From Agreia pratensis (lineage in GTDB: Bacteria; Actinomycetota; Actinomycetes; Actinomycetales; Microbacteriaceae): a DNA stretch of 64,000 bases. Below, piece after piece: positions 1 to 64,000 of this stretch. The stretch lies in the NCBI RefSeq assembly GCF_900177685.1, contig NZ_FXAY01000001.1, forward strand, positions 620,001 through 684,000. The letters are read 5' to 3'. The notes beneath the pieces were generated by a model, which did not search any database, had not been told where the DNA came from, and saw nothing but the letters and a program-made list of their open reading frames with translations. Position numbers and translations under genes: made by a program. How positions within the stretch are numbered: position 1 is the first letter of the stretch; each line of letters begins with the position of its first letter.

Positions 1-336
1 GTGCGCCACCGACGGCGACGACACGAACACGAGACGGCCGGCTCCGGCGTCATGCATCGCAGCGAGGAGAGTGCGGGTTCCCTCGACGTTGACGGCCTCG
101 AACTCGGCCGGGTCGCCCGCCAACGAGACCTTCGCGGCCAGGTGCACCACGGCATCCACGCCCTGGGCGGCGCGCGCGACGTCGGCCCGCGACGTCAGCG
201 AGCCGAGAGCGTCGTCCACCCCGACGACACCGGATGGCCGCCGCTGGAAGGTGCGCACCTCGTGCCCGGCCCGCACGATCTCGCGGGCGACGGCTCCTCC
301 GAGAAAGCCGCTGGCTCCTGTGACGAGAACCTTCAC
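1..336 (-). CDS. oleD: OleD, beta-keto acid reductase / NAD(P)-dependent epimerase family (partial, C-terminus off the window)
   Basis: Only the first 112 codons are present; the gene runs off the left edge. The GTG start at 336 overlaps the TGA of oleBC in a GTGA 4-base overlap, so translation is probably coupled. The N-terminus reads VKVLVTGASGFLGG, a classic Rossmann GxxGxxG (G7, G10, G13), followed by VHLAAKV and LVFVSSPSV typical of extended short-chain dehydrogenases. In known ole clusters OleD reduces the 2-alkyl-3-ketoacid made by OleA to the hydroxy acid using NADPH. Position in an oleA-oleBC-oleD order supports this rather than a sugar epimerase. The catalytic YxxxK lies outside the window. 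Confidence 0.88.
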   Translation of the reverse strand, partial: MKVLVTGASGFLGGAVAREIVRAGHEVRTFQRRPSGVVGVDDALGSLTSRADVARAAQGVDAVVHLAAKVSLAGDPAEFEAVNVEGTRTLLAAMHDAGAGRLVFVSSPSVAH

Positions 337-3101
337 GGCGCGCTCAGCTTCTCGCCGGAGAGCACGCCCTCGGCCCAACGCGACAGGGCGGATCGGTCGA
401 TCTTCGAGTTGTGTCGGATGTCGGTGGGCAGCGCGGGAACCACCAGCACCGCCGCGATGTCGAGCCCTGCCGCGTGGCGCACAGCAGCACCCAGGTCGGA
501 GTCGGCGAGTGCGGCACGATGCGCGGGCGGGTCGGTCTCGAGCACCACCACGAGCTGCTGTGTTCCCCGAGGGCCGATGCCCGCGAGCGCGACCCTCCCG
601 ACACCCAGCACCGACTCGATCTTCTGCTCCGGTCCGACGGGGGTGACGACTCCCCCGGCCGTGACGACGACATGCGGAAGTCGGCCCTCGACCCAGAGGC
701 GGCCCTGAGCGTCGAGGTGCCCGACATCTCCGGTGCGGTGCCAGCGTTCGGTCGGCGTTCCGTCGGAATCTGCCCACACGGAGTCGGCGTCGGCAATGCG
801 GTTCGTGGCCCAGAGCCGGTCGTATGACTGCTTCAAGTGGGGAGCGGAGAGCACGATCTCACCGGTGACGCCGGTCCGATCGCTCGGTTCGGCAGTCGGC
901 TGGCCGTGCTCATCGAGCCCCGCTATGCGCACGCGCACCGATCCGGCCGGCGCTCCCACGCACACGCCGCCGGCGTGCTCGCCTGCGGGCAACGCAGCAG
1001 CATCCTGGGCTGCGGCGCGAATGCCCTCGAGCGTGACGTCGGTCATGAGCAGACCCTCGGTCATGCCGTAAGGGGTGTGCGGAGTGGCGTTCGGCATCAG
1101 CCGACCCGCCGCGGCGAGAAGAGTCTCGGGCACGGGAGCGCCGGCCGAGAGAAAAGTCTTCACGCCCGCGAGCGCCGCGGTGTCGGCGGCGCCGAGGGCA
1201 TCCGCTGTGGCGACCACGTTCGCGAGGGCGGCCGGCGAGAGGAACACGACCGTCGCATCCACCGCCGCCGCGGCCTCGGCCGTGGCCTTCGCGGTGAGGG
1301 TGCGCGGCGAGGTGACGTTCATGTCGGGGGTCACCGACCGCGCGCCGAGGGCGGGGCCGAGCAGCGCGAAAGGGGCGAATCCGGCGACGAGGCCCGTGCC
1401 GACCCCGATGTCGTATTGCGACGAGAGCGCGTCGCGAACAGCCTCGAGCTGGGCGTGCGTGTAGATGACGCCCTTGGCCGGTCCGGTCGATCCCGAGGTG
1501 AAGAGAACGGCGGCGACAGCGGATGCCGCGGGCGGCTCGGGCAGCGACTCGTCGGCGCCCAGCCGCGCGAGTTCGGGCAGGGAGTGCCGTACGCCGAGCG
1601 CGAGGGCGGTGGCACGCGGAAGGGTGGTGGTCGAGATCTTCTGTCCGGGCCACGAGAAAGCGCGGGCGACCGAGAGGCCAGGGAGGGCGCCGATCACATG
1701 GTCGGGGCGCGCGCCGCGCACGGCGCGGGTCAGACCGGGCAGTCCGAGGCCGGCATCGGCGACGACGACGATTGCGCCGATGCGCAGGCACGCGTAGAGC
1801 ACCGCGGTGAGGTCGGCGCTCGGCGGAACGAGAAGGGAGACGCGGTCGCCGGGCTTCACCCCGGCGCGCACGAGGCCCGCGGCGAGCTGGCGCACACGGG
1901 TGGAGAGGAGCTTCCATGAGACGTCTCGCCGCGGCTTCATGTCGACCAGCGCGATGTCGGTGCTGTCGCGCCGCTCGTCGAGCACGCTCCACAGCGGACC
2001 CTTGCGCTGGTCGAGTAGGCCGCCCGCGGCCGTATCGAGACCGTCGGACGTGGTCTCGATACGCCGGCTTGTTCCTCGCGCGGCTACTCGACCGGCGCGC
2101 TGGTCGAGACCACCCAGCCAGTCGAGCACCACGGGCGCGTACTCCACGTCTTCGGCGATCATGTGCCCCGCGCCCTCGAACCTGTGGATGTCGGCCTGCG
2201 GCATCCGTTCGGCGAGATCGTCGAGATACGTGTCGGAGAAGATCGGGTCTCGGGGTCCCCAGAGCATGAGCGAGGGAACGCCCAGTTCGCGCACCCCGGC
2301 GGCGATGCGCTCGAGTTCGTTCCACGAACGGTGCCGCTCGTCGACGGGGATGTCGGCCACGAACGCGCCGATGCCACCGCGCCGATCGGCCGAGCGATAG
2401 GGCGAGCGGTACCCGTTCTTGACGTCTGATTCGAGAGACGGATGCGCGAGCGCCAGCGTCGTCTCGAGGAATGCCGGCGTCGCCACGGTGGCGCGCCCCA
2501 GCATGCCGCGCTGCAGGGTGAGCCGCAGCGGCCACGGAATGGCGCGGTCCTCCGGCTGGTGGATCGCCGTGTTGAGCAGCACAACACCGGCGAGCTCATC
2601 GGGGTGATCGACCGCCCAGCCCATCGAGACGACGCCGCCCCAATCGTGGCCGACGGTGACCACGGGGCCTGCGAGTCCGAGGGTCTCTGTGAGAGCGGAG
2701 AGGTCGGCGATCCGATGTTCTAGACCGCGCTCGATGCCGGTGCGCTCTGAGAATCCCATCTCCAACTGGTCGACGGCGATGACCCGCCACACGTCGCCGG
2801 AGCCGGTCTCGGCCGCCGTGGTGGCGGCATCCGTCGCAGCAGCCACGAGCTCGCGCCAGAGATACGACCACGTGGGATTGCCGTGCACGCACAGCATCGT
2901 TCCCACGGGGGTCACCCCGAGCTGGTCGAGCACGGGCCCGTTGTCGAGCAGATGCCAGGTGACCGGATGACCGGAGTCGCCGTCGGCGGCCTCGACGAGA
3001 CGCGAGAATCGCGCATCCATGCCCGGCAGACCTGCCGGGGGAAGCGACGCGGGTGCGGTGCGACCCGCCGACCGGGGCAGGCGGGAGGAGCCGTGACTCA
3101 C
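333..3101 (-). CDS. oleBC: OleBC fusion: beta-lactone decarboxylase + beta-lactone synthetase
   Basis: 922 residues from a GTG at 3101 that overlaps the oleA stop (GTGA). Residues about 28-330 are an alpha/beta hydrolase of haloalkane-dehalogenase type: HGNP at 73-76, nucleophile Asp153 in GHDWGG, catalytic His313 in GAGHM. This is OleB, which decarboxylates the beta-lactone to a cis-olefin. Residues about 375-922 are an ANL adenylate-forming domain: P-loop LFTSGSTGPAKG at 533-544, PYGMTEG at 677-683, the GD of HRTGD at 791-792, C-terminal Lys900. This is OleC, which closes the beta-lactone. OleB-OleC fusions are known from actinobacteria such as Micrococcus. The inter-domain linker (residues about 331-366) is encoded by an intergenic-type palindromic repeat, described separately. 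A single longer open frame upstream to 4163 is only an overlap with oleA in another frame. Confidence 0.92.
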   Translation of the reverse strand: MSHGSSRLPRSAGRTAPASLPPAGLPGMDARFSRLVEAADGDSGHPVTWHLLDNGPVLDQLGVTPVGTMLCVHGNPTWSYLWRELVAAATDAATTAAETGSGDVWRVIAVDQLEMGFSERTGIERGLEHRIADLSALTETLGLAGPVVTVGHDWGGVVSMGWAVDHPDELAGVVLLNTAIHQPEDRAIPWPLRLTLQRGMLGRATVATPAFLETTLALAHPSLESDVKNGYRSPYRSADRRGGIGAFVADIPVDERHRSWNELERIAAGVRELGVPSLMLWGPRDPIFSDTYLDDLAERMPQADIHRFEGAGHMIAEDVEYAPVVLDWLGGLDQRAGRVAARGTSRRIETTSDGLDTAAGGLLDQRKGPLWSVLDERRDSTDIALVDMKPRRDVSWKLLSTRVRQLAAGLVRAGVKPGDRVSLLVPPSADLTAVLYACLRIGAIVVVADAGLGLPGLTRAVRGARPDHVIGALPGLSVARAFSWPGQKISTTTLPRATALALGVRHSLPELARLGADESLPEPPAASAVAAVLFTSGSTGPAKGVIYTHAQLEAVRDALSSQYDIGVGTGLVAGFAPFALLGPALGARSVTPDMNVTSPRTLTAKATAEAAAAVDATVVFLSPAALANVVATADALGAADTAALAGVKTFLSAGAPVPETLLAAAGRLMPNATPHTPYGMTEGLLMTDVTLEGIRAAAQDAAALPAGEHAGGVCVGAPAGSVRVRIAGLDEHGQPTAEPSDRTGVTGEIVLSAPHLKQSYDRLWATNRIADADSVWADSDGTPTERWHRTGDVGHLDAQGRLWVEGRLPHVVVTAGGVVTPVGPEQKIESVLGVGRVALAGIGPRGTQQLVVVLETDPPAHRAALADSDLGAAVRHAAGLDIAAVLVVPALPTDIRHNSKIDRSALSRWAEGVLSGEKLSAP
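2004..2111. repeat. Palindromic repeat family 1, copy A, inside oleBC
   Basis: The half-element CTGGTCGAGTAG...GTATCGAGACC (2007-2042) is followed by an inverted half, GGTCTCGATACG...CTACTCGACC (2052-2093), and a further CTGGTCGAGACC end at 2100-2111. The same building blocks occur at 5671-5764, 25990-26074, 51125-51218 and 53879-53965, all of them intergenic. Here the element is read through in an open frame as about 36 residues (GLDQRAGRVA... to ...LLDQR) joining the OleB and OleC domains. The TAG triplets in the element are out of frame, so the fusion stays open. Confidence 0.9.
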
Positions 3102-4120
3102 CAGGCGATCTCCATCATGGAGGTATTGAGACCCGAGCCGACGCCCATCAGCAGAACGCGGTTGCCCCGCACGAGCTTCGAGGCCTCTTGGGCGAGCGTG
3201 ATCGGGATCGATGCAGGGCCGACGTTGCCCAGCAGTGGAAAGGTGACGGGAACGCGGGTGGCGTCGAGGTTCGCAGCCTTGACGATGGCGTTGGTGTGCA
3301 CCGACGAGACCTGATGCATGATGTAGCGGTCCATGTGCGACCAGCTCCACTGGCGCTTCGCGTCTTTCCAGGCGCTGACCACGAGTTCCATGCCGCCCTT
3401 CAGCAACGCCTTCGCGTCGGTGAACATGCCGTCGACGCTGCCGACGCAGAGGTCGTTGAATTGGGTGGCCGCGCGGGTGATGCCGCCGAGCATGCGGTGG
3501 CCCTCGGGATGCAGATCGGCCCGGCCGATCACGGCCGCCGCGGCACCCGAGCCCAGCGTGAGGCTCGCGAACTCGCTCATGAAGTCTTTGCGCTTGATGC
3601 CCTCGCGGCCCAGGCGTTCGATGGTGTTGACCTGGATCTCGTCGGCGTCTTCGCCGTCGATGATCACGGCGTAGTCGATCTGGCCGGCGTCGATAAGCTG
3701 GCCGGCGAGCGCCATGCCGTTCACGAAGCCGAGGCAGGCGTTGGCGATGTCGAAGTTGGTGGCTGAGCTGGGCAGGCCCAGACCGTGGTGGATGCGCACG
3801 GCGACAGAGGGCTCGAGGTGCTTGCGGGTCACCGAGGTGTTGATGAGCAGGCCCACCTGGTCGGGGCGGATTCCCGCCTCGGCGAGCGCCTTCTTGCCCG
3901 CCTCGATGGCGGCGTCGTCGAAGGTCTGGCCCTCGCCCCAGTTGCGGCGCTCGTGCACGCCCGCGACGCGCTGCAGGAGTCCGGTCGGAAGCTTCAGGCG
4001 CTTGAGCGCGGGAGCGAGGCGACGATCGATCTCGGCTGATGTCGTGATTCGGGTCGCCATGGTGGTTGCGACCGACAGAAGTGCGACATTGCGGTGAGTC
4101 GTCGTAGCGTTTCCGTCCAA
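3098..4120 (-). CDS. oleA: OleA, acyl-CoA head-to-head condensing thiolase
   Basis: 340 residues, thiolase superfamily (KAS III-like). It joins two fatty acyl-CoAs by Claisen condensation to a 2-alkyl-3-ketoacid, the first step of long-chain olefin synthesis. Catalytic Cys129 lies in NACLGF, Glu103 in RKHLEPS, His269 in MHQVSS and Asn299 in LLGNVGPAS. The 26-residue Glu-Cys spacing equals that of Xanthomonas OleA (E117, C143), which separates it from FabH. The TTG at 4120 is preferred because AGGA lies 8-9 bases upstream; the in-frame ATG at 4060 has no ribosome-binding site. First gene of oleA-oleBC-oleD, each joined by a GTGA overlap. Confidence 0.93.
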   Translation of the reverse strand: MDGNATTTHRNVALLSVATTMATRITTSAEIDRRLAPALKRLKLPTGLLQRVAGVHERRNWGEGQTFDDAAIEAGKKALAEAGIRPDQVGLLINTSVTRKHLEPSVAVRIHHGLGLPSSATNFDIANACLGFVNGMALAGQLIDAGQIDYAVIIDGEDADEIQVNTIERLGREGIKRKDFMSEFASLTLGSGAAAAVIGRADLHPEGHRMLGGITRAATQFNDLCVGSVDGMFTDAKALLKGGMELVVSAWKDAKRQWSWSHMDRYIMHQVSSVHTNAIVKAANLDATRVPVTFPLLGNVGPASIPITLAQEASKLVRGNRVLLMGVGSGLNTSMMEIAW

Positions 4121-4238
4121 CGGAGATTCCTATCGAGTTGTGTTCGTGGGGTGCGGCTCGCAAACTGAGCGATCGTCCACAGGAGAGTTTAGTTCCTCAC
4201 AAGCTGGGGGTTGCCCTCCTTGACTCCTGCACCCCTGG

Positions 4239-4297
4239 CGCGGGTGTTCCCGCCGAGCGCGGCGACGGGGCCACGGCGCTCGGCGGGAACACCCGCG
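4239..4297. terminator. Perfect 22-bp stem hairpin (repeat family 2, copy 1)
   Basis: Arms at 4239-4260 and 4276-4297 are perfectly complementary, with a 15-base loop. It lies just downstream of the NmrA-type gene (minus strand, ends 4310) and upstream of oleA, so it probably ends transcription of the former. No T-run follows. The arm core GCGGGTGTTC...GCCGAGCGC recurs in hairpins at 8914-8985 and 31220-31276. Confidence 0.75.
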
Positions 4298-4309
4298 TTC
4301 GAGTCGGCT

Positions 4310-5170
4310 CTACTTGACGGCAGACGCGAGGGCTTCCGCGAGAGGGGTCGACTCGCGGCCAAGCAGGCGCTGCAGGTCGTCGGAGTCGGTGAACAGGTCG
4401 CCGCGCTTCGTTCCGACCTCGAGAGCGGTCACGAAGCCGGCCGTTCCCGCGTCGAGTCCGACGCTCTCGAGGATCGCCGTGTGCTCTTCGGGGGTCACAT
4501 CGCGGTAGACGATGGTCGCACCCGTCGCCGCCGACAGGGCTGCCGCGAACTCGGTCATCGTGAAAGTGGGAGCGCCGCCCAGCTCATAGACCGCGTTCTC
4601 GTGGCCGGGCTGCACGAGGGCCGCTGCTGCTGCGGCTGCGAAGTCAGCGCGGGTCGCGGCCGAGATACGGCCGTCACCCGAGGCGCCGACGATCTCGCCC
4701 ATGGCCTTGGACTGCTCGACCTGGCCGAGATAGTTCTCGATGTACCAGCCGTTGCGCAGAATGGTGAAGGCGACGCCGGATGCCCGCAGCGCCTCTTCGG
4801 TCGCCTTGTGCTCGGCGGCCAGAATCAGCTCGGAGGTGTCGGCGCGCAGCACGCTCGTGTAGACGATGCGCGAGACACCGGCGGCCTTGGCCGCGTCGAT
4901 GACGTTGCTGTGCTGTGCGACGCGCTGGCCCACCTCGCTGCCGGAGACCAGCAGCAGAGCGTCGACGCCCGCGAGCGCCTCGGGGAGAGTGTCGGGAGCC
5001 GAGTAGTCGGCCGTGCGAACCTGCACGCCCTGCTCGGCGAGGTCGGCGACCTTCGAGGGGGTGCGAACGAGGGCGACGATGTCGCTCGGGGCGACTCCCG
5101 ACTCGATGAGGCTGGCGACGGCGTGGCGGCCGAACGATCCTGATGCTCCGGTGACGGCGTATGTGGTCAT
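4310..5170 (-). CDS. NmrA-family NAD(P)H-binding oxidoreductase (QOR2/YtfG-like)
   Basis: 286 residues with an N-terminal Rossmann motif VTGASGSFGRHAV and an NmrA/HSCARG-like body (DALLLVSGSEVGQR, RNGWYIENY). This family binds NADPH and includes quinone oxidoreductase 2 of E. coli (YtfG); it lacks the YxxxK pair of classical SDRs. The ATG at 5170 has a strong AAGGAGA site. It is divergent from an HxlR regulator, a common arrangement in which the regulator senses electrophiles or quinones and controls the reductase. The actual substrate cannot be read from the sequence. Confidence 0.85.
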   Translation of the reverse strand: MTTYAVTGASGSFGRHAVASLIESGVAPSDIVALVRTPSKVADLAEQGVQVRTADYSAPDTLPEALAGVDALLLVSGSEVGQRVAQHSNVIDAAKAAGVSRIVYTSVLRADTSELILAAEHKATEEALRASGVAFTILRNGWYIENYLGQVEQSKAMGEIVGASGDGRISAATRADFAAAAAAALVQPGHENAVYELGGAPTFTMTEFAAALSAATGATIVYRDVTPEEHTAILESVGLDAGTAGFVTALEVGTKRGDLFTDSDDLQRLLGRESTPLAEALASAVK

Positions 5171-5200
5171 GATTATCTCCTTTGTCGCGGGCTTTCATTC

Positions 5201-5221
5201 GTGTAGCACTAACTATTACAC
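5201..5221. promoter_or_regulatory. Candidate HxlR operator
   Basis: An inverted repeat GTGTA-N11-TACAC in the 89-base gap between the divergent NmrA and HxlR genes. Its position over both promoters fits autoregulation and control of the reductase by the HxlR protein. The assignment is by position and symmetry only. Confidence 0.5.
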
Positions 5222-5259
5222 AGTACCCACGAATGCGCAGCACGGGCTACGATGAAGAC

Positions 5260-5655
5260 ATGACAGATCAGGAAACTCCGAGCAACGAGCTCGTGACCTC
5301 TGTCTTCGCGCGCGCCTGCATGTCACGCGCCGCCCTCGAAGACGTGTCGACGAAATGGTCGAGCCTCGCCCTCCTCGCGCTCGGCGAAGGCGACTTCCGC
5401 TTCAACGCGCTGCGCCGCAAGGTCGAGGGAGTCAGCGAGAAGATGCTCTCTCAGACGCTCCAGACGCTCGAGCGCGACGGAATGGTCACGCGCGAGGTGC
5501 ACTCCACTATTCCGCCCCGCGTGGAGTACTCCCTCACTGCTCTCGGCACTGTCGTCGCGGAGAACCTGCGCAGCCTCGCCGACCTGCTCGAGGCATCCGC
5601 GCTCGAGATCGGCACGTCACGCGCCACCTACGACGAGGCCCGCTCGACCACCTGA
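5260..5655 (+). CDS. HxlR-family winged-helix transcriptional regulator
   Basis: 131 residues. The core KWSSLALLALGEGDFRFNALRRKVEGVSEKMLSQTLQTLERDGMV shows the HxlR winged helix, in which recognition helix VSEKMLSQTL precedes the wing with its ERDG turn. Many HxlR members sense reactive electrophiles through a cysteine near the N-terminus; a cysteine is present here (FARACMSRAA), close to the position used in HypR-like sensors. The ATG at 5260 has only a weak ribosome-binding site. Likely controls the divergent NmrA-type oxidoreductase. Confidence 0.88.
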   Translation: MTDQETPSNELVTSVFARACMSRAALEDVSTKWSSLALLALGEGDFRFNALRRKVEGVSEKMLSQTLQTLERDGMVTREVHSTIPPRVEYSLTALGTVVAENLRSLADLLEASALEIGTSRATYDEARSTT

Positions 5656-5670
5656 TCTCCTCGCGCTCTG

Positions 5671-5764
5671 CGCTGGTCGAGTAGCGAGGAACGAGCGTAT
5701 CGAGACCCTCGCGAGTGATCTCGATACGCGCTGCTCCTTCGTCGCGAGCGCTACTCGATCAGCG
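5671..5764. repeat. Palindromic repeat family 1, copy B
   Basis: Two inverted halves: CGCTGGTCGAGTAG to GTATCGAGACC (5671-5707) and GATCTCGATACG to CTACTCGATCAGCG (5717-5764). It fills the space between convergent genes (HxlR ends 5655, exporter ends 5773), a position consistent with a bidirectional terminator or a mobile palindromic element. Confidence 0.9.
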
Positions 5765-5772
5765 CGAGCGGG

Positions 5773-7263
5773 TCAGTGCCCCGTGTTCGTGCGGCGCGGA
5801 AGCGCGAAGACCAGCAGGAACGCGAGCACCGCGAAGCCGAGTGAGACGACCATTGCGGCGGCCGCAGCATCTGTGAATCCGGTGGCCACGGCATCCGCTG
5901 TCTTGCCGCCGATCACCAGACTGCCGAAGAACACGCTGCCGATCACCGCGATGCCTACCGCGCTGCCGATGCGCTGAACCGCGCCGATCACACCACTGGC
6001 CGCGCCCGCCTCGCGCGGATCGACGGTCGCCACGATGAACTGTGCGTTCGGGGCGATGAAGAGCCCGTTGCCGAGGCCGGCGATGAGCAGCGGTGCGATG
6101 AGCAGCCAGTTGGTGAGATCGGCGGCGTTGGTGAGCAGCAGCACGAGCCACAGCCAGGCCAGGCCGACGACGACCAGCAGGGTGCCGATGATGAGCACGG
6201 TGCGGCCCAGGCGCTGGGTGAGCCTGTTGCTCTGCGAGCTGCCCACGATGCTTCCGATCGCGAAGGGAATCGACACGATGCCCGACTCCAGCGCCGTGTG
6301 GCCGAGGCCCGACTGCCAGAGGATCGAGATCGTGAAGAAGATGCTGGTGAACGCGGCGAAGTAGACGAGAGCGAGAATGACTCCCCCGGTGAAGGCCGGG
6401 TGTGAGAACAGCCGCGGCGGAACGAGCGGGCTGCGGCCTCGCTTCGTGTAAGCGACCTCCCACGCACCGAACGCGACCATGAGCAGAGCGCCCCCGACGA
6501 GCGACAGGATCGTCCAGAGTGGCCAGCCCGTGTCCTGTCCTTCGATCAGCGGAACGAGCAGCGCGATGAGGCTCGCCGACACCAGAACGAGGCCGATCCA
6601 GTCGAGTCCCGAACGGTCGGCGTGGCTCGCCTCCTCCTTGCTCTGCTTCGGCAACAGGATGGCCGCCGCCACGAGCGTCGCGATGCCGATGGGCAGGTTG
6701 ACCCAGAAGACGAGCCTCCAGCCATCGGTCTCGCCGAAAGCCTGAATGAGCAAGCCTCCGATGATCGGGCCGAGGGCGGAGGAGACTCCGATGACAGCGC
6801 CCATGATGGCGAACGCCTTGCCGCGCACGCGACCGGGAAAGAGGAGCTGAATGAACGCGGTGACCGCGGGCACGAAGATGCCGCCGGCGAGGCCCTGCAC
6901 AACGCGCGCGACGACGAGTTGCACGTCGTTCTGCGCGAGTCCGCAGAAGAAGCTGGCGATCGTGAACAGGGCGAGCCCGGTGAAGAAGACCCACTTGTGC
7001 CCGATGCGGTCGCCGACCCGGCCTGCCGGGATCAGAGCGAGACCGAACGCGAGCGCGTAGCCCGAGATGATCCACGAGAGCGTGCCCTCACTCGCATCGA
7101 GCGTGGTGCGGATCGTCGGCAGCGCCACGTTGACGATCGTGGTGTCGAGCAGCGCCATGAACATGCCGGCGAGCAGCACGATGAGCGCCTGCCAGGCTCG
7201 GCGCGAGACAACGGGCGCCGCGGAGGAGGAAGAGGGGTTATCGCCCCGGACAGTTTCAGCCAC
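5773..7263 (-). CDS. DHA2-family MFS drug exporter (14 TM type)
   Basis: 496 residues from a GTG at 7263 with AAAGG about 8 bases upstream; the open frame continues far upstream (to 7986) but there it overlaps the divergent oxidoreductase. The sequence shows motif A GRVGDRIGHKW between TM2 and TM3 and the family signature LDTTIVNVALPTI in TM1, with about 14 hydrophobic segments as in EmrB/QacA proteins. It should export hydrophobic compounds by proton antiport. No regulator is adjacent on the same strand; the HxlR gene is convergent. The substrate is unknown. Confidence 0.88.
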   Translation of the reverse strand: MAETVRGDNPSSSSAAPVVSRRAWQALIVLLAGMFMALLDTTIVNVALPTIRTTLDASEGTLSWIISGYALAFGLALIPAGRVGDRIGHKWVFFTGLALFTIASFFCGLAQNDVQLVVARVVQGLAGGIFVPAVTAFIQLLFPGRVRGKAFAIMGAVIGVSSALGPIIGGLLIQAFGETDGWRLVFWVNLPIGIATLVAAAILLPKQSKEEASHADRSGLDWIGLVLVSASLIALLVPLIEGQDTGWPLWTILSLVGGALLMVAFGAWEVAYTKRGRSPLVPPRLFSHPAFTGGVILALVYFAAFTSIFFTISILWQSGLGHTALESGIVSIPFAIGSIVGSSQSNRLTQRLGRTVLIIGTLLVVVGLAWLWLVLLLTNAADLTNWLLIAPLLIAGLGNGLFIAPNAQFIVATVDPREAGAASGVIGAVQRIGSAVGIAVIGSVFFGSLVIGGKTADAVATGFTDAAAAAMVVSLGFAVLAFLLVFALPRRTNTGH

Positions 7264-7491
7264 GAACGGGCCTTTCGGAATCAAAACCAGCCGCGCGACG
7301 CTGTCGCGCGAACGAAGCCCGGGTGCGGACAACTTCAGAATCATACGCTGGCCTTCGCCTCGCCGCGCCCCCATTGCGATTCTGTGCAGCCCTGGTTTGT
7401 CGGCGTTGCTATACGACGAGGCCAGCCCTCGGCTGCACCGTTTCGCGCGCAACCCCGCCGCGTTCGTGGTCGGCCGCGCTACTCTCCCACC

Positions 7492-8892
7492 ATGACTGAC
7501 TACAGGGATCACTACGATGTCGCCGTCATCGGCGCCGGCCCCGCAGGAACGGCCGCCGCGCTCCGGGCCGCCGAGCTCGGCGCGAGCGTCGTCGTTCTCG
7601 AGGCGGAGCGGGTCGGCGGCACCTGCGTGAACACGGGTTGCGTTCCCACCCGGGTGCTCGCCAAGACCGCGCGCCTCATCCGAGAGACGCGCAACGCCGA
7701 CGTCTACGGAGTCGAAGTCGCGGCTCCCACGATCGACTGGGCGACGACGGTGGCACGAGTGCGCCAGCGAGTCGACAGGGTACGCTCCATCAAGCGCGAG
7801 GCCGAACGGTTCGCCGAGGCGGGCATCCATCTGATCCACGAGGGGCGGGCGCGCTTCGCCGACGATTCGACATTGGTGCTTGACAGCGGCCGTCGCATCA
7901 CCGCCTCGTCGATCCTCATCTGTGTCGGCGGACACTCGAGGCGACTGCCGATCCCGGGCGCCGAGCTCGCCACGGTTCCCGAGCACGTTCTCGATCTGCC
8001 GTCACTCCCCCGTCGCGTCGCGGTCATCGGAGCGGGCAACACGGGCGCTCAATTGGTGACCGTGTTCAGTTCCTTCGGCTCCGAGGTCACCGTGCTCGAC
8101 CTCGCGCCGCGGGTCTTGATGCCGTCCGACCCGTCGGTCTCCGAAGCCGTGGCATCCGCTTTCGTCGCGCAGCGAATCGATGTGCGCACGGGCATCGACG
8201 GCGTCGACAGCCTGGCCCGAGCATCCGACGGCGGCATCACGCTGACGTGGCGAGAGGCCGGCGCAGCGCGCTCGTCCGAGTTCGACGCCGTCATCATGGC
8301 GACCGGATGGCCTGCGGACGTCGAGGACCTCGGTCTCGAGAAGGCGGGCGTCGAGGTCGTGCGCTCGGCCATCCCGGCCGATGCGTACTTCCGCACGGCC
8401 GTGCCGCACATCTTCGCGGTCGGCGACGCGAACGGGCGGGACATGCTCGTGCAAGCTGCGCAGTTCGAGGGCGAGGCGGCGGCTGAGAACGCGGTGCTGG
8501 GCGCGAACCGTCGAACGCCGCATCATCTGCTGCCGGCGGGCGGCTTTACCGACCCTGACTACGCGGGCGTCGGACTCACCGAGCCGGAGGCCCGTGAGCG
8601 CGACATCACCTGCGTGGTCGCGACGGTACAGTTCTCGGCTGTCGACCGCGCCGTCATCGACGACCGCGAGACCGGCTTCCTGAAGCTCATCGCCGACCCT
8701 CGACGCGAACTGATCCTCGGCGCGCACGCGGTGGGCGAGAACGCAATCGAGGTCATCCAGTCGGTGACCACGGCGATGGCCGCCGGAGTCGACGTGTCGA
8801 CGCTGGCGAACGTACGCTTCGCCTACCCCACCTATAGCGCGGTGATCGGCATGGCGGCGAGGGCGCTGCTGCGCCAAGCGCCGCCAGCATGA
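7492..8892 (+). CDS. FAD/NAD(P)-dependent pyridine nucleotide-disulfide oxidoreductase homologue
   Basis: 466 residues with N-terminal FAD-binding VIGAGPAGTAAA, redox-active pair Cys45/Cys50 in GGTCVNTGC, a second Rossmann motif VIGAGNTGAQ near residue 185, and the FAD-ribityl motif FAVGDANG. It resembles mercuric reductases and dihydrolipoamide dehydrogenases. The C-terminal His-x-His...Glu of dihydrolipoamide dehydrogenase (HAHPTLSE) is replaced by FAYPTYSA (residues 443-450), so the usual general base is missing and lipoamide is an unlikely substrate. No MerA C-terminal Cys pair is present. Likely an NAD(P)H-dependent reductase of an unassigned acceptor. Divergent from the DHA2 exporter. 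Confidence 0.85.
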   Translation: MTDYRDHYDVAVIGAGPAGTAAALRAAELGASVVVLEAERVGGTCVNTGCVPTRVLAKTARLIRETRNADVYGVEVAAPTIDWATTVARVRQRVDRVRSIKREAERFAEAGIHLIHEGRARFADDSTLVLDSGRRITASSILICVGGHSRRLPIPGAELATVPEHVLDLPSLPRRVAVIGAGNTGAQLVTVFSSFGSEVTVLDLAPRVLMPSDPSVSEAVASAFVAQRIDVRTGIDGVDSLARASDGGITLTWREAGAARSSEFDAVIMATGWPADVEDLGLEKAGVEVVRSAIPADAYFRTAVPHIFAVGDANGRDMLVQAAQFEGEAAAENAVLGANRRTPHHLLPAGGFTDPDYAGVGLTEPEARERDITCVVATVQFSAVDRAVIDDRETGFLKLIADPRRELILGAHAVGENAIEVIQSVTTAMAAGVDVSTLANVRFAYPTYSAVIGMAARALLRQAPPA

Positions 8893-8913
8893 GCCAATTG
8901 GCGTGTACTCAAG

Positions 8914-8985
8914 CGGCGAGCGCGGGTATTCGCGCCGACCGCGGTGGCTTAGCCACGTCGGTCGGTGCGAACACCCGCGCTCGGC
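8914..8985. terminator. Bidirectional terminator hairpin (repeat family 2, copy 2)
   Basis: An imperfect inverted repeat (arms about 8914-8940 and 8959-8985) sits between convergent ends of the oxidoreductase (8892) and nrdF (9004). The loop is GCGGTGGCTTAGCCAC, itself a small stem. It shares GCGGGT.TTC and AACACCCGCGCTCGG with the copies at 4239 and 31220. Confidence 0.75.
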
Positions 8986-9003
8986 GTTGTTCGAGAAAGA
9001 CTC

Positions 9004-10032
<1,029 letters not shown>

Positions 10033-12138
10033 CTAGAGAGCGCAAGAGACACATCCCTCGATCTCGGTGCCCTCGAGGGCCATCTGGCGAAGACGGATGT
10101 AGTAGATCGTCTTGATGCCCTTGCGCCATGCGTAGATCTGCGCCTTGTTGATGTCACGAGTGGTCGCCGTGTCCTTGAAGAACAGCGTCAGAGACAGGCC
10201 CTGGTCGACGTGCTGCGTTGCCGCGGCATAGGTGTCGATGATCTTCTCTGCGCCGATCTCGTACGAGTCCTGGTAGTACTCCAGGTTGTCGTTCGTCATG
10301 AACGGGGCCGGGAAGTAGACGCGGCCCAGCTTGCCTTCCTTGCGGATCTCGATCTTCGCCGCGATCGGGTGGATCGATGCCGTGGAGTTGTTGATGTACG
10401 AGATCGACCCGGTGGGCGGCACGGCCTGCAGGTTCTGGTTGTAGATGCCGTGCTCCATGACGGATGCCTTCAGCTGGTCCCAGTCGGCCTGCGTCGGGAT
10501 GTGTACCCCGGCCGTGTCGAAGAGCTCGCGAACGCGGTCGGTGGCGGGCACCCACTCGGCGTCGGTGTACTTGTCGAAGAAGGTGCCGGATGCGTAGGTC
10601 GAGTCCTCGAAGCCCTCGAACTTGACGCCCCGCTCGATCGCGATCAGGTTCGAGGCACGCAGGGCGTGGAACAGAACCGTGTAGAAGTAGATGTTCGTGA
10701 AGTCGATGCCCTCTTCGGAGCCGTAGAAGATGCGCTCACGAGCGAGGTAGCCGTGCAGGTTCATCTGGCCCAGGCCGATGGCATGCGACTTGTCGTTGCC
10801 GTCTTCGATCGAGCGCACCGACGTGATGTGGCTCATGTCGCTGACCGCGGAGAGGCCCCGGATCGCCGTCTCGACCGTGAGGCCGAAGTCGGGCGCATCC
10901 ATGGCCAGGGCGATGTTCATCGAGCCGAGGTTGCACGAGATGTCTTTGCCGATCTCCTTGTACGAAAGGTCTTCGTTATAGGTGGTCGGGGTGTTGACCT
11001 GCAGGATCTCGGAGCACAGGTTCGACATGTTGATGCGGCCCTTGATGGGGTTGGCCGCGTTCACCGTGTCTTCGAACATGATGTACGGGTAGCCCGACTC
11101 GAACTGGATCTCGGCGATCGTCTGGAAGAAGTCGCGGGCCTTGATCTTGGTCTTCTTGATGCGTGAGTCGTCGACCATCTCGTGGTACTTCTCGCTCACC
11201 GAGATGTCACCGAAGGGCACTCCGTAGACGCGCTCGACGTCGTACGGCGAGAACAGGTACATGTCCTCACCCTTCTTCGCGAGCTCGAAGGTGATGTCAG
11301 GAACAACGACACCGAGCGACAGCGTCTTGATGCGGATCTTCTCGTCGGCGTTCTCACGCTTGGTGTCGAGGAAGCGCATGATGTCGGGGTGGTGGGCGTG
11401 CAGGTAGACCGCGCCGGCACCCTGGCGGGCACCGAGCTGGTTGGCGTAGCTGAAGGAGTCTTCGAGCAGCTTCATCACGGGGATGATTCCTGAGGACTGG
11501 TTCTCGATCTGCTTGATCGGTGCGCCGGATTCGCGGATGTTCGAGAGCAGCAGCGCCACGCCGCCACCACGCTTGGAGAGCTGAAGGCTTGAGTTGATCG
11601 CGCGGGAGATCGACTCCATGTTGTCTTCGATACGCAGCAGGAAGCAGGAGACGAGCTCGCCGCGCTGCGCCTTGCCTGTATTGAGGAACGTGGGGGTGGC
11701 CGGCTGGAAGCGGCCGCCGAGGATCTCATTGACGAGGTTGATCGCGAGCTGCTCGTTGCCGCCGGCGAGGCCGAGGGCCGTCATCACGACGCGGTCTTCG
11801 AAGCGCTCGAGGTAGCGCTTTCCGTCGAACGTCTTCAGCGTGTACGAGGTGTAGTACTTGAACGCGCCGAGGAACGTGTCGAAGCGGAACTTCTTGGAGT
11901 AGGCGAGGTCGTTGAGCTTGGTGATGAACTCGAACGAGTACTGCTCGATGGTCGCGGCCTCGTAGTACTCCTTCTCGACGAGGTAGTCGAGGCGCTCGCG
12001 CAGCGAGTGGAAGAAGACCGTGTTCTGGTTGACGTGCTGCAGGAAGAACTCCCTGGCGGCCTCTTTGTCTTTGTCGAACTGGATCTCGCCGTTCGGGCCG
12101 TAGAGGTTCAGCATCGCGTTCAGCGAGTGGTAATCCAT
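10033..12138 (-). CDS. nrdE: Class Ib ribonucleoside-diphosphate reductase alpha subunit NrdE
   Basis: 701 residues from the ATG at 12138 (AGGTG just upstream); a GTG two codons earlier (12144) is an alternative. Reduces nucleoside diphosphates to deoxynucleotides. The body is close to mycobacterial Nrd[20 protein letters not shown] at the N-terminus, [22 protein letters not shown]-like loops (here [10 protein letters not shown]), the cysteine-bearing [26 protein letters not shown], and C-terminal redox pair GCVSCAL re-reduced by NrdH. It lacks an N-terminal ATP-cone allosteric domain of class Ia enzymes, as expected for class Ib. In operon nrdH-nrdI-nrdE-nrdF. Confidence 0.97.
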
Positions 12139-12173
12139 CTGCACCTGACCAGGGGTCTCGATGCGGTTGTGCT

Positions 12174-12620
12174 CTACTGCTGCTGTGGGGACGTCCAAAA
12201 CGCTTCCAATCCATCGTGGACGGCGGTGACGTCGTCCGGGGTTCCGAATACTTCGAATTTGTAGAGGTGGGGAACTGCGCACTTGCGGGAGACGATGTCT
12301 CCCGCCTTGCAGAAGGCTTCCCCGAAGTTGGTGTTGCCCGCAGAGATCACTCCGCGGATCAGGGATCTGTTGTGCTCGTCATTGAGGAACGAGATCACCT
12401 GTTTGGGAACCGCCCCGCCCTCGGTGCCCCCACCGTAGGTGGGAAGCACGAGAACGTAGGGTTCGGTGGCCATCAGTCTCGGCTGCCATTTATGAAGAGG
12501 GATGCGATCGGCTGGCATCCCGAGCTTCTCAATGAAGCGGTGGGTGTTGCCCGACACAGACGAGAAGTAGACCAGGTTCGACAGGGTGGGGATCGTGTCG
12601 ACCACCTCGGCGAGTGGCAC
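12174..12620 (-). CDS. nrdI: NrdI flavodoxin-like activator of class Ib RNR
   Basis: 148 residues. FMN-binding motif [17 protein letters not shown] near the N-terminus, PTYGGG around residue 80, and [15 protein letters not shown], all typical of NrdI. It supplies superoxide/peroxide to assemble the Mn(III)-tyrosyl radical in NrdF. The GTG at 12620, 7 bases after nrdH, is the best available start, although no clear ribosome-binding site precedes it; translational coupling to nrdH is likely. Some family members start a few codons later. Confidence 0.93.
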
Positions 12621-12627
12621 GGGGAGA

Positions 12628-12861
12628 CTAGCCGGCGAGACGGGCCAGCTCATCGATCTTGTCGGGGCGGAATCCCGACCAGTGGTCGTTGTCGGTGATG
12701 ACGACAGGAGCCTGCAGGTAGCCGAGCTCCTTGACGGCGGCGAGAGCCTTCTCGTCGACAGACACATCGAAGATCTCGTACTCGAGGCCCTTGTTCTCGA
12801 GAGCGCGGTAGGTAGCCGTGCACTGCACGCAGGAGGGCTTCGTGTAAACCGTGATTGCCAT
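12628..12861 (-). CDS. nrdH: NrdH glutaredoxin-like electron donor
   Basis: 77 residues with the redox motif CVQC (residues 11-14) in [16 protein letters not shown], then the NrdH-specific [19 protein letters not shown]. It reduces the C-terminal cysteines of NrdE and is itself reduced by thioredoxin reductase. First gene of the operon, with an AAAGGCGC-type site upstream of the ATG. Confidence 0.97.
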
Positions 12862-12971
12862 GAAAATGCGCCTTTCAGACGAAGGAGATGGGTGGAATGT
12901 TCTGTATTGGTTTTGGTGCTGGCGAGGTGAATATCGGACCGTTCGGCCCCGTCACCGTGCCGGGAGTTCAA

Positions 12972-13019
12972 TACTACATATAGGGATCGGCCTCTTCGAG
13001 TGCCACTAGATGAAGTGTT
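12972..13019 (-). promoter_or_regulatory. Candidate tandem NrdR boxes upstream of nrdH
   Basis: Two related semi-palindromes, ACTACATATAGG (12973-12984) and CACTAGATGAAGTG (13004-13017), have their ACTA cores 32 bp apart (12973 and 13005). NrdR is known to bind paired boxes of about 16 bp spaced three helical turns (31-32 bp) near nrd promoters, with a TATA-rich centre. The position, about 110-160 bases upstream of nrdH, is consistent. The match is by eye, not by matrix score. Confidence 0.6.
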
Positions 13020-13158
13020 ACACCCGTGTAATTCTCCACAACGAGTGCACATGGTTATCAACCGTTTGTCCACAAGAAAAATGCCTGAAATTCACGGGTG
13101 ATCTCGACCGTTGTGGATAACTCGGCGCCGAAAAATCTTTCCAAAAAAGATGCGGCGT

Positions 13159-14574
13159 TCAGCGCCCTCGGCGTGTCGCGTCGGATGCCGTCGATCGCGA
13201 CTTCGCAAGGCGACCGATAGCCCACAGAACGACTCCGACACCGAGCAGAACCCCGGCGATCTCGTACTGCTCGACAGGTCTGCCCGACGACCACGGCAGC
13301 ACCAGGTACACGCACACGATCACTCCCAGCACGGGTAGCACGGTCGGCGTCGTGAAGTGCTCGTGGTCGACTTTCTCGCGCCGCAGCACGAGCACGCTCA
13401 CATTGACCAGCGCGAAGACGGCGAGCAGCAGGAGCGAGGTCGTGCCGCCGAGGAGAATCACGAGCGGGTTCTTCGGATCGATAGATACGTAGGCCGTGAG
13501 CGCGAGCGCGATGCCCGTGGTGAAGAGGATCGCTGCGAACGGCGTCTGCCGCTTTGTGTGCACCTTCGACAGGAACGACGGAAGCACACCCCTCTTGCTC
13601 ATGCCGTAGAGCAGCCTGCTCGCCATCATCATGTTGATCAGCGCGCTGTTGCCCACGGCGAACAGCGAGATGAAAGGAATCAGTGCTGAGATCGGAAAGT
13701 CGGGAGCTGCTGTCTGCACGACGGTGACCAGCGGGGTGTCATTGCCGGCCAGCTCGCCGACTGGCACCACGGCGACGGCGATGATCGCCACGGTCACATA
13801 GACGATCGCCGTAATGGTGAGCCCCGACAACAGCGCTCTCGGAAAGATACGGCTCGGGTTCTTGACCTCTTCGACCATGTTCACCGAGTCCTCGAACCCG
13901 ACCATCGCGAAGAACGCCAGCGATGTCGCTGTGCTGATCGCCAGGAAGATGCTCTTGTCCTCCGGGGTGTCGAACGCGACCACTCTCGAGAAATCGGCGT
14001 CACCGCCGAAGATGGCGAAGCATCCGATGAGAATCACGAGCAGAAGCCCCGACAGCTCGACCAGGGTCAGCACCACGTTGAGCCCCACGCTCTCGGCCAC
14101 GCCCCGCAGGTTCACGGCCATGATCAGCACCATGAAGAGCAGCGCGACGACCAACAGGATGCCGGGGTTCGTGCTGTCGAGACCGAAGCCGGTAGCGAAG
14201 TTGCTCGCGAACGCGCCGGATGCGGCCGAGGCGGAGGTGAGCCCCGAGCACATCACGGTGAAGCACACGATGAACGTCACAAAATGGATGCCGAAGGCCT
14301 TGTGCACGTAGAGCGCTGCTCCCGCGGCCTGCGGATACTTGCCCACCAACTCGAGGTAGGAGCACGCCGTGAGCAGAGCCACCCCGAAGGCGATGAGGAA
14401 GGGAATCCACGCGGCTCCCCCGACCTCGGCCGCCACCTGGCCTGTCAGGGCATAGATGCCGGTGCCGAGAATGTCTCCGACGATGAAGAGAAGCAGCAGC
14501 TTCGGCCCCATGACCCGCTTGAGCTCCGGCTGCTGCGCCTCGGTCGAATCATGTGCTTTCTCGTTGATCGTCAT
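13159..14574 (-). CDS. APC-superfamily amino acid permease
   Basis: 471 residues from the ATG at 14574. About 12 hydrophobic segments; the first carries GDILGTGIYALTGQVAAEVGG, the conserved unwound TM1 of APC transporters, and the region after TM5 has the FFAMVGFEDSVNMVEEVKNPSR motif found in the YfnA/cationic amino acid group. Expected to import an amino acid by proton symport. The gene is 73 bases upstream of, and on the same strand as, mesD, but transcription runs the other way round (mesX-mesD lie before it), so it could be co-transcribed at the end of that unit. The substrate is unknown; methionine or homocysteine would be an attractive guess only because of the neighbours. Confidence 0.85.
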   Translation of the reverse strand: MTINEKAHDSTEAQQPELKRVMGPKLLLLFIVGDILGTGIYALTGQVAAEVGGAAWIPFLIAFGVALLTACSYLELVGKYPQAAGAALYVHKAFGIHFVTFIVCFTVMCSGLTSASAASGAFASNFATGFGLDSTNPGILLVVALLFMVLIMAVNLRGVAESVGLNVVLTLVELSGLLLVILIGCFAIFGGDADFSRVVAFDTPEDKSIFLAISTATSLAFFAMVGFEDSVNMVEEVKNPSRIFPRALLSGLTITAIVYVTVAIIAVAVVPVGELAGNDTPLVTVVQTAAPDFPISALIPFISLFAVGNSALINMMMASRLLYGMSKRGVLPSFLSKVHTKRQTPFAAILFTTGIALALTAYVSIDPKNPLVILLGGTTSLLLLAVFALVNVSVLVLRREKVDHEHFTTPTVLPVLGVIVCVYLVLPWSSGRPVEQYEIAGVLLGVGVVLWAIGRLAKSRSTASDATRRGR

Positions 14575-14647
14575 GATGTCTGTCGCCCCCTTGTGCGCCA
14601 AGCCTGCACCCGACATCGGCGCACGGTCTAGCCCTGGCGCTGCACAA

Positions 14648-15676
14648 TTAAGACGACAGCTCACCCCGCAGGAGGCCCGCGCCCGCGCCCAAGGCGGCGA
14701 GCTTCGCGCGGGCAACGCTTCGAGGCAAGGGTGCCATCCCGCAGTTGGTAGAGGGGTACAGCTTGTCGGCATCGACGAACTCAAGAGCCCGCTGCAGGGT
14801 ACGAGCGACCTCCTCGGGCGTCTCGATGGTGGCCGTCGCCACATCGATGGCTCCGACCATCACCTTCTTTCCCCGAAGGAGTTCGATCAGATCTATGGGC
14901 ACATGCGAGTTGTGACACTCGAGCGAGACGATATCGATGTCCGACGCCTGCAGCTTGGGGAAGATCCCTTCGTATTCACGCCATTCGGCGCCCAGGGTCT
15001 CCTTCCAGTCGGTGTTGGCTTTGATGCCGTAGCCGTAGCAGACGTGCACCGCGGTCTCGCAGGTGAGCCCTTCGATCGCCTTCTCGAGAACGGCGACGCC
15101 CCAGTCGTTCACCTCGTCGAAGAAGACATTGAATGCGGGCTCATCGAATTGGATGATGTCGACGCCCGCAGCCTGCAGCTCCCTGGCCTCCTGATTGAGG
15201 ATGGTCGCGAATTCCCACGCCAGCTTCTCGCGGCTCTTGTAGTGAGCGTCGTAGAGGGTGTCGACCATCGTCATCGGTCCGGGCAGAGCCCACTTGATGG
15301 GTTGATCGGTCTGGCCTCGAAGAAACCGGGCGTCGTCGACGAAGACCGGTTTCTCGCGGCTCACTGCGCCCACCACAGTCGGCACGGATGCGTCGTAGCG
15401 GTCGCGGATTCTGACCGTCTCCCGTTTCTCGAAATCCACCCCGCTGAGGTGCTCGATGAAGGTGGTGACGAAGTGCTGCCTGGTCTGCTCGCCATCGCTC
15501 ACGATGTCGATGCCCGCCTGGCGCTGATCGTCGAGTGAGAGGCGAAGCGCATCGTGCGTGCCCTCCGTCAGCTCGTCACCGCTCAGCTTCCACGGTGACC
15601 AGAGCTTCTCGGGCTGTGCGAGCCACGAGGGCTTGGGCAGGCTTCCGGCAGTCGTGGTGGGAAGAAGATTGTTCAC
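14648..15676 (-). CDS. mesD: MesD-type short methionine synthase (MetE C-terminal fold, folate-independent)
   Basis: 342 residues, only the catalytic C-terminal barrel of cobalamin-independent methionine synthase. The zinc and homocysteine site is intact: His211 and Cys213 (HVCYGYG), Glu253 (LECHNSH), Cys312 (STNCGM); Asp179 is in FDEPAF. The N-terminal folate-binding half of MetE is absent. The gene overlaps the DUF1852 gene by GTGA at its GTG start. This pairing is the hallmark of the MesD/MesX folate-independent methionine synthase system, in which MesX is needed for MesD activity and the methyl donor is not 5-methyl-THF. The assignment to MesD rather than another core-MetE type rests on that neighbour. 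Confidence 0.85.
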   Translation of the reverse strand: MNNLLPTTTAGSLPKPSWLAQPEKLWSPWKLSGDELTEGTHDALRLSLDDQRQAGIDIVSDGEQTRQHFVTTFIEHLSGVDFEKRETVRIRDRYDASVPTVVGAVSREKPVFVDDARFLRGQTDQPIKWALPGPMTMVDTLYDAHYKSREKLAWEFATILNQEARELQAAGVDIIQFDEPAFNVFFDEVNDWGVAVLEKAIEGLTCETAVHVCYGYGIKANTDWKETLGAEWREYEGIFPKLQASDIDIVSLECHNSHVPIDLIELLRGKKVMVGAIDVATATIETPEEVARTLQRALEFVDADKLYPSTNCGMAPLPRSVARAKLAALGAGAGLLRGELSS

Positions 15677-16683
15677 GACCGTGCTCCCTTCAGATCGGCA
15701 GACTGAACCGCGAATTCTGCTGACCAGTCTTCGAGCGTGGTCTTATAGGGCTTCATGAAATGCTCCTCGGCGAACCGGCCCTGCTCGATCGCAAGCCTGC
15801 TGCGCTCCTCCCTGTCGTAGACGATCGACGTCGTCGAGAAGCTGGGATTGGTCAGACTCGGCTGATACGTCTCCCCGGCTGCGGAGTGGGCGTTGTAGAT
15901 CTCGGGTCGGTAGATCTTCTGAAAGGTCTCCATCGTGCTGATCGTCGCGGCCAGCTCGAGGTCTGTGTAATCGTGAAGCAGATCACCGAGGTGATAGAAG
16001 GCCAGAGGCGCCACGCTGTTGGGCGGCATGAAGAAGCGCACCCGCAACCCCATCTTCTCGAAGTAGGCATCCGTGAGCGAGTACGCGCTCTGTCGATATT
16101 CGACGCCCAGAATCGGATGCTGGTTGTCGGTGCGCGAGTAGGTCTTGCTGCTCGAGACGCTCAGGCAGATGACGGGCGCCTTTGTGAAGCGCTGCGAGTA
16201 GGCCTCGGAGTGCAGAAAGCTCTTGAACAGATTGCCGTGCAATTCTCCGAAACCGGGCGGCAGTCCATCGGCCGACGGATCTGCGCTGTGCGCGGGCAAC
16301 ACGATGCTGAAGTCGTAGTCCCGCACATACGACGAGAAGTTGTTGCCCACGATGCCTTCGATGCGTTCGCCGGAGAGTCGATCGACGATGGTGGTCTGCA
16401 GCACCTCGATCAGCGGCACAGCATCGCGAAGACCCTTGCCGTCGACATCGACGCTCACCGAGACGATGTCGAGTTCGACCGAGTATCGATCGCCGTCGTC
16501 ACTGCCGCCGTGAACCAGCTCGTTGATGCGATCGTCGATCATCGTGAACGTGCTGCGCAGATTCTGCAGGCGGTTCTCGCCGCGGGCGAGGTTGGCGAAG
16601 TTCGTGGTGATGCGCGTGGTGCCGAGAGGGCGATAGTCCTCGTCGAAACGAGTGCTGTCGATCGAGAAGGCGAGCTGTGTCAT
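15673..16683 (-). CDS. mesX: MesX (DUF1852), partner of the MesD methionine synthase
   Basis: 336 residues, DUF1852 family. It starts with MTQLAFSIDSTRFDEDY and contains SRTDNQHPILGVEYRQ and the internal FFMPPNSVAPLAFYHLGDL. No standard cofactor motif is obvious to me. The DUF1852 family is nearly always next to a MetE-like gene and has been shown genetically to be required for MesD-dependent methionine synthesis, apparently an oxygen-dependent process. The ATG at 16683 overlaps the TGA of a 23-codon leader ORF (ATGA), and its stop overlaps the mesD start, so the three frames are translationally chained. Confidence 0.85.
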   Translation of the reverse strand: MTQLAFSIDSTRFDEDYRPLGTTRITTNFANLARGENRLQNLRSTFTMIDDRINELVHGGSDDGDRYSVELDIVSVSVDVDGKGLRDAVPLIEVLQTTIVDRLSGERIEGIVGNNFSSYVRDYDFSIVLPAHSADPSADGLPPGFGELHGNLFKSFLHSEAYSQRFTKAPVICLSVSSSKTYSRTDNQHPILGVEYRQSAYSLTDAYFEKMGLRVRFFMPPNSVAPLAFYHLGDLLHDYTDLELAATISTMETFQKIYRPEIYNAHSAAGETYQPSLTNPSFSTTSIVYDREERSRLAIEQGRFAEEHFMKPYKTTLEDWSAEFAVQSADLKGARS

Positions 16684-16751
16684 CGACAGAACTCCGTTCG
16701 GGCGGGAACGACCTGTGCGCCCATGTGGCGAGCGTTCGTGATGGTGACCAT
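16680..16751 (-). CDS. Short leader ORF (23 codons) upstream of mesX
   Basis: An ATG at 16751 with a strong GAGGAG site nine bases upstream opens a 23-residue frame, beginning MVTITNARH and ending TEFCR, whose TGA overlaps the mesX ATG. Its ribosome-binding site is better than that of mesX itself (CGGAG). A cysteine codon is second to last. Cysteine-containing leader peptides that attenuate sulfur-metabolism operons are known in mycobacteria and streptomycetes; this ORF has the right size, place and ending. It could also be simply a misassigned extension, but it is in a different frame from mesX. Confidence 0.6.
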   Translation of the reverse strand: MVTITNARHMGAQVVPARTEFCR

Positions 16752-16816
16752 GGCGGTGTGCTCCTCGAATAGGGAAGCCGCGATGGCGCGACTCCACGGA
16801 TAGCGATGTCGCAGGC

Positions 16817-16836
16817 GTGTCCCTGATCGGGACGCG
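16817..16836 (-). promoter_or_regulatory. Hairpin in the mesX leader region
   Basis: GTCCCTGATCGGGAC (16819-16833) forms a 5-bp core stem, extended by CG pairs on both sides, about 70 bases upstream of the leader ORF. It may be part of an attenuation structure. I found no SAM-I, SAM-II or SAM-IV riboswitch core in 16752-16923. Confidence 0.35.
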
Positions 16837-16923
16837 AGGCTTCGTTGTGCGCACTGCCCTAGCAGGCTACGACAGCGTTGCCCGATCGTGCGCCGAATGA
16901 CCTCACGTTACGACGCCTCTATC

Positions 16924-18876
16924 TCAGTCTTCCAACGGCAACACCGGAACGTCGACCGGAACGAAGCCCATGACCTGTCCGTAGAACGAGAGCTCGGCCT
17001 CGGTGGCCGAGATGATCGTGGATGCGCGCCGGAACCCGTGCGACTCGCCCTCGTAGGCGAGATACGCGTGCCTCAGGCCCTTCGCCTGGAGCGCGTCCCT
17101 GAAACGCTCCGCCTGTGAGGGAGGAACGATCTTGTCGTCGAGTCCTTGCAGCAGCAGCACCGGGCACGACAGTCCGTCGACGTTGTTCAGCGGCGCCCGC
17201 TGTTCGTAGAGATCGGCCGCCTCAGGCAGCGGGCCGACCAGCCCGTCGAGGTAGCGCGACTCGAAGTCGTGCGTCTCTGCCGCGAACAGGGTGAGCTCGG
17301 CGACCCCGAAGTAGGAGGCGCCGCAGGCGAAGACGTCGGACTGCGTCAGCGAGGCCAGCACAGTCCACCCGCCCGCCGACCCACCGCGGATCGCCAACCG
17401 GTGGCCGTCGGCGATGCCTGCCTCTGCGAGCCCGCGTACGGCGGCGACCGTGTCGTCGACATCCACGATGCCCCACTGCCCGCGCAGGCGGTCGCGATAC
17501 TCGCGGCCGTACCCTGTTGAGCCGCCGTAGTTGATGTCGACGACGCCGATGCCGCGCGACGTGAAGTAGGCGATCGTCGGGTTCACGGCGGGCACCGTGC
17601 GGCTGGTCGGGCCCCCGTGCACGAACGCCACGAACGGCGGCCGCTCGCCCGCCGGAGCCGCGAAGTCGGGGTTCGCCGGTTCGTACACGAAGGTGTGCAC
17701 CGGCCGCTCTTCGGTTCCGAAGGTGCGGGCGACGGCCGTGGGCAGATACGCCCGATCGGGCAGATCGTCGACAGAAAGGCGGATGTCGGTGAGCGCGCGA
17801 GTCTGCAGGTCGAGCTCTCGGAGGCCCGACGCCAGAACAGCGCTGCCGCCCGTGACCAGGATGCGCTCACCGCGGCGGGCGCCGAACGAGATGGAGTCGA
17901 TGTCGAGGGGCAGATCGGTGAGCTCGCCCGTTCGCACATCGAGGATCGCGGCCTGATCGGTGCCGAAGGTGCGCACCGTCAGCAGCCTGTCGGCGTCGAG
18001 CACGGTGTACCAGGTGGTGCCCAGCATCCAGAGCGCACCGCCGAAGTCGAACGACGCCGCGTGCAGAGGGCGCAGCTCTGCGCCCGCGACCTCGACGAGG
18101 TAGAGGTTCCACCAGCCCGTGCGGTCGCTGATCACGAAGAGTTCGTCGTCGCCTCGCCATTCCGGCTGCAGAACCGATTCGGTGGTGCTGCCCGCCAGGG
18201 TGCGCCAGTCGATCACGCGGCCGCCCTCGTCTATGGCCCCGACCCGCAGTTCCGTGCCGTCCCACGGCATCTGCGGATGCTCCCATGCGATCCACGCGAG
18301 CTTCGTGCCGTCGGGCGAGATGCGCGGCGACGCGAGAAAGTGCGAGCCAGAGACGATCGACCGGATGCGCCCCGCGTCGCTCGCCGCGCTGCCGTCGAGC
18401 GGAATGGCGACGATGTCGCGGGAGAGCCCGGAGTCGCTGTGCGTCTCGCGAACCGCGATGATCTCGGCCCCGCGCTGCTGAAGCTCCGCGAAACGCATGC
18501 CGAGCCCCTCCGGGGTCAGCGGGCTGGGCACGGCATCGACCGTGTCGACATCGAGCCGGTAGACGCGCTGATCGTCGAAGTTCGCGAAGACGAGAACCGG
18601 CGGGCCGTCGGCGAGGCCGGTCACGGTCCACGCTCCCCCGCCGTATTCGTGCACCCGGGTGCGGGCGTTGAAGGGAACCGGAAGCACGTCGACCGGCTCG
18701 CCGTCGGCACCGGCGCGACGAATCGAGAGACGGCCGCCCTCGGTGGGCCGCAGCTCTTGCCACCACACCTCGTCACCTGCATAGGCTCCGCCGCCGACCG
18801 GATGCCCTGAACCCGCAAGGGATTCAGCACTGATCGGCGAGGTCCATGTTCCGTAAGGAGCGATGCGAGAGGTCAT
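16924..18876 (-). CDS. S9-family prolyl oligopeptidase / dipeptidyl aminopeptidase
   Basis: 650 residues. The N-terminal 370 or so form a beta-propeller with repeated short strands (SPRISPDGTKLAWIAWEHPQ and similar), and the C-terminal part is an alpha/beta hydrolase with Ser500 in GGSAGGW, Asp580 or 581 in QGLDDKIVPP, and His613 in ESHGF. No signal peptide, so a cytoplasmic peptidase for short peptides, possibly proline-containing. The gene starts at an ATG (18876). It is followed 43 bases later on the mRNA by nothing on the same strand until mesX. Confidence 0.92.
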   Translation of the reverse strand: MTSRIAPYGTWTSPISAESLAGSGHPVGGGAYAGDEVWWQELRPTEGGRLSIRRAGADGEPVDVLPVPFNARTRVHEYGGGAWTVTGLADGPPVLVFANFDDQRVYRLDVDTVDAVPSPLTPEGLGMRFAELQQRGAEIIAVRETHSDSGLSRDIVAIPLDGSAASDAGRIRSIVSGSHFLASPRISPDGTKLAWIAWEHPQMPWDGTELRVGAIDEGGRVIDWRTLAGSTTESVLQPEWRGDDELFVISDRTGWWNLYLVEVAGAELRPLHAASFDFGGALWMLGTTWYTVLDADRLLTVRTFGTDQAAILDVRTGELTDLPLDIDSISFGARRGERILVTGGSAVLASGLRELDLQTRALTDIRLSVDDLPDRAYLPTAVARTFGTEERPVHTFVYEPANPDFAAPAGERPPFVAFVHGGPTSRTVPAVNPTIAYFTSRGIGVVDINYGGSTGYGREYRDRLRGQWGIVDVDDTVAAVRGLAEAGIADGHRLAIRGGSAGGWTVLASLTQSDVFACGASYFGVAELTLFAAETHDFESRYLDGLVGPLPEAADLYEQRAPLNNVDGLSCPVLLLQGLDDKIVPPSQAERFRDALQAKGLRHAYLAYEGESHGFRRASTIISATEAELSFYGQVMGFVPVDVPVLPLED

Positions 18877-18885
18877 GAATCCACG

Positions 18886-19581
18886 CTACAACGGGGCGCT
18901 GACAGCGAGATCGCCGACAGCTCTATCACCGGATGGCGCGGCCGGCAGAGCCACCGCCTCGGGCTCCCGCGCATCCCGTTTCAGGGTCGCCCGCCGGGCC
19001 GCCCGAGCCATCACGCGGTCGATGAGCAGCCCGAGCAGCACCGCGGAGACGGCGGCGATCAAGGCGGAGAGGAGTGGGTTGTCCTGGATCCACGTCGACG
19101 CGATGAGCGCGACGACGAACATGTACAGCGACCACGAGACGCCGGCCACGACGCTGAGCGGCACGAACGTGCGACGCGAGAGGCCGACGCTGCCCGCCGT
19201 GAGGTTCACGGCGATGCGGCCCACGGGAATGTACCGGCCCGTGATGATGAGACTCGCCGGCCGCACCCGCAGCTGTGTCGACGCGCCCGCGATGGCCGCC
19301 CGCATCGGGCGGCTGCGCATCCATCGGTATCTCGTGGCGCCCACCCGCCGGCCGATCGCGTACACGATATTGTCGCCGACGATCGCGCCCACCGCTGCGA
19401 CGAGAACGAGCGGAACCAGCAGTGCCGGGGACCCCGCGACGGCGACCGCCACGGCTGCCACGAGCACGATGTCACTGGGTACGGGCGGGAAGAACGCGTC
19501 GAGCATGCAGACGGCGAAGACGACGAGAAGAACCCACGGCGACGAGACGGCTCCCACGAGGAGATCGGTGAGCTGTTCCAT
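18886..19581 (-). CDS. DedA-family membrane protein (SNARE-associated Golgi domain)
   Basis: 231 residues from the ATG at 19581, with AAAGG four bases upstream. The DedA signature is present: FPPVPSDIVL early, GDNIVYAIGRRVG in the centre, and ITGRYIPVGRIAVNLTAGSVGLSRRTF, with 4-5 hydrophobic segments. DedA proteins are lipid flippase-like (undecaprenyl phosphate or phospholipid recycling). It lies only 9 bases upstream of the S9 peptidase start and may be co-transcribed with it. A longer frame to 19662 lacks a better start. Confidence 0.88.
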   Translation of the reverse strand: MEQLTDLLVGAVSSPWVLLVVFAVCMLDAFFPPVPSDIVLVAAVAVAVAGSPALLVPLVLVAAVGAIVGDNIVYAIGRRVGATRYRWMRSRPMRAAIAGASTQLRVRPASLIITGRYIPVGRIAVNLTAGSVGLSRRTFVPLSVVAGVSWSLYMFVVALIASTWIQDNPLLSALIAAVSAVLLGLLIDRVMARAARRATLKRDAREPEAVALPAAPSGDRAVGDLAVSAPL

Positions 19582-19697
19582 GGCGCCTTTCGGGATGACG
19601 TGTGGGCTATGTCTCCACCGTAGAAAAGGCGAGGGGAGGAGCACATCCACCCGGGGGACCACGCGCGTCGCACCCCGGTCTCATCGTCGACGCTAGG

Positions 19698-20867
19698 TTA
19701 TGACTGCACCGCCGGATAGGGGTATTCGGTTGAACGTTTCTGGAATTCGAGGATCGCCTCGTTGCGCACGAGGCCTCCCTCGATCTCGATGGCACGCCGG
19801 ATCGTCTCCGACTCGGCCCACGACGACGAGCCCTCCATCACCGTCCGAACGAAGGGCATCAGAGCCTCGCTGATCTCCCAGGTGGTCGAGTTCCACAGCA
19901 GCGACGGGCTGTGATCGACCGCGTAGTAGTTGGTCGAGTCTCCGACCGTGAACATCGGGTCGGCGAACGTCGTGGCTTTCGCCCATTCGAAGCCCATGCC
20001 CTCGTCGACCGACACGTCGACGATGAGGCTGCCTCCGCGGAACATGCTGAGGTCTTCGGTGCGCAGATAGGTGAGCGGCGCGTTCGGATCCTGCAGTGTG
20101 CAGTTGACGACGATGTCGTTCTCGGCGAGAAAAGGAGCGAGCAGCACCGGCCCCTCTTCCGTGTTGACCGTGCTCTCGAAGGGCGCGGAGTCGTTGTGCT
20201 CGAACTGGATGATGTCGACCGACGGAATCGGCGATCCCACGGCCGCGATCCCCCTGTTGGTCAGCACCCGCACATCGTGGATGCCGTGGGCGTTGAGCGC
20301 GGTGACGGCCCCGCGCGCGGTCGCGCCGAATCCGATCACCACCGCTGTGAGCCGGCGACCGTAGTCACCCGTCGAGCCGCACAGCTGCAGCGCGTGGATG
20401 ACCGAGCAGTATCCGGCGAGCTCGTTGTTCTTGTGAAAGACGTGCAGCCCGAATCCGCCGTCTGCCTGCCAGTGGTTCATGGCCTCCCACGCGATGAGGG
20501 TGAGCCGCTTGTCGATGGCGAGCTGGGTGATGGCCCGGTCTTGAACGCAGTGCGGCCATCCCCACAGAACCTGGCCGTCGCGCAGGTCTTCGAGATCGGA
20601 TGCTTGGGGCTTGGGCAGCAGCACCACGTCGGCCCGCTCGATGATCTCGTCGCGCGTGGCCATCGATCCGACGAGTGGCTCGAGTTCGGAGTCGTGGATG
20701 CCGAAGCGCAGGCCATAGCCGCGCTCCAGGAGCATGTTCGCCCGCAGATCTGCATCGATGCGCTCGAGGTGGGCGGGGTGGATGGGGAGGCGCCGTTCGT
20801 CGGCCTTGCGTGACGTGGCCATCACGCCGAGGCGCAGCAGGCCGGGCGTGGATGTCGTTTCGCTCAT
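19698..20867 (-). CDS. N5-(carboxyethyl)ornithine synthase-like / alanine dehydrogenase-fold enzyme
   Basis: 389 residues, AlaDH/PNT fold. The N-terminal half has RKADERRLPIHPAHLERI and ADVVLLPKPQ, as in alanine dehydrogenases, and the second half the nucleotide-binding VVIGFGATARGAV. The family includes N5-(carboxyethyl)ornithine synthase, which reductively joins pyruvate and ornithine with NADPH. No ornithine genes are adjacent, so the substrate is an inference from similarity. Start is the ATG at 20867. The gene is followed by DedA after 116 bases. Confidence 0.75.
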   Translation of the reverse strand: MSETTSTPGLLRLGVMATSRKADERRLPIHPAHLERIDADLRANMLLERGYGLRFGIHDSELEPLVGSMATRDEIIERADVVLLPKPQASDLEDLRDGQVLWGWPHCVQDRAITQLAIDKRLTLIAWEAMNHWQADGGFGLHVFHKNNELAGYCSVIHALQLCGSTGDYGRRLTAVVIGFGATARGAVTALNAHGIHDVRVLTNRGIAAVGSPIPSVDIIQFEHNDSAPFESTVNTEEGPVLLAPFLAENDIVVNCTLQDPNAPLTYLRTEDLSMFRGGSLIVDVSVDEGMGFEWAKATTFADPMFTVGDSTNYYAVDHSPSLLWNSTTWEISEALMPFVRTVMEGSSSWAESETIRRAIEIEGGLVRNEAILEFQKRSTEYPYPAVQS

Positions 20868-20896
20868 ACCTGACCCTAGGGCACGCCTCCCCTCTA

Positions 20897-20976
20897 CGCG
20901 GATGAGGAAAAAGCGGCGACACCCGGAGCTTGATGAGCTCGACACACGGAAAGCCCGAAATTCTTCCTCATCCGCG
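20897..20976. repeat. 80-bp palindromic repeat family 4, copy 1
   Basis: Ends are the inverted sequences CGCGGATGAGGAA and TTCCTCATCCGCG. The inside holds the direct motif CGACAC.CGGA and CGACACACGG. A second copy of the same length and layout is at 21314-21392, so the two flank the small gene 21005-21241. Confidence 0.88.
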
Positions 20977-21004
20977 AAGGTGGCGGACCGGAGGGAAGGG
21001 GCTG

Positions 21005-21241
21005 TTATTCGGCAAAGTCTCCTGCCACGATGGCATCTGCGTAGGTGCGGATGTCCGGGCCGGGTTCGAAGTCGATAAACTTGTCCTTCAACGCTGAGAA
21101 CAGATCAGCGTAGACCTCGTCCGACGAACGTCCTTCCGAAGACTTGGCCAGTTCGAGCACGGCATTGCGCAACACTCGATCGCTGTCTTCGAGGATCTTC
21201 GCGCGGGCTTCGTCGTTCCAGGAGATATCGCTTGGTTGCAT
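21005..21241 (-). CDS. Small orphan protein, 78 residues
   Basis: I do not recognise this protein. The ATG at 21241 gives an acidic, helix-rich product (MQPSDISWNDEARAKI... DEVYADLFSALKDKF... ending AGDFAE) with no membrane segment or cysteine. Codon use looks coding (third-position GC preference, no rare clusters). No clear ribosome-binding site is seen. It is bracketed by two copies of an 80-bp palindrome, which could act as terminators on both sides and make it a single-gene unit. Similar 70-90 residue acidic hypotheticals are common in Microbacteriaceae. Confidence 0.6.
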   Translation of the reverse strand: MQPSDISWNDEARAKILEDSDRVLRNAVLELAKSSEGRSSDEVYADLFSALKDKFIDFEPGPDIRTYADAIVAGDFAE

Positions 21242-21313
21242 GAGGGCGACGCTACGCCTCTCGCACACCTACGCGACTGGGGCTTGCGCTCCTGGGCGAC
21301 ATCGTCCAGCCAT

Positions 21314-21392
21314 CGCGGATGAGGAAAAAACCGCGACACGCGGATGCTCCAGTGCACGACACACGGGGAACCCCAGTATTTCCTCATCCGCG
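21314..21392. repeat. 79-bp palindromic repeat family 4, copy 2
   Basis: Same ends (CGCGGATGAGGAAAAA and TTTCCTCATCCGCG) and the same internal CGACAC.CGGA and CGACACACGG blocks as the copy at 20897. Between the small gene's start and the end of metB (21428). Confidence 0.88.
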
Positions 21393-21427
21393 AAGACGAA
21401 AGTGACGGCCCAAGGCCGAAGGGGCCC

Positions 21428-22585
21428 CTACTTCTTGGGCAGAGCCTGCTCGATGTCGGCGAGCAGGTCGTCTGCACCCTCGATGCCGACCGAGAGGCGA
21501 ATGAGGTTCTCCGGCACCTCGAGCGCCGTTCCCTTGACCGAGGCGTGCGTCATCTCTGTGGGGTAGCCCACCAGCGACTCGACGCCGCCGAGCGATTCGG
21601 CGAGCGAGAAGAGCTTCGTCGATTCGGCAAACTTGCGGGCCGCCTTCGGACCGGCTTTGAAGGTGAGTGAGAGCATGCCGCCCGGGCGACGCATCTGCCG
21701 CTTGGCGAGCTCGTGGCCCGGGTGCGATTCGAGTCCCGGGTAGAACACCGTCTCGATGGCGGGGTGGCCCACGAGGTATTCCGCGATCTTCTGCGCGTTG
21801 TCGCTGTGTCGCTCCATGCGCACGGCGAGAGTCTTGATTCCTCGAACGGTGAGCCAGGCATCCATGGGGCCCGAGACAGCGCCGGCCGCGAACTGCTGAA
21901 AGCGCACCTTCTCGTGCAGCTCGTCATCGTCGAGAACGAGCCCGCCACCCAGCACATCGGAGTGGCCGCCGAGGTACTTGGTGGTCGAGTGCACGACGAC
22001 ATCGGCACCGAGAGCCAGCGGCTGCTGCAGATAGGGAGACGCGAAGGTGTTGTCGACCACCACGAGTGCACCGGCGGCATGGCCGATCTCGGCCAGCTCG
22101 GCGACATCGCTGACCTTCATGAGCGGGTTCGACGGGGTCTCGAGCCAGAGAACCTTCGTCTTGCCCGGAATGACCGCCTTGGCGACGGCCTGCAGATTCA
22201 TCATCTCGACGGTGTCGTTCTCGACGCCCCAGCGACCGAAGATGCGGTTGATCAGACGGTGCGTGCCACCGTAGACGTCGTTGCCCAGCACAACGTGGTC
22301 GCCGGGTTCGAGCACGGCGCGCAGCAGCGCGTCTTCGGCGGCGAGGCCCGACGAGAACGACAGACCGTGCTTGGCTCCCTCGAGGGCGGCGAGAAGGGTC
22401 TCGAGCGACGAGCGAGTGGGGTTGCCGCCGCGCGCGTACTCATAGCCACCGCGAAAGCCGCCGATGCCGTCTTGCACGAAGGTCGACGTCTGGTAGATCG
22501 GAGGAATGATCGCACCGGTCGTCGGATCGAACTCCTGTCCGGCGTGAACGGCGACGGTCTCGAACTGCTGCTTTTTCTGGGGCAT
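21428..22585 (-). CDS. metB: Cystathionine gamma-synthase / gamma-lyase family PLP enzyme
   Basis: 385 residues of the Cys/Met-metabolism PLP family. The PLP lysine is Lys203 in [11 protein letters not shown]; other signatures are [18 protein letters not shown] and VDNTFASPY. With cbs next door (44 bases upstream) it may work as cystathionine gamma-synthase (O-acyl-homoserine plus cysteine) or as gamma-lyase in reverse transsulfuration; sequence cannot decide. The ATG at 22585 is used; a TTG at 22597 in frame is closer to a GAAGAG site. Confidence 0.9.
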
Positions 22586-22629
22586 GTCTACTGTCAAGTC
22601 TCTTCGGGTGAGTTTTATTCGCCAGCGAA

Positions 22630-23994
22630 CTATTCGCTGAGGAAGGTGAGGAGGTCGTGCCGGGTGATCACGGCCACGGGTTTGCCGTCGTCGGTCACGA
22701 GCAGAGCGCCCGCCTTGCCGAGAAAACGACGCGCCGACGCGACAGACTCATGGATGCCGATGAGCGGCAGAGGATCGCTGGCAAAGGCCCCGACATGGTC
22801 GGTCATCGAGGCCCGGCCCGAGAAGACCTCCTCGAGCAGGCTCTGCTCGTTGAGCGAACCCGTGACTTCACCCATCACGACCGGCGGCTCTGCCGACAGC
22901 ACGGGCAGCTGCGAGACACCGTAGCTCGTCATGATCTGGATGGCGTCGCGCACGGTGTCGCTGGGGTGCGCGTGCACGAGCGCCGGCAGTCCGCCGGTCT
23001 TCGCCTTCAGGATGTCGCCGACCGTGGCCTCATCGGTGGCGTCTGCGAAACCGTAGCTGCGCATCCATTTGTCGTTGAAGATCTTGCCCAGATAGCCACG
23101 ACCGCCGTCGGGGAGCAGAACGACGACGACGTCGTCTGGGCCGAGCTTCGCAGCCGCCTTGAGCGCAGCGGCGACGGCGAGACCCGACGATCCGCCGACG
23201 AGAAGGCCTTCCTCGCGAGCGAGCCGGCGGGTGAGCGCGAACGACTCGGCGTCGCTGGCGGCGATGATCTCGTCGACCACGCTGGCGTCGTAGGCCTCGG
23301 GCCAGAAGTCTTCTCCGACGCCCTCGACCAGGTAGGGGCGGCCCGTGCCGCCGGAGTAGACGGAGCCCTCTGGGTCGGCACCGATGATCGTGACGCCGCC
23401 GCCCGACACCTCTTTGAGGTAGCGTCCGACTCCCGAGATGGTGCCTCCGGTGCCCACTCCGGCGACGAAGTGCGTGATCTTGCCCTCGGTATCTGCCCAG
23501 ATCTCGGGGCCGGTCGTCTCATAGTGGCTGAGCGGACCGTTCGGGTTGGAGTACTGATTCGGCTTGAACGCACCCGGAATCTCTCGAGCGAGCCGATCCG
23601 AGACCGAGTAGTAGGAGTTGGGGTCTTCGGGCGCGACAGACGTGGGCGTCACCACGATCTCTGCTCCGTAGGCGGTGAGCACGTTGCGCTTGTCTTCGCC
23701 GACCTTGTCGGGAAGCACGAACACGCATCGATAGCCACGCTGCTGCGCAACAAGAGCGAGGCCGATGCCGGTGTTGCCCGAGGTGGGTTCGACGATCGTG
23801 CCGCCCGGCTTCAGCTTGCCCTCGCGCTCGGCGGCGTCGATGATACGCGTCGCGATGCGGTCTTTCGACGAGCCTCCGGGGTTCAGATACTCGATCTTGG
23901 CGAGCACCGTCGCCTGGATTCCCTCGGTGACGCTGTTGAGCTTGACGAGGGGCGTGTTGCCCACCAGGTCGATGACGGTATTCGCGTATTTCAC
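22630..23994 (-). CDS. cbs: Cystathionine beta-synthase
   Basis: 454 residues from a GTG at 23994. PLP domain with Lys44 in PGGSSKDRIA, PTSGNTGIGLA, and phosphate loop GVGTGGTISG; two C-terminal CBS domains (about 330-454; for example HPSDTVRDAIQIMTSYGVSQLPV). Converts serine (or O-acetylserine) and homocysteine to cystathionine. The CBS pair separates it from CysK. Pairs with metB for reverse transsulfuration, giving cysteine from homocysteine. No heme-binding N-terminus is present, as is usual for bacteria. Confidence 0.95.
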   Translation of the reverse strand: MKYANTVIDLVGNTPLVKLNSVTEGIQATVLAKIEYLNPGGSSKDRIATRIIDAAEREGKLKPGGTIVEPTSGNTGIGLALVAQQRGYRCVFVLPDKVGEDKRNVLTAYGAEIVVTPTSVAPEDPNSYYSVSDRLAREIPGAFKPNQYSNPNGPLSHYETTGPEIWADTEGKITHFVAGVGTGGTISGVGRYLKEVSGGGVTIIGADPEGSVYSGGTGRPYLVEGVGEDFWPEAYDASVVDEIIAASDAESFALTRRLAREEGLLVGGSSGLAVAAALKAAAKLGPDDVVVVLLPDGGRGYLGKIFNDKWMRSYGFADATDEATVGDILKAKTGGLPALVHAHPSDTVRDAIQIMTSYGVSQLPVLSAEPPVVMGEVTGSLNEQSLLEEVFSGRASMTDHVGAFASDPLPLIGIHESVASARRFLGKAGALLVTDDGKPVAVITRHDLLTFLSE

Positions 23995-24045
23995 CCCTCG
24001 AAACTATCACCGACGTCCGACGGCCAAGCCCTCCGAAGATCGGAG

Positions 24046-25953
24046 CTACGTTGTTTCGCGCTGCTGCGAGTAGAGCGTCGAGTAGACCCCTTCGGCATCG
24101 ATGAGTTCGGCGTGAGTTCCACGCTCGACCACCTCGCCGTTGTCGATCACGAAGATGACGTCGGCAGACAGCACCGTCGAGAGACGATGGGCGATCGCGA
24201 TGGTCGTACGACCTCGGGATGCCGTGTCGAGCGCCGCCTGCACGACCCGTTCCGAGATGGTGTCGAGGGCGCTGGTGGCCTCGTCGAGAATGAGCACGGC
24301 GGGGTCTTTCAACAGCACGCGCGCGATCGCGATGCGCTGCTTCTCTCCGCCCGAGAGTCGATAGCCCCGCTCCCCCACCACCGTGTCGTAGCCGGCGGGA
24401 AAGCTCATGACGCGGTCGTGGATGTTCGCCTGACGCGCGGCCTCCTCGATCTCCGCCTGGGTGGCATCCGGCTTGGCGTAGCGCAGGTTGTCGGCGATCG
24501 TGGCATGAAAGAGGTAGGTCTCCTGGCTCACGATTCCGAGGTTCGCCACCAGCGAGTCCTGGCTGAGCTCGCGCACGTCTGTGCCGGCGAAGCGAACCGC
24601 GCCGTCGGTCGCCTCGTAGAAGCGCGGCACGAGATACGACACCGTCGTCTTGCCCGCGCCCGAGGGGCCGACGAAGGCGGCGAACTGCCCAGGCTCGATG
24701 ACGAACGACACCCCGTTGAGCGTCGGACGAGAGTCGTCCTCGGCATCCGGATAGCGAAAGACGACGTCGTCGAACTCGACCCGGCCGAGGTGAGCCGTGT
24801 CGACCGAGCGCGCGTCGGGCGCGTCGGCGATAGCCGGCTTCAGATCGAGGTACTCGAAGATGCGGGCGAACAGAGCGCTCGAGGTCTGCAGGTCGAGGGC
24901 CACGCGCATGAGTCCGAGTAGAGGGAACAGAAGCCGCGCCTGCACCGTCGTGAACGCGACGATGGTTCCCGCCGTGATGTCGGGCGCACCGCCGACCAGC
25001 AGCCATCCGGCCACGAGGTACACGATGGCGGGGATCGCCGACAGGAAGATGTTGACCATGGCGAAGAACCACTGCCCGCTCATCTGCTGGCTGACCTGCA
25101 GCCGCACCTGCGTGGCGTTCTCATCGGCATAGCGGCCGATCTCGGTCTGCTGCCGGTTGAAGCTCTTCGAGAGCAGAATGCCCGACACGCTCAGGGTCTC
25201 TTGAGTGATCGCGGTCATATCCGAGAGCGATTCCTGGGTCTTCGTGGCGATGCGGGCCCGCACCTGGCCGACCCGACGCTGCGCGAGAACCAGGATGGGC
25301 ATGAGCACGAGGGCCACGATCGTGAGCTGCCAGTTCAGCAGGATCATGGCCACGACCGCCGCGATGAGCGTCACGGTGTTGCCGAGGATCGACGAGATGG
25401 TGTTGGTCAGCACGCTGGCCACGCCGCCCACGTCGTTCTGTAATCGCGACTGGATGACGCCCGTCTTCGTCTTGGTGAAGAAGCTGAGCTCCATTGCCTC
25501 GAGGTGGGTGAAGAGCCGCACGCGAAGCGCGCCCATCACGCTGTTGCCGACCTTGGCGGTGAGGTAGGTCTGCCAGACGCTCAGCAGGCTCGACACGATG
25601 TAGATCACGATCATGAGAACCACGATCTCGATCAGCACCGGCAGGTTGGGGCCTTGGATGAGCGACCCCGCGTCGCCCGTATCACTCCCTGCGCCTGTCG
25701 CCGGATCGGCCGAAGGGAAGAGTCCGTCGTCGAAGGCCCGCTGCGTGAGAAGAGGTGGGATCACCGTGAGGCCGGCGCCGAGCAGCACAAGCACGATCGT
25801 GCCGATGATGGGCGTGCGATACGGGGAGAAGAGCGAGAGGATTCGGCTCAGAAGGTGGTCGATCTTCGGCGCACTCTTGTTCAGTTCTTTCTGCAGACCG
25901 ACATCACCGGCGCTCACCCCGCCCCTGCGGCCGCCGGCCCCTCGCATACTCAT
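24046..25953 (-). CDS. ABC exporter with fused membrane and ATPase domains (MdlB/MsbA type)
   Basis: 635 residues. Six hydrophobic segments in residues about 50-340, then the ATPase: Walker A GPSGAGKTT, Q-loop ETYLF, signature LSGGEKQRIAIARVLL, Walker B VLILDEATSALD, and H-loop AHRLS. Half-transporter that must dimerise, with itself or a partner. No partner gene is adjacent. The N-terminus MSMRGAGGRRGG is basic. Substrate unknown; lipids or drugs are typical. Stops 51 bases before cbs starts. Confidence 0.93.
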   Translation of the reverse strand: MSMRGAGGRRGGVSAGDVGLQKELNKSAPKIDHLLSRILSLFSPYRTPIIGTIVLVLLGAGLTVIPPLLTQRAFDDGLFPSADPATGAGSDTGDAGSLIQGPNLPVLIEIVVLMIVIYIVSSLLSVWQTYLTAKVGNSVMGALRVRLFTHLEAMELSFFTKTKTGVIQSRLQNDVGGVASVLTNTISSILGNTVTLIAAVVAMILLNWQLTIVALVLMPILVLAQRRVGQVRARIATKTQESLSDMTAITQETLSVSGILLSKSFNRQQTEIGRYADENATQVRLQVSQQMSGQWFFAMVNIFLSAIPAIVYLVAGWLLVGGAPDITAGTIVAFTTVQARLLFPLLGLMRVALDLQTSSALFARIFEYLDLKPAIADAPDARSVDTAHLGRVEFDDVVFRYPDAEDDSRPTLNGVSFVIEPGQFAAFVGPSGAGKTTVSYLVPRFYEATDGAVRFAGTDVRELSQDSLVANLGIVSQETYLFHATIADNLRYAKPDATQAEIEEAARQANIHDRVMSFPAGYDTVVGERGYRLSGGEKQRIAIARVLLKDPAVLILDEATSALDTISERVVQAALDTASRGRTTIAIAHRLSTVLSADVIFVIDNGEVVERGTHAELIDAEGVYSTLYSQQRETT

Positions 25954-25989
25954 CTGTTCAACCTACCCGCGCTTCAGACAGAAGAGTCC

Positions 25990-26074
25990 CGCTGGATGAG
26001 TAGCGAGGAACGAACGTATCGAGACCCGACGAGGGGCCTCGATACGGCCGCGGCCGGCCTACTCGACCAGCGGG
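25990..26074. repeat. Palindromic repeat family 1, copy C
   Basis: Inverted halves CGCTGGATGAGTAGCGAGG to GTATCGAGACC (25990-26026) and GGCCTCGATACG to CTACTCGACCAGCG (26035-26072). Lies between the ABC exporter start and the end of the sugar permease, and so may end the permease transcript. Confidence 0.9.
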
Positions 26075-26088
26075 ACCAGTGCTCGTCA

Positions 26089-27051
26089 CTAGCCCTTCGT
26101 CGCTCCGGCGAGCAGGCCTCGTACGAAGAAGCGCTGCAGCGAGAAGAACACGACGAGCGGCACGATGATCGAGATGAACGCACCGGCCGACTGCAGGAAC
26201 CACTGATTGCCCCAGGTGCCCGACAGCGAGTTGAGCGTCTGCGTCAGCGGCAGTGACGTCGACGGCGCGAAGATCGTGGCGACGAGCAGGTCGTTCCACA
26301 CCCAGAGGAACTGGAAGATGGCGAACGACGCGATCGCCGGCGTGGCCAGCGGCAGCACGATACGGAAGAAGATCTGTCCGTGCCCGGCCCCGTCGACGCG
26401 CGCGGCCTCGATCACCTCACCGGGAATCTCCGAGATGAAGTTGTGCAGCATGAAGATGGCCAGCGGCAGGGCGAAGATCGCGTGGGCGATCCAGACCGTT
26501 GCGAAGCTGTGCTCGGCATCACGCAGCTCGAAACCCGGGAAGATGCCCACACCGTTGACGGTGAGGCCCTTCGAGAAGAGGCTGAGCAGCGGAACGAGCG
26601 CCATCTGAATGGGAACGATCTGCAGCGCGAAGACGCCGACGAACACGATGTTCTTGAACTTGAAATCGATCCACGCGAAGGCGTAAGCCGCGAGCGAGGC
26701 GATGACGAGCGGGAACACGGTCGCCGGGATCGTGATGCCGAGCGAGTTGATGAACGACTGGCCCAGGGTGAGAGCCGTGCCGCCCGAGTTCAGCGCCTGT
26801 GCATAGTTGTCGAGCGTGAACGACGGGTTCACGAACACGGTCCACCAACCGGTCGACTGCGTGTCTGAACCGGGACGGAACGAGGTGACGAAGAGGCCGA
26901 AGGTGGGGATGGTCCAGATGACGGCGATGATGATCGCCGCGATCGTGGCGCCTCGCGAGGTGAGGCGCTTCTGCGCCATCTTCTCGCTCTTCTGGGTCTG
27001 CCGGGCGACCTGACGCTTGGTGCGTGTGTCGACGAGAGTGTCGGCGGTCAT
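26089..27051 (-). CDS. Carbohydrate ABC permease (MalG/AglG type)
   Basis: 320 residues from an ATG at 27051 that overlaps the stop of the preceding permease (ATGA). Six TM segments; the ATPase-coupling EAA loop is EVIEAARVDGAGHGQIFFRIVLPLATPA. Works with the permease 27048-28391 and lipoprotein 28558-29883 to import a di- or oligosaccharide. No ATPase gene is in the cluster; a shared MsiK/MalK-type ATPase elsewhere is needed, as is common in actinobacteria. Confidence 0.93.
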   Translation of the reverse strand: MTADTLVDTRTKRQVARQTQKSEKMAQKRLTSRGATIAAIIIAVIWTIPTFGLFVTSFRPGSDTQSTGWWTVFVNPSFTLDNYAQALNSGGTALTLGQSFINSLGITIPATVFPLVIASLAAYAFAWIDFKFKNIVFVGVFALQIVPIQMALVPLLSLFSKGLTVNGVGIFPGFELRDAEHSFATVWIAHAIFALPLAIFMLHNFISEIPGEVIEAARVDGAGHGQIFFRIVLPLATPAIASFAIFQFLWVWNDLLVATIFAPSTSLPLTQTLNSLSGTWGNQWFLQSAGAFISIIVPLVVFFSLQRFFVRGLLAGATKG

Positions 27052-28391
27052 CGGATCTCCCTCTGCTTGCGCATTTGGTTGGCGTTGTAGATGATCAGCG
27101 GCAGCACGAACAGGAACAGCACGACGGCGAGGGCCGCCGAGTGTCCGTAGCTCTGGAAGCGCTGCTGCTGGTTGACCATCTCGAAGCCGAGCACAGTCGT
27201 GTTGGCGCGGCCGCCGGTCATGACCGCGACGATGTCGTACACCTTGAGGGAGCCGATGGCGATGGTCGTCAGAACGACGATCAGCGACGACCGGATGCCG
27301 GGCACGGTCACGTTGCGGAACCGCTGCCAGGCGTTGGTTCCGTCGAGTTCGGCGGCCTCCATCTGCTCGGTCGGCACGCCCTTGATGGCCGCCGACAGAA
27401 TGACCATGGCGAATCCGGTCTGGGTCCAGATGAAGACGACGAGAAGCAGCAGGGTGTTGATGAGGGGCTGCGCGTCGAGCCACGAGACGGGCTGGCCGCC
27501 GAACGCCGTGATGATGGCGTTGAGCAGACCCACCTGCTCGCCCTGGCGGTTGTCGTAGATGAACTTCCAGATGATTCCGGCACCGACGAACGAGATGGCC
27601 ATCGGCATGAACACCAGCGACTTGAGGTACTTCTCACCACGCGCCTTATCGATGAACACCGCGTAGGCGAGCCCGATGATGGTCGAGAAGACGGGAGCGA
27701 CGAGCACCCAGATGAGAGTGTTGACGACCGACCAGAATCCCTCGGGGTTCGTGAACACCCAGAAGTAGTTGTCGAGGCCCACGAATGTGGTCGTGGTCTT
27801 GTCGAAGAACGACTGATAGATGGTGGCGATCGTCGGGTAGATGAGACCGAGCGCGAGCAGCAGCACCGCGGGCGCCATGAAGGTGACGAGCTGGAAGAGG
27901 TAGCCCGCGCCCTGGCGAGACCGGTAGTCGGCGAAGAAGAGCAGAGCTCCGACGACCAGGGCGATGACGAGAACCCAGATCAGCGCGTTCTGGTACGGAC
28001 GCAGGAGCATCAGTGCCAGCACCGGAATCACGAAACAGGCCGCGAGACGCAACCAGAAGTAGAAGGTGCCCGAGCGCGGCGCGTACTCGATGAGAACGAG
28101 GATGAGGGCGATGACAAGACCGAAGATCACGATGATGATCGGAATCTGAACCAGAGGGTTCAGGTTGCCCATCCACCGGAAGAGGCTGTTCAGTGAGAAG
28201 CCGAGAGAAACAGGCTTGGCCTCGTCGTTCGGCGGGCTCGTGATCAGCAGGACGAAGACAACGGCCAGAACGACCGCGGCTCCCGCGACGACCAGCTTGG
28301 TCGTGCGCGCCGAGGGCTGCGGCCTCGGCGCTTCATGTAGCTCCGGTGGTGGTGCTGACACCGGAGGCGTCGTCGTTCGTGTGTCGGACAT
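27048..28391 (-). CDS. Carbohydrate ABC permease (MalF/AglF type)
   Basis: 447 residues from an ATG at 28391 with AAAGGG 6 bases upstream; a longer frame to 28520 has no site. Besides the six-TM core with EAA loop MEAAELDGTNAWQRFRNVTVPG, about 150 N-terminal residues add three or four extra hydrophobic segments, as in MalF and AglF. A proline-rich tail precedes TM1. Co-transcribed with the lipoprotein upstream and AglG-type permease downstream. Confidence 0.93.
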   Translation of the reverse strand: MSDTRTTTPPVSAPPPELHEAPRPQPSARTTKLVVAGAAVVLAVVFVLLITSPPNDEAKPVSLGFSLNSLFRWMGNLNPLVQIPIIIVIFGLVIALILVLIEYAPRSGTFYFWLRLAACFVIPVLALMLLRPYQNALIWVLVIALVVGALLFFADYRSRQGAGYLFQLVTFMAPAVLLLALGLIYPTIATIYQSFFDKTTTTFVGLDNYFWVFTNPEGFWSVVNTLIWVLVAPVFSTIIGLAYAVFIDKARGEKYLKSLVFMPMAISFVGAGIIWKFIYDNRQGEQVGLLNAIITAFGGQPVSWLDAQPLINTLLLLVVFIWTQTGFAMVILSAAIKGVPTEQMEAAELDGTNAWQRFRNVTVPGIRSSLIVVLTTIAIGSLKVYDIVAVMTGGRANTTVLGFEMVNQQQRFQSYGHSAALAVVLFLFVLPLIIYNANQMRKQREIR

Positions 28392-28486
28392 GAATACCCT
28401 TTCGAGTACAACGGTGGACTCTTGGATTGGCCAACAGTAGCGCTTAACGAATGCGCTCATCGACCTTTCGATCGGGAGGGCCGAGA

Positions 28487-28542
28487 GTGGGGGCCGCCCC
28501 GTTGTACGAGCGGCCCCCACGGGCGCCGGGCAGATCTGCCCG
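28487..28542 (-). promoter_or_regulatory. Two hairpins between the solute-binding protein and permease genes
   Basis: An 11-bp perfect stem (28487-28497 with 28510-28520) and a separate perfect 16-bp palindrome CGGGCAGATCTGCCCG (28527-28542) lie right after the lipoprotein stop codon. They lack T-runs, so partial termination or 3' protection of the binding-protein mRNA is likely, letting it be made in excess over the permeases, as in malE. Confidence 0.6.
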
Positions 28543-28557
28543 ACAGGTGGTTATGCG

Positions 28558-29883
28558 TTAGTTCTCGTAGCCGGCCTGGATGTCACTGAGCACCGTGTCG
28601 GTGTCCTTGCCATCGATCCAGCTGACCATGCCCTTCCAGAACGAACCGGCACCGACGGTCGAGGGCATCAGGTCTGAGCCATCGAAACGAACGGTCGTGT
28701 TCGAGTCCTGGAGGAGCTTCATGGCGTCCTGCAGAAGCGGGCTGGATGCCTTGGAGGGGTCGGCGTTCAGGTTGGCCGAGATGACTCCGCCGAGGCTGAC
28801 GCGAGCGTCGGCGAACTCGGGGGTAGCCATGTAGGCGGTGACCTTCTTGACTGCCTCGGAGTCGGTGAACGGCGTCACGAACTCGCCGCCGACCTCGATG
28901 TTGGCCGAGCCTGCCTCGATGCCCGGGAGCACGAAGCCGTAGACGTCTCCGTCGGGAGCGACGGTCGGTGTCTTGCCTGCAGCGGTCTTGACGTCGAGGA
29001 AGTTGCTCGAGAGGAACGACGCCTGGTGGGTCAGCGGGCAGCTGCCGTCGGCGACCTTGGCCGCGACGTCACCGAATGCGGTGGAGTTGATGCTCTTGAC
29101 ATCGCCGTAGCCCGCGTTCACGTAGGCCGGGTTCAGCAGGATCTCTCCGACGGAGTCGAAGGCCTTCTTGATGGCGGGGTCGGTGAACTTGGTGTCTCCC
29201 GCAACCCAGCTGTCGTAGACGTCGGGGCCGGACTGGCGGAGCACGAGGTCTTCGATCCAGTCGGTTCCGGGCCAGCCCGAAGCAGCGTCAGAGGCGAAGC
29301 CGGCACACCAGGGCGCCTTGCCCGTCTTCTCCTGGATGGTCTTGGTCAGCGCGAGCGTCTCGTCCCACGTGGTGGGAACGGTGACGCCCCACTCCTTGAA
29401 CTGGGCCGGCGAATACCAGACGTAGCCCTTGATGCTGGCGAGCATCGGGGCTGCGTAGAACTTGCCGTCGAACGTGCCGTACTTCTTCCAGTCGGGCGAC
29501 CAGTTCTTGTCGACGTTGGCGCTCGTCTCTTCTGACGCCTCTTTGACCTCGCCGGTCTCGACCAGGGTCTTGAGCAGACCCGGCTGGGGAACGATGGCGA
29601 TGTCGGGGGCGGAACCACCGGTGACCTTCGTGACGATGTTGCCCTCGAAGCTCTTGTCACCCGTGTACTCGACCTTGATGCCGGTGTCTTTGGTGAACGC
29701 GTCGAAGCTCTTGTTCAGGGCGTCGGCCTCGGTGCCGGTGATGCCACCGGAGATCTTGACGGTCTGGCCCTCGGTCGAGCCGGAGTCGGTGCCGCTGTCT
29801 TCGGCACAGCCGACAAGGGCGAGTCCGACGATGGTGGCGATGGCGATAGGTGCTGCGATACGGCGATGCAGGGAAACCCGCAT
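28558..29883 (-). CDS. Sugar ABC transporter solute-binding lipoprotein (alpha-glucoside type)
   Basis: 441 residues. Lipoprotein signal peptide with lipobox LVGC (Cys26) after a basic N-terminus MRVSLHRR. The mature part is a type I extracellular binding protein (cluster B) close to AglE: KFYAAPMLASIKGYVWYSP, TWDETLALTKTIQEKTGKAPWCAG and GWPGTDWIEDLVLR. Binds an alpha-glucoside or similar oligosaccharide outside the membrane. ATG 29883 has a strong GAGGAGGAGAA site. First gene of the operon, divergent from a LacI regulator. Confidence 0.93.
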   Translation of the reverse strand: MRVSLHRRIAAPIAIATIVGLALVGCAEDSGTDSGSTEGQTVKISGGITGTEADALNKSFDAFTKDTGIKVEYTGDKSFEGNIVTKVTGGSAPDIAIVPQPGLLKTLVETGEVKEASEETSANVDKNWSPDWKKYGTFDGKFYAAPMLASIKGYVWYSPAQFKEWGVTVPTTWDETLALTKTIQEKTGKAPWCAGFASDAASGWPGTDWIEDLVLRQSGPDVYDSWVAGDTKFTDPAIKKAFDSVGEILLNPAYVNAGYGDVKSINSTAFGDVAAKVADGSCPLTHQASFLSSNFLDVKTAAGKTPTVAPDGDVYGFVLPGIEAGSANIEVGGEFVTPFTDSEAVKKVTAYMATPEFADARVSLGGVISANLNADPSKASSPLLQDAMKLLQDSNTTVRFDGSDLMPSTVGAGSFWKGMVSWIDGKDTDTVLSDIQAGYEN

Positions 29884-30188
29884 TTCTCCTCCTCATTGAG
29901 TCGAGAACAGATCGTCAGGACGGCCGATCTGCCTGCCGGTTGAGTGACCGGACTAGGACGGCCCAACCGCGCGAACAGGCCGCGGGGAGGGCAGGTAGGA
30001 AAACCTTTCCATGAGTCCCATGGAAGCACAACCCCGACACCGACAGAAGAAAATTCCGTAACGATTCGATACCGAGAGCGCTCTCAGAGTTCTGCCTCTC
30101 CTGGGTGCCGGCGCTAGGGTTGGGCTCGGGAATGTGACGGGGATGTTACATTTCTGGAACCGATTGCAGACGAGGAGGTCAGCCAGGA
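29884..30188. promoter_or_regulatory. Divergent promoter region with LacI-type operator
   Basis: This 305-base gap holds the perfect palindrome GAGAGCGCTCTC at 30074-30085, the usual central CG-dyad form of LacI-family operators, and a second inverted repeat TTCCATG-N5-CATGGAA at 30007-30025, nearer the lipoprotein gene. The first is likely bound by the divergent LacI regulator; the second may be a second operator or a leader hairpin. A GAGGAGG sequence lies about 10-13 bases before the LacI ATG. I see no small ORF. Confidence 0.7.
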
Positions 30189-31217
30189 ATGTCGGGCATC
30201 GAAGACGTCGCACTCCGAGCTGGAGTGTCGAAAGCCACGGTTTCGCGCGCGCTGAGCGGCCGGGGCTATGTCTCGTCGATCACGCGGCACAAGGTCGAGA
30301 GTGCGGCCAGCGAACTCGGCTATGTGGTCTCGTCGAACGCCTCGAGTCTCGTCACGGGTCGAACGAACAACGTGGGCGTCATCATTCCCGTGATCAACCA
30401 GTGGTTCTTCGGCAGCATCATCGAGGGCGTCGAGCGCGCCCTCATCGACCGCGGCTACGACCTCATGCTCTACAACCTCACCAAAGACATCGATGCCCGC
30501 AGCAGGGTCTTCGAGTACTTTCTGGTTCGCAAGCGAGTCGACGCGATTATCGCGGTGACCCTCGAGATCTCACCAGACGAGGCGTCGTCTCTTGTTGCCC
30601 TCGGCAAGCCCATCGCAGGCATCGGCGGGCCACTCGCCGGCATCCCGACTCTCAGCATCGACGACATCGCGGCGGCGCGTCTCGCGACAGAACATCTCAT
30701 CGCCCTCGGCCACACGAACATCATGCACGTGGGCGGCGACGCGGCAGAGCTCATGGACTTCAACGTGCACTCCAAACGTCTGCAGGGGTTCATGGATGCC
30801 CTCGCGGCCGCCGGCCTGCCGTTCAACGGTGAGTCCTATGTCGCGACCCACTTCGACATCCCGGGTGGATACGCCGCCGGCAAGCAGATTCTCGGCGACC
30901 CTCGGCGCCGGCCCACCGCCATCTTCGCCGCGGCCGACGAGGTGGCGATCGGCGTCATCCTCGCTGCCCGAGAACTCGGCATCTCGGTTCCCGATGATCT
31001 GTCGGTGATCGGCATCGACAACCACCCCCTCGCCGACCTTTTCGGGCTCACTTCTATCGCCCAGAACCCGGCGAAGCAGGGCGAGCAGGCCGTCGACCTG
31101 GTGATCCGGCAACTGGAGACGGCCGGCTGGACGCCCCCGAACATCCACACGACAGTGCCCGCGCAGCTCGTGATGCGCTCGAGCACGTCGGCCCCGCGCG
31201 CCGGCTCACCGCGCTGA
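30189..31217 (+). CDS. LacI-family transcriptional regulator of the alpha-glucoside importer
   Basis: 342 residues. N-terminal LacI helix-turn-helix IEDVALRAGVSKATVSRALSG with hinge LGYVVSSNASSLVTGRTNNVGVIIP, then a periplasmic-binding-like sugar domain (ADEVAIGVILAARELG, DLSVIGIDNHPLADL). Divergent to the sugar importer 26089-29883, so it most likely represses it until its sugar inducer binds. The palindrome at 30074 is the probable operator. Confidence 0.92.
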   Translation: MSGIEDVALRAGVSKATVSRALSGRGYVSSITRHKVESAASELGYVVSSNASSLVTGRTNNVGVIIPVINQWFFGSIIEGVERALIDRGYDLMLYNLTKDIDARSRVFEYFLVRKRVDAIIAVTLEISPDEASSLVALGKPIAGIGGPLAGIPTLSIDDIAAARLATEHLIALGHTNIMHVGGDAAELMDFNVHSKRLQGFMDALAAAGLPFNGESYVATHFDIPGGYAAGKQILGDPRRRPTAIFAAADEVAIGVILAARELGISVPDDLSVIGIDNHPLADLFGLTSIAQNPAKQGEQAVDLVIRQLETAGWTPPNIHTTVPAQLVMRSSTSAPRAGSPR

Positions 31218-31219
31218 CC

Positions 31220-31276
31220 GTGGGCGTTCTCGCCCAACGCGGTGGCTAAACCACCGCGGAACGCGAGAACACCCGC
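31220..31276. terminator. Bidirectional terminator hairpin (repeat family 2, copy 3)
   Basis: GTGGGCGTTCTCGCCCAACG pairs loosely with GAACGCGAGAACACCCGCG, around an inner perfect stem GCGGTGG...CCACCGC. Between convergent ends of LacI (31217) and the membrane protein (31299). Same family as 4239 and 8914. Confidence 0.75.
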
Positions 31277-31298
31277 GCTCGGCGACGAGCGAGGAGCA

Positions 31299-31976
31299 TC
31301 AGTCGCGCTCTCCGCGGAACGCCCGGCCGCTCGACGCGAGGAACTCGTCGAACGAGGCACGGGCACGACGACGGCGGTCGCCTCGTTCATGCCCGACGAC
31401 GCGCACACGGGGCTCGGGCTTCGTGGTGCGCAGACGTTCCGGGCGCCAGCGATCCGGCCACCACGTGTGGGCCAGCGAGAACGCGAAGAGCAGCCACCCG
31501 GGCACGAGCAGCCAGCCATTCGGCACTCCCCCGCCGCCGAGCATGGCCGACGCGACGACGAGGCCGACCCCGATGGCGGCGCCGACGACGGCGAGTTCGC
31601 CATTGCGGATCCACCAGAGCCTCGCTCGACGGCTGATGCGCAGCGGCAGTCCCACGACCACCACGAAGACAGTGGAGATCGCCGAGACGGCAATCGCCGC
31701 GAGCAGGCAGAGCAACAACGCCCCGACGCCACCCGAGGCATAGCCCGCGCTCAGCAGCAGGATCGCGGCCGTCACCGAGAGGATCGCTCCGGTTGCGATC
31801 AGGTGGGCGGTCAGAAGCCCGAGCTGCGCGGCGCCGCGAGCAACGGGCGGGGCCACGGCCTTCACCGTGGCGACGACACGGGCACCGGATGCGCGAAAAC
31901 TCGGCCTCGCCGTACGATCTTCGGCGGGCGGGGCGTCGTGCACACGAGGGGGAACGTCATCGTAGAGCGTGGCCAT
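31299..31976 (-). CDS. Integral membrane protein of unknown function
   Basis: 225 residues, not recognised. ATG at 31976 with an excellent GGAAGGAG site. About four to five hydrophobic segments between residues 48 and 170, with a basic C-terminal tail rich in Arg (GDRRRRARASFDEF). The N-terminal 45 residues are soluble. No motif suggests a function. It stands between the LacI gene and rplL, transcribed with the latter's strand but separated from it by a strong terminator. Confidence 0.7.
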   Translation of the reverse strand: MATLYDDVPPRVHDAPPAEDRTARPSFRASGARVVATVKAVAPPVARGAAQLGLLTAHLIATGAILSVTAAILLLSAGYASGGVGALLLCLLAAIAVSAISTVFVVVVGLPLRISRRARLWWIRNGELAVVGAAIGVGLVVASAMLGGGGVPNGWLLVPGWLLFAFSLAHTWWPDRWRPERLRTTKPEPRVRVVGHERGDRRRRARASFDEFLASSGRAFRGERD

Positions 31977-32029
31977 GACGACTCCTTCCTGCGTTGGCCC
32001 CCAAGGGTACACACCCCACCTGGGTGCAC

Positions 32030-32063
32030 AGAAGGCCCCCGCACCATAGTGCGAGGGCCTTCT
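32030..32063 (-). terminator. Terminator after rplL
   Basis: Stem AGAAGGCCC (32030-32038) with GGGCCTTCT (32055-32063), extended by GCAC/GTGC around the loop CATA. Lies 35-68 bases after the rplL stop on the minus strand. Confidence 0.85.
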
Positions 32064-32097
32064 GATTCAGTAGCGTGCTCCGAAGCCGGAGCGCAGA

Positions 32098-32481
32098 CTA
32101 CTTGAGGGTGACGGTTGCGCCAGCCTCTTCGAGCTGAGCCTTGGCCTTCTCGGCGGTCTCCTTGTTGGCGCCCTCGAGGACAGCCTTGGGAGCTCCGTCA
32201 ACGAGTGCCTTCGCCTCTCCGAGACCGAGGCTCGTGAGGGCGCGCACCTCCTTGATGACCTGGATCTTCTTCTCGCCAGCCGACTCGAGGACGACGTCGA
32301 AGGAATCCTTCTCCTCGACCTCTTCGACGGCGGCGGCAGCGCCACCGGCCGCGGCGACCGCGACGGGGGCAGCAGCGGTGACCTCGAAGGTCTCCTCGAA
32401 CGCCTTGACGAACTCGCTCAGCTCAATGAGCGTGAGCTCCTTGAACGCGTCGAGCAGCTCTGCAGTTGACAGCTTTGCCAT
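32098..32481 (-). CDS. rplL: 50S ribosomal protein L7/L12
   Basis: 127 residues. Dimerisation N-terminus ([27 protein letters not shown]), Ala-rich hinge, and factor-binding C-terminal domain [30 protein letters not shown]. Binds L10 in the ribosomal stalk and recruits translation factors. ATG with AAGGAGAA upstream. Follows rplJ after 90 bases. Confidence 0.98.
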
Positions 32482-32497
32482 GATTTTCTCCTTGTTT

Positions 32498-32561
32498 CCC
32501 CTTCGACAAGCTCAGGGAACGGTTTGGTGTTACCTGCGCACAACGCTCAGGGAACGGTTTG
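32498..32561. repeat. Repeat family 3, two adjacent pieces between rplJ and rplL
   Basis: CCCTTCGACAAGCTCAGGGA (from about 32499) continues into ACGGTTTG, and CGCTCAGGGAACGGTTTG is repeated at 32544-32561. The 18-base shared tail makes a direct repeat in the rplJ-rplL spacer. Short GC-biased pieces of this kind recur in intergenic DNA of this window. Confidence 0.75.
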
Positions 32562-32571
32562 TTGAAGGGTG

Positions 32572-33084
32572 TTAGTTACTTGACTGCTTCTCGCGCAGCG
32601 CATCGACCGTGCGAACGGCCTTCGACAGCGGTGCGTTGAAGAGGTATGCGGCACCGAACAGCGAGGCCTTGAAGGCGCCTGCGAGCTTCGCAAGCAGCAC
32701 CTCCCGGGATTCGAGGTCGGCGAGCTTCGAGACCTCTTCGGCGGTCAGGGGGTTACCGTCGAAGTAACCGCCCTTCACAACGAGAAGAGGGTTTGCCTTG
32801 GCAAAGTCGCGCAGGGACTTCGCGACGGCGACAGGGTCACCGTGAACGAATGCGATGGCGGACGGGCCGGCGAGTTCGTCGTCGAACGACGAGATGCCGG
32901 CGTTGTTGGCCGCAATCTTGGTCAGCGTGTTCTTTACCACGGCGTAGCTTGCGTGCTCACGGAGTGTGCCGCGCAGCGTCTTAAGCTGGGCGACCGTGAG
33001 ACCGCGGTACTCGGTCAGCAGAACGGCGGTCGAGCTCTGGAAAAGTTCCGTGAGTTCGGCAACCGAGGCTTCCTTGTTCGCCAT
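32572..33084 (-). CDS. rplJ: 50S ribosomal protein L10
   Basis: 170 residues from the ATG at 33084 with AAGGAG 5 bases upstream. Typical L10: [42 protein letters not shown], and a helical C-terminus that binds L7/L12 dimers. Controlled by the upstream leader, which L10 (with L12) binds. Forms an operon with rplL. Confidence 0.98.
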
Positions 33085-33288
33085 GGCGCTCCTTGTGGTT
33101 TCAATGCCGGTAGCCCCGGGCTCACCCCACAAAAAAAGCTCCGGCGCAGGAGGCCGGAGCGAATGCACACGAGTGTGCCTTTACTGACGTATTCCTGCGC
33201 AGGTCTTCACGGACGTGAACCTTCGATCACAGCGTCTGCGTTCGAACAAGTCGAATGCGGGCACGGCGATAACCGGCGGTCTTTGGCT
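33085..33288 (-). promoter_or_regulatory. L10 (rplJL) mRNA leader
   Basis: About 200 bases of leader follow the candidate promoter at 33295-33323. It contains CCTGCGCAGG (33194-33203), a GCACACGAGTGTGC hairpin (33165-33178) and a terminator-like stem followed by seven T on the mRNA (33131-33160). CCTGCGC at 33194 is able to pair with the same block in the terminator stem, so a switch between terminator and antiterminator is plausible. This matches the general form of L10 leaders, which are bound by the L10-L12 complex to repress the operon. Confidence 0.75.
33131..33160 (-). terminator. Attenuator hairpin upstream of rplJ
   Basis: GCTCCGGC and GCCGGAGC (33138-33160) form an 8-bp stem with a 7-base loop, followed on the minus strand by a run of seven T (33131-33137). 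A textbook intrinsic terminator placed before rplJ, hence attenuation. Confidence 0.85.
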
Positions 33289-33294
33289 TCGTTC

Positions 33295-33323
33295 ACCATA
33301 CGTCATGCGCGGGAGCCATGCAA
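33295..33323 (-). promoter_or_regulatory. Candidate rplJL promoter
   Basis: TTGCAT (33318-33323) and TATGGT (33295-33300) are spaced by 17 bases on the minus strand, close to the sigma-70-like consensus. Confidence 0.55.
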
Positions 33324-33408
33324 GTGCGCTGGAGGATCATGCCCTGGTACTACCGGAACACATCCCCGGTCCGATGCCCGAATCGCGCACGCTTCGTAGC
33401 GTTGAAGC

Positions 33409-33819
33409 ATGACAACTTCGACACTCACCCCAGACACCCAGAACGTTCCCGACACCGATGCTGGCGCGAACGAGAACATCACGACACAGCTGCCGATCAC
33501 CCCGCAGCCGAACCAGGTGCCCCCGGCCCAGGCCGCCGTGCCCGCATCCCCTCACTACAACTACCCGCCCGTTCGTCCCACGAACGTACTGGGCATCGTC
33601 ACCCTGGTACTCGGAGTGCTCGGGTTCGCGATCGTTCCCGTGATCACCGGCCACATCGCCCTGGCGCAGATCAAGCGCACGGGCGACGACGGGCGGGGCA
33701 TCACGATCGCGGGGCTCGTTCTCGGCTACATCGGCCTCGCGGGCTACGTTCTCGCGGCGCTGTTCTTCTTCGGCGCACTGTTCCTCGGCTTCCTCGGAGC
33801 CGTGAGCTCCTACCGATGA
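33409..33819 (+). CDS. DUF4190 domain membrane protein
   Basis: 136 residues. A disordered Pro/Thr-rich N-terminus (about 55 residues) precedes two hydrophobic segments with the DUF4190 pattern NVLGIVTLVLGVLGF...ITGHIALAQIKRTGDDGRGITIAGLVLGYIGL. The GHIALxQIKRTG loop is the domain's conserved core. Function unknown; common in actinobacteria. It is divergent from rplJL and shares the 324-base gap. Confidence 0.85.
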   Translation: MTTSTLTPDTQNVPDTDAGANENITTQLPITPQPNQVPPAQAAVPASPHYNYPPVRPTNVLGIVTLVLGVLGFAIVPVITGHIALAQIKRTGDDGRGITIAGLVLGYIGLAGYVLAALFFFGALFLGFLGAVSSYR

Positions 33820-33844
33820 TCGACGGTCACGGCCGCGCGGCCGC

Positions 33845-34735
33845 CTACGTCGTCGGATATGCGACGTAGGCGACGCGGCGGCCATCCGGAGACCAACCCG
33901 GCACGTTCGTCGTGCCCTGCCCACCCACAAATGAATCGATCACCCTCTCGTCGCCCGACGTGAGGTCGATCAGCCTCAGTTCGACGTCGAGATTCGGCGG
34001 ATGGCCCGTCGTTCCCGCGGGATAGCTGAGGTAGAGCACGTGCCGGCCGTCGGGCGATGGATGCGGAAACCAGTTGACCCGGTCGTCGTGCGTCACACGC
34101 TGCAGCCCGCTGCCGTCGATGCCCATGCGGAACAGCTGAGCATGGCCCGGGTACCGGCCCTCGCGCTCCGAGTTGAACCAGATGGTCTCGCCGTCGGCCG
34201 AGAAGTCGCATCCGTCGTCGGCGAAGGCGTCGTCGGTGAGCTGCGTGTGCGGCCCACCTGTCGCGGGCAGTGTGTAGACGTTGGTCACCCAGGCGCCGGA
34301 TGCGTCGAGGCCGCCCCCGATGACAGCCAGCGTCTGGCCGTCGGGCGAGACGCCGTGCAAGTAGTACTTGAAGCGCAGCGCCGGATCGCTGTCTGGCGTC
34401 AGTCGTATCGCTTCACCGCCACCCCACGGCAGGCGATACAGATGTCCATCTCGCGCGGTGACCACGATGCTCGCACCATCGGGTGAGATGACGTGGTCGT
34501 TGTTCAGCACCAGCGCATCCGGCACCTCGATCGGCTCCACCAGCGATGCTCCGTCTGCGCGCAGCCGCACGAGACCGCCCTCGAGGTTGAGCACGAGCCA
34601 CTCGCCGCCCGGACGCCAGTTCGGCGCCTCGACGAATCGCGACGACGAGCTGAACACGACCGTCGCTTCGCCCGCATCGAGGTCGTAGACGCGAACCTCG
34701 GCACGCTGGTCTGCCTGCAGAGTCAGAAAAGTCAT
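33845..34735 (-). CDS. TolB-like WD40/PD40 beta-propeller protein
   Basis: 296 residues, no signal peptide. Repeated PD40 blades: ISPDGASIVV, VSPDGQTLAV, FSADGETIWF, PSPDGRHVLY and WSPDGRRVAY, i.e. five or six blades. Such stand-alone propellers are found as N-terminal halves of peptidases; here no hydrolase domain follows, so it may be a sensor or a protein-binding platform. Function not assigned. Confidence 0.85.
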   Translation of the reverse strand: MTFLTLQADQRAEVRVYDLDAGEATVVFSSSSRFVEAPNWRPGGEWLVLNLEGGLVRLRADGASLVEPIEVPDALVLNNDHVISPDGASIVVTARDGHLYRLPWGGGEAIRLTPDSDPALRFKYYLHGVSPDGQTLAVIGGGLDASGAWVTNVYTLPATGGPHTQLTDDAFADDGCDFSADGETIWFNSEREGRYPGHAQLFRMGIDGSGLQRVTHDDRVNWFPHPSPDGRHVLYLSYPAGTTGHPPNLDVELRLIDLTSGDERVIDSFVGGQGTTNVPGWSPDGRRVAYVAYPTT

Positions 34736-34762
34736 GCCATCATTCTCGCCGCAGCGGTGCGA

Positions 34763-36133
34763 TCAGACCCTCTCTTCAGGCAGGGCATCGGCCAGGGCAT
34801 CCGCCACCGGGTCGCTCTCCTGCCCGGCGAAGGCGCGAAGCATCATGTCGCGGTCGAACTGCCCTTCCCATTTGGCCACGACGAACGTGGCGACGCAGTT
34901 GCCCAGCAGATTGACGACGACGCGCATGGAATCCATGATCCGGTCGGCGCCGAGGAGCAGCGCCACCCCGGCGACCGGGAAGATTCCGAGCGCGGCGGCG
35001 GTGGCCGACAGCGCCAAGAACGACGAGCCGGGAACGCCGGCCATTCCTTTCGACGTCAACAGGAGCACACCGAGGGCCGTGAGCTGCTGGCCCAGATCGA
35101 GCTCCACGCCGAATGCCTGCGACAGAAAGAGCAGCGAGATCGAGAGGTAGATCGCCGCGCCATCGAGGTTGAATGAATAGCCGGTCGGAACGACAAGGCC
35201 GGACACAGCGCGCGAGCAGCCGGCAGCGGTCAGCTTGGTGATGATGCGAGGCAGCACGGATTCGGTCGACGCCGTTCCCAGTGCCAGACCGAATTCGGCC
35301 CGTGTGTACTTGACGAAACTCCAGAGGGGCACCTTGGGAATGAACCAGGCGATCAGGGCGAGAACGCCGATGAAGAGAATCGCGGCGCCGTAGCAGGCTG
35401 CGATCAGCTTCGCGTAGGTTCCGAGCGTGGCGATGCCGTACTGGCCGATCACGAAGGCCATGGCACCGAAGGCTCCGATCGGTGCCACACGCATGATCCA
35501 GCCCATGATCTTGAAGGTGATGGCGAGGCACGAGTCCATCACGTTCAGCACCGGCGCCAGCTTGTCCTTGCCGATGACGACGACGGCCGCCCCGACGAAG
35601 ACAGAGAAGAAGAGCACCTGGAGGAGGGCATTCTGCGCGAACGCGTCGATCACGCTCGTGGGGATCACGCTGAGGATGAAGGTGGCCGCGTCCGTAGGCT
35701 CGGCCCCTCCTGTCTTTGCCTGGACGTCCGCCTCGGAAAGAGACGAAGGATCGATGTTGAGGCCTTGGCCCGGTCCGACGATGTTGCCGACGATCATGCC
35801 GAAGATGAGCGCGAACGTCGATGCGGCCAGAAAGTAGGTGAGAGCCTTGACGCCGACGCGACCGACGGACTTCACATCGCCCATGTGCGCGATTCCCGTG
35901 ACGATCACGAGAAAGACCAACGGCGAGATGATCATCTTGATCAGCCGGATGAAGCCGTCACCGAGAGGTTTGAGCTGGGATCCGAGATCGGGAAACAGCA
36001 CCCCGACCGTGATTCCGAGAACGATAGCCACGATCAGCTGAAAGAACAGCGCGGTGTAGAACGGTCGTCTCACACGTAGGTGGATCGCGCTGGTCGACGT
36101 GTCCTCGAACATGCCGTCGGGCGTACTGGCCAT
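34763..36133 (-). CDS. dctA: C4-dicarboxylate/H+ (Na+) symporter DctA
   Basis: 456 residues, DAACS family. Typical re-entrant-loop sequences GTASTESVLPRIITKL and TGYSFNLDGAAIYLS, and FRxIKMIISPLVF at the start (here LIKMIISPLVFLVI), with about eight TM helices. Imports succinate, fumarate and malate. No DctBD or DcuSR sensor is adjacent. ATG at 36133; 171 bases upstream to the epimerase contain an imperfect CTGTC-N6-GACAG that may be a control site. Confidence 0.93.
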   Translation of the reverse strand: MASTPDGMFEDTSTSAIHLRVRRPFYTALFFQLIVAIVLGITVGVLFPDLGSQLKPLGDGFIRLIKMIISPLVFLVIVTGIAHMGDVKSVGRVGVKALTYFLAASTFALIFGMIVGNIVGPGQGLNIDPSSLSEADVQAKTGGAEPTDAATFILSVIPTSVIDAFAQNALLQVLFFSVFVGAAVVVIGKDKLAPVLNVMDSCLAITFKIMGWIMRVAPIGAFGAMAFVIGQYGIATLGTYAKLIAACYGAAILFIGVLALIAWFIPKVPLWSFVKYTRAEFGLALGTASTESVLPRIITKLTAAGCSRAVSGLVVPTGYSFNLDGAAIYLSISLLFLSQAFGVELDLGQQLTALGVLLLTSKGMAGVPGSSFLALSATAAALGIFPVAGVALLLGADRIMDSMRVVVNLLGNCVATFVVAKWEGQFDRDMMLRAFAGQESDPVADALADALPEERV

Positions 36134-36304
36134 GAGTGTCTCTCATTCGCTGATGAGTGGAAGAGGGCATACCTCCACTGTCGATATGGACAGACCAATT
36201 AAGAGACATCATTGTTACCGCTCTTCGCGGCATGTATTTCGGCGAAGTAAAACGCCCGGCGTCTTTTGGTGCGCCGTGGGCGGCGGCTTACGCCGACGGC
36301 GGCG

Positions 36305-37144
36305 TCAGTCGCGCCAGCTGTGCTGCGGGTCGTAGCCGAGCAGGCGACGGGCCTTGTCGATCGAGAGCAACGTGTTCGTGTTGTCGAGGTCACCGCGGGT
36401 CTCGACTCCGGGGAACACCTCGGCGACCAGCTCGGAGTTCGGGCGGCTCATCACCGTGTCGGGCGACGCGATGATGAAGCGGTCGAAGCCCGTGTGCTGC
36501 CACTCGAGCGCCTTTAGAACGGCTTGCGCTCCGTCGCGGGCATCGATGTAGCCCCAGAGGTTCCACTTGCGCAGCCGAGCATCGGCGTCGAAAGAAGGGA
36601 ACTCCGCGTAGTCGGACTCGTGCATCACATTCGAGAAGCGCAAGGCCACGATCTTCAACTCGGGGTTCCACCGCGTGAGCTCGATCGCCATCGTCTCTTC
36701 GAGATGCTTCACGAGCGAGTAGGTGCTCTCTGGGCGCGCCGCATAATCCTCGTCGACAGGAATGTAGGGCGGCGGCACGTCGAACGGCAGCCCGAGAACC
36801 GTCTCGCTCGAGGCGTAGACGATGTTCGTGATTCCCGCCCGCTCTGCCGCCTTGAACACGTGGTAGGTGCCGAGCATGTTGTTCTCGAAAGTCACCACGT
36901 CGCTGCGCATGCCAGGTGCGGGGATCGCGGCGAGGTGCACGATGGCGTCGAAGCCGTCGGGTCCGTCGTCGACGCTGTGGAAAGCATCCACCACGTCGCC
37001 GTAGTTGGTCAGGTCGAGGCGAACGAAGCCGTTGCCCCGTTCACCGACAACGTCGAAGTTGGTCACGGTGTGGCCCTGCTCGCGCAGGTAGGGCAGCACC
37101 ACGCTGCCGAGCTTTCCAGAACCGCCGGTCAGTGCAATACGCAT
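36305..37144 (-). CDS. NAD(P)-dependent epimerase/dehydratase (uronate-dehydrogenase-like SDR)
   Basis: 279 residues. Rossmann motif TGGSGKLGS at the N-terminus, active-site pattern SSETVLG and YSLVK (YxxxK), and DLTNYGDV. Close in shape to uronate dehydrogenases and to galactose epimerase relatives. It could oxidise a sugar acid; context gives no help. ATG at 37144. Ends 171 bases upstream of dctA. Confidence 0.85.
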   Translation of the reverse strand: MRIALTGGSGKLGSVVLPYLREQGHTVTNFDVVGERGNGFVRLDLTNYGDVVDAFHSVDDGPDGFDAIVHLAAIPAPGMRSDVVTFENNMLGTYHVFKAAERAGITNIVYASSETVLGLPFDVPPPYIPVDEDYAARPESTYSLVKHLEETMAIELTRWNPELKIVALRFSNVMHESDYAEFPSFDADARLRKWNLWGYIDARDGAQAVLKALEWQHTGFDRFIIASPDTVMSRPNSELVAEVFPGVETRGDLDNTNTLLSIDKARRLLGYDPQHSWRD

Positions 37145-37222
37145 TCAAAACTCCCGTGTTGTGAGGCGAGCGCTCGGCGTGGATGATCAAAGCGAGCGCG
37201 TCACCCCAGTCTGTCACCGGTC

Positions 37223-37870
37223 GTGAGCGAGAATAGGCAGGTGACTCTCCAGCCGATGCTCCCGTTCCCCTGGGAAGAGGAGCAGAAGCCGGCTCGCCCC
37301 GCCCATCTCGACCGCCTTGTCGCAGACGGCACGAATCGAGTCGAGTGGCTGCGCGCGCGCAGTCGCGGCGTGACCGCCACCGATGTGGCCCGCCTCACCG
37401 GACCGCAGAACCTCGAGTCGGTGGCCTACGACAAGATCAACGGCACCGGCTTCGGCGGCAACATCTTCACCGATCACGGCAAAGACCGCGAGCCGCACAT
37501 CGCACGCTATGTGCGGGCCATGTTCGGGGTTCTCCCCAGCTCATCGCTGTTTCACGCCGAGGGCGAGAAGCGCCATCTGGCGACTCCCGACGGCGTGGCC
37601 GTCACCAAGAACGGAACGCTCGAGCTGGCTGAGATCAAGACCACGAACAAAGCGTGGCGCTCGATTCCCCGGCACTATCTGCGCCAGGTGTGGTGGCAGC
37701 AGTACGTGCTCGGTGCGGAGCGCACCATCGTGGTGTGGGAGCAGCACGACAATTTCATGCCCGTCGACCCCGAGCCGCAGAGCCGTTGGGTCGATCGCGA
37801 CGAGAACGAGATCGCGCGTCTCGTGAACCTTGCCGACAAGCTGCTCGCGCTCATGCAACCCGGTCGCTGA
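37223..37870 (+). CDS. YqaJ-family exonuclease (PD-(D/E)XK superfamily)
   Basis: 215 residues. The PD-(D/E)XK core is visible as HGKDREPHIARY (helix Glu), TPDGVAV (Asp) and LELAEIKTTNK (E-x-K). YqaJ/lambda-exo relatives degrade one strand of double-stranded DNA to aid recombination, and many are of phage origin. No recombinase or phage gene is nearby, so it is a solitary chromosomal copy. Start GTG 37223 or GTG 37241 (with AGGCAG). Overlaps the convergent DUF998 gene by 20 bases. Confidence 0.85.
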   Translation: MSENRQVTLQPMLPFPWEEEQKPARPAHLDRLVADGTNRVEWLRARSRGVTATDVARLTGPQNLESVAYDKINGTGFGGNIFTDHGKDREPHIARYVRAMFGVLPSSSLFHAEGEKRHLATPDGVAVTKNGTLELAEIKTTNKAWRSIPRHYLRQVWWQQYVLGAERTIVVWEQHDNFMPVDPEPQSRWVDRDENEIARLVNLADKLLALMQPGR

Positions 37871-38552
37871 CCGGGCTCGCGCATCCGGTCGCCACCGATG
37901 CCCGGCTCGGCACCGCGGCGAGCAGCGCGACCGCGAGAATCGCCAGCCACAGCAGGGCGACGGTGGTCGCGGCGAACTCGAGCAGGCCGCCCAGGTGCTG
38001 CATGAATCGGGCGAGAGACAGGATGCCGCCAGCCCCGGAGACCACGGCCACCACGACGGCCGACACCATCGAGTAGCGGGCGAGCCTCGGGTGGTCGCGC
38101 GCCGTCGCCACTTGGAGCATCGCGATGCACGCGGCGGCGAAGCCGATCACGGCGATGACGGTGTGCGTGAAGTCCTGCCAGGTGAACGAGTCGCCGACGG
38201 GCAGGGGGCAGCCGCTGGTGCAGGTGATCTGCGACGCGAGCGCGAACGCAGAACCCGCGATGAGCAGAGAGACAGAGGGCGTGACGAGGGCGAGGATGCG
38301 CATCCGCGAGCGCAGGGTCGTCGCTTCGGCGGCCACGATGAGTGCGGCGACCGCAACGAGAAGGAGCGCCCAGCGGAACGCCCAGGCGGTCGGCTCGCCG
38401 TCTGCACCCAGCTCGCTCACGTAGATGAAGCGGTTCGCAGCGATGCGGGCACCCCACAGCAGCGCAAGACCGACGAGCACAGCCACGGCGGCGACAACGA
38501 GCAGCGGTCGGGCCACCCGGGGCGACGCAGCACGAGAGAGGCGGAAAGTCAC
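37851..38552 (-). CDS. DUF998 membrane protein
   Basis: 233 residues from a GTG. Six or so hydrophobic segments; the DUF998 elements are seen around SQITCTSGCPLPVGDSFTWQDFTHTVIAVIGF. Two close cysteines in TCTSGC face outside. Function unknown; the family is widespread in actinobacteria. Its 3' end overlaps the YqaJ gene. Confidence 0.85.
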   Translation of the reverse strand: MTFRLSRAASPRVARPLLVVAAVAVLVGLALLWGARIAANRFIYVSELGADGEPTAWAFRWALLLVAVAALIVAAEATTLRSRMRILALVTPSVSLLIAGSAFALASQITCTSGCPLPVGDSFTWQDFTHTVIAVIGFAAACIAMLQVATARDHPRLARYSMVSAVVVAVVSGAGGILSLARFMQHLGGLLEFAATTVALLWLAILAVALLAAVPSRASVATGCASPVSDRVA

Positions 38553-38669
38553 GATCTACGAATGGTAACGGCGGCGAAGTTTGTTTGCCTCCAAGGAACA
38601 CCGCCGTAACACCGGTGAATCATTCGACCGATTGACTGGAGCGTGCGGGGAGCCCGAACGACCCACACA

Positions 38670-38697
38670 CTCGACAAGCCGCATATTCCTTGTCGAG
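38670..38697. promoter_or_regulatory. Inverted repeat upstream of the quinone oxidoreductase gene
   Basis: Perfect 9-bp arms CTCGACAAG and CTTGTCGAG separated by 10 bases, ending 44 bases before the ATG at 38742. A likely dimeric-repressor operator; alternatively a hairpin from repeat family 3 (TCGACAAG is shared). Confidence 0.5.
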
Positions 38698-38741
38698 AAT
38701 CCCTCACGGGACGCCCAGAACCCGCCGATGAAAGGCCAGCG

Positions 38742-39764
38742 ATGACGCCGCACGAGACCAATTCGATCACCCCGCACGTCGTCAGCGCTCCCCCTTCTTC
38801 GCCACCGGCTCTGATGAAAGCGGTCGTCTTCGACGCACCGGGAGATCCATCGGTTCTGCGGCTCACAGATGTGGCCACGCCCGCGAGGGTCGGCTCGGAG
38901 GTTCTCGTGAAGGTCTCTGCGGCGGGCATCAACCCAATCGATGCTAAGACCCGTTCCGGCGCCGGAGTGTCTGTCGCCATCCCGTTCTATCCGACCGTCA
39001 TCGGTCGCGACTTCTGCGGAATCGTGGTCGAGAGCCCCTACGACGGCCACCCGCTCAAACCGGGCGACGAGGTCTACGGCGTCAGTGCAGCGCCTCGCAC
39101 CTTCGGCTCCTATGCGCAGTACGTCGCCGTTCCGAGTCTGCAGGTTGCGCGCAAGCCCCGTCGGCTCACTCCCATCGAGGCTGCCGCCGTGCCGACCGCG
39201 GCGCTCACGGCGTGGGGGCTCGTCGTAGACCTGGCGAAGGCTCACGAGGGGCAGCGCATGCTCATCCACTCGGGAGCCGGCGGGGTGGGCCATCTGGCCG
39301 TGCAGCTGGCCGTGTACTTCGGCGCACGCGTGATCGCGACGACCTCGGGCAACAACGCGAGCTGGTTGCGGTCGCTCGGCGCAGAGGAGGTCATCGACTA
39401 CACGACGACGCGCTTCGAAGAGCGGGTGTCGGATGTCGACGTGGTGATCGATCTCGTCGGCAACGTTCACGACAACACCGGAACACGCTCGCTCTCTGTG
39501 CTTCGCCACGGAGGACTCATCATCTCGGTTCCCACCGGGGGCTGGCCCGGATTCGCTGACGAAGCCGAGAAGGCCGGGGTTCGATGGAGCGGTTTTTCCG
39601 TGTCTCCCGACGCGGCCTGCCTCGCGATCATCTCGAGACTCATCGACTCCGGCGATCTGCATGTGCACGTCTCCGAGATCTATCCGCTCGACGAGGCGTC
39701 CGAGGCGCACGCGCACCTCGAGCGCGGACACACCCGAGGAAAGATCGTGCTCGAGGTTCCGTAG
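38742..39764 (+). CDS. Zinc-independent NADPH:quinone oxidoreductase (MDR, zeta-crystallin-like)
   Basis: 340 residues from the ATG at 38742 with GAAAGG 8 bases upstream. The core begins MKAVVFDAPGDPSVLRLTDV, then GRDFCGIVVE, and the NADPH motif HSGAGGVGHLAVQLA; no zinc ligands, as in zeta-crystallin. Its FAQ is reduction of quinones or enals. About 25 N-terminal residues precede the conserved start, so translation might begin at the internal ATG instead. Confidence 0.9.
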   Translation: MTPHETNSITPHVVSAPPSSPPALMKAVVFDAPGDPSVLRLTDVATPARVGSEVLVKVSAAGINPIDAKTRSGAGVSVAIPFYPTVIGRDFCGIVVESPYDGHPLKPGDEVYGVSAAPRTFGSYAQYVAVPSLQVARKPRRLTPIEAAAVPTAALTAWGLVVDLAKAHEGQRMLIHSGAGGVGHLAVQLAVYFGARVIATTSGNNASWLRSLGAEEVIDYTTTRFEERVSDVDVVIDLVGNVHDNTGTRSLSVLRHGGLIISVPTGGWPGFADEAEKAGVRWSGFSVSPDAACLAIISRLIDSGDLHVHVSEIYPLDEASEAHAHLERGHTRGKIVLEVP

Positions 39765-39818
39765 CGGCGGCCCACCCTCCTGCACCGCATGTCATGAGCT
39801 CCGCGTACGCTGGGGCGC

Positions 39819-41258
39819 GTGACTCGATCTTCACTCAGGCTGACGACATCCACCGATGACCGTCTCGCCGCGGCGATCGCGGCAATCCGCGCCGACCTCG
39901 ACGTACCCACCGCCTTTGCTTCGGCCGTCGAGCTCGAGGCGCAGCGCGTGGTGGCGTCGAACGCTCTGCCGATCTCCGATCTCACCGATGTTCCGTTCAT
40001 CACGATCGATCCCGAAGGGTCGACCGACCTCGACCAGGCCGTGCAGATCGAGCGGCTGGGCGAGGGCTACCTCCTGCGCTACGCCATTGCAGACGTGCCC
40101 GCGTTCGTCGAGCCGCTCGGCGAGATCGATGCCGAGGCGAGGCGTCGCGGGCAGACCTTCTATGCGCCCGATGGCCGCATTCCTCTGCACCCCACGATCA
40201 TCAGCGAGAACGCCGCATCACTGCTGCCAGCTGAGGTGCGGGGCGCTTTCGTGTGGCGGTTTTCGCTCGGGGCCGACGGCGCTGTGCGCTCGACCGAATT
40301 GTCGCGTGCGCGCATCCGGAGCGTTCGCCAACTCTCATACGTCGAGGCCCAGCGCGAGATCGACTCGCGCGAGGGACCCGATGCCGCGGCGGCAGACGTG
40401 ACGCTGATGCTGCTCGCCGAAGTCGGGCCGGCTCGACGCGCTCTCGAGAGGCTTCGCGGCGGCGCGAACCTCTCGCGACCCGAGCAGATCGTCTCCTCGA
40501 GCGGCGGGCACTACACGCTCGAGCGCCGTTCGTCGCTGCCCGTCGAAGAGTGGAACGCGCAGATCTCACTCCTCACCGGAATGGAGGCCGCGCGCATCAT
40601 GATCGCCGGTCGGGTCGGCATTCTGAGAACCATGCCGGCTCCCGATGCCGAGACAGTCCAGCGATTCAGGCTGCGCACCGAGGCGCTCGGCCACCCGTGG
40701 CCCGAGTCCATGCCCTATGGGGAATATCTCGCCTCACTCGACCCGAACAACCCCCTTCAGCTCGCGATCACGCACGCCGCCGGCTCGCTTTTCCGGGGCG
40801 CTGGCTACACGGCGTTCGACGGCGACGTGCCCGAGCAGGTCAGCCAGGCGGCCGTCGCCGCACCCTACGCACACACGACCGCTCCATTGCGGCGGTTGGT
40901 CGATCGCTTCACACTCGTCATCTGCGAGGCGTTGTGCGCGGGTGAGGCGCCGCCGCAGTGGGCCCGCGATGCCCTGGCCTCACTGCCCAAGATCATGGCG
41001 GCATCCGATTCGCGCGCCTCACAACTCGACAACCGGTCGATCGCAGCGGTCGAGGCGGCGCTGCTCTCCGACCGCATCGGGCAACTCTTCGAGGCAGCGG
41101 TCATCTCGGCGAAAGAGAATCGCGGCATCGTTCAGATCATCGACCCTGCCGTCGACGCGGAATGCACGGGCAGCCTGACTGCCGGCGAACGAGTGCGGGT
41201 AAGGCTGGTCGAAGCAGACATAGAGTCGGGCCGAGTTCTCTTCGAACTCGTCGACTAG
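39819..41258 (+). CDS. RNB-domain ribonuclease, RNase II/R-like, without RNA-binding domains
   Basis: 479 residues from a GTG. The RNB catalytic loop is ITIDPEGSTDLDQAV: Asp64, Asp70 and Asp72 match RNase II Asp201, 207 and 209, but the fourth Asp (210) is Gln73. The C-terminal RNB motif is APYAHTTAPLRRLVDR, for the usual YxHFTSPIRRYxD. There are no cold-shock domains and only a short C-terminal extension that could be a reduced S1 fold. A 3'-5' exoribonuclease is expected; such short RNB proteins are common in actinobacteria. It stops in a CTAG shared with the convergent TetR gene. Confidence 0.88.
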   Translation: MTRSSLRLTTSTDDRLAAAIAAIRADLDVPTAFASAVELEAQRVVASNALPISDLTDVPFITIDPEGSTDLDQAVQIERLGEGYLLRYAIADVPAFVEPLGEIDAEARRRGQTFYAPDGRIPLHPTIISENAASLLPAEVRGAFVWRFSLGADGAVRSTELSRARIRSVRQLSYVEAQREIDSREGPDAAAADVTLMLLAEVGPARRALERLRGGANLSRPEQIVSSSGGHYTLERRSSLPVEEWNAQISLLTGMEAARIMIAGRVGILRTMPAPDAETVQRFRLRTEALGHPWPESMPYGEYLASLDPNNPLQLAITHAAGSLFRGAGYTAFDGDVPEQVSQAAVAAPYAHTTAPLRRLVDRFTLVICEALCAGEAPPQWARDALASLPKIMAASDSRASQLDNRSIAAVEAALLSDRIGQLFEAAVISAKENRGIVQIIDPAVDAECTGSLTAGERVRVRLVEADIESGRVLFELVD

Positions 41259-41905
41259 ACCGGCCGCGTCGACTGCTCGCTCGCGACACACAATACGGCG
41301 TCGAGCTTTGCTCCGAACGAGAGGGTCATCAGCTCGGTGGCTGCTTCGTCACCCTCGAAATTGTCGGGCATGCCGATCGCGAGAAGGGTGTTGATCAACA
41401 TGCCGTCGGCGAGAAAGCCTCGAACATCATCGGCAGGAATCCCCGCCTCGTCGCGCAGCAGTCGGTAGATCTCGAGGAATCCGGCTCGCGCGCGGCGCCC
41501 GATCACATCGTCGTGGCCCTGGATGAAGCCCTGCATCAGCGACATCAGGATTCCCCGGTCTTCGATCAGATCGACGTAGGCCTGGCCCAGCCGCGCGCCG
41601 AGTTCGTTGCTCGCGATCTCTCCCGAGTCGCGCAGGCGAATGATCTCGCGAAAGGCGACGATGAGCTTGCCGAGGGCGCGCTCCATGACCTCGACGAACA
41701 GTTTCTCTTTCGTGCCGAACATGCGCACGACGTAGGGCTGGCTGATACCAGCAGCCTGCGCGATCTGCTCGGTCGTCGTGCCCGAGTATCCCCTGCGCCC
41801 GAAGACCGCGCTGGCGTGCCCGAGAATCAGCTCGCGCCGCTCGGCAGCAGGCATTCGCTCGCGAATGGGAGGGTCGGACGGAGTGTCATTGGTCACACTT
41901 GACAT
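41255..41905 (-). CDS. TetR-family repressor
   Basis: 216 residues. HTH segment SGTTTEQIAQAAGISQPYVVRMFGTKEKLFVEVM at residues about 40-75; the rest is the ligand-binding helical domain. Divergent to a DHA2 exporter, the classic arrangement for drug-inducible efflux. Two palindromes between the genes are the likely operators. Confidence 0.92.
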   Translation of the reverse strand: MSSVTNDTPSDPPIRERMPAAERRELILGHASAVFGRRGYSGTTTEQIAQAAGISQPYVVRMFGTKEKLFVEVMERALGKLIVAFREIIRLRDSGEIASNELGARLGQAYVDLIEDRGILMSLMQGFIQGHDDVIGRRARAGFLEIYRLLRDEAGIPADDVRGFLADGMLINTLLAIGMPDNFEGDEAATELMTLSFGAKLDAVLCVASEQSTRPV

Positions 41906-41907
41906 GG

Positions 41908-41950
41908 TATCAGCTGATAACTTACTCTCTAGTAATTGATCGATTACTAG
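41908..41950. promoter_or_regulatory. Two palindromes between TetR and exporter genes
   Basis: TATCAGCTGATA (41908-41919, perfect) and an arm pair CTAGTAAT / ATTACTAG around six bases (41929-41950). The second lies 22-43 bases before the exporter ATG, over its promoter; the first overlaps the TetR start region. Confidence 0.75.
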
Positions 41951-41971
41951 TTTAGTTTGTGTGGAGATGTC

Positions 41972-43438
41972 ATGTCAGTTGCCCGTCGAATCCCCGTCTG
42001 GCTCGCGCTCATCGCCGCCTCGGTTCCTGTCTTCATGGCCACCCTCGACAACCTCGTCGTGACCAGCGCCCTCCCCGTGATCCACCAAGATCTGGGCGCC
42101 GGCGTCACCGAGTTGCAGTGGATCACCAACGCCTACACGCTGACCTTCGCTGCCCTGATGCTTCTCTTCGTGAGCCTGGGCGACCGCTTCGGAAGGCGGC
42201 ACTTCTTCGTCGGCGGCATCGTGCTCTTCACCCTGTCGAGTGCGGCAGCCGCGCTCAGCACAGAACCATGGATGCTCGTACTCGCCCGGGCCGTGCAGGG
42301 TGCCGGTTCCGCGGCCATCATGCCGTTGTCTCTCACCCTGCTCGTCGGCTCAGTCTCCACTCGAATGCGGCCCCTCGCAATCGGCATCTGGGGCGGCATC
42401 TCCGGTCTCGGCGTCGCTCTCGGTCCGCTCATCGGTGGCGCCGTGGTCGAGGGGTGGAGCTGGCAGGCCATCTTCTGGCTCAATGTGCCGCTGGGCATCC
42501 TCTCCGTTCCGCTTGTCATCGCCGCGCTGCCGAACTCCTTCGGCGCCCGCGTGCGCGCCGACATCTGGGGCGTGATCCTGGCCGGTGTCGGGATCCTCGG
42601 CATCGTCTACGGCATCGTGCGCGGCAACGACGCCGGCTGGGCGAGCGCAGAAGTACTCGTCGCGCTTGTCGGCGGCGCCGTGCTGATGGGCCTCTTCCTC
42701 GTGCGGGAGTCCCGCGTGTCTGCCCCTCTCCTTCCGCTCCGCCTGTTTCGCGACCGCAGCTTCTCGATCGCGAACGCCGTGGGCCTCATCTTCAGCTTCG
42801 GAGCGTTCGGGGCGGTGTTCATCCTCATCCAGTTCCTGCAGATCGTGCAGAACTACTCGCCTCTCGAAGCGGGGGTGCTCACCATGCCCTGGACCATGGC
42901 ACCCATGGTCGTGGCGCCGCTCGCCGGGCTGATCGCGCCCCGGGTCGGCACGCGCATCCTGATCGTCGCCGGTCTCGCGTCGCTCGCCATCGGCATCGGC
43001 TGGCTGGCCGCCACCATGGCTCCGGATGCGACGTACCCGGCCATGCTGCCCGGCTTCATTTTCGCGGGGCTCGGCATGGGTCTCGTCTTCGCCCCGAGTT
43101 CCACGGCAGTGCTGGTGAACATGGCCCCGGCCGACCACGCCAAGGCTTCGGGCACCAACTCCACGCTGCGCGAGATCGGCGTCGCTCTGGGCATCGCCGT
43201 GCTCACGGCCGTCTTCACCGGTGCCGGCGGCGAACTCACACCGACCGGCTACGTGGATGCCGCGGTTCCGGCCGTCTTCGTCGGTGCAGCAGCGCTGGCC
43301 CTCGCCGCGCTGATCGCACTCTTCCTGCCCGCCGGGCGCAGCACAGATGTCCGCGGCGATACACCCGCTGTCCGAGAGCCCACGCCCACCCGCTTGTCAC
43401 GAATCGACCTGACCGCCGCTGGGAAGGTCGATTCGTGA
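41972..43438 (+). CDS. DHA2-family MFS exporter controlled by TetR
   Basis: 488 residues from the ATG at 41972 with GGAG. TM1 has VFMATLDNLVVTSALPVI, motif A is LGDRFGRRHFFVGG, and motif C is GISGLGVALGPLIGG; about 14 TM helices. Exports a hydrophobic drug or metabolite in exchange for protons. The last 15 codons and the stop form a perfect 16-bp-stem hairpin in the mRNA (see separate entry). Confidence 0.93.
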   Translation: MSVARRIPVWLALIAASVPVFMATLDNLVVTSALPVIHQDLGAGVTELQWITNAYTLTFAALMLLFVSLGDRFGRRHFFVGGIVLFTLSSAAAALSTEPWMLVLARAVQGAGSAAIMPLSLTLLVGSVSTRMRPLAIGIWGGISGLGVALGPLIGGAVVEGWSWQAIFWLNVPLGILSVPLVIAALPNSFGARVRADIWGVILAGVGILGIVYGIVRGNDAGWASAEVLVALVGGAVLMGLFLVRESRVSAPLLPLRLFRDRSFSIANAVGLIFSFGAFGAVFILIQFLQIVQNYSPLEAGVLTMPWTMAPMVVAPLAGLIAPRVGTRILIVAGLASLAIGIGWLAATMAPDATYPAMLPGFIFAGLGMGLVFAPSSTAVLVNMAPADHAKASGTNSTLREIGVALGIAVLTAVFTGAGGELTPTGYVDAAVPAVFVGAAALALAALIALFLPAGRSTDVRGDTPAVREPTPTRLSRIDLTAAGKVDS

Positions 43439-43440
43439 CA
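43395..43440. terminator. 16-bp perfect stem overlapping the exporter stop codon
   Basis: TGTCACGAATCGACCT (43395-43410) and AGGTCGATTCGTGACA (43425-43440), loop 14 bases. The stop TGA (43436-43438) is inside the right arm. Probably a terminator, or a hairpin element captured into the 3' end of the gene. Confidence 0.8.
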
Positions 43441-43446
43441 CACGGG

Positions 43447-43469
43447 CGTTCCCGGAGTGTGCCGAAGGG
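43447..43469. repeat. Repeat family 3 copy (CGTTCCCGGAGTGTGCCGAA)
   Basis: A GTTCCC...GAAGGG element in the 34-base gap between convergent exporter and GNAT genes. Confidence 0.6.
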
Positions 43470-43472
43470 CAG

Positions 43473-44003
43473 CTACAGAACGCGCTCCCGCACGAAGTCG
43501 TCTTCATACGTCTCTCCCACGAGAAAGCGCTTCGTGCCCACCTTGGCGAAGCCGTTCTTCTCGTAGAAGCGATTCGCCCGAGCATTCTCCTCGTTCACCC
43601 CAAGCCACATGGCAGCGGCCCCGCGCCGCTGCGACGCGGCGATCGTCTCGGTCATGAGTGCGGGTGCGATGCCCTGCCCGTGGTGCCCGGCGAGCACGTA
43701 GAACTTGCTGAGCTCGATCGACGGCGTCACCGTCAGCGCCGCCGTCACGTCGGGGTCTGACGGTTCTGCGAACACGATCATCGTGTAGCCGACCGCCTCA
43801 CCCTCGATCTCGGCGAGCAGGATGTCGCGGGCCGGGTCGGCGAGGTAGCCGTCGAAACTCGTCTGGCTGAGATGGGTCGCGATGAACGCGGCCTTGGCCT
43901 CGTCGGTGGTGTGCGGCGGACACGCGAGGGGAAAGGTAGAAGCCGCCAACGCCGCGAGAGCACCACTGTCAGAAACGACCGCACGCCGCACAGAAAGAAC
44001 CAT
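43473..44003 (-). CDS. GNAT-family N-acetyltransferase
   Basis: 176 residues from the ATG at 44003. Acetyl-CoA motif A is LSKFYVLAGHHGQGIAPALM (Q/RxxGxG/A as HGQGIA), followed by motif B NxRANRFYEKNGF. Substrate unknown; RimI/YjcF-like size. 103 bases upstream is a 33-bp element that also occurs at the same distance before the DUF559 gene. Confidence 0.9.
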   Translation of the reverse strand: MVLSVRRAVVSDSGALAALAASTFPLACPPHTTDEAKAAFIATHLSQTSFDGYLADPARDILLAEIEGEAVGYTMIVFAEPSDPDVTAALTVTPSIELSKFYVLAGHHGQGIAPALMTETIAASQRRGAAAMWLGVNEENARANRFYEKNGFAKVGTKRFLVGETYEDDFVRERVL

Positions 44004-44077
44004 CCCGTCAGAATACCGTCGCCCGCCCCAAGCCGCCTTCGCCGGCGTGACCCCGCTCCCATGCCCACGAGAGTCCC

Positions 44078-44139
44078 GAGTTGCCACTTCCGTGCACTCG
44101 AGAGTTGCGAGTTGCCACTTCCGTTGACCTCAACTGTCA
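44078..44139. repeat. Repeat family 5: 33-bp element upstream of the GNAT gene, plus a partial copy
   Basis: The full copy is 44107-44139 (GCGAGTTGCCACTTCCGTTG then ACCTCAACTGTCA). A partial direct copy, GAGTTGCCACTTCCGT, precedes it at 44078-44093. The full copy differs from 45214-45246 at only 4 of 33 bases. Both lie about 95-135 bases upstream of minus-strand genes. Confidence 0.85.
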
Positions 44140-44167
44140 TGTGGCACGCACCACCCCTACCGAAGCG

Positions 44168-45121
44168 TCAACTCGGTCGGTAGCACAGCCGTCCGGTCCA
44201 GCCCTGTCGGTCGAGTTCACCCTGCACCTCGTCGAGGAATTCGTACACTCCGGGTGGCTCCAGATCGTCGGCGACCACGCGAAGGCCGACCATCTCGACG
44301 CCCGCGAGCTGCCGGAACCGCCGCACATCGCGCATCCACTGTCTGCGTTGGGTTCGGTGATGGTCGCCTTCGTAGTCGAGTGTGATTCTGAAGCCGCGAA
44401 TGCGCAGGTCGGGTTGCACGATCACTCGACCCCACTGATCGAGGAAGGGTTCGTTCACGATGAGTTCCGGGCATCCTGCTCGGAGCAGCAGAAGACGCAA
44501 TTGTGTCTCCTTAGGTGAGTCCACTCGCTCCCGAATCCCCTCGAGTGCGCGCGATATGCGGCGGGCACCTCGGCGATCTATCGAACGTTCCGCTGCCGTT
44601 CGCAGCTCATCGAGAGTGGCGAGCGGCCGATATCCTCGACGGGTCTCCCTCGGCCTCACCAGATAGTCGCCCACGATGACGGCTTCGTCGAGAGTGAAGG
44701 AAGTACCCGCGAGTTCCAACCATGCGCGGCACGCGGTGCTGTGCGCGAACCCGGCCGATCGCATCCATTCGTCGCCCAACACGGTGCGGCGGTGACCGAC
44801 GACCTGACGACGCCGGGGCGCACGATACGGCGCGGGCACCGTGACGTGGATGCTGCGCGCATCTCCCCGACGAACGGGAAAGTCGAAGAGACGCGCGGCT
44901 GACTCGTGGCTGATGAACGAGCCAGGCGGGAGTACCGCCATCAGCGCTCGGCAACGCTGCACGAAAGTCGGCTGCCGATCGGAGACGATGTTGACGCCTC
45001 GAAACGGATGAGCGATATCGCGCGCACGCAATCTCGACGGGCCGACGCCGCTAGACAACGCCTCTCGAGTTGTGAAGATCTTCGATTCGAGCGCATCGGG
45101 AAGGGGCGATGGAGTGGACAT
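44168..45121 (-). CDS. DUF559 / Vsr-like endonuclease-fold protein
   Basis: 317 residues from the ATG at 45121. N-terminal half resembles the AbiEi-like winged helix (TREALSSGVGPSRLRARDI) and the linker region FISHESAARLFDFP; the C-terminal half has the DUF559 nuclease-like core QPDLRIRGFRITLDYEGDHHR followed by MRDVRRFRQLAGVEMVGLRV. In Vsr-like nucleases the Asp of PDL and the DYEG/H residues make the metal site, so catalytic residues appear kept. Function is not known for this family; many copies occur per genome in Microbacteriaceae. Flanked by direct repeats (family 5). Confidence 0.82.
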   Translation of the reverse strand: MSTPSPLPDALESKIFTTREALSSGVGPSRLRARDIAHPFRGVNIVSDRQPTFVQRCRALMAVLPPGSFISHESAARLFDFPVRRGDARSIHVTVPAPYRAPRRRQVVGHRRTVLGDEWMRSAGFAHSTACRAWLELAGTSFTLDEAVIVGDYLVRPRETRRGYRPLATLDELRTAAERSIDRRGARRISRALEGIRERVDSPKETQLRLLLLRAGCPELIVNEPFLDQWGRVIVQPDLRIRGFRITLDYEGDHHRTQRRQWMRDVRRFRQLAGVEMVGLRVVADDLEPPGVYEFLDEVQGELDRQGWTGRLCYRPS

Positions 45122-45213
45122 ATCCCGACCGTGGCACGTTTCGCGGGAGCGTCCGCCGAGCGGACGAGCACCTGTGCAGAGCAGTGCATTGGAGGCGGTT
45201 GTGCCGGAGTGCT

Positions 45214-45246
45214 GCGAGTTGCCAGTTGCGTTGACGCCAACTGTCA
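45214..45246. repeat. Repeat family 5: 33-bp element upstream of the DUF559 gene
   Basis: GCGAGTTGCCAGTTGCGTTG followed by ACGCCAACTGTCA, 93 bases upstream of the ATG at 45121; see the copy at 44107-44139. On the minus strand it holds CAGTTGGCGTCAACG, a partial dyad. Confidence 0.85.
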
Positions 45247-45319
45247 CCTCGACCGCCAGAACCCACCCGAACTGCCATCTCGACGCAGCGAGCCTCGCTG
45301 CGCGGCGGGCGCAGCACGC

Positions 45320-45358
45320 AGAAAGGGCCGCCCTCGCGATGCGAGAGCGGCCCTTTCT
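45320..45358 (-). terminator. Terminator after rplA
   Basis: Arms AGAAAGGGCCGCCCTCGC (45320-45337) and GCGAGAGCGGCCCTTTCT (45341-45358), with a 3-base loop (GAT) and one mismatch, 15 bases past the rplA stop. Confidence 0.88.
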
Positions 45359-45372
45359 GAGGGAAGCTGAGC

Positions 45373-46062
45373 CTAGATGGCGTTGACGTCGAGCGGGATG
45401 CCCGGGCCGAACGTCGTGGAGACCGTGCCCTTGTTGATGTAGCGGCCCTTGGAGGAGGACGGCTTCAAACGGACGACCTCTTCGAGGGCGGCCTTGACGT
45501 TCTCGGTGAGCTGCTCCTCGGTGAAGGATGCCTTGCCGGCGACGAAGTGCACGTTGGAGTGCTTGTCGACGCGGAACTCGATCTTTCCACCCTTGATCTC
45601 GTTGACGGCCTTGGCGACGTCGGGCGTCACCGTTCCGGTCTTCGGGTTGGGCATGAGGCCACGGGGGCCGAGCACCTTACCGAGGCGTCCGACCTTACCC
45701 ATGAGCTCGGGGGTCGAGACGGCCGAGTCGAAGTTCGTGTAGCCAGCGGCCACCTTCTCGATGAGCTCGTCGCCACCGACCTCGTCGGCGCCGGCCGCGA
45801 TGGCGGCTTCGGCGGCGGGACCGGTTGCGAAGACGATGACGCGGGCGGTCTTACCGGTGCCGTGAGGAAGAATCACGGTGCCGCGGACCATCTGGTCTGC
45901 CTTGCGGGGGTCGACGCCGAGCTTGAGAGCGACCTCGACGGTGCTGTCGAACTTGGCGGAGCCGGTCTCGCGGGCGAGAGCCATTGCTTCGGTGGGCGTG
46001 TAGACCTTGCCCTCTTCGATCTTTGCTGCCGCGGCCTTGTAGGCCTTGGAGTTCTTTGCCAT
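45373..46062 (-). CDS. rplA: 50S ribosomal protein L1
   Basis: 229 residues with the L1 signature [21 protein letters not shown] and [16 protein letters not shown]. Binds 23S rRNA at the E-site stalk. ATG 46062; follows rplK with 141 bases between, which hold pieces of repeat families 1 and 3. Confidence 0.98.
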
Positions 46063-46147
46063 AACTGATTCTCCTGAATCTTGGAGTGTGGTTTACGTGA
46101 GCCTGGCTGGCTCTCCCACGTCGTGCTGAGTGGTGCTGATCGTGCGG

Positions 46148-46187
46148 CGTTCCCCGAGCGTGTCGAAGGGCGGCCTACTCGATCAAC
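46148..46187. repeat. Fused pieces of repeat families 3 and 1 between rplK and rplA
   Basis: CGTTCCCCGAGCGTGTCGAA (family 3) runs into GGGCGGCCTACTCGATCAAC (family 1 half-end). A chimeric remnant in the rplKA spacer. Confidence 0.7.
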
Positions 46188-46203
46188 GAGGTGCGGTGAG
46201 GAG

Positions 46204-46635
46204 TTACGCCTCGACCGTGATGCCCATGGAGCGGGCGGTTCCGGCGATGATCTTCGACGCGGCGGCGATGTCGTTCGCGTTGAGGTCGGCCATCTTGGTC
46301 TCGGCGATCTCGCGGACCTGTGCCTGGGTGAGCTTCGCAACCTTGACGGTGTGCGGAGTTCCCGAACCCTTGGCGACTCCGGCGGCCTTCTTGATGAGCT
46401 CTGCTGCCGGGGGCGTCTTCAGGATGAACGTGAACGAACGGTCTTCGTACACGGTGATCTCGACGGGGATGACGTTTCCGCGCTGAGCTTCGGTTGCTGC
46501 GTTGTACTGCTTGCAGAACTCCATGATGTTGACGCCGTGCTGTCCCAGCGCAGGCCCGATGGGCGGTGCGGGGTTGGCGGCGCCGGCCTTGATCTGAAGC
46601 TTGATCAGACCGGTAACCTTCTTCTTCGGTGCCAT
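46204..46635 (-). CDS. rplK: 50S ribosomal protein L11
   Basis: 143 residues, standard L11: [40 protein letters not shown] and C-terminal domain binding the GTPase-associated 23S rRNA. ATG with AAGGA-like site. Preceded by a terminator after nusG, so it begins its own rplKA unit. Confidence 0.98.
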
Positions 46636-46789
46636 TTTTCTCTTCCTTATCTGTGTCGAGTGCGCCCTGATTGGCGAACTCTCCCGCCGTTCGGTGAACG
46701 CGGTTTGTGGCCGACTTCGTCAGCACGCCAGAAGGCGCGCCGGTATGAGGACAACCCTCCAAGCATACGCGATACAACCCGTTAACGCC

Positions 46790-46821
46790 ATCGAGCCCAC
46801 CGAATCAACGGTGGGCTCGAT
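46790..46821 (-). terminator. Terminator after nusG
   Basis: Perfect 13-bp stem ATCGAGCCCACCG (46790-46802) with CGGTGGGCTCGAT (46809-46821) and a 6-base loop, 11 bases after the nusG stop. Confidence 0.88.
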
Positions 46822-46831
46822 GTGAAGAGCT

Positions 46832-47827
46832 CTAGAGCTTGGTGACCTGGTCGAAGCTGAGCTCGACCGGAGTCTCGCGCTCGAACAGCGAGACGAGAAC
46901 CGTGAGCTTGCCGCTCTCGGGCTTGATCTCGCTGATCGATCCGGGCAGACCCGCGAACGAGCCTTCCTTGATCGTGATGGTCTCGCCGATCTCGAAGTCG
47001 ACCTCGGCCGGAATCGAGCGGGAGACGGCCTTGCCGCCCTTTCCGCCGGCAGCCTTGGCCACGGGGACCTCGGCGACGACGACGAGCGACTGCAGCATCG
47101 AGAACGCCTCTTCGAAACGCAGCGGCGTCGGGTTGTGCGAGTTGCCCACGAAGCCGGTGACGCCGGGCGTGTGACGCACGACAGACCAGCTGTCTTCGTT
47201 GAGGAACATGCGAACGAGCACGTAGCCGGGAATTCGGACGCGAGTGACGAGCTTGCGCTGGCCGTTCTTGATCTCGACGACGTCTTCCATCGGAACCTCG
47301 ACCTGGAAGACGAAGTCCTCCATGCCCATCGAGGTCTTGCGGCTCTCGATGTTCTGCTTCACGCGCTTCTCGAAGCCGGCGTAGGAGTGGATGACGTACC
47401 ACTTGCCCGGCAGAGTGCGGAGTTCTTTGCGGAATGCCTCGTACGGGTCGACCTCGGCCGGCTCGGCTTCGTCGCCCGACTCACCGTCGGCGATCTCGGC
47501 ACCGGATGCGTCGGCCTGCTCGGCCGCATCGGCACTAACAGCCTCGGCCTCGGCTTCGGCGACTGCCGTGGCGATGTCGTCGCCGTCTTCGTCGAGCACC
47601 GTGGCGGCATCGGGGTCATCGAGCACGTCGATGGCCGCGGCGACCTGGTCTGCATCGCTGATGTCGAGGGCGTCATCGACGATGGCGTCGGCCTCGGGGT
47701 CTGGATTCGCGTCGATCGCGTCGAGGAGAGCGTCGAGGTCGGCGGGCGTTTCGCGCGCCGCCGTGGTCTCGGCTGACTTCTCTTCGGCTGCGACGTTCTC
47801 GACGTCGTCGCGCTGTGACTCTGCCAC
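46832..47827 (-). CDS. nusG: Transcription termination/antitermination protein NusG
   Basis: 331 residues from a GTG. Residues about 140-331 are NusG: GKWYVIHSYAGFEKRVKQNIESR, MFLNEDSWSVVRHTPGVTGFVG, and the C-terminal KOW domain EIGETITIKEGSFAGLPGSISEI. Residues 1-130 are a very acidic extension (repeats of Asp, Glu, Ala) without predicted fold, longer than in many actinobacteria. Couples transcription with translation and Rho. Second to secE on the minus strand. Confidence 0.96.
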   Translation of the reverse strand: MAESQRDDVENVAAEEKSAETTAARETPADLDALLDAIDANPDPEADAIVDDALDISDADQVAAAIDVLDDPDAATVLDEDGDDIATAVAEAEAEAVSADAAEQADASGAEIADGESGDEAEPAEVDPYEAFRKELRTLPGKWYVIHSYAGFEKRVKQNIESRKTSMGMEDFVFQVEVPMEDVVEIKNGQRKLVTRVRIPGYVLVRMFLNEDSWSVVRHTPGVTGFVGNSHNPTPLRFEEAFSMLQSLVVVAEVPVAKAAGGKGGKAVSRSIPAEVDFEIGETITIKEGSFAGLPGSISEIKPESGKLTVLVSLFERETPVELSFDQVTKL

Positions 47828-47959
47828 GTAAATCCGTTCCAATTCGTTGATTATTGCGCTTGGCGCAGAATGCCTTCGTTCACCGCTCTGCGGAACCCAG
47901 CCGCACAACGAGTCGGGATGCACCTGTTCTGACAGAACATGTGACCCGCTTCAGTGCGC

Positions 47960-48232
47960 TTAGGTCGGGTTTCCGAAGACCATCACTGCAAGCCAGGCGA
48001 ACACTGCGTCGAGACCCGACACCAGCGCCATCATGATGATGACGAAGACAAGAACGACTGCGGTGTAGCTCAGCAGCTCTTTGCGCGTCGGGGTAACGAC
48101 CTTCTTGAGCTCTTGAAAGACCTGCTTGATGAAGAGCACGATACGGGCGAACGGATTGCGGCGAGCAGCCCGTTCTTTTTTGGCGCTCTCGACGACTTCT
48201 TCGCTCGGTTCGTCGATTACTTTGCGTGCCAC
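47960..48232 (-). CDS. secE: Preprotein translocase subunit SecE
   Basis: 90 residues from a GTG, single C-terminal TM segment (VVLVFVIIMMALVSGLDAVF) after the conserved FIKQVFQELKKVVTPTRKEL cytoplasmic helix. Clamps SecY. Placed between tRNA-Trp and nusG in the order normal for bacteria. Confidence 0.97.
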   Translation of the reverse strand: MARKVIDEPSEEVVESAKKERAARRNPFARIVLFIKQVFQELKKVVTPTRKELLSYTAVVLVFVIIMMALVSGLDAVFAWLAVMVFGNPT

Positions 48233-48322
48233 GTAAGTAGTTACCCTTCACAATTCGGCCATTCGGCCCAATCTCCTCTGTTCGCCCTCACAGAATCTGC
48301 GAGAACGACCCGATTCGATCAG

Positions 48323-48395
48323 CAGGGCGGACAGGACTCGAACCTGCAACCTGCGGTTTTGGAGACCGCTGCTCTACCAATTGAGCCACCACCCT
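48323..48395 (-). tRNA. trnW: tRNA-Trp (anticodon CCA)
   Basis: 73 bases. Acceptor AGGGTGG pairs with CCGCCCT (one T-G pair) and discriminator G; D arm GCTC/GAGC; anticodon stem GCGGT/ACCGC with loop CTCCAAA, so anticodon CCA; T arm GCAGG/CCTGT with loop TTCGAGT. No encoded CCA. Directly upstream is the hairpin GGGCTTTTCAGCCC (48397-48411). Standing before secE is its usual place. Confidence 0.98.
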
Positions 48396-48518
48396 TCGGG
48401 CTGAAAAGCCCGGGAATCGTCACCCGCCAAACCCTTCACAAACCCAAAAAGGGCATAAAAAAGCTTGGCAGACTTCAACTACCTCGACCAAGTGTAGGCG
48501 AGAGCAGAACGAGAGTAA

Positions 48519-49604
<1,086 letters not shown>

Positions 49605-50312
49605 GTGACCACGGTCGCCGCGACAGGCGCCCCCGGCACGGTTGACCTCACCGCCCGGGCCGTGCTGTTCGATATGGACGGCACTCTCGTCGACTCCACC
49701 GCGGTGGTCGAGCAGGTCTGGCGGGCCTTCGCGTCCGAGAACGGCATGGATGCGCAGGCGATCATCGCCACAGGTCACGGCGTGCGGGCCGAAGACACGA
49801 TGCGGCGGCACGGCCCCGTCGGCTTCGACGTGGCCACGGGCGCCGACCGGCTCTTCGACCTCGAGCTCGCGGCGGTCGACGGCATCGTGCCCGTTCCGGG
49901 TGCCCGCGCTTTCGTCGAGAGCCTGCCCACGGCATCCATCGCTCTTGTCACCTCGGCGAGGCGCGCGCTCGCGCTTCGCCGACTCGAGATCGCCGACGTG
50001 CCGACGCCGGGCGTCGTCGTGACGGCGGCCGACGTCGAGCACGGCAAACCCGCGCCCGACTGTTACCTTCTGGCCGCGCGGTTGCTCGGCGTCGATCCGG
50101 CAGACGCGATCGTCTTCGAGGATGCCGAGGCCGGCATCGCGGCGGGTCTCGCGGCGGGCATGCGCACCGTCGTGGTGGGCTCGCACGAGAGCGAGACCAC
50201 GCGCGGACTGCCGCGCATCCGAAACTATCGCGACGTCTCGGTGACCCTGCACGAGGCCGCACCCGCCGGCCAAGACCCGCGGCCCAGTTTCACCATCGCT
50301 CTGCCCCTCTAG
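49605..50312 (+). CDS. HAD-IA family phosphatase, sugar phosphatase-like
   Basis: 235 residues. HAD motif I DMDGTLVDS with Asp23 and Asp25, motif II VTSAR, motif III with Lys in HGKPAPDCY, motif IV FEDAEAGI. Similar to glycerol-3-phosphatase/sugar phosphatases (SgpP, HxpB type). The GTG start at 49605 follows the rmlB stop with no gap, so it is co-translated with rmlB; a role in sugar-phosphate metabolism is plausible. Confidence 0.88.
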   Translation: MTTVAATGAPGTVDLTARAVLFDMDGTLVDSTAVVEQVWRAFASENGMDAQAIIATGHGVRAEDTMRRHGPVGFDVATGADRLFDLELAAVDGIVPVPGARAFVESLPTASIALVTSARRALALRRLEIADVPTPGVVVTAADVEHGKPAPDCYLLAARLLGVDPADAIVFEDAEAGIAAGLAAGMRTVVVGSHESETTRGLPRIRNYRDVSVTLHEAAPAGQDPRPSFTIALPL

Positions 50313-50359
50313 AATCGACGCGCCCCGCGACTTCCGCGATCGGTGCAGAACGGACAGCC

Positions 50360-51118
50360 ATGACCTCGACTCCCCGCCTCGTCGCCTTCGACCTCGACGA
50401 CACCCTCGCGCCCTCGAAGACGGCCATCGATCCGCGCATGGCGGAGCTTCTTGTGACGCTGCTCGACCGGGTCGAGGTGTGCATCATCTCGGGCGGACAG
50501 TACGGGCAGTTCACCGCCCAGGTCATCGACAAGCTCACCGCGGCGAGCCCGGAGGCCCTCACGCGACTGCACCTGATGCCCACCTGCGGCACGCAGTACT
50601 ACCGCTTCGAAGGCGGGGCGTGGAACCAGGTGTACGCGCAGAACCTCACCGACGACGAGAAGCACCGTGCGCTGGCCGCCGTCGAGGGCGAGGCCCGACG
50701 TCTCGGCTACTGGGAGTCTGAGACCTGGGGGCCGATTCTCGAGGACCGCGGATCGCAGATCACATTCTCGGCGCTCGGCCAGGGCGCGCCTGTCTCTGCG
50801 AAAGCCGCATGGGACGCCGACGGCGTCAAGAAGAACACGCTCCGCGAGGCCGCCCAGGCTCTGCTGCCCGATCTCGAGGTGCGCAGCGGCGGCTCGACCT
50901 CGGTCGACATCACACGTCAGGGAATCGACAAGGCCTACGGCATGGGGCGTCTGTCAGAGCTCACGGGCATTCCGCTCGACGACATGTTGTTCGTGGGCGA
51001 CCGCCTCGACCCCGATGGCAACGACTACCCGGTGAAGGCGCTCGGCGTCGAGTGCCACGCGGTCGAGGGTTGGCACGACACGGCCGCGTTCCTCGACGAG
51101 CTCATTCCGACACTGTAG
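50360..51118 (+). CDS. HAD-IIB family phosphatase, phosphomannomutase-like cap
   Basis: 252 residues. Motif I FDLDDTLAPSK (Asp11, Asp13), motif II SGGQ, motif IV VGDRLDPDGND. The cap resembles eukaryotic-type phosphomannomutase or sucrose-phosphate phosphatases. Substrate unknown, probably a hexose phosphate. Third gene of the rmlB-HAD-HAD unit, 47 bases after the previous. Confidence 0.88.
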   Translation: MTSTPRLVAFDLDDTLAPSKTAIDPRMAELLVTLLDRVEVCIISGGQYGQFTAQVIDKLTAASPEALTRLHLMPTCGTQYYRFEGGAWNQVYAQNLTDDEKHRALAAVEGEARRLGYWESETWGPILEDRGSQITFSALGQGAPVSAKAAWDADGVKKNTLREAAQALLPDLEVRSGGSTSVDITRQGIDKAYGMGRLSELTGIPLDDMLFVGDRLDPDGNDYPVKALGVECHAVEGWHDTAAFLDELIPTL

Positions 51119-51124
51119 ACCTCG

Positions 51125-51218
51125 GGTCTCGATACGGCCGCAGGCGGCCTACTCGACCAACGCAGGTTGTGCGCCGGTCGAGTAGCCGCGCGACGAAGGA
51201 GCCGGCGTATCGAGACCA
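51125..51218. repeat. Palindromic repeat family 1, copy D
   Basis: Inverted halves GGTCTCGATACG to CTACTCGACC (51125-51159) and GCCGGTCGAGTAG to GTATCGAGACC (51172-51218). Lies between the HAD gene and the minus-strand gene remnant, i.e. at convergent ends. Confidence 0.9.
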
Positions 51219-51219
51219 T

Positions 51220-51411
51220 CACCGCCGAAGCCGGCGCGTCCAGCGCGCCCACGGAAAGTCGTGCGGCCAGTGGATCGCCAACGAGTGGAATCCCCGCCTG
51301 ATGCGCGTGGCGAATCCGCTGGCATCGAAGAGCGGCCGCATCGAGGCAGCGCTTCAGGAGCTCTCCGTCGTCTTTGACGGGAATGACGACCGAGATGGTC
51401 AGTTCGATGGC
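51220..51411 (-). pseudogene. Remnant of a glycosyltransferase family 2-like gene
   Basis: Directly downstream of the diacylglycerol kinase stop (51399) and in another frame, codons from 51411 read [20 protein letters not shown] then KRCLDA, the hallmark start of GT2 glycosyltransferases. Twenty-odd codons later this frame breaks. A second frame then gives MRPLFDASGFATRIRRGF...HWPHDFPWARWTRRLRR and a TGA at 51220, which looks like a real C-terminus. About 200 or more central codons are missing, including all catalytic residues. I infer an internal deletion with a shift of frame. Alternative: chance reading of two neighbouring fragments. Confidence 0.55.
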
Positions 51412-52547
51412 GACTCGCCCTTCGAGGCGGTATCGGCGTCGTCGCTCGACTCTGCGAAGAGATCCGACTCGGCGTCGGCGCCCTCGTCGATGCGCTCGCC
51501 GGGCAGCCGGGCCTCTTCAGGTTCGTCTTCGGGCCGCTGTTCCTCGAGAGTGACCTCGGCGGGGATGCGCACGCGCAGCGCTCCGGCGTCGACCCAGGTG
51601 CGGAACGCGATCGCCTTGCCGAACCCATCGCCGTCGAGCTCGATATCGTGGGCTCGGTCGAGCTTCACGACGAGCTCCTTGCCCTTCACGTAGTTGAGCG
51701 CGCGCACCTCTTTAGAGAGGCCGGCCAGGCGGCGACCCACTGCGGTGCGGCGCAGCACCCCGTTCTCCCACACGATCTTCACGATGATCTGCACCCAGCC
51801 CACGAAGCCCTTGGGGCGAAGCATCACGATGTCGAAGAGTCCATCGTCGACGGCGGCCTCGGGAAGCAGCAGGATGTTGGCCGGCAGCGATCCGCAGTTG
51901 CCGATGATGATCGTGTGCGCGCGCACCGAGTGATTGCCCTGCCGGTCGAGGTTGTAGCGCATGCGCAGTTCGTTCTTGTCGCGCAGCGCCTTGGCTATGG
52001 CGCTCACGTAGGCGAGCCAGCCGACCCGCTTCTTGAGGTCGTCGTCGGTGTTCGCGATCATCGTCGCGTCGATGCCGAGCCCTGCCATCACGACGAAGGC
52101 GAACTTCTCGACAGAGGAGTCCTCGCGGCGCACCTGAATGAGTCCCACGTCGATGGCACGGTCGTCGCCCGAGAACGCGGTCTCGACCGCGTGGTCGAGG
52201 TCGTTCAGCGTCAGGTCGAGGTTGCGGGCGAGCAGGTTGCCCGTTCCGCTCGGAAGCAGAGCGAGCGATGCCTTGCTGCCGTGCACGGCCTCCGCGACCG
52301 ACCGCACCGTTCCGTCACCGCCGGCCGCGAGAACCATCGTGGCACCGGCATCCAGAGCCTCTTTCGTGACGCCCTGGCCCGGGTCTTCGACGCTCGTCTC
52401 GAACCAGAGCGTCTCGCCCCACCCGTTCACACCCTCGTGCCGCTCGACAGAGGCGCGAAGGGCGTCGACATCGACCTTGATCGGGTTGTAGACGACGGCG
52501 GCGACCGGCTTCTGGCTCTCGGATGCGTCGGGCTGGTTTTCGCTCAT
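51399..52547 (-). CDS. Diacylglycerol kinase-family lipid kinase
   Basis: 382 residues from the ATG at 52547. DAGK catalytic domain with [13 protein letters not shown] and [18 protein letters not shown], then [12 protein letters not shown] and [14 protein letters not shown] typical of DgkB/YegS lipid kinases. An acidic tail of 50 residues ends the protein. Phosphorylates diacylglycerol or a related lipid alcohol on the inner membrane face. Divergent from the aminotransferase. Confidence 0.92.
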
Positions 52548-52670
52548 ACCGTCAAGGGTATGGGCGGCATTCGGATACGGTCCATCTGTGGCCGACCCGA
52601 TGCGCAAAGCGATGTCGAGGCCCTAAACTCTCCCGCTGATTCGCAGGCCCTCCCGCTAGGCTTGGCTCTT

Positions 52671-53873
52671 GTGACCGAACCCACCCGTATCTCGCACCGC
52701 ATCGCATCCATCGCCGAATCGGCGACTCTGAAGGTCGACAGCAAGGCGAAGGCGCTGCAGGCCCAGGGCCGCCCTGTCATCAGCTACGCGGCGGGCGAGC
52801 CCGACTTCGCCACGCCCGCCCACATCGTCGAGGCGGCGTCGCGGGCTGTGCTCGATCCCAAGAACTACAAGTACACGCCGGCGGTCGGCCTTCCCGAGCT
52901 GCGCGAGGCCATCGCAGCAAAGACGCTGCGAGACTCGGGGCTCGAGGTCTCGACGTCGCAGATCATCGTCACCAACGGCGGCAAGCAGGCCGTCTACCAG
53001 AGCTTCGCGACCCTGCTCGATCCGGGCGACGAGGTGCTGCTGCCCACCCCGTACTGGACCACCTACCCCGAGGCCATCCGCCTGGCGGGCGGCGTTCCCG
53101 TCGACGTCTTCGCGGGCAGCGAGCAGAACTACCTCGTGACCGTCGAGCAGCTCGAGGCCGCGCGCACCGATCGCACCAAGGTGCTGCTGTTCGTGTCGCC
53201 GTCGAACCCGACCGGCGCCGTGTACTCGCCCGAGCAGACCAAGGAGATCGGTGAATGGGCCGAGTCTCACGGCCTGTGGGTCATCAGCGACGAGATCTAC
53301 CAGAACCTCACCTACGACGGCGTTCGCGCACTGTCGATCGTCGAGGCCGTTCCGGCGCTGGCCGACCGCACGATCCTGGTCAACGGCGTCGCGAAGACGT
53401 ATGCCATGACCGGATGGCGGGTCGGGTGGATGGTCGGCCCCGCCGACGCCATCAAGGGCGCCGCGAACCTGCAGTCGCACCTCTCGAGCAACGTCTCGAA
53501 CATCTCGCAGAAGGCGGCCATCGAGGCGCTCAACGGACCGCAAGACGCCGTCGAAGAGATGCGACTGGCGTTCGATCGACGTCGCAAGGCGATCGTCGCC
53601 GGGCTCAACGCCATCGACGGAATCGTCTGCCCCACGCCCGAGGGCGCGTTCTACGTGTACCCCGACGTCACGGGTCTGCTGGGCCGCTCGTGGGGAGGGG
53701 TCACGCCGACGACCTCGCTCGAGCTCGCCGATCTGATTCTCGATCAGGCCGAAGTGGCCGCCGTTCCCGGTGAGGCCTTCGGCCCGAGCGGGTTCCTGCG
53801 CCTGTCGTACGCGCTCGGCGACGAGCCTCTCGCCGAGGGCATCGCGCGGCTGCAGAAGCTCTTCACGTCGTAG
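52671..53873 (+). CDS. aspC: Aspartate aminotransferase (class I/II, fold type I)
   Basis: 400 residues from a GTG at 52671. PLP lysine Lys242 in [16 protein letters not shown], and AGEPDFATP near residue 41, NPTGAVYSP near 179 and [12 protein letters not shown] around 206. Matches the class Ib aspartate aminotransferases (also acting on prephenate in some). Probably gives aspartate or aromatic amino acids. Gene symbol is by family only. Confidence 0.9.
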
Positions 53874-53878
53874 GCCGC

Positions 53879-53965
53879 GCTGGTCTCGATACGCTCGTAC
53901 CTCGCTACTCGACCAGCGCAGAACCGCGCTGGTCGAGTAGGTCGCTCAGCGACCGTATCGAGACC
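53879..53965. repeat. Palindromic repeat family 1, copy E
   Basis: GCTGGTCTCGATACG to CTACTCGACCAGCGC (53879-53919) and GCGCTGGTCGAGTAG to GTATCGAGACC (53926-53965). The right end supplies the C of the DoxX stop triplet. Between convergent genes. Confidence 0.92.
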
Positions 53966-54315
53966 TACATGCTGAGCAGGCGCAGCACGAGCGCGGCCAC
54001 GGCCACAAGAAGCAGAACCGCCGGTGCACCCAGACCCTTGGTGTCGGACACGCGGATGTGGGCGACAATGGCACCCACGAAGTAGACGATCACGCCGATA
54101 GCCGCGGCCACGCCGATAGGCCACCAGAAGATGCCGACCACCAGCCCGAGGGCGGCCGCGAGCTCGAGCACCGCGAGCATCCAGACCCCGTCGCGGGGAA
54201 CCCGCACAACGTCCATGCCCTTCATCACGGTCTCGTTCTTGGCGAGCTTGTTGACGCCCGACCCGCCTACGGCGATGGCGAGCAGAACAGACACGACGAT
54301 GGATGCGATGAGCAT
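53965..54315 (-). CDS. DoxX-family membrane protein
   Basis: 116 residues from the ATG at 54315 with AGGAGA. Four hydrophobic segments; conserved start LLAIAVGGSGVNKLAKNE and the central VPRDGVWMLAVLELAAALGLVVG. DoxX proteins act in redox or thiol stress complexes in some actinobacteria. Divergent from a MarR regulator that probably controls it. Confidence 0.88.
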   Translation of the reverse strand: MLIASIVVSVLLAIAVGGSGVNKLAKNETVMKGMDVVRVPRDGVWMLAVLELAAALGLVVGIFWWPIGVAAAIGVIVYFVGAIVAHIRVSDTKGLGAPAVLLLVAVAALVLRLLSM

Positions 54316-54347
54316 GGTTTTCTCCTGAGGTCGTGCCAACTGTACGA

Positions 54348-54364
54348 CATCAGATCATCCGATG
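54348..54364. promoter_or_regulatory. Candidate MarR operator
   Basis: CATCAGATCATCCGATG, a 17-bp dyad with one mismatched pair, between the DoxX and MarR starts (33 bases before the DoxX ATG). Confidence 0.6.
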
Positions 54365-54415
54365 CAAGACGATCTCATTCTGGACGAAATCGACACAGAG
54401 ACGTACTGTGGTGTT

Positions 54416-54931
54416 ATGTCCCGCGACTCGATCGATTCCTCTTCCGAGGCATGCGCAGCCGCCGGTTCGGTGTCTCTGCACTCCGCCGTCTGCTCATCGG
54501 TCGACAACCTCGAGACAGCCGATCTCACCTGGCTGATGCACCGGGCGGCTGAGGTTCTGCGCGCAGATTTCGACGCGGTCGCGAAGACAGCAGGGCTGGT
54601 CGATCTGCGCGACTGGCTGGTTCTATCGGTGGTGACCGACGGAATCCCACGCACCCAGCTCGAGATCGCTCGGCAACTCGGCATCGATAAGACAACGCTG
54701 ATCGCGGTGCTCGACCGACTCGAAGGCCAAGCGTTCATCGTGCGCAGCGCTTCGCCGACCGACAGGAGGGTACGCATCCCCGCAGCGACGGCCGCCGGCG
54801 CTGCGATTTACGAGAGAGTCACTGTGGAACGCGATACGGCCATCGCTGCACGGCTCAGCGCTGTGCCGGAGGCCGAGCAGAGTGCGCTGCGCTCAGCGCT
54901 GTGGGCTATCGCGAGCGCACCCTCGACGTAG
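54416..54931 (+). CDS. MarR-family transcriptional regulator
   Basis: 171 residues from the ATG at 54416. Winged helix with LVVTDGIPRTQLEIARQLGIDKTTLIAVLDRLEGQ as helices and DRRVRIPAAT as wing. Four cysteines or so in the N-terminal 40 residues could serve as redox sensors. Divergent from DoxX. Confidence 0.88.
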   Translation: MSRDSIDSSSEACAAAGSVSLHSAVCSSVDNLETADLTWLMHRAAEVLRADFDAVAKTAGLVDLRDWLVLSVVTDGIPRTQLEIARQLGIDKTTLIAVLDRLEGQAFIVRSASPTDRRVRIPAATAAGAAIYERVTVERDTAIAARLSAVPEAEQSALRSALWAIASAPST

Positions 54932-54934
54932 AAG

Positions 54935-55216
54935 TTATTTAGACGACTTCTTGTCGCTCTTCGACATCGTGGCTCGCTCGGCCTCGAGAGTCGCCCTCAG
55001 ATCGTCGTCGATACGGTCGTCGACCACGCCGAGAAACGGGTTCGCCATGCGCTTCTTCGCCGGCAGCGCAGAGAGGTAGGCCGTGGCTGCTTTCTGAACA
55101 CGAACGGTCGCGCGCTCGGTCTTCGAGACCGACGCATCGGGGGTCGCAGCGATCTCCGCGTGCTTACCCAACGCCTTGATGAGTTCGGCCAGCGCCGTGG
55201 TGATCTTCTTCGTCAT
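54935..55216 (-). CDS. Small basic conserved protein of unknown function
   Basis: 93 residues from the ATG at 55216 with AAGAAGAT upstream. Lysine- and alanine-rich (MTKKITTALAELIKALG ... SKSDKKSSK). A central PAKKRMANPFLGVVDDRIDDDLRATLEAE segment looks helical. No known domain. The stop lies 4 bases from the end of the convergent MarR gene. Confidence 0.65.
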   Translation of the reverse strand: MTKKITTALAELIKALGKHAEIAATPDASVSKTERATVRVQKAATAYLSALPAKKRMANPFLGVVDDRIDDDLRATLEAERATMSKSDKKSSK

Positions 55217-55413
55217 GAGTGCATTGTCCCAGGCGAAAGTGAACATGCAACTCCGTGTCTCATTCCCCGCGAAACGCCGTCTCACCACCGCGAACACATG
55301 TGCAGAATGACGCGCTCTGCCGCGCAGCCTCGAGCGGCGTTCTACCATTGAGCCTGGGGCATCGACCTGTTTCGAAGGCGCCCCTCCACTCTCTCGACGA
55401 AAGCCCTTCCTTC

Positions 55414-55995
55414 ATGCGCATCGAACTCATCCGCCACGGCCAGACCGACTGGAACCGCGACGGTCGTCTCCAGGGCTCCAGCGACATCCCTTTGAACGAC
55501 ACCGGGCGGGCGCAGGCCGTCGAGACTGCCGCCGTGCTCGCCGATCAGGGCCTGTCGGCTATCGTCTCGTCTCCCCTGATGCGCGCCAGAGAGACCGCTC
55601 GCATCATCGCCGAGATCCTCGACATCGACCTGGGCGCGAGCTACGACGATCTCATCGAGCGCGACTACGCCAGCCTCGAAGGAGCGGTGCCGACCGAGCC
55701 CATTCCCGACGAGCCCAACGCCGACTTCGCCGACATCGAGCCCCGCGAGGCGGTCACCGCCCGCGGCATGCGCGCCATCGTCGAGATCCGCGACACGAGA
55801 CTGCCTCTCGACGGCCCGGATGCGACGGTCGCCGCGGTCTGCCACGGCACGATCATCCGCTTCGTGCTCTCCGAGATTCTCGGCGAGGAGATCCCGCACA
55901 TCCACAACGCGGCGATCAACGAGATCGAGTGGGCGGATGGCGCCTGGCGCGTCTTGAGCGTCAACGGCAGCCCCGTCGTCGAGGCTCGCGCATAG
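55414..55995 (+). CDS. Histidine phosphatase family protein (phosphoglycerate mutase-like)
   Basis: 193 residues. RHGQTDWNRDGRLQG at the N-terminus (His8 as phosphoryl acceptor), SSPLMRARETA, DLIERDYASLEG, and CHGTIIRF with the second His. A broad-range phosphatase rather than mutase (short size). The gene stands alone; ATG at 55414. Confidence 0.9.
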   Translation: MRIELIRHGQTDWNRDGRLQGSSDIPLNDTGRAQAVETAAVLADQGLSAIVSSPLMRARETARIIAEILDIDLGASYDDLIERDYASLEGAVPTEPIPDEPNADFADIEPREAVTARGMRAIVEIRDTRLPLDGPDATVAAVCHGTIIRFVLSEILGEEIPHIHNAAINEIEWADGAWRVLSVNGSPVVEARA

Positions 55996-56034
55996 CAGCG
56001 CGCCACAACTCAGGCAGAACCGAGCAGCCGTGCA

Positions 56035-56080
56035 CGAAAACGCCGGTTTCGGCCCGTTCTTCCTGAATTAGAGCGGCGCC
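56035..56080. repeat. Repeat family 6, copy 1
   Basis: GAAAACGCCGGTTTC then CGTTCTTCCTGAATTAGAGC overlaps the stop of the degenerate ATPase (TAA at 56068-56070). Related copies in opposite orientation are at 63043-63119 and 63273-63345. Confidence 0.75.
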
Positions 56081-57597
56081 ACCAGCGACAGCAGCTCGAG
56101 CGACGACGCTCCGCGCCCCACATCACCCACAACGCGCCCTCCGGCCATCGCCACCACGCGGTCGCTGATCGCCAGCAGTTCGTCGAGGTCGGCCGATGCC
56201 ACGATCACGGCCTTGCCCGCGTCGGCGATCACCCGCAGCAACCGCCACACTTCGGCACGCCTCTCGTCATCGAGTTCTCGCGTCGGCTCCACCAGCAGCA
56301 GCACGCGGTGCTGCGACTCGGGGAACAGCTCGAGCAGGCTGCGGATACGCACCCACTCGTCATCGCGTCCGCGCAGGCGCACGGCGTCGAGGGCACGAGC
56401 ACCGGGCGTCGGCCTCGTCTCGTCGTCCCGTGTCACCACTCCGGCCTTCACAAGCGCGGGCAGCATCGACGGCGTCGCCGGAGCCGAGATGCCCCCGACG
56501 ATGCGTACCCGGTACTTCGGCTGAACCGTGACGATCGCGAAGATGCCGTGCTCGATCGCGGCCATGGTGGTGTTCGTCTCGACGGGCAGGCCATCGATCA
56601 GCACGGCGCCCGAGGGCACGGTTCCCGCGGTGCGGCCGAACACACTCAGCAGCAGCTCGTTGCGACCAGACCCCTCGAGTCCGGCAAGCCCGACGATCTC
56701 GCCGGCCGCGGCGCTCAGCGATGCGCCGATCACCACGCGGGTCACGCGGTCGAACTCGTCGTTGGTGCTCCAGTCGACGATCTCGAAGACCGCTCCGGAT
56801 GGCGACTTAGCCGCGCGATCGCGCCCCGCAAGGCCGGTCGCGCCGGCCGCGCCCGCGCCGCCCACCCCGGCCGCGCCGTCCCCGGCCGCGCCGTCCCCGG
56901 CCGCGCCGGCGCCGGCCATCGCCTCGAGGAGCCGGCCACGGGCATCCGACCCGCTGTCGCCTGGCCCAAGAACCGGCGTGACCGAACCGGCCGACAGCAC
57001 CGACACCGTGTCACCGATCTCGAGCGCGAAACTCGGCCGTTGGGATGCGACGACCACGGCGATTCCCTCGCTGGCGAGACGGCGCAATGCCCGCACGACC
57101 CGCTCTGCGCCGGCATCGGTCAGCCCTGCTGTGGGCTCCGTGAAAGCGAGGACCGTCGCCCCGTGCGCGAGCGCCCTGGCCGCTTCGACGAGAACCCGAG
57201 ACGCGTCGTCTAACTGCGAAGCGAGCGTGGGAAGGGGCGAGTAGACATCGACCTTGCGCAGCAATGCGGTGGCCTGCGTGCGCATCGACGCGCGGTCGAC
57301 GATGCCGGGCAGCCCGAGAAAACGCCGCCGCGGCTCGATGCCGAGAAAGAGGTTGTCGGCGAGGTCGAGGGTCGCGGTGAGCGACGACACCCTCCGCACA
57401 TGCGCGAACGCGACCGTGCCCACGACCCGCGCCAGAACGGCGTCGAGCCCGGGCGAGTCCACGCCGAGAACGACGTGGATCTCGCCCGGGCTCGGGCTGA
57501 GCTCTTCGGAGATCAGCGGCCTCCGGAGCGGCGCTTGTTGTAGACGTCGAAGGCGACGGCGAACAACAGCACGAGGCCCTTGACGGCCTGCTGCCAC
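56068..57597 (-). CDS. Degenerate tandem ABC ATPase (RbsA/MmsA-like) without ATP-binding residues
   Basis: Open over 1.5 kb. The only standard start upstream of the core is a GTG at 57597, inside the permease gene; a CTG at 57516 overlaps the permease stop as CTGA, after CGGAGG, and is an unusual alternative. Two ATPase-like halves are joined by an Ala-Gly-rich linker (residues about 228-257). In half 1 the P-loop GENGAGKST of true ATPases is GVDSPGLDA (no Lys), the signature is ASQLDDASR, Walker B is VLAFTEPT, and the H-loop reads SQRP. In half 2 the Walker B Asp is Val (LVEPTRELDD). It follows the permease and probably belongs to the operon; a structural or regulatory role, or early decay, is possible. 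Confidence 0.8.
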   Translation of the reverse strand: MAAGRQGPRAVVRRRLRRLQQAPLRRPLISEELSPSPGEIHVVLGVDSPGLDAVLARVVGTVAFAHVRRVSSLTATLDLADNLFLGIEPRRRFLGLPGIVDRASMRTQATALLRKVDVYSPLPTLASQLDDASRVLVEAARALAHGATVLAFTEPTAGLTDAGAERVVRALRRLASEGIAVVVASQRPSFALEIGDTVSVLSAGSVTPVLGPGDSGSDARGRLLEAMAGAGAAGDGAAGDGAAGVGGAGAAGATGLAGRDRAAKSPSGAVFEIVDWSTNDEFDRVTRVVIGASLSAAAGEIVGLAGLEGSGRNELLLSVFGRTAGTVPSGAVLIDGLPVETNTTMAAIEHGIFAIVTVQPKYRVRIVGGISAPATPSMLPALVKAGVVTRDDETRPTPGARALDAVRLRGRDDEWVRIRSLLELFPESQHRVLLLVEPTRELDDERRAEVWRLLRVIADAGKAVIVASADLDELLAISDRVVAMAGGRVVGDVGRGASSLELLSLVAPL

Positions 57598-58754
57598 TCG
57601 ATACCGATGCCCATGATCGACATACCGTTGTTCAGAACACCGATGATCAGACCACCGATGATGGCGCCACCGATCGTTCCGACACCACCCTGAACCGCGG
57701 CTCCACCGATGAAGGCTGCCGAGATGGCCTCGAGCTCGAAGCCGTCACCTGCCTTCGGGCCGGCGAGGTTGAGTCGCGCGGTGAAGATGAGGCCGGCGAG
57801 GGCAGCAAGGAAGCCCATGTTGACGAACAGCCAGAAGGTGACGTTGCGGGTCTTGATGCCCGAGAGCTCCGCGGCGTGCAGGTTTCCACCGATGGCGTAG
57901 ACGTGACGGCCGAAGACCGAGCGGTTCATCACGATTCCGTAGACCAGAACCAGCACAGCGAGAACGATCAGGGTGGCAGGAATGCCCTTGTAACTGGCGA
58001 GCTCATAGGCGAAGAAGCCGATGGCCGCGGCGATGAGCACCAGCTTGGCGACGAACCAGGCTAGGGGTTCAACCGCCTGGCCGTAGCTCGAGCGTCCTGC
58101 GCGGGTGCGGAACTGCTGCACGACGAGCGCGAGGATGGCAATCGCAGCCACGCCGAGTGTGAACGGATCGATCTCGAATTCGCCGAAGATGTTGCTGAGG
58201 AATCCGTTTCCGAGAGCACGGTATTCGCCGGGAAAAGAGCCGATGCTGGCGCTGCCGAGCACAACCAGGGCGAGGCCTCGGAAGATGAGCATGCCCGCTA
58301 GCGTCACGATGAACGCGGGTATACCTACGAAGGCGATCCAGAAGCCCTGCCAGACACCCACGAGAGCACCGACCAGAAGCGACAGGATGATCGACAGCCA
58401 CCACGGCAGCCCCCAGTCCACGGCGAAAACGCCAGAGACGGCGCCAACGAAGGCGGCCACAGATCCCACAGAGAGGTCGATGTGGCCGGCGATGATGACC
58501 ATCACCATTCCGATCGCGAGAACGAGGATGTAGCCGTTCTGCACGATCAGGTTGGAGATATTCTGCGGCCGCAGAAGGATGCCGTTGGTGAGGACGCTGA
58601 ACAGCACCACCACCAGGATCAGGGCGAGGAAGATGCCGTTCTTGCCCAGGTCGGAGAGGATGTGGGCGAACTTGTTGGTGAACCTGTTCTCCACGGGATT
58701 CACCTGGCTGCCGGCCGCGACGCCGTCGGCGGGCTTGGTCTCGAGGTTAGACAT
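57513..58754 (-). CDS. mmsB: Sugar ABC permease (MmsB/GguB/XylH type)
   Basis: 413 residues, about 10-12 TM segments, with AIGMVMVIIAGHIDLSVGSVAAF and GGVGTIGGAIIGGLIIGVLNNGM, the conserved ends of CUT2 permeases. Works with the ATPase upstream and ChvE-like lipoprotein to import monosaccharides. Stop overlaps the region where the degenerate ATPase may start. Confidence 0.93.
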   Translation of the reverse strand: MSNLETKPADGVAAGSQVNPVENRFTNKFAHILSDLGKNGIFLALILVVVLFSVLTNGILLRPQNISNLIVQNGYILVLAIGMVMVIIAGHIDLSVGSVAAFVGAVSGVFAVDWGLPWWLSIILSLLVGALVGVWQGFWIAFVGIPAFIVTLAGMLIFRGLALVVLGSASIGSFPGEYRALGNGFLSNIFGEFEIDPFTLGVAAIAILALVVQQFRTRAGRSSYGQAVEPLAWFVAKLVLIAAAIGFFAYELASYKGIPATLIVLAVLVLVYGIVMNRSVFGRHVYAIGGNLHAAELSGIKTRNVTFWLFVNMGFLAALAGLIFTARLNLAGPKAGDGFELEAISAAFIGGAAVQGGVGTIGGAIIGGLIIGVLNNGMSIMGIGIEWQQAVKGLVLLFAVAFDVYNKRRSGGR

Positions 58755-58787
58755 GTCGTTGTGCTCCTATATCCACCAGCGCGAGCG

Positions 58788-60335
58788 CTAGCGGGCCTTT
58801 TCCATGGTCATGAGTTTGAGCAGAGCCTCGGGGCTCGCTTCTTCGATCGGCAGTTCGCCAGTGATGCGGCCCTCGCTGAGGGCGTAGATGCGGTCGCAGA
58901 TTCCGAGCAGCTCTGGCAGCTCGCTCGAGATCACGATCACTCCCTTACCCTCTGCAGCCAGCTTGTTGATGATGCTGTAGATCTCGTACTTGGCACCCAC
59001 GTCGATTCCTCGGGTGGGCTCGTCGAGAATGAGCACGTCGGGGTCGGAGTAGATCCACTTCGACAGAACGACCTTCTGCTGGTTTCCGCCGGAGAGCTTG
59101 CCGGTCTTCGCCAGCACGGTCGGCGACTTGATGTTCATGCTCTTGCGGTACTCGTTGGCGACGGTCCACTCCTGGCCATCGTTCACGAGGCCGAGCTTCT
59201 CGAGCTTCTTCAGCGCCGCCATCGAGATGTTGCGCTTGATGTCGTCGATGAGGTTGAGGCCATAGGTCTTGCGGTCTTCGGTGGCGTAAGCCAATCCGTT
59301 CGCGATGGCCTCAGACACCGTGCGGGTCTTGATCTCGACGCCGTTCTTGAAGACGCGGCCAGAGATCTTCGAGCCGTAGCTGCGGCCGAAGAGGCTCATA
59401 GCGAACTCGGTGCGCCCCGCGCCCATGAGTCCGGCGATACCGACGATCTCTCCGCGGCGCACGTTGATGTTGACGTTGTCGACGACCACGCGGTTCACGT
59501 CTTGAGGGTGGTGAGCGGTCCAGTCTTCGACCCGTAGGATCTCGTCGCCGATGTGCGGCGTGTGATCGGGGTAGCGGTTCTCGAGGTCGCGACCGACCAT
59601 GTCTTTGATGATGCGCTCTTCGGTGACGTCGCTCTTGCTGATCGTCTCGATCGTCTTGCCATCGCGGATCACCGTGACGGAGTCGGCGACCTTCTTGATC
59701 TCATTCAGCTTGTGGCTGATGATGATGGCCGTGATGCCCTGCTCCTTGAGGTGCAGGATCAGATTCAGCAGGTGATCGCTGTCATCGTCGTTGAGAGCCG
59801 CGGTCGGTTCGTCGAGGATGAGGAGCTTCACTCGCTTCGAGAGCGCCTTGGCGATCTCGACGAGCTGCTGCTTTCCGACACCGATGTCCATGATCTTGGT
59901 GGTCGGGTTCTCGCGCAGACCCACGCGGGCGAGCAGCTTTGCGGCCTCTGCGTTGGTCTTGTTCCAGTCGATCAGCCCGAGGCCGCCGCGCTGTTCGTTG
60001 TTGAGAAAGATGTTCTCCGCGATCGACAGGTACGGGCTGAGCGCCAGCTCCTGGTGAATGATCACGATGCCTTCGGCCTCGGAATCGCGGATGTCTTTGA
60101 ATTCGACGATCTTGTTCTCGAAGACGATGTCGCCTTCGTAGGTGCCGAACGGGTAGACACCCGAGAGCACCTTCATCAGCGTCGACTTGCCGGCGCCGTT
60201 CTCACCGCAGATGGCGTGAACCTGGCCACGGCCGACCTCGATGGTCACATCTTGCAGCGCCTTGACGCCGGGGAACGTCTTGGTGATTCCCCTCATCTCG
60301 AGGATGTTGAGCGGAGCGTCGACCTTGTCCGTCAT
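58788..60335 (-). CDS. mmsA: Sugar ABC ATPase with two ATPase domains (MmsA/GguA type)
   Basis: 515 residues. Half 1: Walker [10 protein letters not shown] (44-52), Walker [12 protein letters not shown]. Half 2: GLMGAGRTE, signature [14 protein letters not shown], Walker [14 protein letters not shown]. Matches the ChvE-GguA-GguB multiple-monosaccharide system, including the ending MTMEKAR. Cytoplasmic. Follows the lipoprotein gene by a 132-base gap with a hairpin. Confidence 0.95.
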
Positions 60336-60404
60336 CGCGATTCTGCTTCCTTGCTGGTTGTTCGTGGGGGTGGTTTACGTCGCCCTAGGCAGCGACGAGA
60401 GACT

Positions 60405-60452
60405 GGATGCGCCGGGCGCGCGACCCGTCAAGGTCACGCGCCCGGAGCATCC
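60405..60452 (-). promoter_or_regulatory. Hairpin between lipoprotein and ATPase genes
   Basis: GGATGC/GCATCC outer pairs and CCGGGCGCG/CGCGCCCGG inner pairs with a 16-base loop, 15 bases after the lipoprotein stop. No T-run; expected to protect the binding-protein message, as at 28487. Confidence 0.65.
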
Positions 60453-60467
60453 GGGATCTTTTAGGTG

Positions 60468-61589
60468 TTAGCCCTTGATCTCGTCTTCGGTCCAGTAACC
60501 GGAGTCGACCAGGACCTCCTTGATGTTGTCTTTCACAACGATCTGCGAGTCGAGCAGGAACGAGGGGACGACCTTCTTGCCGTTGTCGTAGTCCTTGGTG
60601 TTGTTCACCTCGGGCTTGTCACCCTTGAGGATCGCGGTGGCCATGTCGACCGCAACGGTTGCCAGCTTGCGCGTGTCCTTGAAGATGGTCGCGTACTGCT
60701 CGCCGCCGTTGATCGCCTTGACGCTGTCGAGCTCCGAGTCCTGGCCGGAGATGATGGGCCATTCAGCGCCCACCGAGTAGCCGGCGTCGGTCAGAGCCGA
60801 GATGATTCCACGCGAGATGCCGTCGTAGGGCGACAGTACGCCGTTGACCTTCTTCGATCCGTCGGAGTACGTGGAGGTCAGGATGTCCTCCATGCGGCTC
60901 TGAGCTGCTTCGCCGTCCCAGCGGAGGGTTGCGACCTGCTGGAAGTCGGTCTGGCCACTGCCGACGACAAGGGTCTTCTTGTCGATGTAGGGCTTCAGAA
61001 CGTCCATCGCACCGTTGAAGAAGAACGTCGCGTTGTTGTCGTCGGGCGAACCGGCGAAGAGCTCGATGTTGAACGGACCGGCGGGGGCGTCGGTCTTGGC
61101 GGTGCCGTCGAGCTCGGTCAGACCGAGGCCGTTCAGCATCGACCATGCCTGCTGCTGGCCGACCTTGAAGTTGTCGAACGACGCGTAGTAGTCGACGTTC
61201 TCGGTGTCGCGGATCAGGCGGTCGTAGGCGATGACGGGGATGTCGGCGTCCTTGGCGTCCTGAAGAACGCTGGTGAGCGTGGTGCCGTCGATCGAAGCGA
61301 CGATCAGGGCCTTGGCGCCCTTGGTGACCATGTTCTCGATCTGCGAGACCTGGGTGGGGATGTCGTCTTCTGCGTACTGCAGGTCGACGGTGTAGCCGGC
61401 GTCTTCGAGCTGCGACTTCACGGCGTTGCCGTCCTGAATCCAGCGCTCGCTCGACTTGGTGGGCATCGCGACGCCGATGAGGCCGCCGTCTCCGCCCTTG
61501 TCTCCACCGGATGCGCCGGAGGAGCAGGCCGAGAGGCCGATGATCATCGCGCCGGCGGCGACGCCGGCGAGGAGGGTTTTGATTTTCAC
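60468..61589 (-). CDS. chvE: Multiple-monosaccharide-binding lipoprotein (ChvE/XylF type)
   Basis: 373 residues from a GTG at 61589. Lipobox LSAC (Cys22) in [10 protein letters not shown]; mature part is a periplasmic binding protein type 1 with [34 protein letters not shown] and [24 protein letters not shown], as in ChvE and xylose-binding proteins. First gene of the operon. A 16-bp palindrome upstream should be the LacI operator. Confidence 0.93.
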
Positions 61590-61892
61590 TGTGTGAATTC
61601 CTTTCGAATGTGCAGTGGACGTCGTTGTCTGCAGTGGTGCACGAACCGGCATCGTCCCGAATACCGTTTCGTTCGCCGTGCAGGGCAGGGAGCCATGCGC
61701 GGCATAGGGGTGCGAACTAGAGAGAAGGCGGATGAGCTGCGCTGCGAATGCTGCTGGCCATATCGACGACTCCCTTGTCTGCTCTGGTGCGATGTTGCGA
61801 CCACAATCCTTGTGAACGTTCACAACGCGTGTTCATACTAGACCCGTACATGATCACCCTGTCAACCTGGATTGTTCGGCGTGTCACGATCG
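61590..61892 (-). promoter_or_regulatory. Promoter region of the ChvE-type operon with LacI operator
   Basis: The 303-base gap holds the perfect 16-bp palindrome TTGTGAACGTTCACAA at 61811-61826, about 220 bases upstream of the chvE start. AGGAA lies 11 bases before the GTG. The palindrome recurs as a half-changed copy before the LacI gene (62943-62958). I see no coding sequence. Confidence 0.85.
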
Positions 61893-62924
61893 TTACCGAG
61901 TCTGGGGCGCAGCCGATGAACCGCGCTCGATGAGAGTCGGAAGAATGCTCCCCGCGTACTCCTCGCCCGCTTCGAGCCCGCCCAGCAGCAGGGCCATGCA
62001 TCGCCTCCCGAGTTCGGCGAAATCTTGCCGAACCGTGGTGAGCGGTGGCCAGAAGTGTGCCGCATCGGGAATGTCGTCGAAGCCGACGATGCTGATGTCG
62101 CGCGGAACCTCGAGTCCCCCGTCGCGGATAGCGTGCATGAGCCCCAAGGCCATCTGATCATTCGCCGCGAAGATTGCTGTGAAATCGCGCATCCTCAGCA
62201 GCTCGCGCCCTGCGAAGTAGCCGAACTCGGCTGTCCAGTCGCCGAGAATGGGTGCCGTCGTGGGCATGTCTTGATCGCTCATCTCATCGAGGAACCCGGT
62301 CATCCGCGCCTCTGCCTCGATCCAGTCCTGTGGACCGGCGAGGTGGTAGATGTAGCGATGCCCCAACTCGATGAGGTGTCTGGTCGCCAGACGCGCTCCC
62401 AAGATCTGGTCGACCGAGAGCGACTTGTCCCCGTCGGTTCCGGTGGACTGCAGTGTGACGATCGGCAGGCGCAACGACATGCCGGCGAGAGTGTCGAACA
62501 CCCGCCGCTGCGGCGCGATCACAACGAGGCCCTCGATGGCCTGGTCGAGCAGTCGGTCGATGGCACGCACGATGGCGGTGGACTCGTATCCGCTGATACT
62601 GGCCGTGGTGACCGCATAGCCGGCCGCATTGGCAGCGTCTTCGATCGCCTGAATGCTGGCCGCGGGGCCGTAGTTGGTGCGCGAGGCGGTCAGGATGCCG
62701 ATGGTGCGGGAACGAGACGTGACCAGCGCGCGAGCCGCCCGGTTGGGCCGGTACTGCAGCTGCTCCATCGAGTCGAGAACGCGCTGCTTGGTCTCTTCGC
62801 GGATGTTCGGAAGATCGTTGATGACGCGAGAGACGGTCTGATGGGAGACTCCGGCGAGGCGCGCCACATCGTGCATGCTCGGTGCCCGTGACTTCTTCGC
62901 CACCGGCTCGGGTTCCTGTGCCAC
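61893..62924 (-). CDS. LacI-family regulator of the ChvE-type operon
   Basis: 343 residues from a GTG at 62924 (TTG at 62933 is an alternative). HTH SMHDVARLAGVSHQTVSRVINDL, hinge QYRPNRAARALVTSRSRTIGIL, and sugar-binding domain with AANDQMALGLMHAIRDGG and DISIVGFDDIPDAAHF. Lies upstream of, and on the same strand as, the transport operon. Palindromes before both genes suggest it controls itself and the operon. Confidence 0.92.
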   Translation of the reverse strand: MAQEPEPVAKKSRAPSMHDVARLAGVSHQTVSRVINDLPNIREETKQRVLDSMEQLQYRPNRAARALVTSRSRTIGILTASRTNYGPAASIQAIEDAANAAGYAVTTASISGYESTAIVRAIDRLLDQAIEGLVVIAPQRRVFDTLAGMSLRLPIVTLQSTGTDGDKSLSVDQILGARLATRHLIELGHRYIYHLAGPQDWIEAEARMTGFLDEMSDQDMPTTAPILGDWTAEFGYFAGRELLRMRDFTAIFAANDQMALGLMHAIRDGGLEVPRDISIVGFDDIPDAAHFWPPLTTVRQDFAELGRRCMALLLGGLEAGEEYAGSILPTLIERGSSAAPQTR

Positions 62925-62942
62925 GCGTCTCAAACCTCATCG

Positions 62943-62973
62943 TTGTTCACGTTCACAAACGGTGAGCGCTTAC
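62943..62973. promoter_or_regulatory. LacI operator pair upstream of the LacI gene
   Basis: TTGTTCACGTTCACAA (62943-62958) shares its right half with TTGTGAACGTTCACAA at 61811, and GTGAGCGCTTAC (62962-62973) is a near-perfect LacI/CcpA-type dyad. Position 20-50 bases before the start fits autoregulation. Confidence 0.7.
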
Positions 62974-63042
62974 TCATTATGCACACCCGCGAAGCCCGCG
63001 TCGTGCGCATCCCAGAACAGGGGGTGCTGCAGCGACCCCGGG

Positions 63043-63119
63043 GCGGCGGCGCTCTAATTCAGGAAGAACGCCTGCAAAACGGCGTTTTCGCGCTCGACGC
63101 CTCGGATTTTCCTGCAGAC
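63043..63119. repeat. Repeat family 6, copy 2
   Basis: CTCTAATTCAGGAAGAACGC, then CAAAACGGCGTTTTCGCGC, ending GGATTTTCCTGCAGA. Same order of blocks as in the copy at 63273; the 5' part matches the inverse of 56035-56080. In the 519-base gap between LacI and the last gene. Confidence 0.85.
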
Positions 63120-63193
63120 CGGCGCCGCACATCCGATGCTTCGTGTTGCGAGTCCGCCGCTGCAACACAACGACGCGGCCTGCTGCACGAATC

Positions 63194-63235
63194 GGCGCCG
63201 CAGCTCGCAACTTCGGCGGCGCAGCTCGCAGCTTC
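63194..63235. repeat. Two tandem 21-bp units
   Basis: Units GGCGCCGCAGCTCGCAACTTC (63194) and GGCGGCGCAGCTCGCAGCTT (63215), followed by a partial third unit GGCGGCGCACGATC. Within the gene-free stretch 62974-63443. Confidence 0.8.
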
Positions 63236-63272
63236 GGCGGCGCACGATCTGAGTCGCTCCTTCCGCCGGCCG

Positions 63273-63345
63273 CCGCCTCCCTCATTCAGGAAGAACGCGC
63301 CCAAAACGTGGTTATCGCGCGCGGAGCGCCGGATTTTCCTGCAGA
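63273..63345. repeat. Repeat family 6, copy 3
   Basis: CTCATTCAGGAAGAACGCG, CAAAACGTGGTTATCGCGCG, CGGATTTTCCTGCAGA, in direct order with copy 2. About 60 of 73 positions appear shared by eye. Confidence 0.85.
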
Positions 63346-63443
63346 AGAGCGCGCCCTCCTCTCCACCACGTTCGTGCCAGGCATCGTTTACTCCACAGAA
63401 GTGCCTCCGCGCGGCCCGCAGCATTCAGCCAGGGGCGACGCTC

Positions 63444-64000
63444 GTGCTCATGAACACATCTCGTGGGCACATCGCCTCCCGAAAAGCACTACTAGCCTTC
63501 GGCATGACACATCACTCGATCGCTCGTGCCGTCGCCCGCGGCGAACTTCTGCGCCTGCGACGTGGCTGGTACGCGACACCCCTCACCTCACCCAGTGCGA
63601 TGCGTGCTGTGACGGTGGGCGGCGTGACCACCTCGCTGTCGGCGACGGAGTTGTTGGGGCTGTGGACACCGCCCGACTCAGCTCTGCACGTGGCGGTTCC
63701 GAGCAATGCAAGCAGGTTGCGCGCTGCCGCACCTTACCCGCGGCGACCGCGGTCGACGCCGCAGTCGACGCCGAGGTCGACGCCGCAGTCGACGCCGAGG
63801 TCGACGTCGCGGTCGACGCCGCAGTCGAGGTCGAGGTCGACGGCGCTGACGGCATCGACGTCCCACTCAGACACCGGCGCGGAATCTCGCGGTGAGTCTG
63901 CACCGACACCCCTCTGCCTTCACTGGCGCAATCACAGAAGTTCGCCTCGAGACGGCGTGGCCTCGGTGATCGACGCACTGATCGATGCCGTGCAGTGCCA
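63444..64000 (+). CDS. AbiEi/DUF559-like protein (partial, runs off the right edge)
   Basis: The frame opens at the GTG 63444 (AGGGG 9 bases upstream) or the ATG 63450, and has no stop before 64000 (185 codons). N-terminus SRKALLAFGMTHHSIARAV, then RGELLRLRRGWYATP and SLSATELLGLW resemble the AbiEi-like winged-helix half of actinobacterial DUF559 proteins; LCLHWRNHRSS later fits the middle region of that family. Between them lie 32 codons of STPQ/STPR repeats encoded by a 12-bp minisatellite. The nuclease half, if present, is outside the window. Confidence 0.7.
   Translation, partial: MLMNTSRGHIASRKALLAFGMTHHSIARAVARGELLRLRRGWYATPLTSPSAMRAVTVGGVTTSLSATELLGLWTPPDSALHVAVPSNASRLRAAAPYPRRPRSTPQSTPRSTPQSTPRSTSRSTPQSRSRSTALTASTSHSDTGAESRGESAPTPLCLHWRNHRSSPRDGVASVIDALIDAVQC
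63753..63848. repeat. Minisatellite, eight 12-bp units, inside a gene
   Basis: Units TCGACGCCGCAG and TCGACGCCGAGG alternate at 63753, 63765, 63777 and 63789, then four diverged units to 63848. Each unit keeps the frame (Ser-Thr-Pro-Gln or Ser-Thr-Pro-Arg), so unit gain or loss would change length by four residues without shift. Confidence 0.9.

Follow-up and report, generated by a model that had tools for sequence, protein, structure and literature searches.

Palindromic elements read in frame within protein genes have previously been known from Rickettsia and from REP-rich Gram-negative bacteria, and REP units paired in opposite orientation are known as BIMEs or REPINs. The Rickettsia palindromic elements (RPE) are described in PMC10969869 as dispersed palindromes of about 150 bp that lie in frame in unrelated protein genes, with several families per genome and nearly half of the copies in genes. 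GTAG REPs carry GTAG next to a GC-rich hairpin, form opposed dimers and are mostly intergenic, with some intragenic copies (Di Nocera et al. 2013, PMC3733652); the discussion of intragenic REPs in that paper already suggests that such inserts are perhaps neutral in flexible linkers or loops.

The locus compared here with these systems lies in a 64-kb stretch of the Agreia pratensis genome, which we call the window. The gene at 333-3101 on the minus strand encodes 922 amino acids in a single frame, the GTG at 3101 being taken as the start codon. We take its product to be a fused OleB (alpha/beta hydrolase) and OleC (AMP-binding), names that rest on the preliminary description, on context and on recall; the Pfam domains are Abhydrolase_1 (residues 68-316) and AMP-binding (380-760). 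The DNA at 2009-2093 is made up of a pair of opposed units of a palindromic repeat, family A, and is read in frame as residues 337-365. Unit 1 (2009-2042, plus strand) has an inner hairpin of the GCCGCCCGCGGCC type and codes residues 354-365; a 9-base spacer (2043-2051) codes residues 351-353; and unit 2 (2052-2093, minus strand), with a long inner hairpin, codes residues 337-350. The preliminary description had drawn the element as 108 bases, 2004-2111. The repeat proper is confined to 2009-2093 and its extended arms reach 2004-2098, whereas 2099-2111 is a short extra half-unit on the plus strand with GGTCGAGACC at 2102-2111, a sequence found three times in the window against 0.47 expected. 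This half-unit, which lies within the segment (2094-2111) that codes residues 331-336, is possibly the scar of a family A unit without its inner part.

Folded as single-stranded DNA, the whole composite of 95 bases (2004-2098) forms one strong hairpin (-38.3 kcal/mol, z -5.6, none of 200 shuffles equally stable), and the two single units fold weakly (z -1.5 and -0.6). The AlphaFold model of OleBC (41 sequences, mean pLDDT 84.8) shows the family A element occupying a joint that is predicted to be disordered: residues 340-365 have pLDDT below 50 between two folded domains, the flanking blocks reach 93-94, and the five further low-pLDDT segments are each 4-6 residues long.

A family A unit comprises GGTCGAGTAG, a variable GC-rich hairpin and GTATCGAGACC, and strict units are 27-45 bases long. 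The pattern GGTCGAGTAG-N5..30-GTATCGAGACC has seven matches in the window against 0.00 expected (100 shuffles), and counting across the entire 3.58 Mb genome gave 87 strict units (N5..35) against 0 for the reversed-pattern control. With the pattern slightly relaxed, matches appear in 63 of 199 sampled genomes of the family, spread over 36 of 85 genera, with a maximum of 621 copies; reversed controls for the relaxed pattern are 0 in the genomes displayed from that survey. Family A is a true dispersed repeat. Identity with a known RNA family was rejected, the sole above-threshold match in the window being a tRNA at 48323-48395.

The loci examined in the A. pratensis genome contain 145 relaxed units and 63 dimers, and two opposed units with a short spacer are the usual form. 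The following counts of unit and dimer types are biased, the loci having mostly been picked around GGTC/GACC units: GCCGCCCGCGGCC is the commonest inner hairpin type (27 of 137 units), the commonest spacers of opposed dimers oriented as in oleBC are 9 or 10 bases, and 55 dimers include 28 of type GGTC+GATC, 13 GGTC+GGTC and 1 GATC+GATC. The scarcity of GATC+GATC dimers may reflect sampling, because the loci were chosen around GGTC units. Of the 50 units whose ends are not the searched GGTC/GACC, 35 nonetheless end in complementary sequences (GATC/GATC in 32), and 2 of the 50 are mixed GATC/GACC. The ends covary, so a unit behaves like a structure whose ends pair. The preliminary description had stressed that the oleBC copy is read without a stop although the element usually contains TAG. 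The frame is stop-free, and TAG is present out of frame, but this is not remarkable: 2-4 of the six frames are open in every one of the 63 dimers, and the open oleBC frame therefore needs no special adaptation.

As the preliminary description had seen, the inverted halves of the linker recur in four intergenic elements of the window. These are family A dimers at 5675-5760, whose first unit is also a strict match, at 25992-26068, whose first unit is degenerate, and at 51125-51217 and 53882-53965, both recovered by the strict pattern and the dimer scan. A codon-model scan places none of the four in a coding frame; the copy at 51125 has an open frame, but its coding scores are negative.

Like the RPE, to go by their description, family A is a dispersed palindrome read in frame inside protein genes, and the likeness drawn in the preliminary description holds for oleBC in that the linker DNA is a copy of such a repeat. 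Unlike the RPE, with the length and genic share given in PMC10969869, family A is short (strict units of 27-45 bases) and rarely genic, with 4 of 73 strict clusters placed inside genes, and in sister species a different family is found in the same joint. With the GTAG REPs, as set out in PMC3733652, family A shares GTAG beside a GC-rich stem-loop, opposed dimers and some intragenic copies. The inner hairpins directly follow GTAG, with the weak single-unit folds given above. GTAG is not an unpaired unit terminus, however: each of the 87 strict units has GGTCGA ahead of it, as the search pattern requires, and the conserved ends extend beyond GTAG and covary. Family A is not filed here as a GTAG REP, because its GTAG is internal, framed by GGTCGA/TCGAGACC, and because no RAYT (Y1 transposase, PF01797) was found in the eight genus genomes by a search that was positive in 5 of 14 control genomes. 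The absence of a RAYT weakens rather than excludes membership, since CGTC REPs, too, are described as having no transposase of their own (PMC3733652); a word search finds no "Actinobact" in the main text of that paper.

Opposed units with a short spacer recall BIMEs and REPINs, from which family A differs in that a Y1 transposase partner was not found in its own genome. As to MITEs, each unit ends in inverted repeats; the compared Agreia sites yielded no cleanly empty site with a target duplication, and the search for a parent IS covered PF01797. Spread driven by a RAYT is ruled against by the lack of Y1_Tnp in the eight genus genomes. Literature searches yielded nothing on palindromes of Microbacteriaceae at the level of titles and abstract openings of the papers listed, and four Rathayibacter and Agromyces papers among them contain the words "palindromic repeats"; the exact family motif strings, and palindromic intergenic repeats of Cryobacterium, were likewise not found.

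The OleB and OleC parts of A. pratensis are 82-96% and 80-93% identical, respectively, to those of six congeners; the linker is 7-51% identical. With the A. pratensis genome as G000 and the other genus genomes as G001 to G007, the linkers of G001-G004 carry another palindrome, family B, as dimers or trimers, that of G005 is a mosaic of half a B unit plus A units, that of G006 has a worn A copy, and that of the distant G007 contains neither family. Among the genus genomes and the other linkers examined, family A occupies the oleBC joint only in G000, in G005 and, worn, in G006. Family B is dispersed too, with 14 to 497 sites in G000-G006; its counts at up to three mismatches in G000-G007 are 66, 123, 64, 497, 282, 74, 14 and 2 (reversed controls 0-5 per genome), and those of family A are 87, 2, 10, 25, 25, 86, 0 and 0 (reversed controls 0). 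By these counts the A-rich genomes, G000 and G005, carry mainly A in the joint, and the B-rich, A-poor genomes carry B. There are exceptions: G002 has A in one of the three joints compared, that of a GNAT-permease gene, although B outnumbers A in its genome (64 vs 10), and G006 retains worn A copies although its genome has no strict A unit.

The four strict clusters placed inside genes are those of oleBC, a GNAT acetyltransferase-ABC permease fusion, nadB and a flavin monooxygenase. Placement combined the codon-model scan with reading of translations, and elements overlapping gene ends were left out of the count; nadB and the monooxygenase were picked from the translations, nadB missing the score cut of the scan. 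Three of the four inserts lie between two recognised Pfam domains. The GNAT-permease composite (L229:4665-4749, G000:C10:608665-608749) is nearly the same as that of oleBC, is read in the same frame and lies between Acetyltransf_1 (32-147) and BPD_transp_1 (300-501). The insert of NadB, an L-aspartate oxidase by its best PDB matches, lies between FAD_binding_2 (6-376) and Succ_DH_flav_C (442-522). In the monooxygenase the insert (residues 212-224) is ahead of an FAD domain that starts at 247 and is preceded by a region without any Pfam match. A further family A dimer, at L184:1977-2069, would code the tail of a frame that by eye resembles an esterase.

The in-gene count of family B covers the examined loci only. 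One copy is ahead of the radical-SAM/CofH part (Pfam CofH_C) of a presumably FbiC-like protein. Another unit, L174:643-661, falls within domain I of a phosphoglucomutase, a short way ahead of the conserved TPSHNP stretch; as the one in-domain case, it indicates that joints are not the sole tolerated place. A B-like stretch (up to three mismatches) in a gene of G006 that we take to be TetR-like was regarded as a chance match.

The comparison with relatives covers three of the four family A genes: oleBC, GNAT-permease and nadB. The GNAT-permease fusion is present in seven of the eight genus genomes, G007 having only a 42% permease match, and its joint holds A in G000, G002 and G005, worn in G006, and B in G001, G003 and G004. 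In nadB, G000 and G005 have A at the joint, G006 retains a worn half of A, and G001-G004 have B. The reading frame of family B in oleBC differs from that in nadB (RSLSLSKG vs PFPEPVEG), so no single peptide is kept. NadB also has, near residue 165, about 25 extra residues (...HPLP...) in five of seven Agreia genomes (L221-L225), absent from G000 and G006. On a tree built from the three genes without their linkers, with the G005 mosaic coded as A and one branch (85/87) not firmly supported, the fewest changes at oleBC, GNAT-permease and nadB are 3+2+3, or 2+1+2 without the distant G006. At least five exchanges between A and B are thus needed across the three joints. These joints show exchange of families between related species, and the oleBC linker is a recurrent landing place for repeats.

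Exchange is seen between genes as well. Four intergenic A sites have recognisable flanks in at least two of G001-G004; two hold family B there and two hold neither family. (In this site comparison 17 of 28 clusters are lone halves of 10-11 bases, which were taken as chance and not used.) A and B are swapped at at least two intergenic sites, 26016-26068, where G001-G004 have B, and -753 to -640 relative to the window. At the former, the dimer within 25980-26080 sits between the hairpin arms GTCCCGCTGGT...ACCAGCGGGAC, and this hairpin is bare in G006, which hints at an insertion into the loop of a hairpin, perhaps a terminator. A family B palindrome at 32499-32517 lies directly upstream of the ribosome-binding site of a gene that we assume to be rplL-like; it is nearly letter-identical in six of seven Agreia genomes, was not found in G002, and may have a regulatory role.

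We consider it very probable that the oleBC linker is a dispersed, non-autonomous, REP-like dimer that settled in a pre-existing disordered linker, and that this linker, like the GNAT-permease and NadB joints, has been colonised repeatedly. Linkers might instead have been swapped between species or loci by homologous recombination or gene conversion, with few true insertions. This is unlikely in our judgement. In its favour, oleBC and the GNAT-permease gene, whose elements are separated by 13.3 kb, carry almost the same composite, read in one frame and with spacers that are alike (6 of 9 bases), and the domains that flank the oleBC linker are conserved. Against it, the tracts of A and B are dissimilar at each of the three joints and at two sites between genes, and the G005 mosaic looks more like stepwise insertion and loss.

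Repeats other than A and B occupy the same joints in other genera. Three Cryobacterium oleBC linkers (L075, L081, L082) contain family C, TGGTCGAGCCTGTCGAGACC, which has 61, 215 and 95 copies in the respective genomes (reversed controls 0-1); the linkers L080 and L088 have weak family C matches and come from genomes with only 8 and 1 copies. Linkers L070 and L093 contain perfect palindromes whose arms are 19 and 23 bases long; these form family D, and the two genomes have 26 and 74 half-sites of it. The linker of a Naasia (L139) has a palindrome with 18-base arms and five half-sites in its genome. Clear copies are present in one of eight nadB joints from outside Agreia, a set that excludes G008 (not matched by the motif) and G019 (distant homologue only): four tandem family C copies in L260, from the Cryobacterium cryoconiti genome reached through L093, where the inter-domain joint of NadB codes a TGSTTGGPV repeat. 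Different repeats have thus invaded these joints independently, though the majority of oleBC linkers from other genera are free of repeats among the 88 linkers compared, a number that counts four genomes twice (L061, L062, L063 and L069 equal G001, G003, G004 and G007 in scores and lengths).

These linkers also bear on whether the element has been kept for a function in the mRNA or DNA of oleBC, as a hairpin slowing translation between the domains or as a binding site. The strong hairpin of the composite, and the fact that the other families at this joint are palindromes too, would suit such a role. We nevertheless hold it to be quite improbable: a marked palindrome (p<=0.05) is found in 15 of the 88 linkers, three of them from duplicate genomes and about four expected by chance, so that most linkers of other genera are without one, and the G006 copy has decayed.

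That the palindrome bridged two separate genes and thereby created the OleB-OleC fusion, as the preliminary description proposed for an element that does span the joint between the domains, is almost certainly wrong, as OleB and OleC share one frame in 8 of 8 genus genomes and in all 80 named relatives retained (the best 80 of 577 confirmed stretches), among them Cryobacterium, Mycetocola, Frigoribacterium, Curtobacterium, Sanguibacter and Microbacterium, and the fusion is reported from certain Actinobacteria, typically Micrococcales, in the account given in PMC7064751. As every one of these genomes carries the fusion, in most cases with an unrelated linker, the fusion is older than the repeat. 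The outcome named beforehand as telling against an origin from the repeat, namely linker residues shared by every fusion, did not occur among the OleBC relatives compared. The milder claim, that the repeat lengthened the fusion, is weak: the A. pratensis linker has 39 residues, and the Ala/Pro-rich linkers of relatives (77 outside the seven of Agreia) have 17-75, with a median of 33. That family A replaced an earlier linker fits better.

The preferred reading, settlement of a dispersed dimer in an existing linker, can be put as a sequence of steps. A palindromic dimer, copied by some host or transposase activity, would settle in frame in the disordered linker of an enzyme that was already fused. 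The linker would accept any insert that contains no stop and is divisible by three in length, and by this tolerance would be colonised repeatedly. At one and the same position, elements of different families would arrive, wear down and be succeeded by others, so that element turnover rewrites the linker and both domains stay conserved. Inserts elsewhere in genes may be lost by selection, leaving a preference for joints.

A short-loop scan of the loci examined gave CCCT ends in 57 of 76 Agreia matches and GGTC ends in 5 of 7 Cryobacterium matches (controls 0-2 per set). This is suggestive of a skeleton common to families A, B and C, which we advance as a hypothesis, since the fold of a single A unit differs from the bulge model. 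It is conceivable, though we lean against it, that A, B and C form a superfamily (N4-GA...TC-GA-N4', with compensated ends) copied preferentially into palindromes or hairpin loops, and that linkers are rewritten chiefly by exchange of selfish DNA rather than by point mutation. If so, one family would replace another at fixed sites, a few of which lie in the protein joints of enzymes such as OleBC and NadB.

The replacement of actinobacterial families by one another at the same protein joints is something we have not seen described in the literature searched, and it extends in-frame palindromic elements to Actinobacteria. It amounts to a natural experiment on inter-domain linkers, in which the same two enzymes are joined by unrelated, repeat-supplied peptides in sister species. 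With replacement repeated at the same joints, the entry, decay and exchange of intragenic repeats become countable across species.
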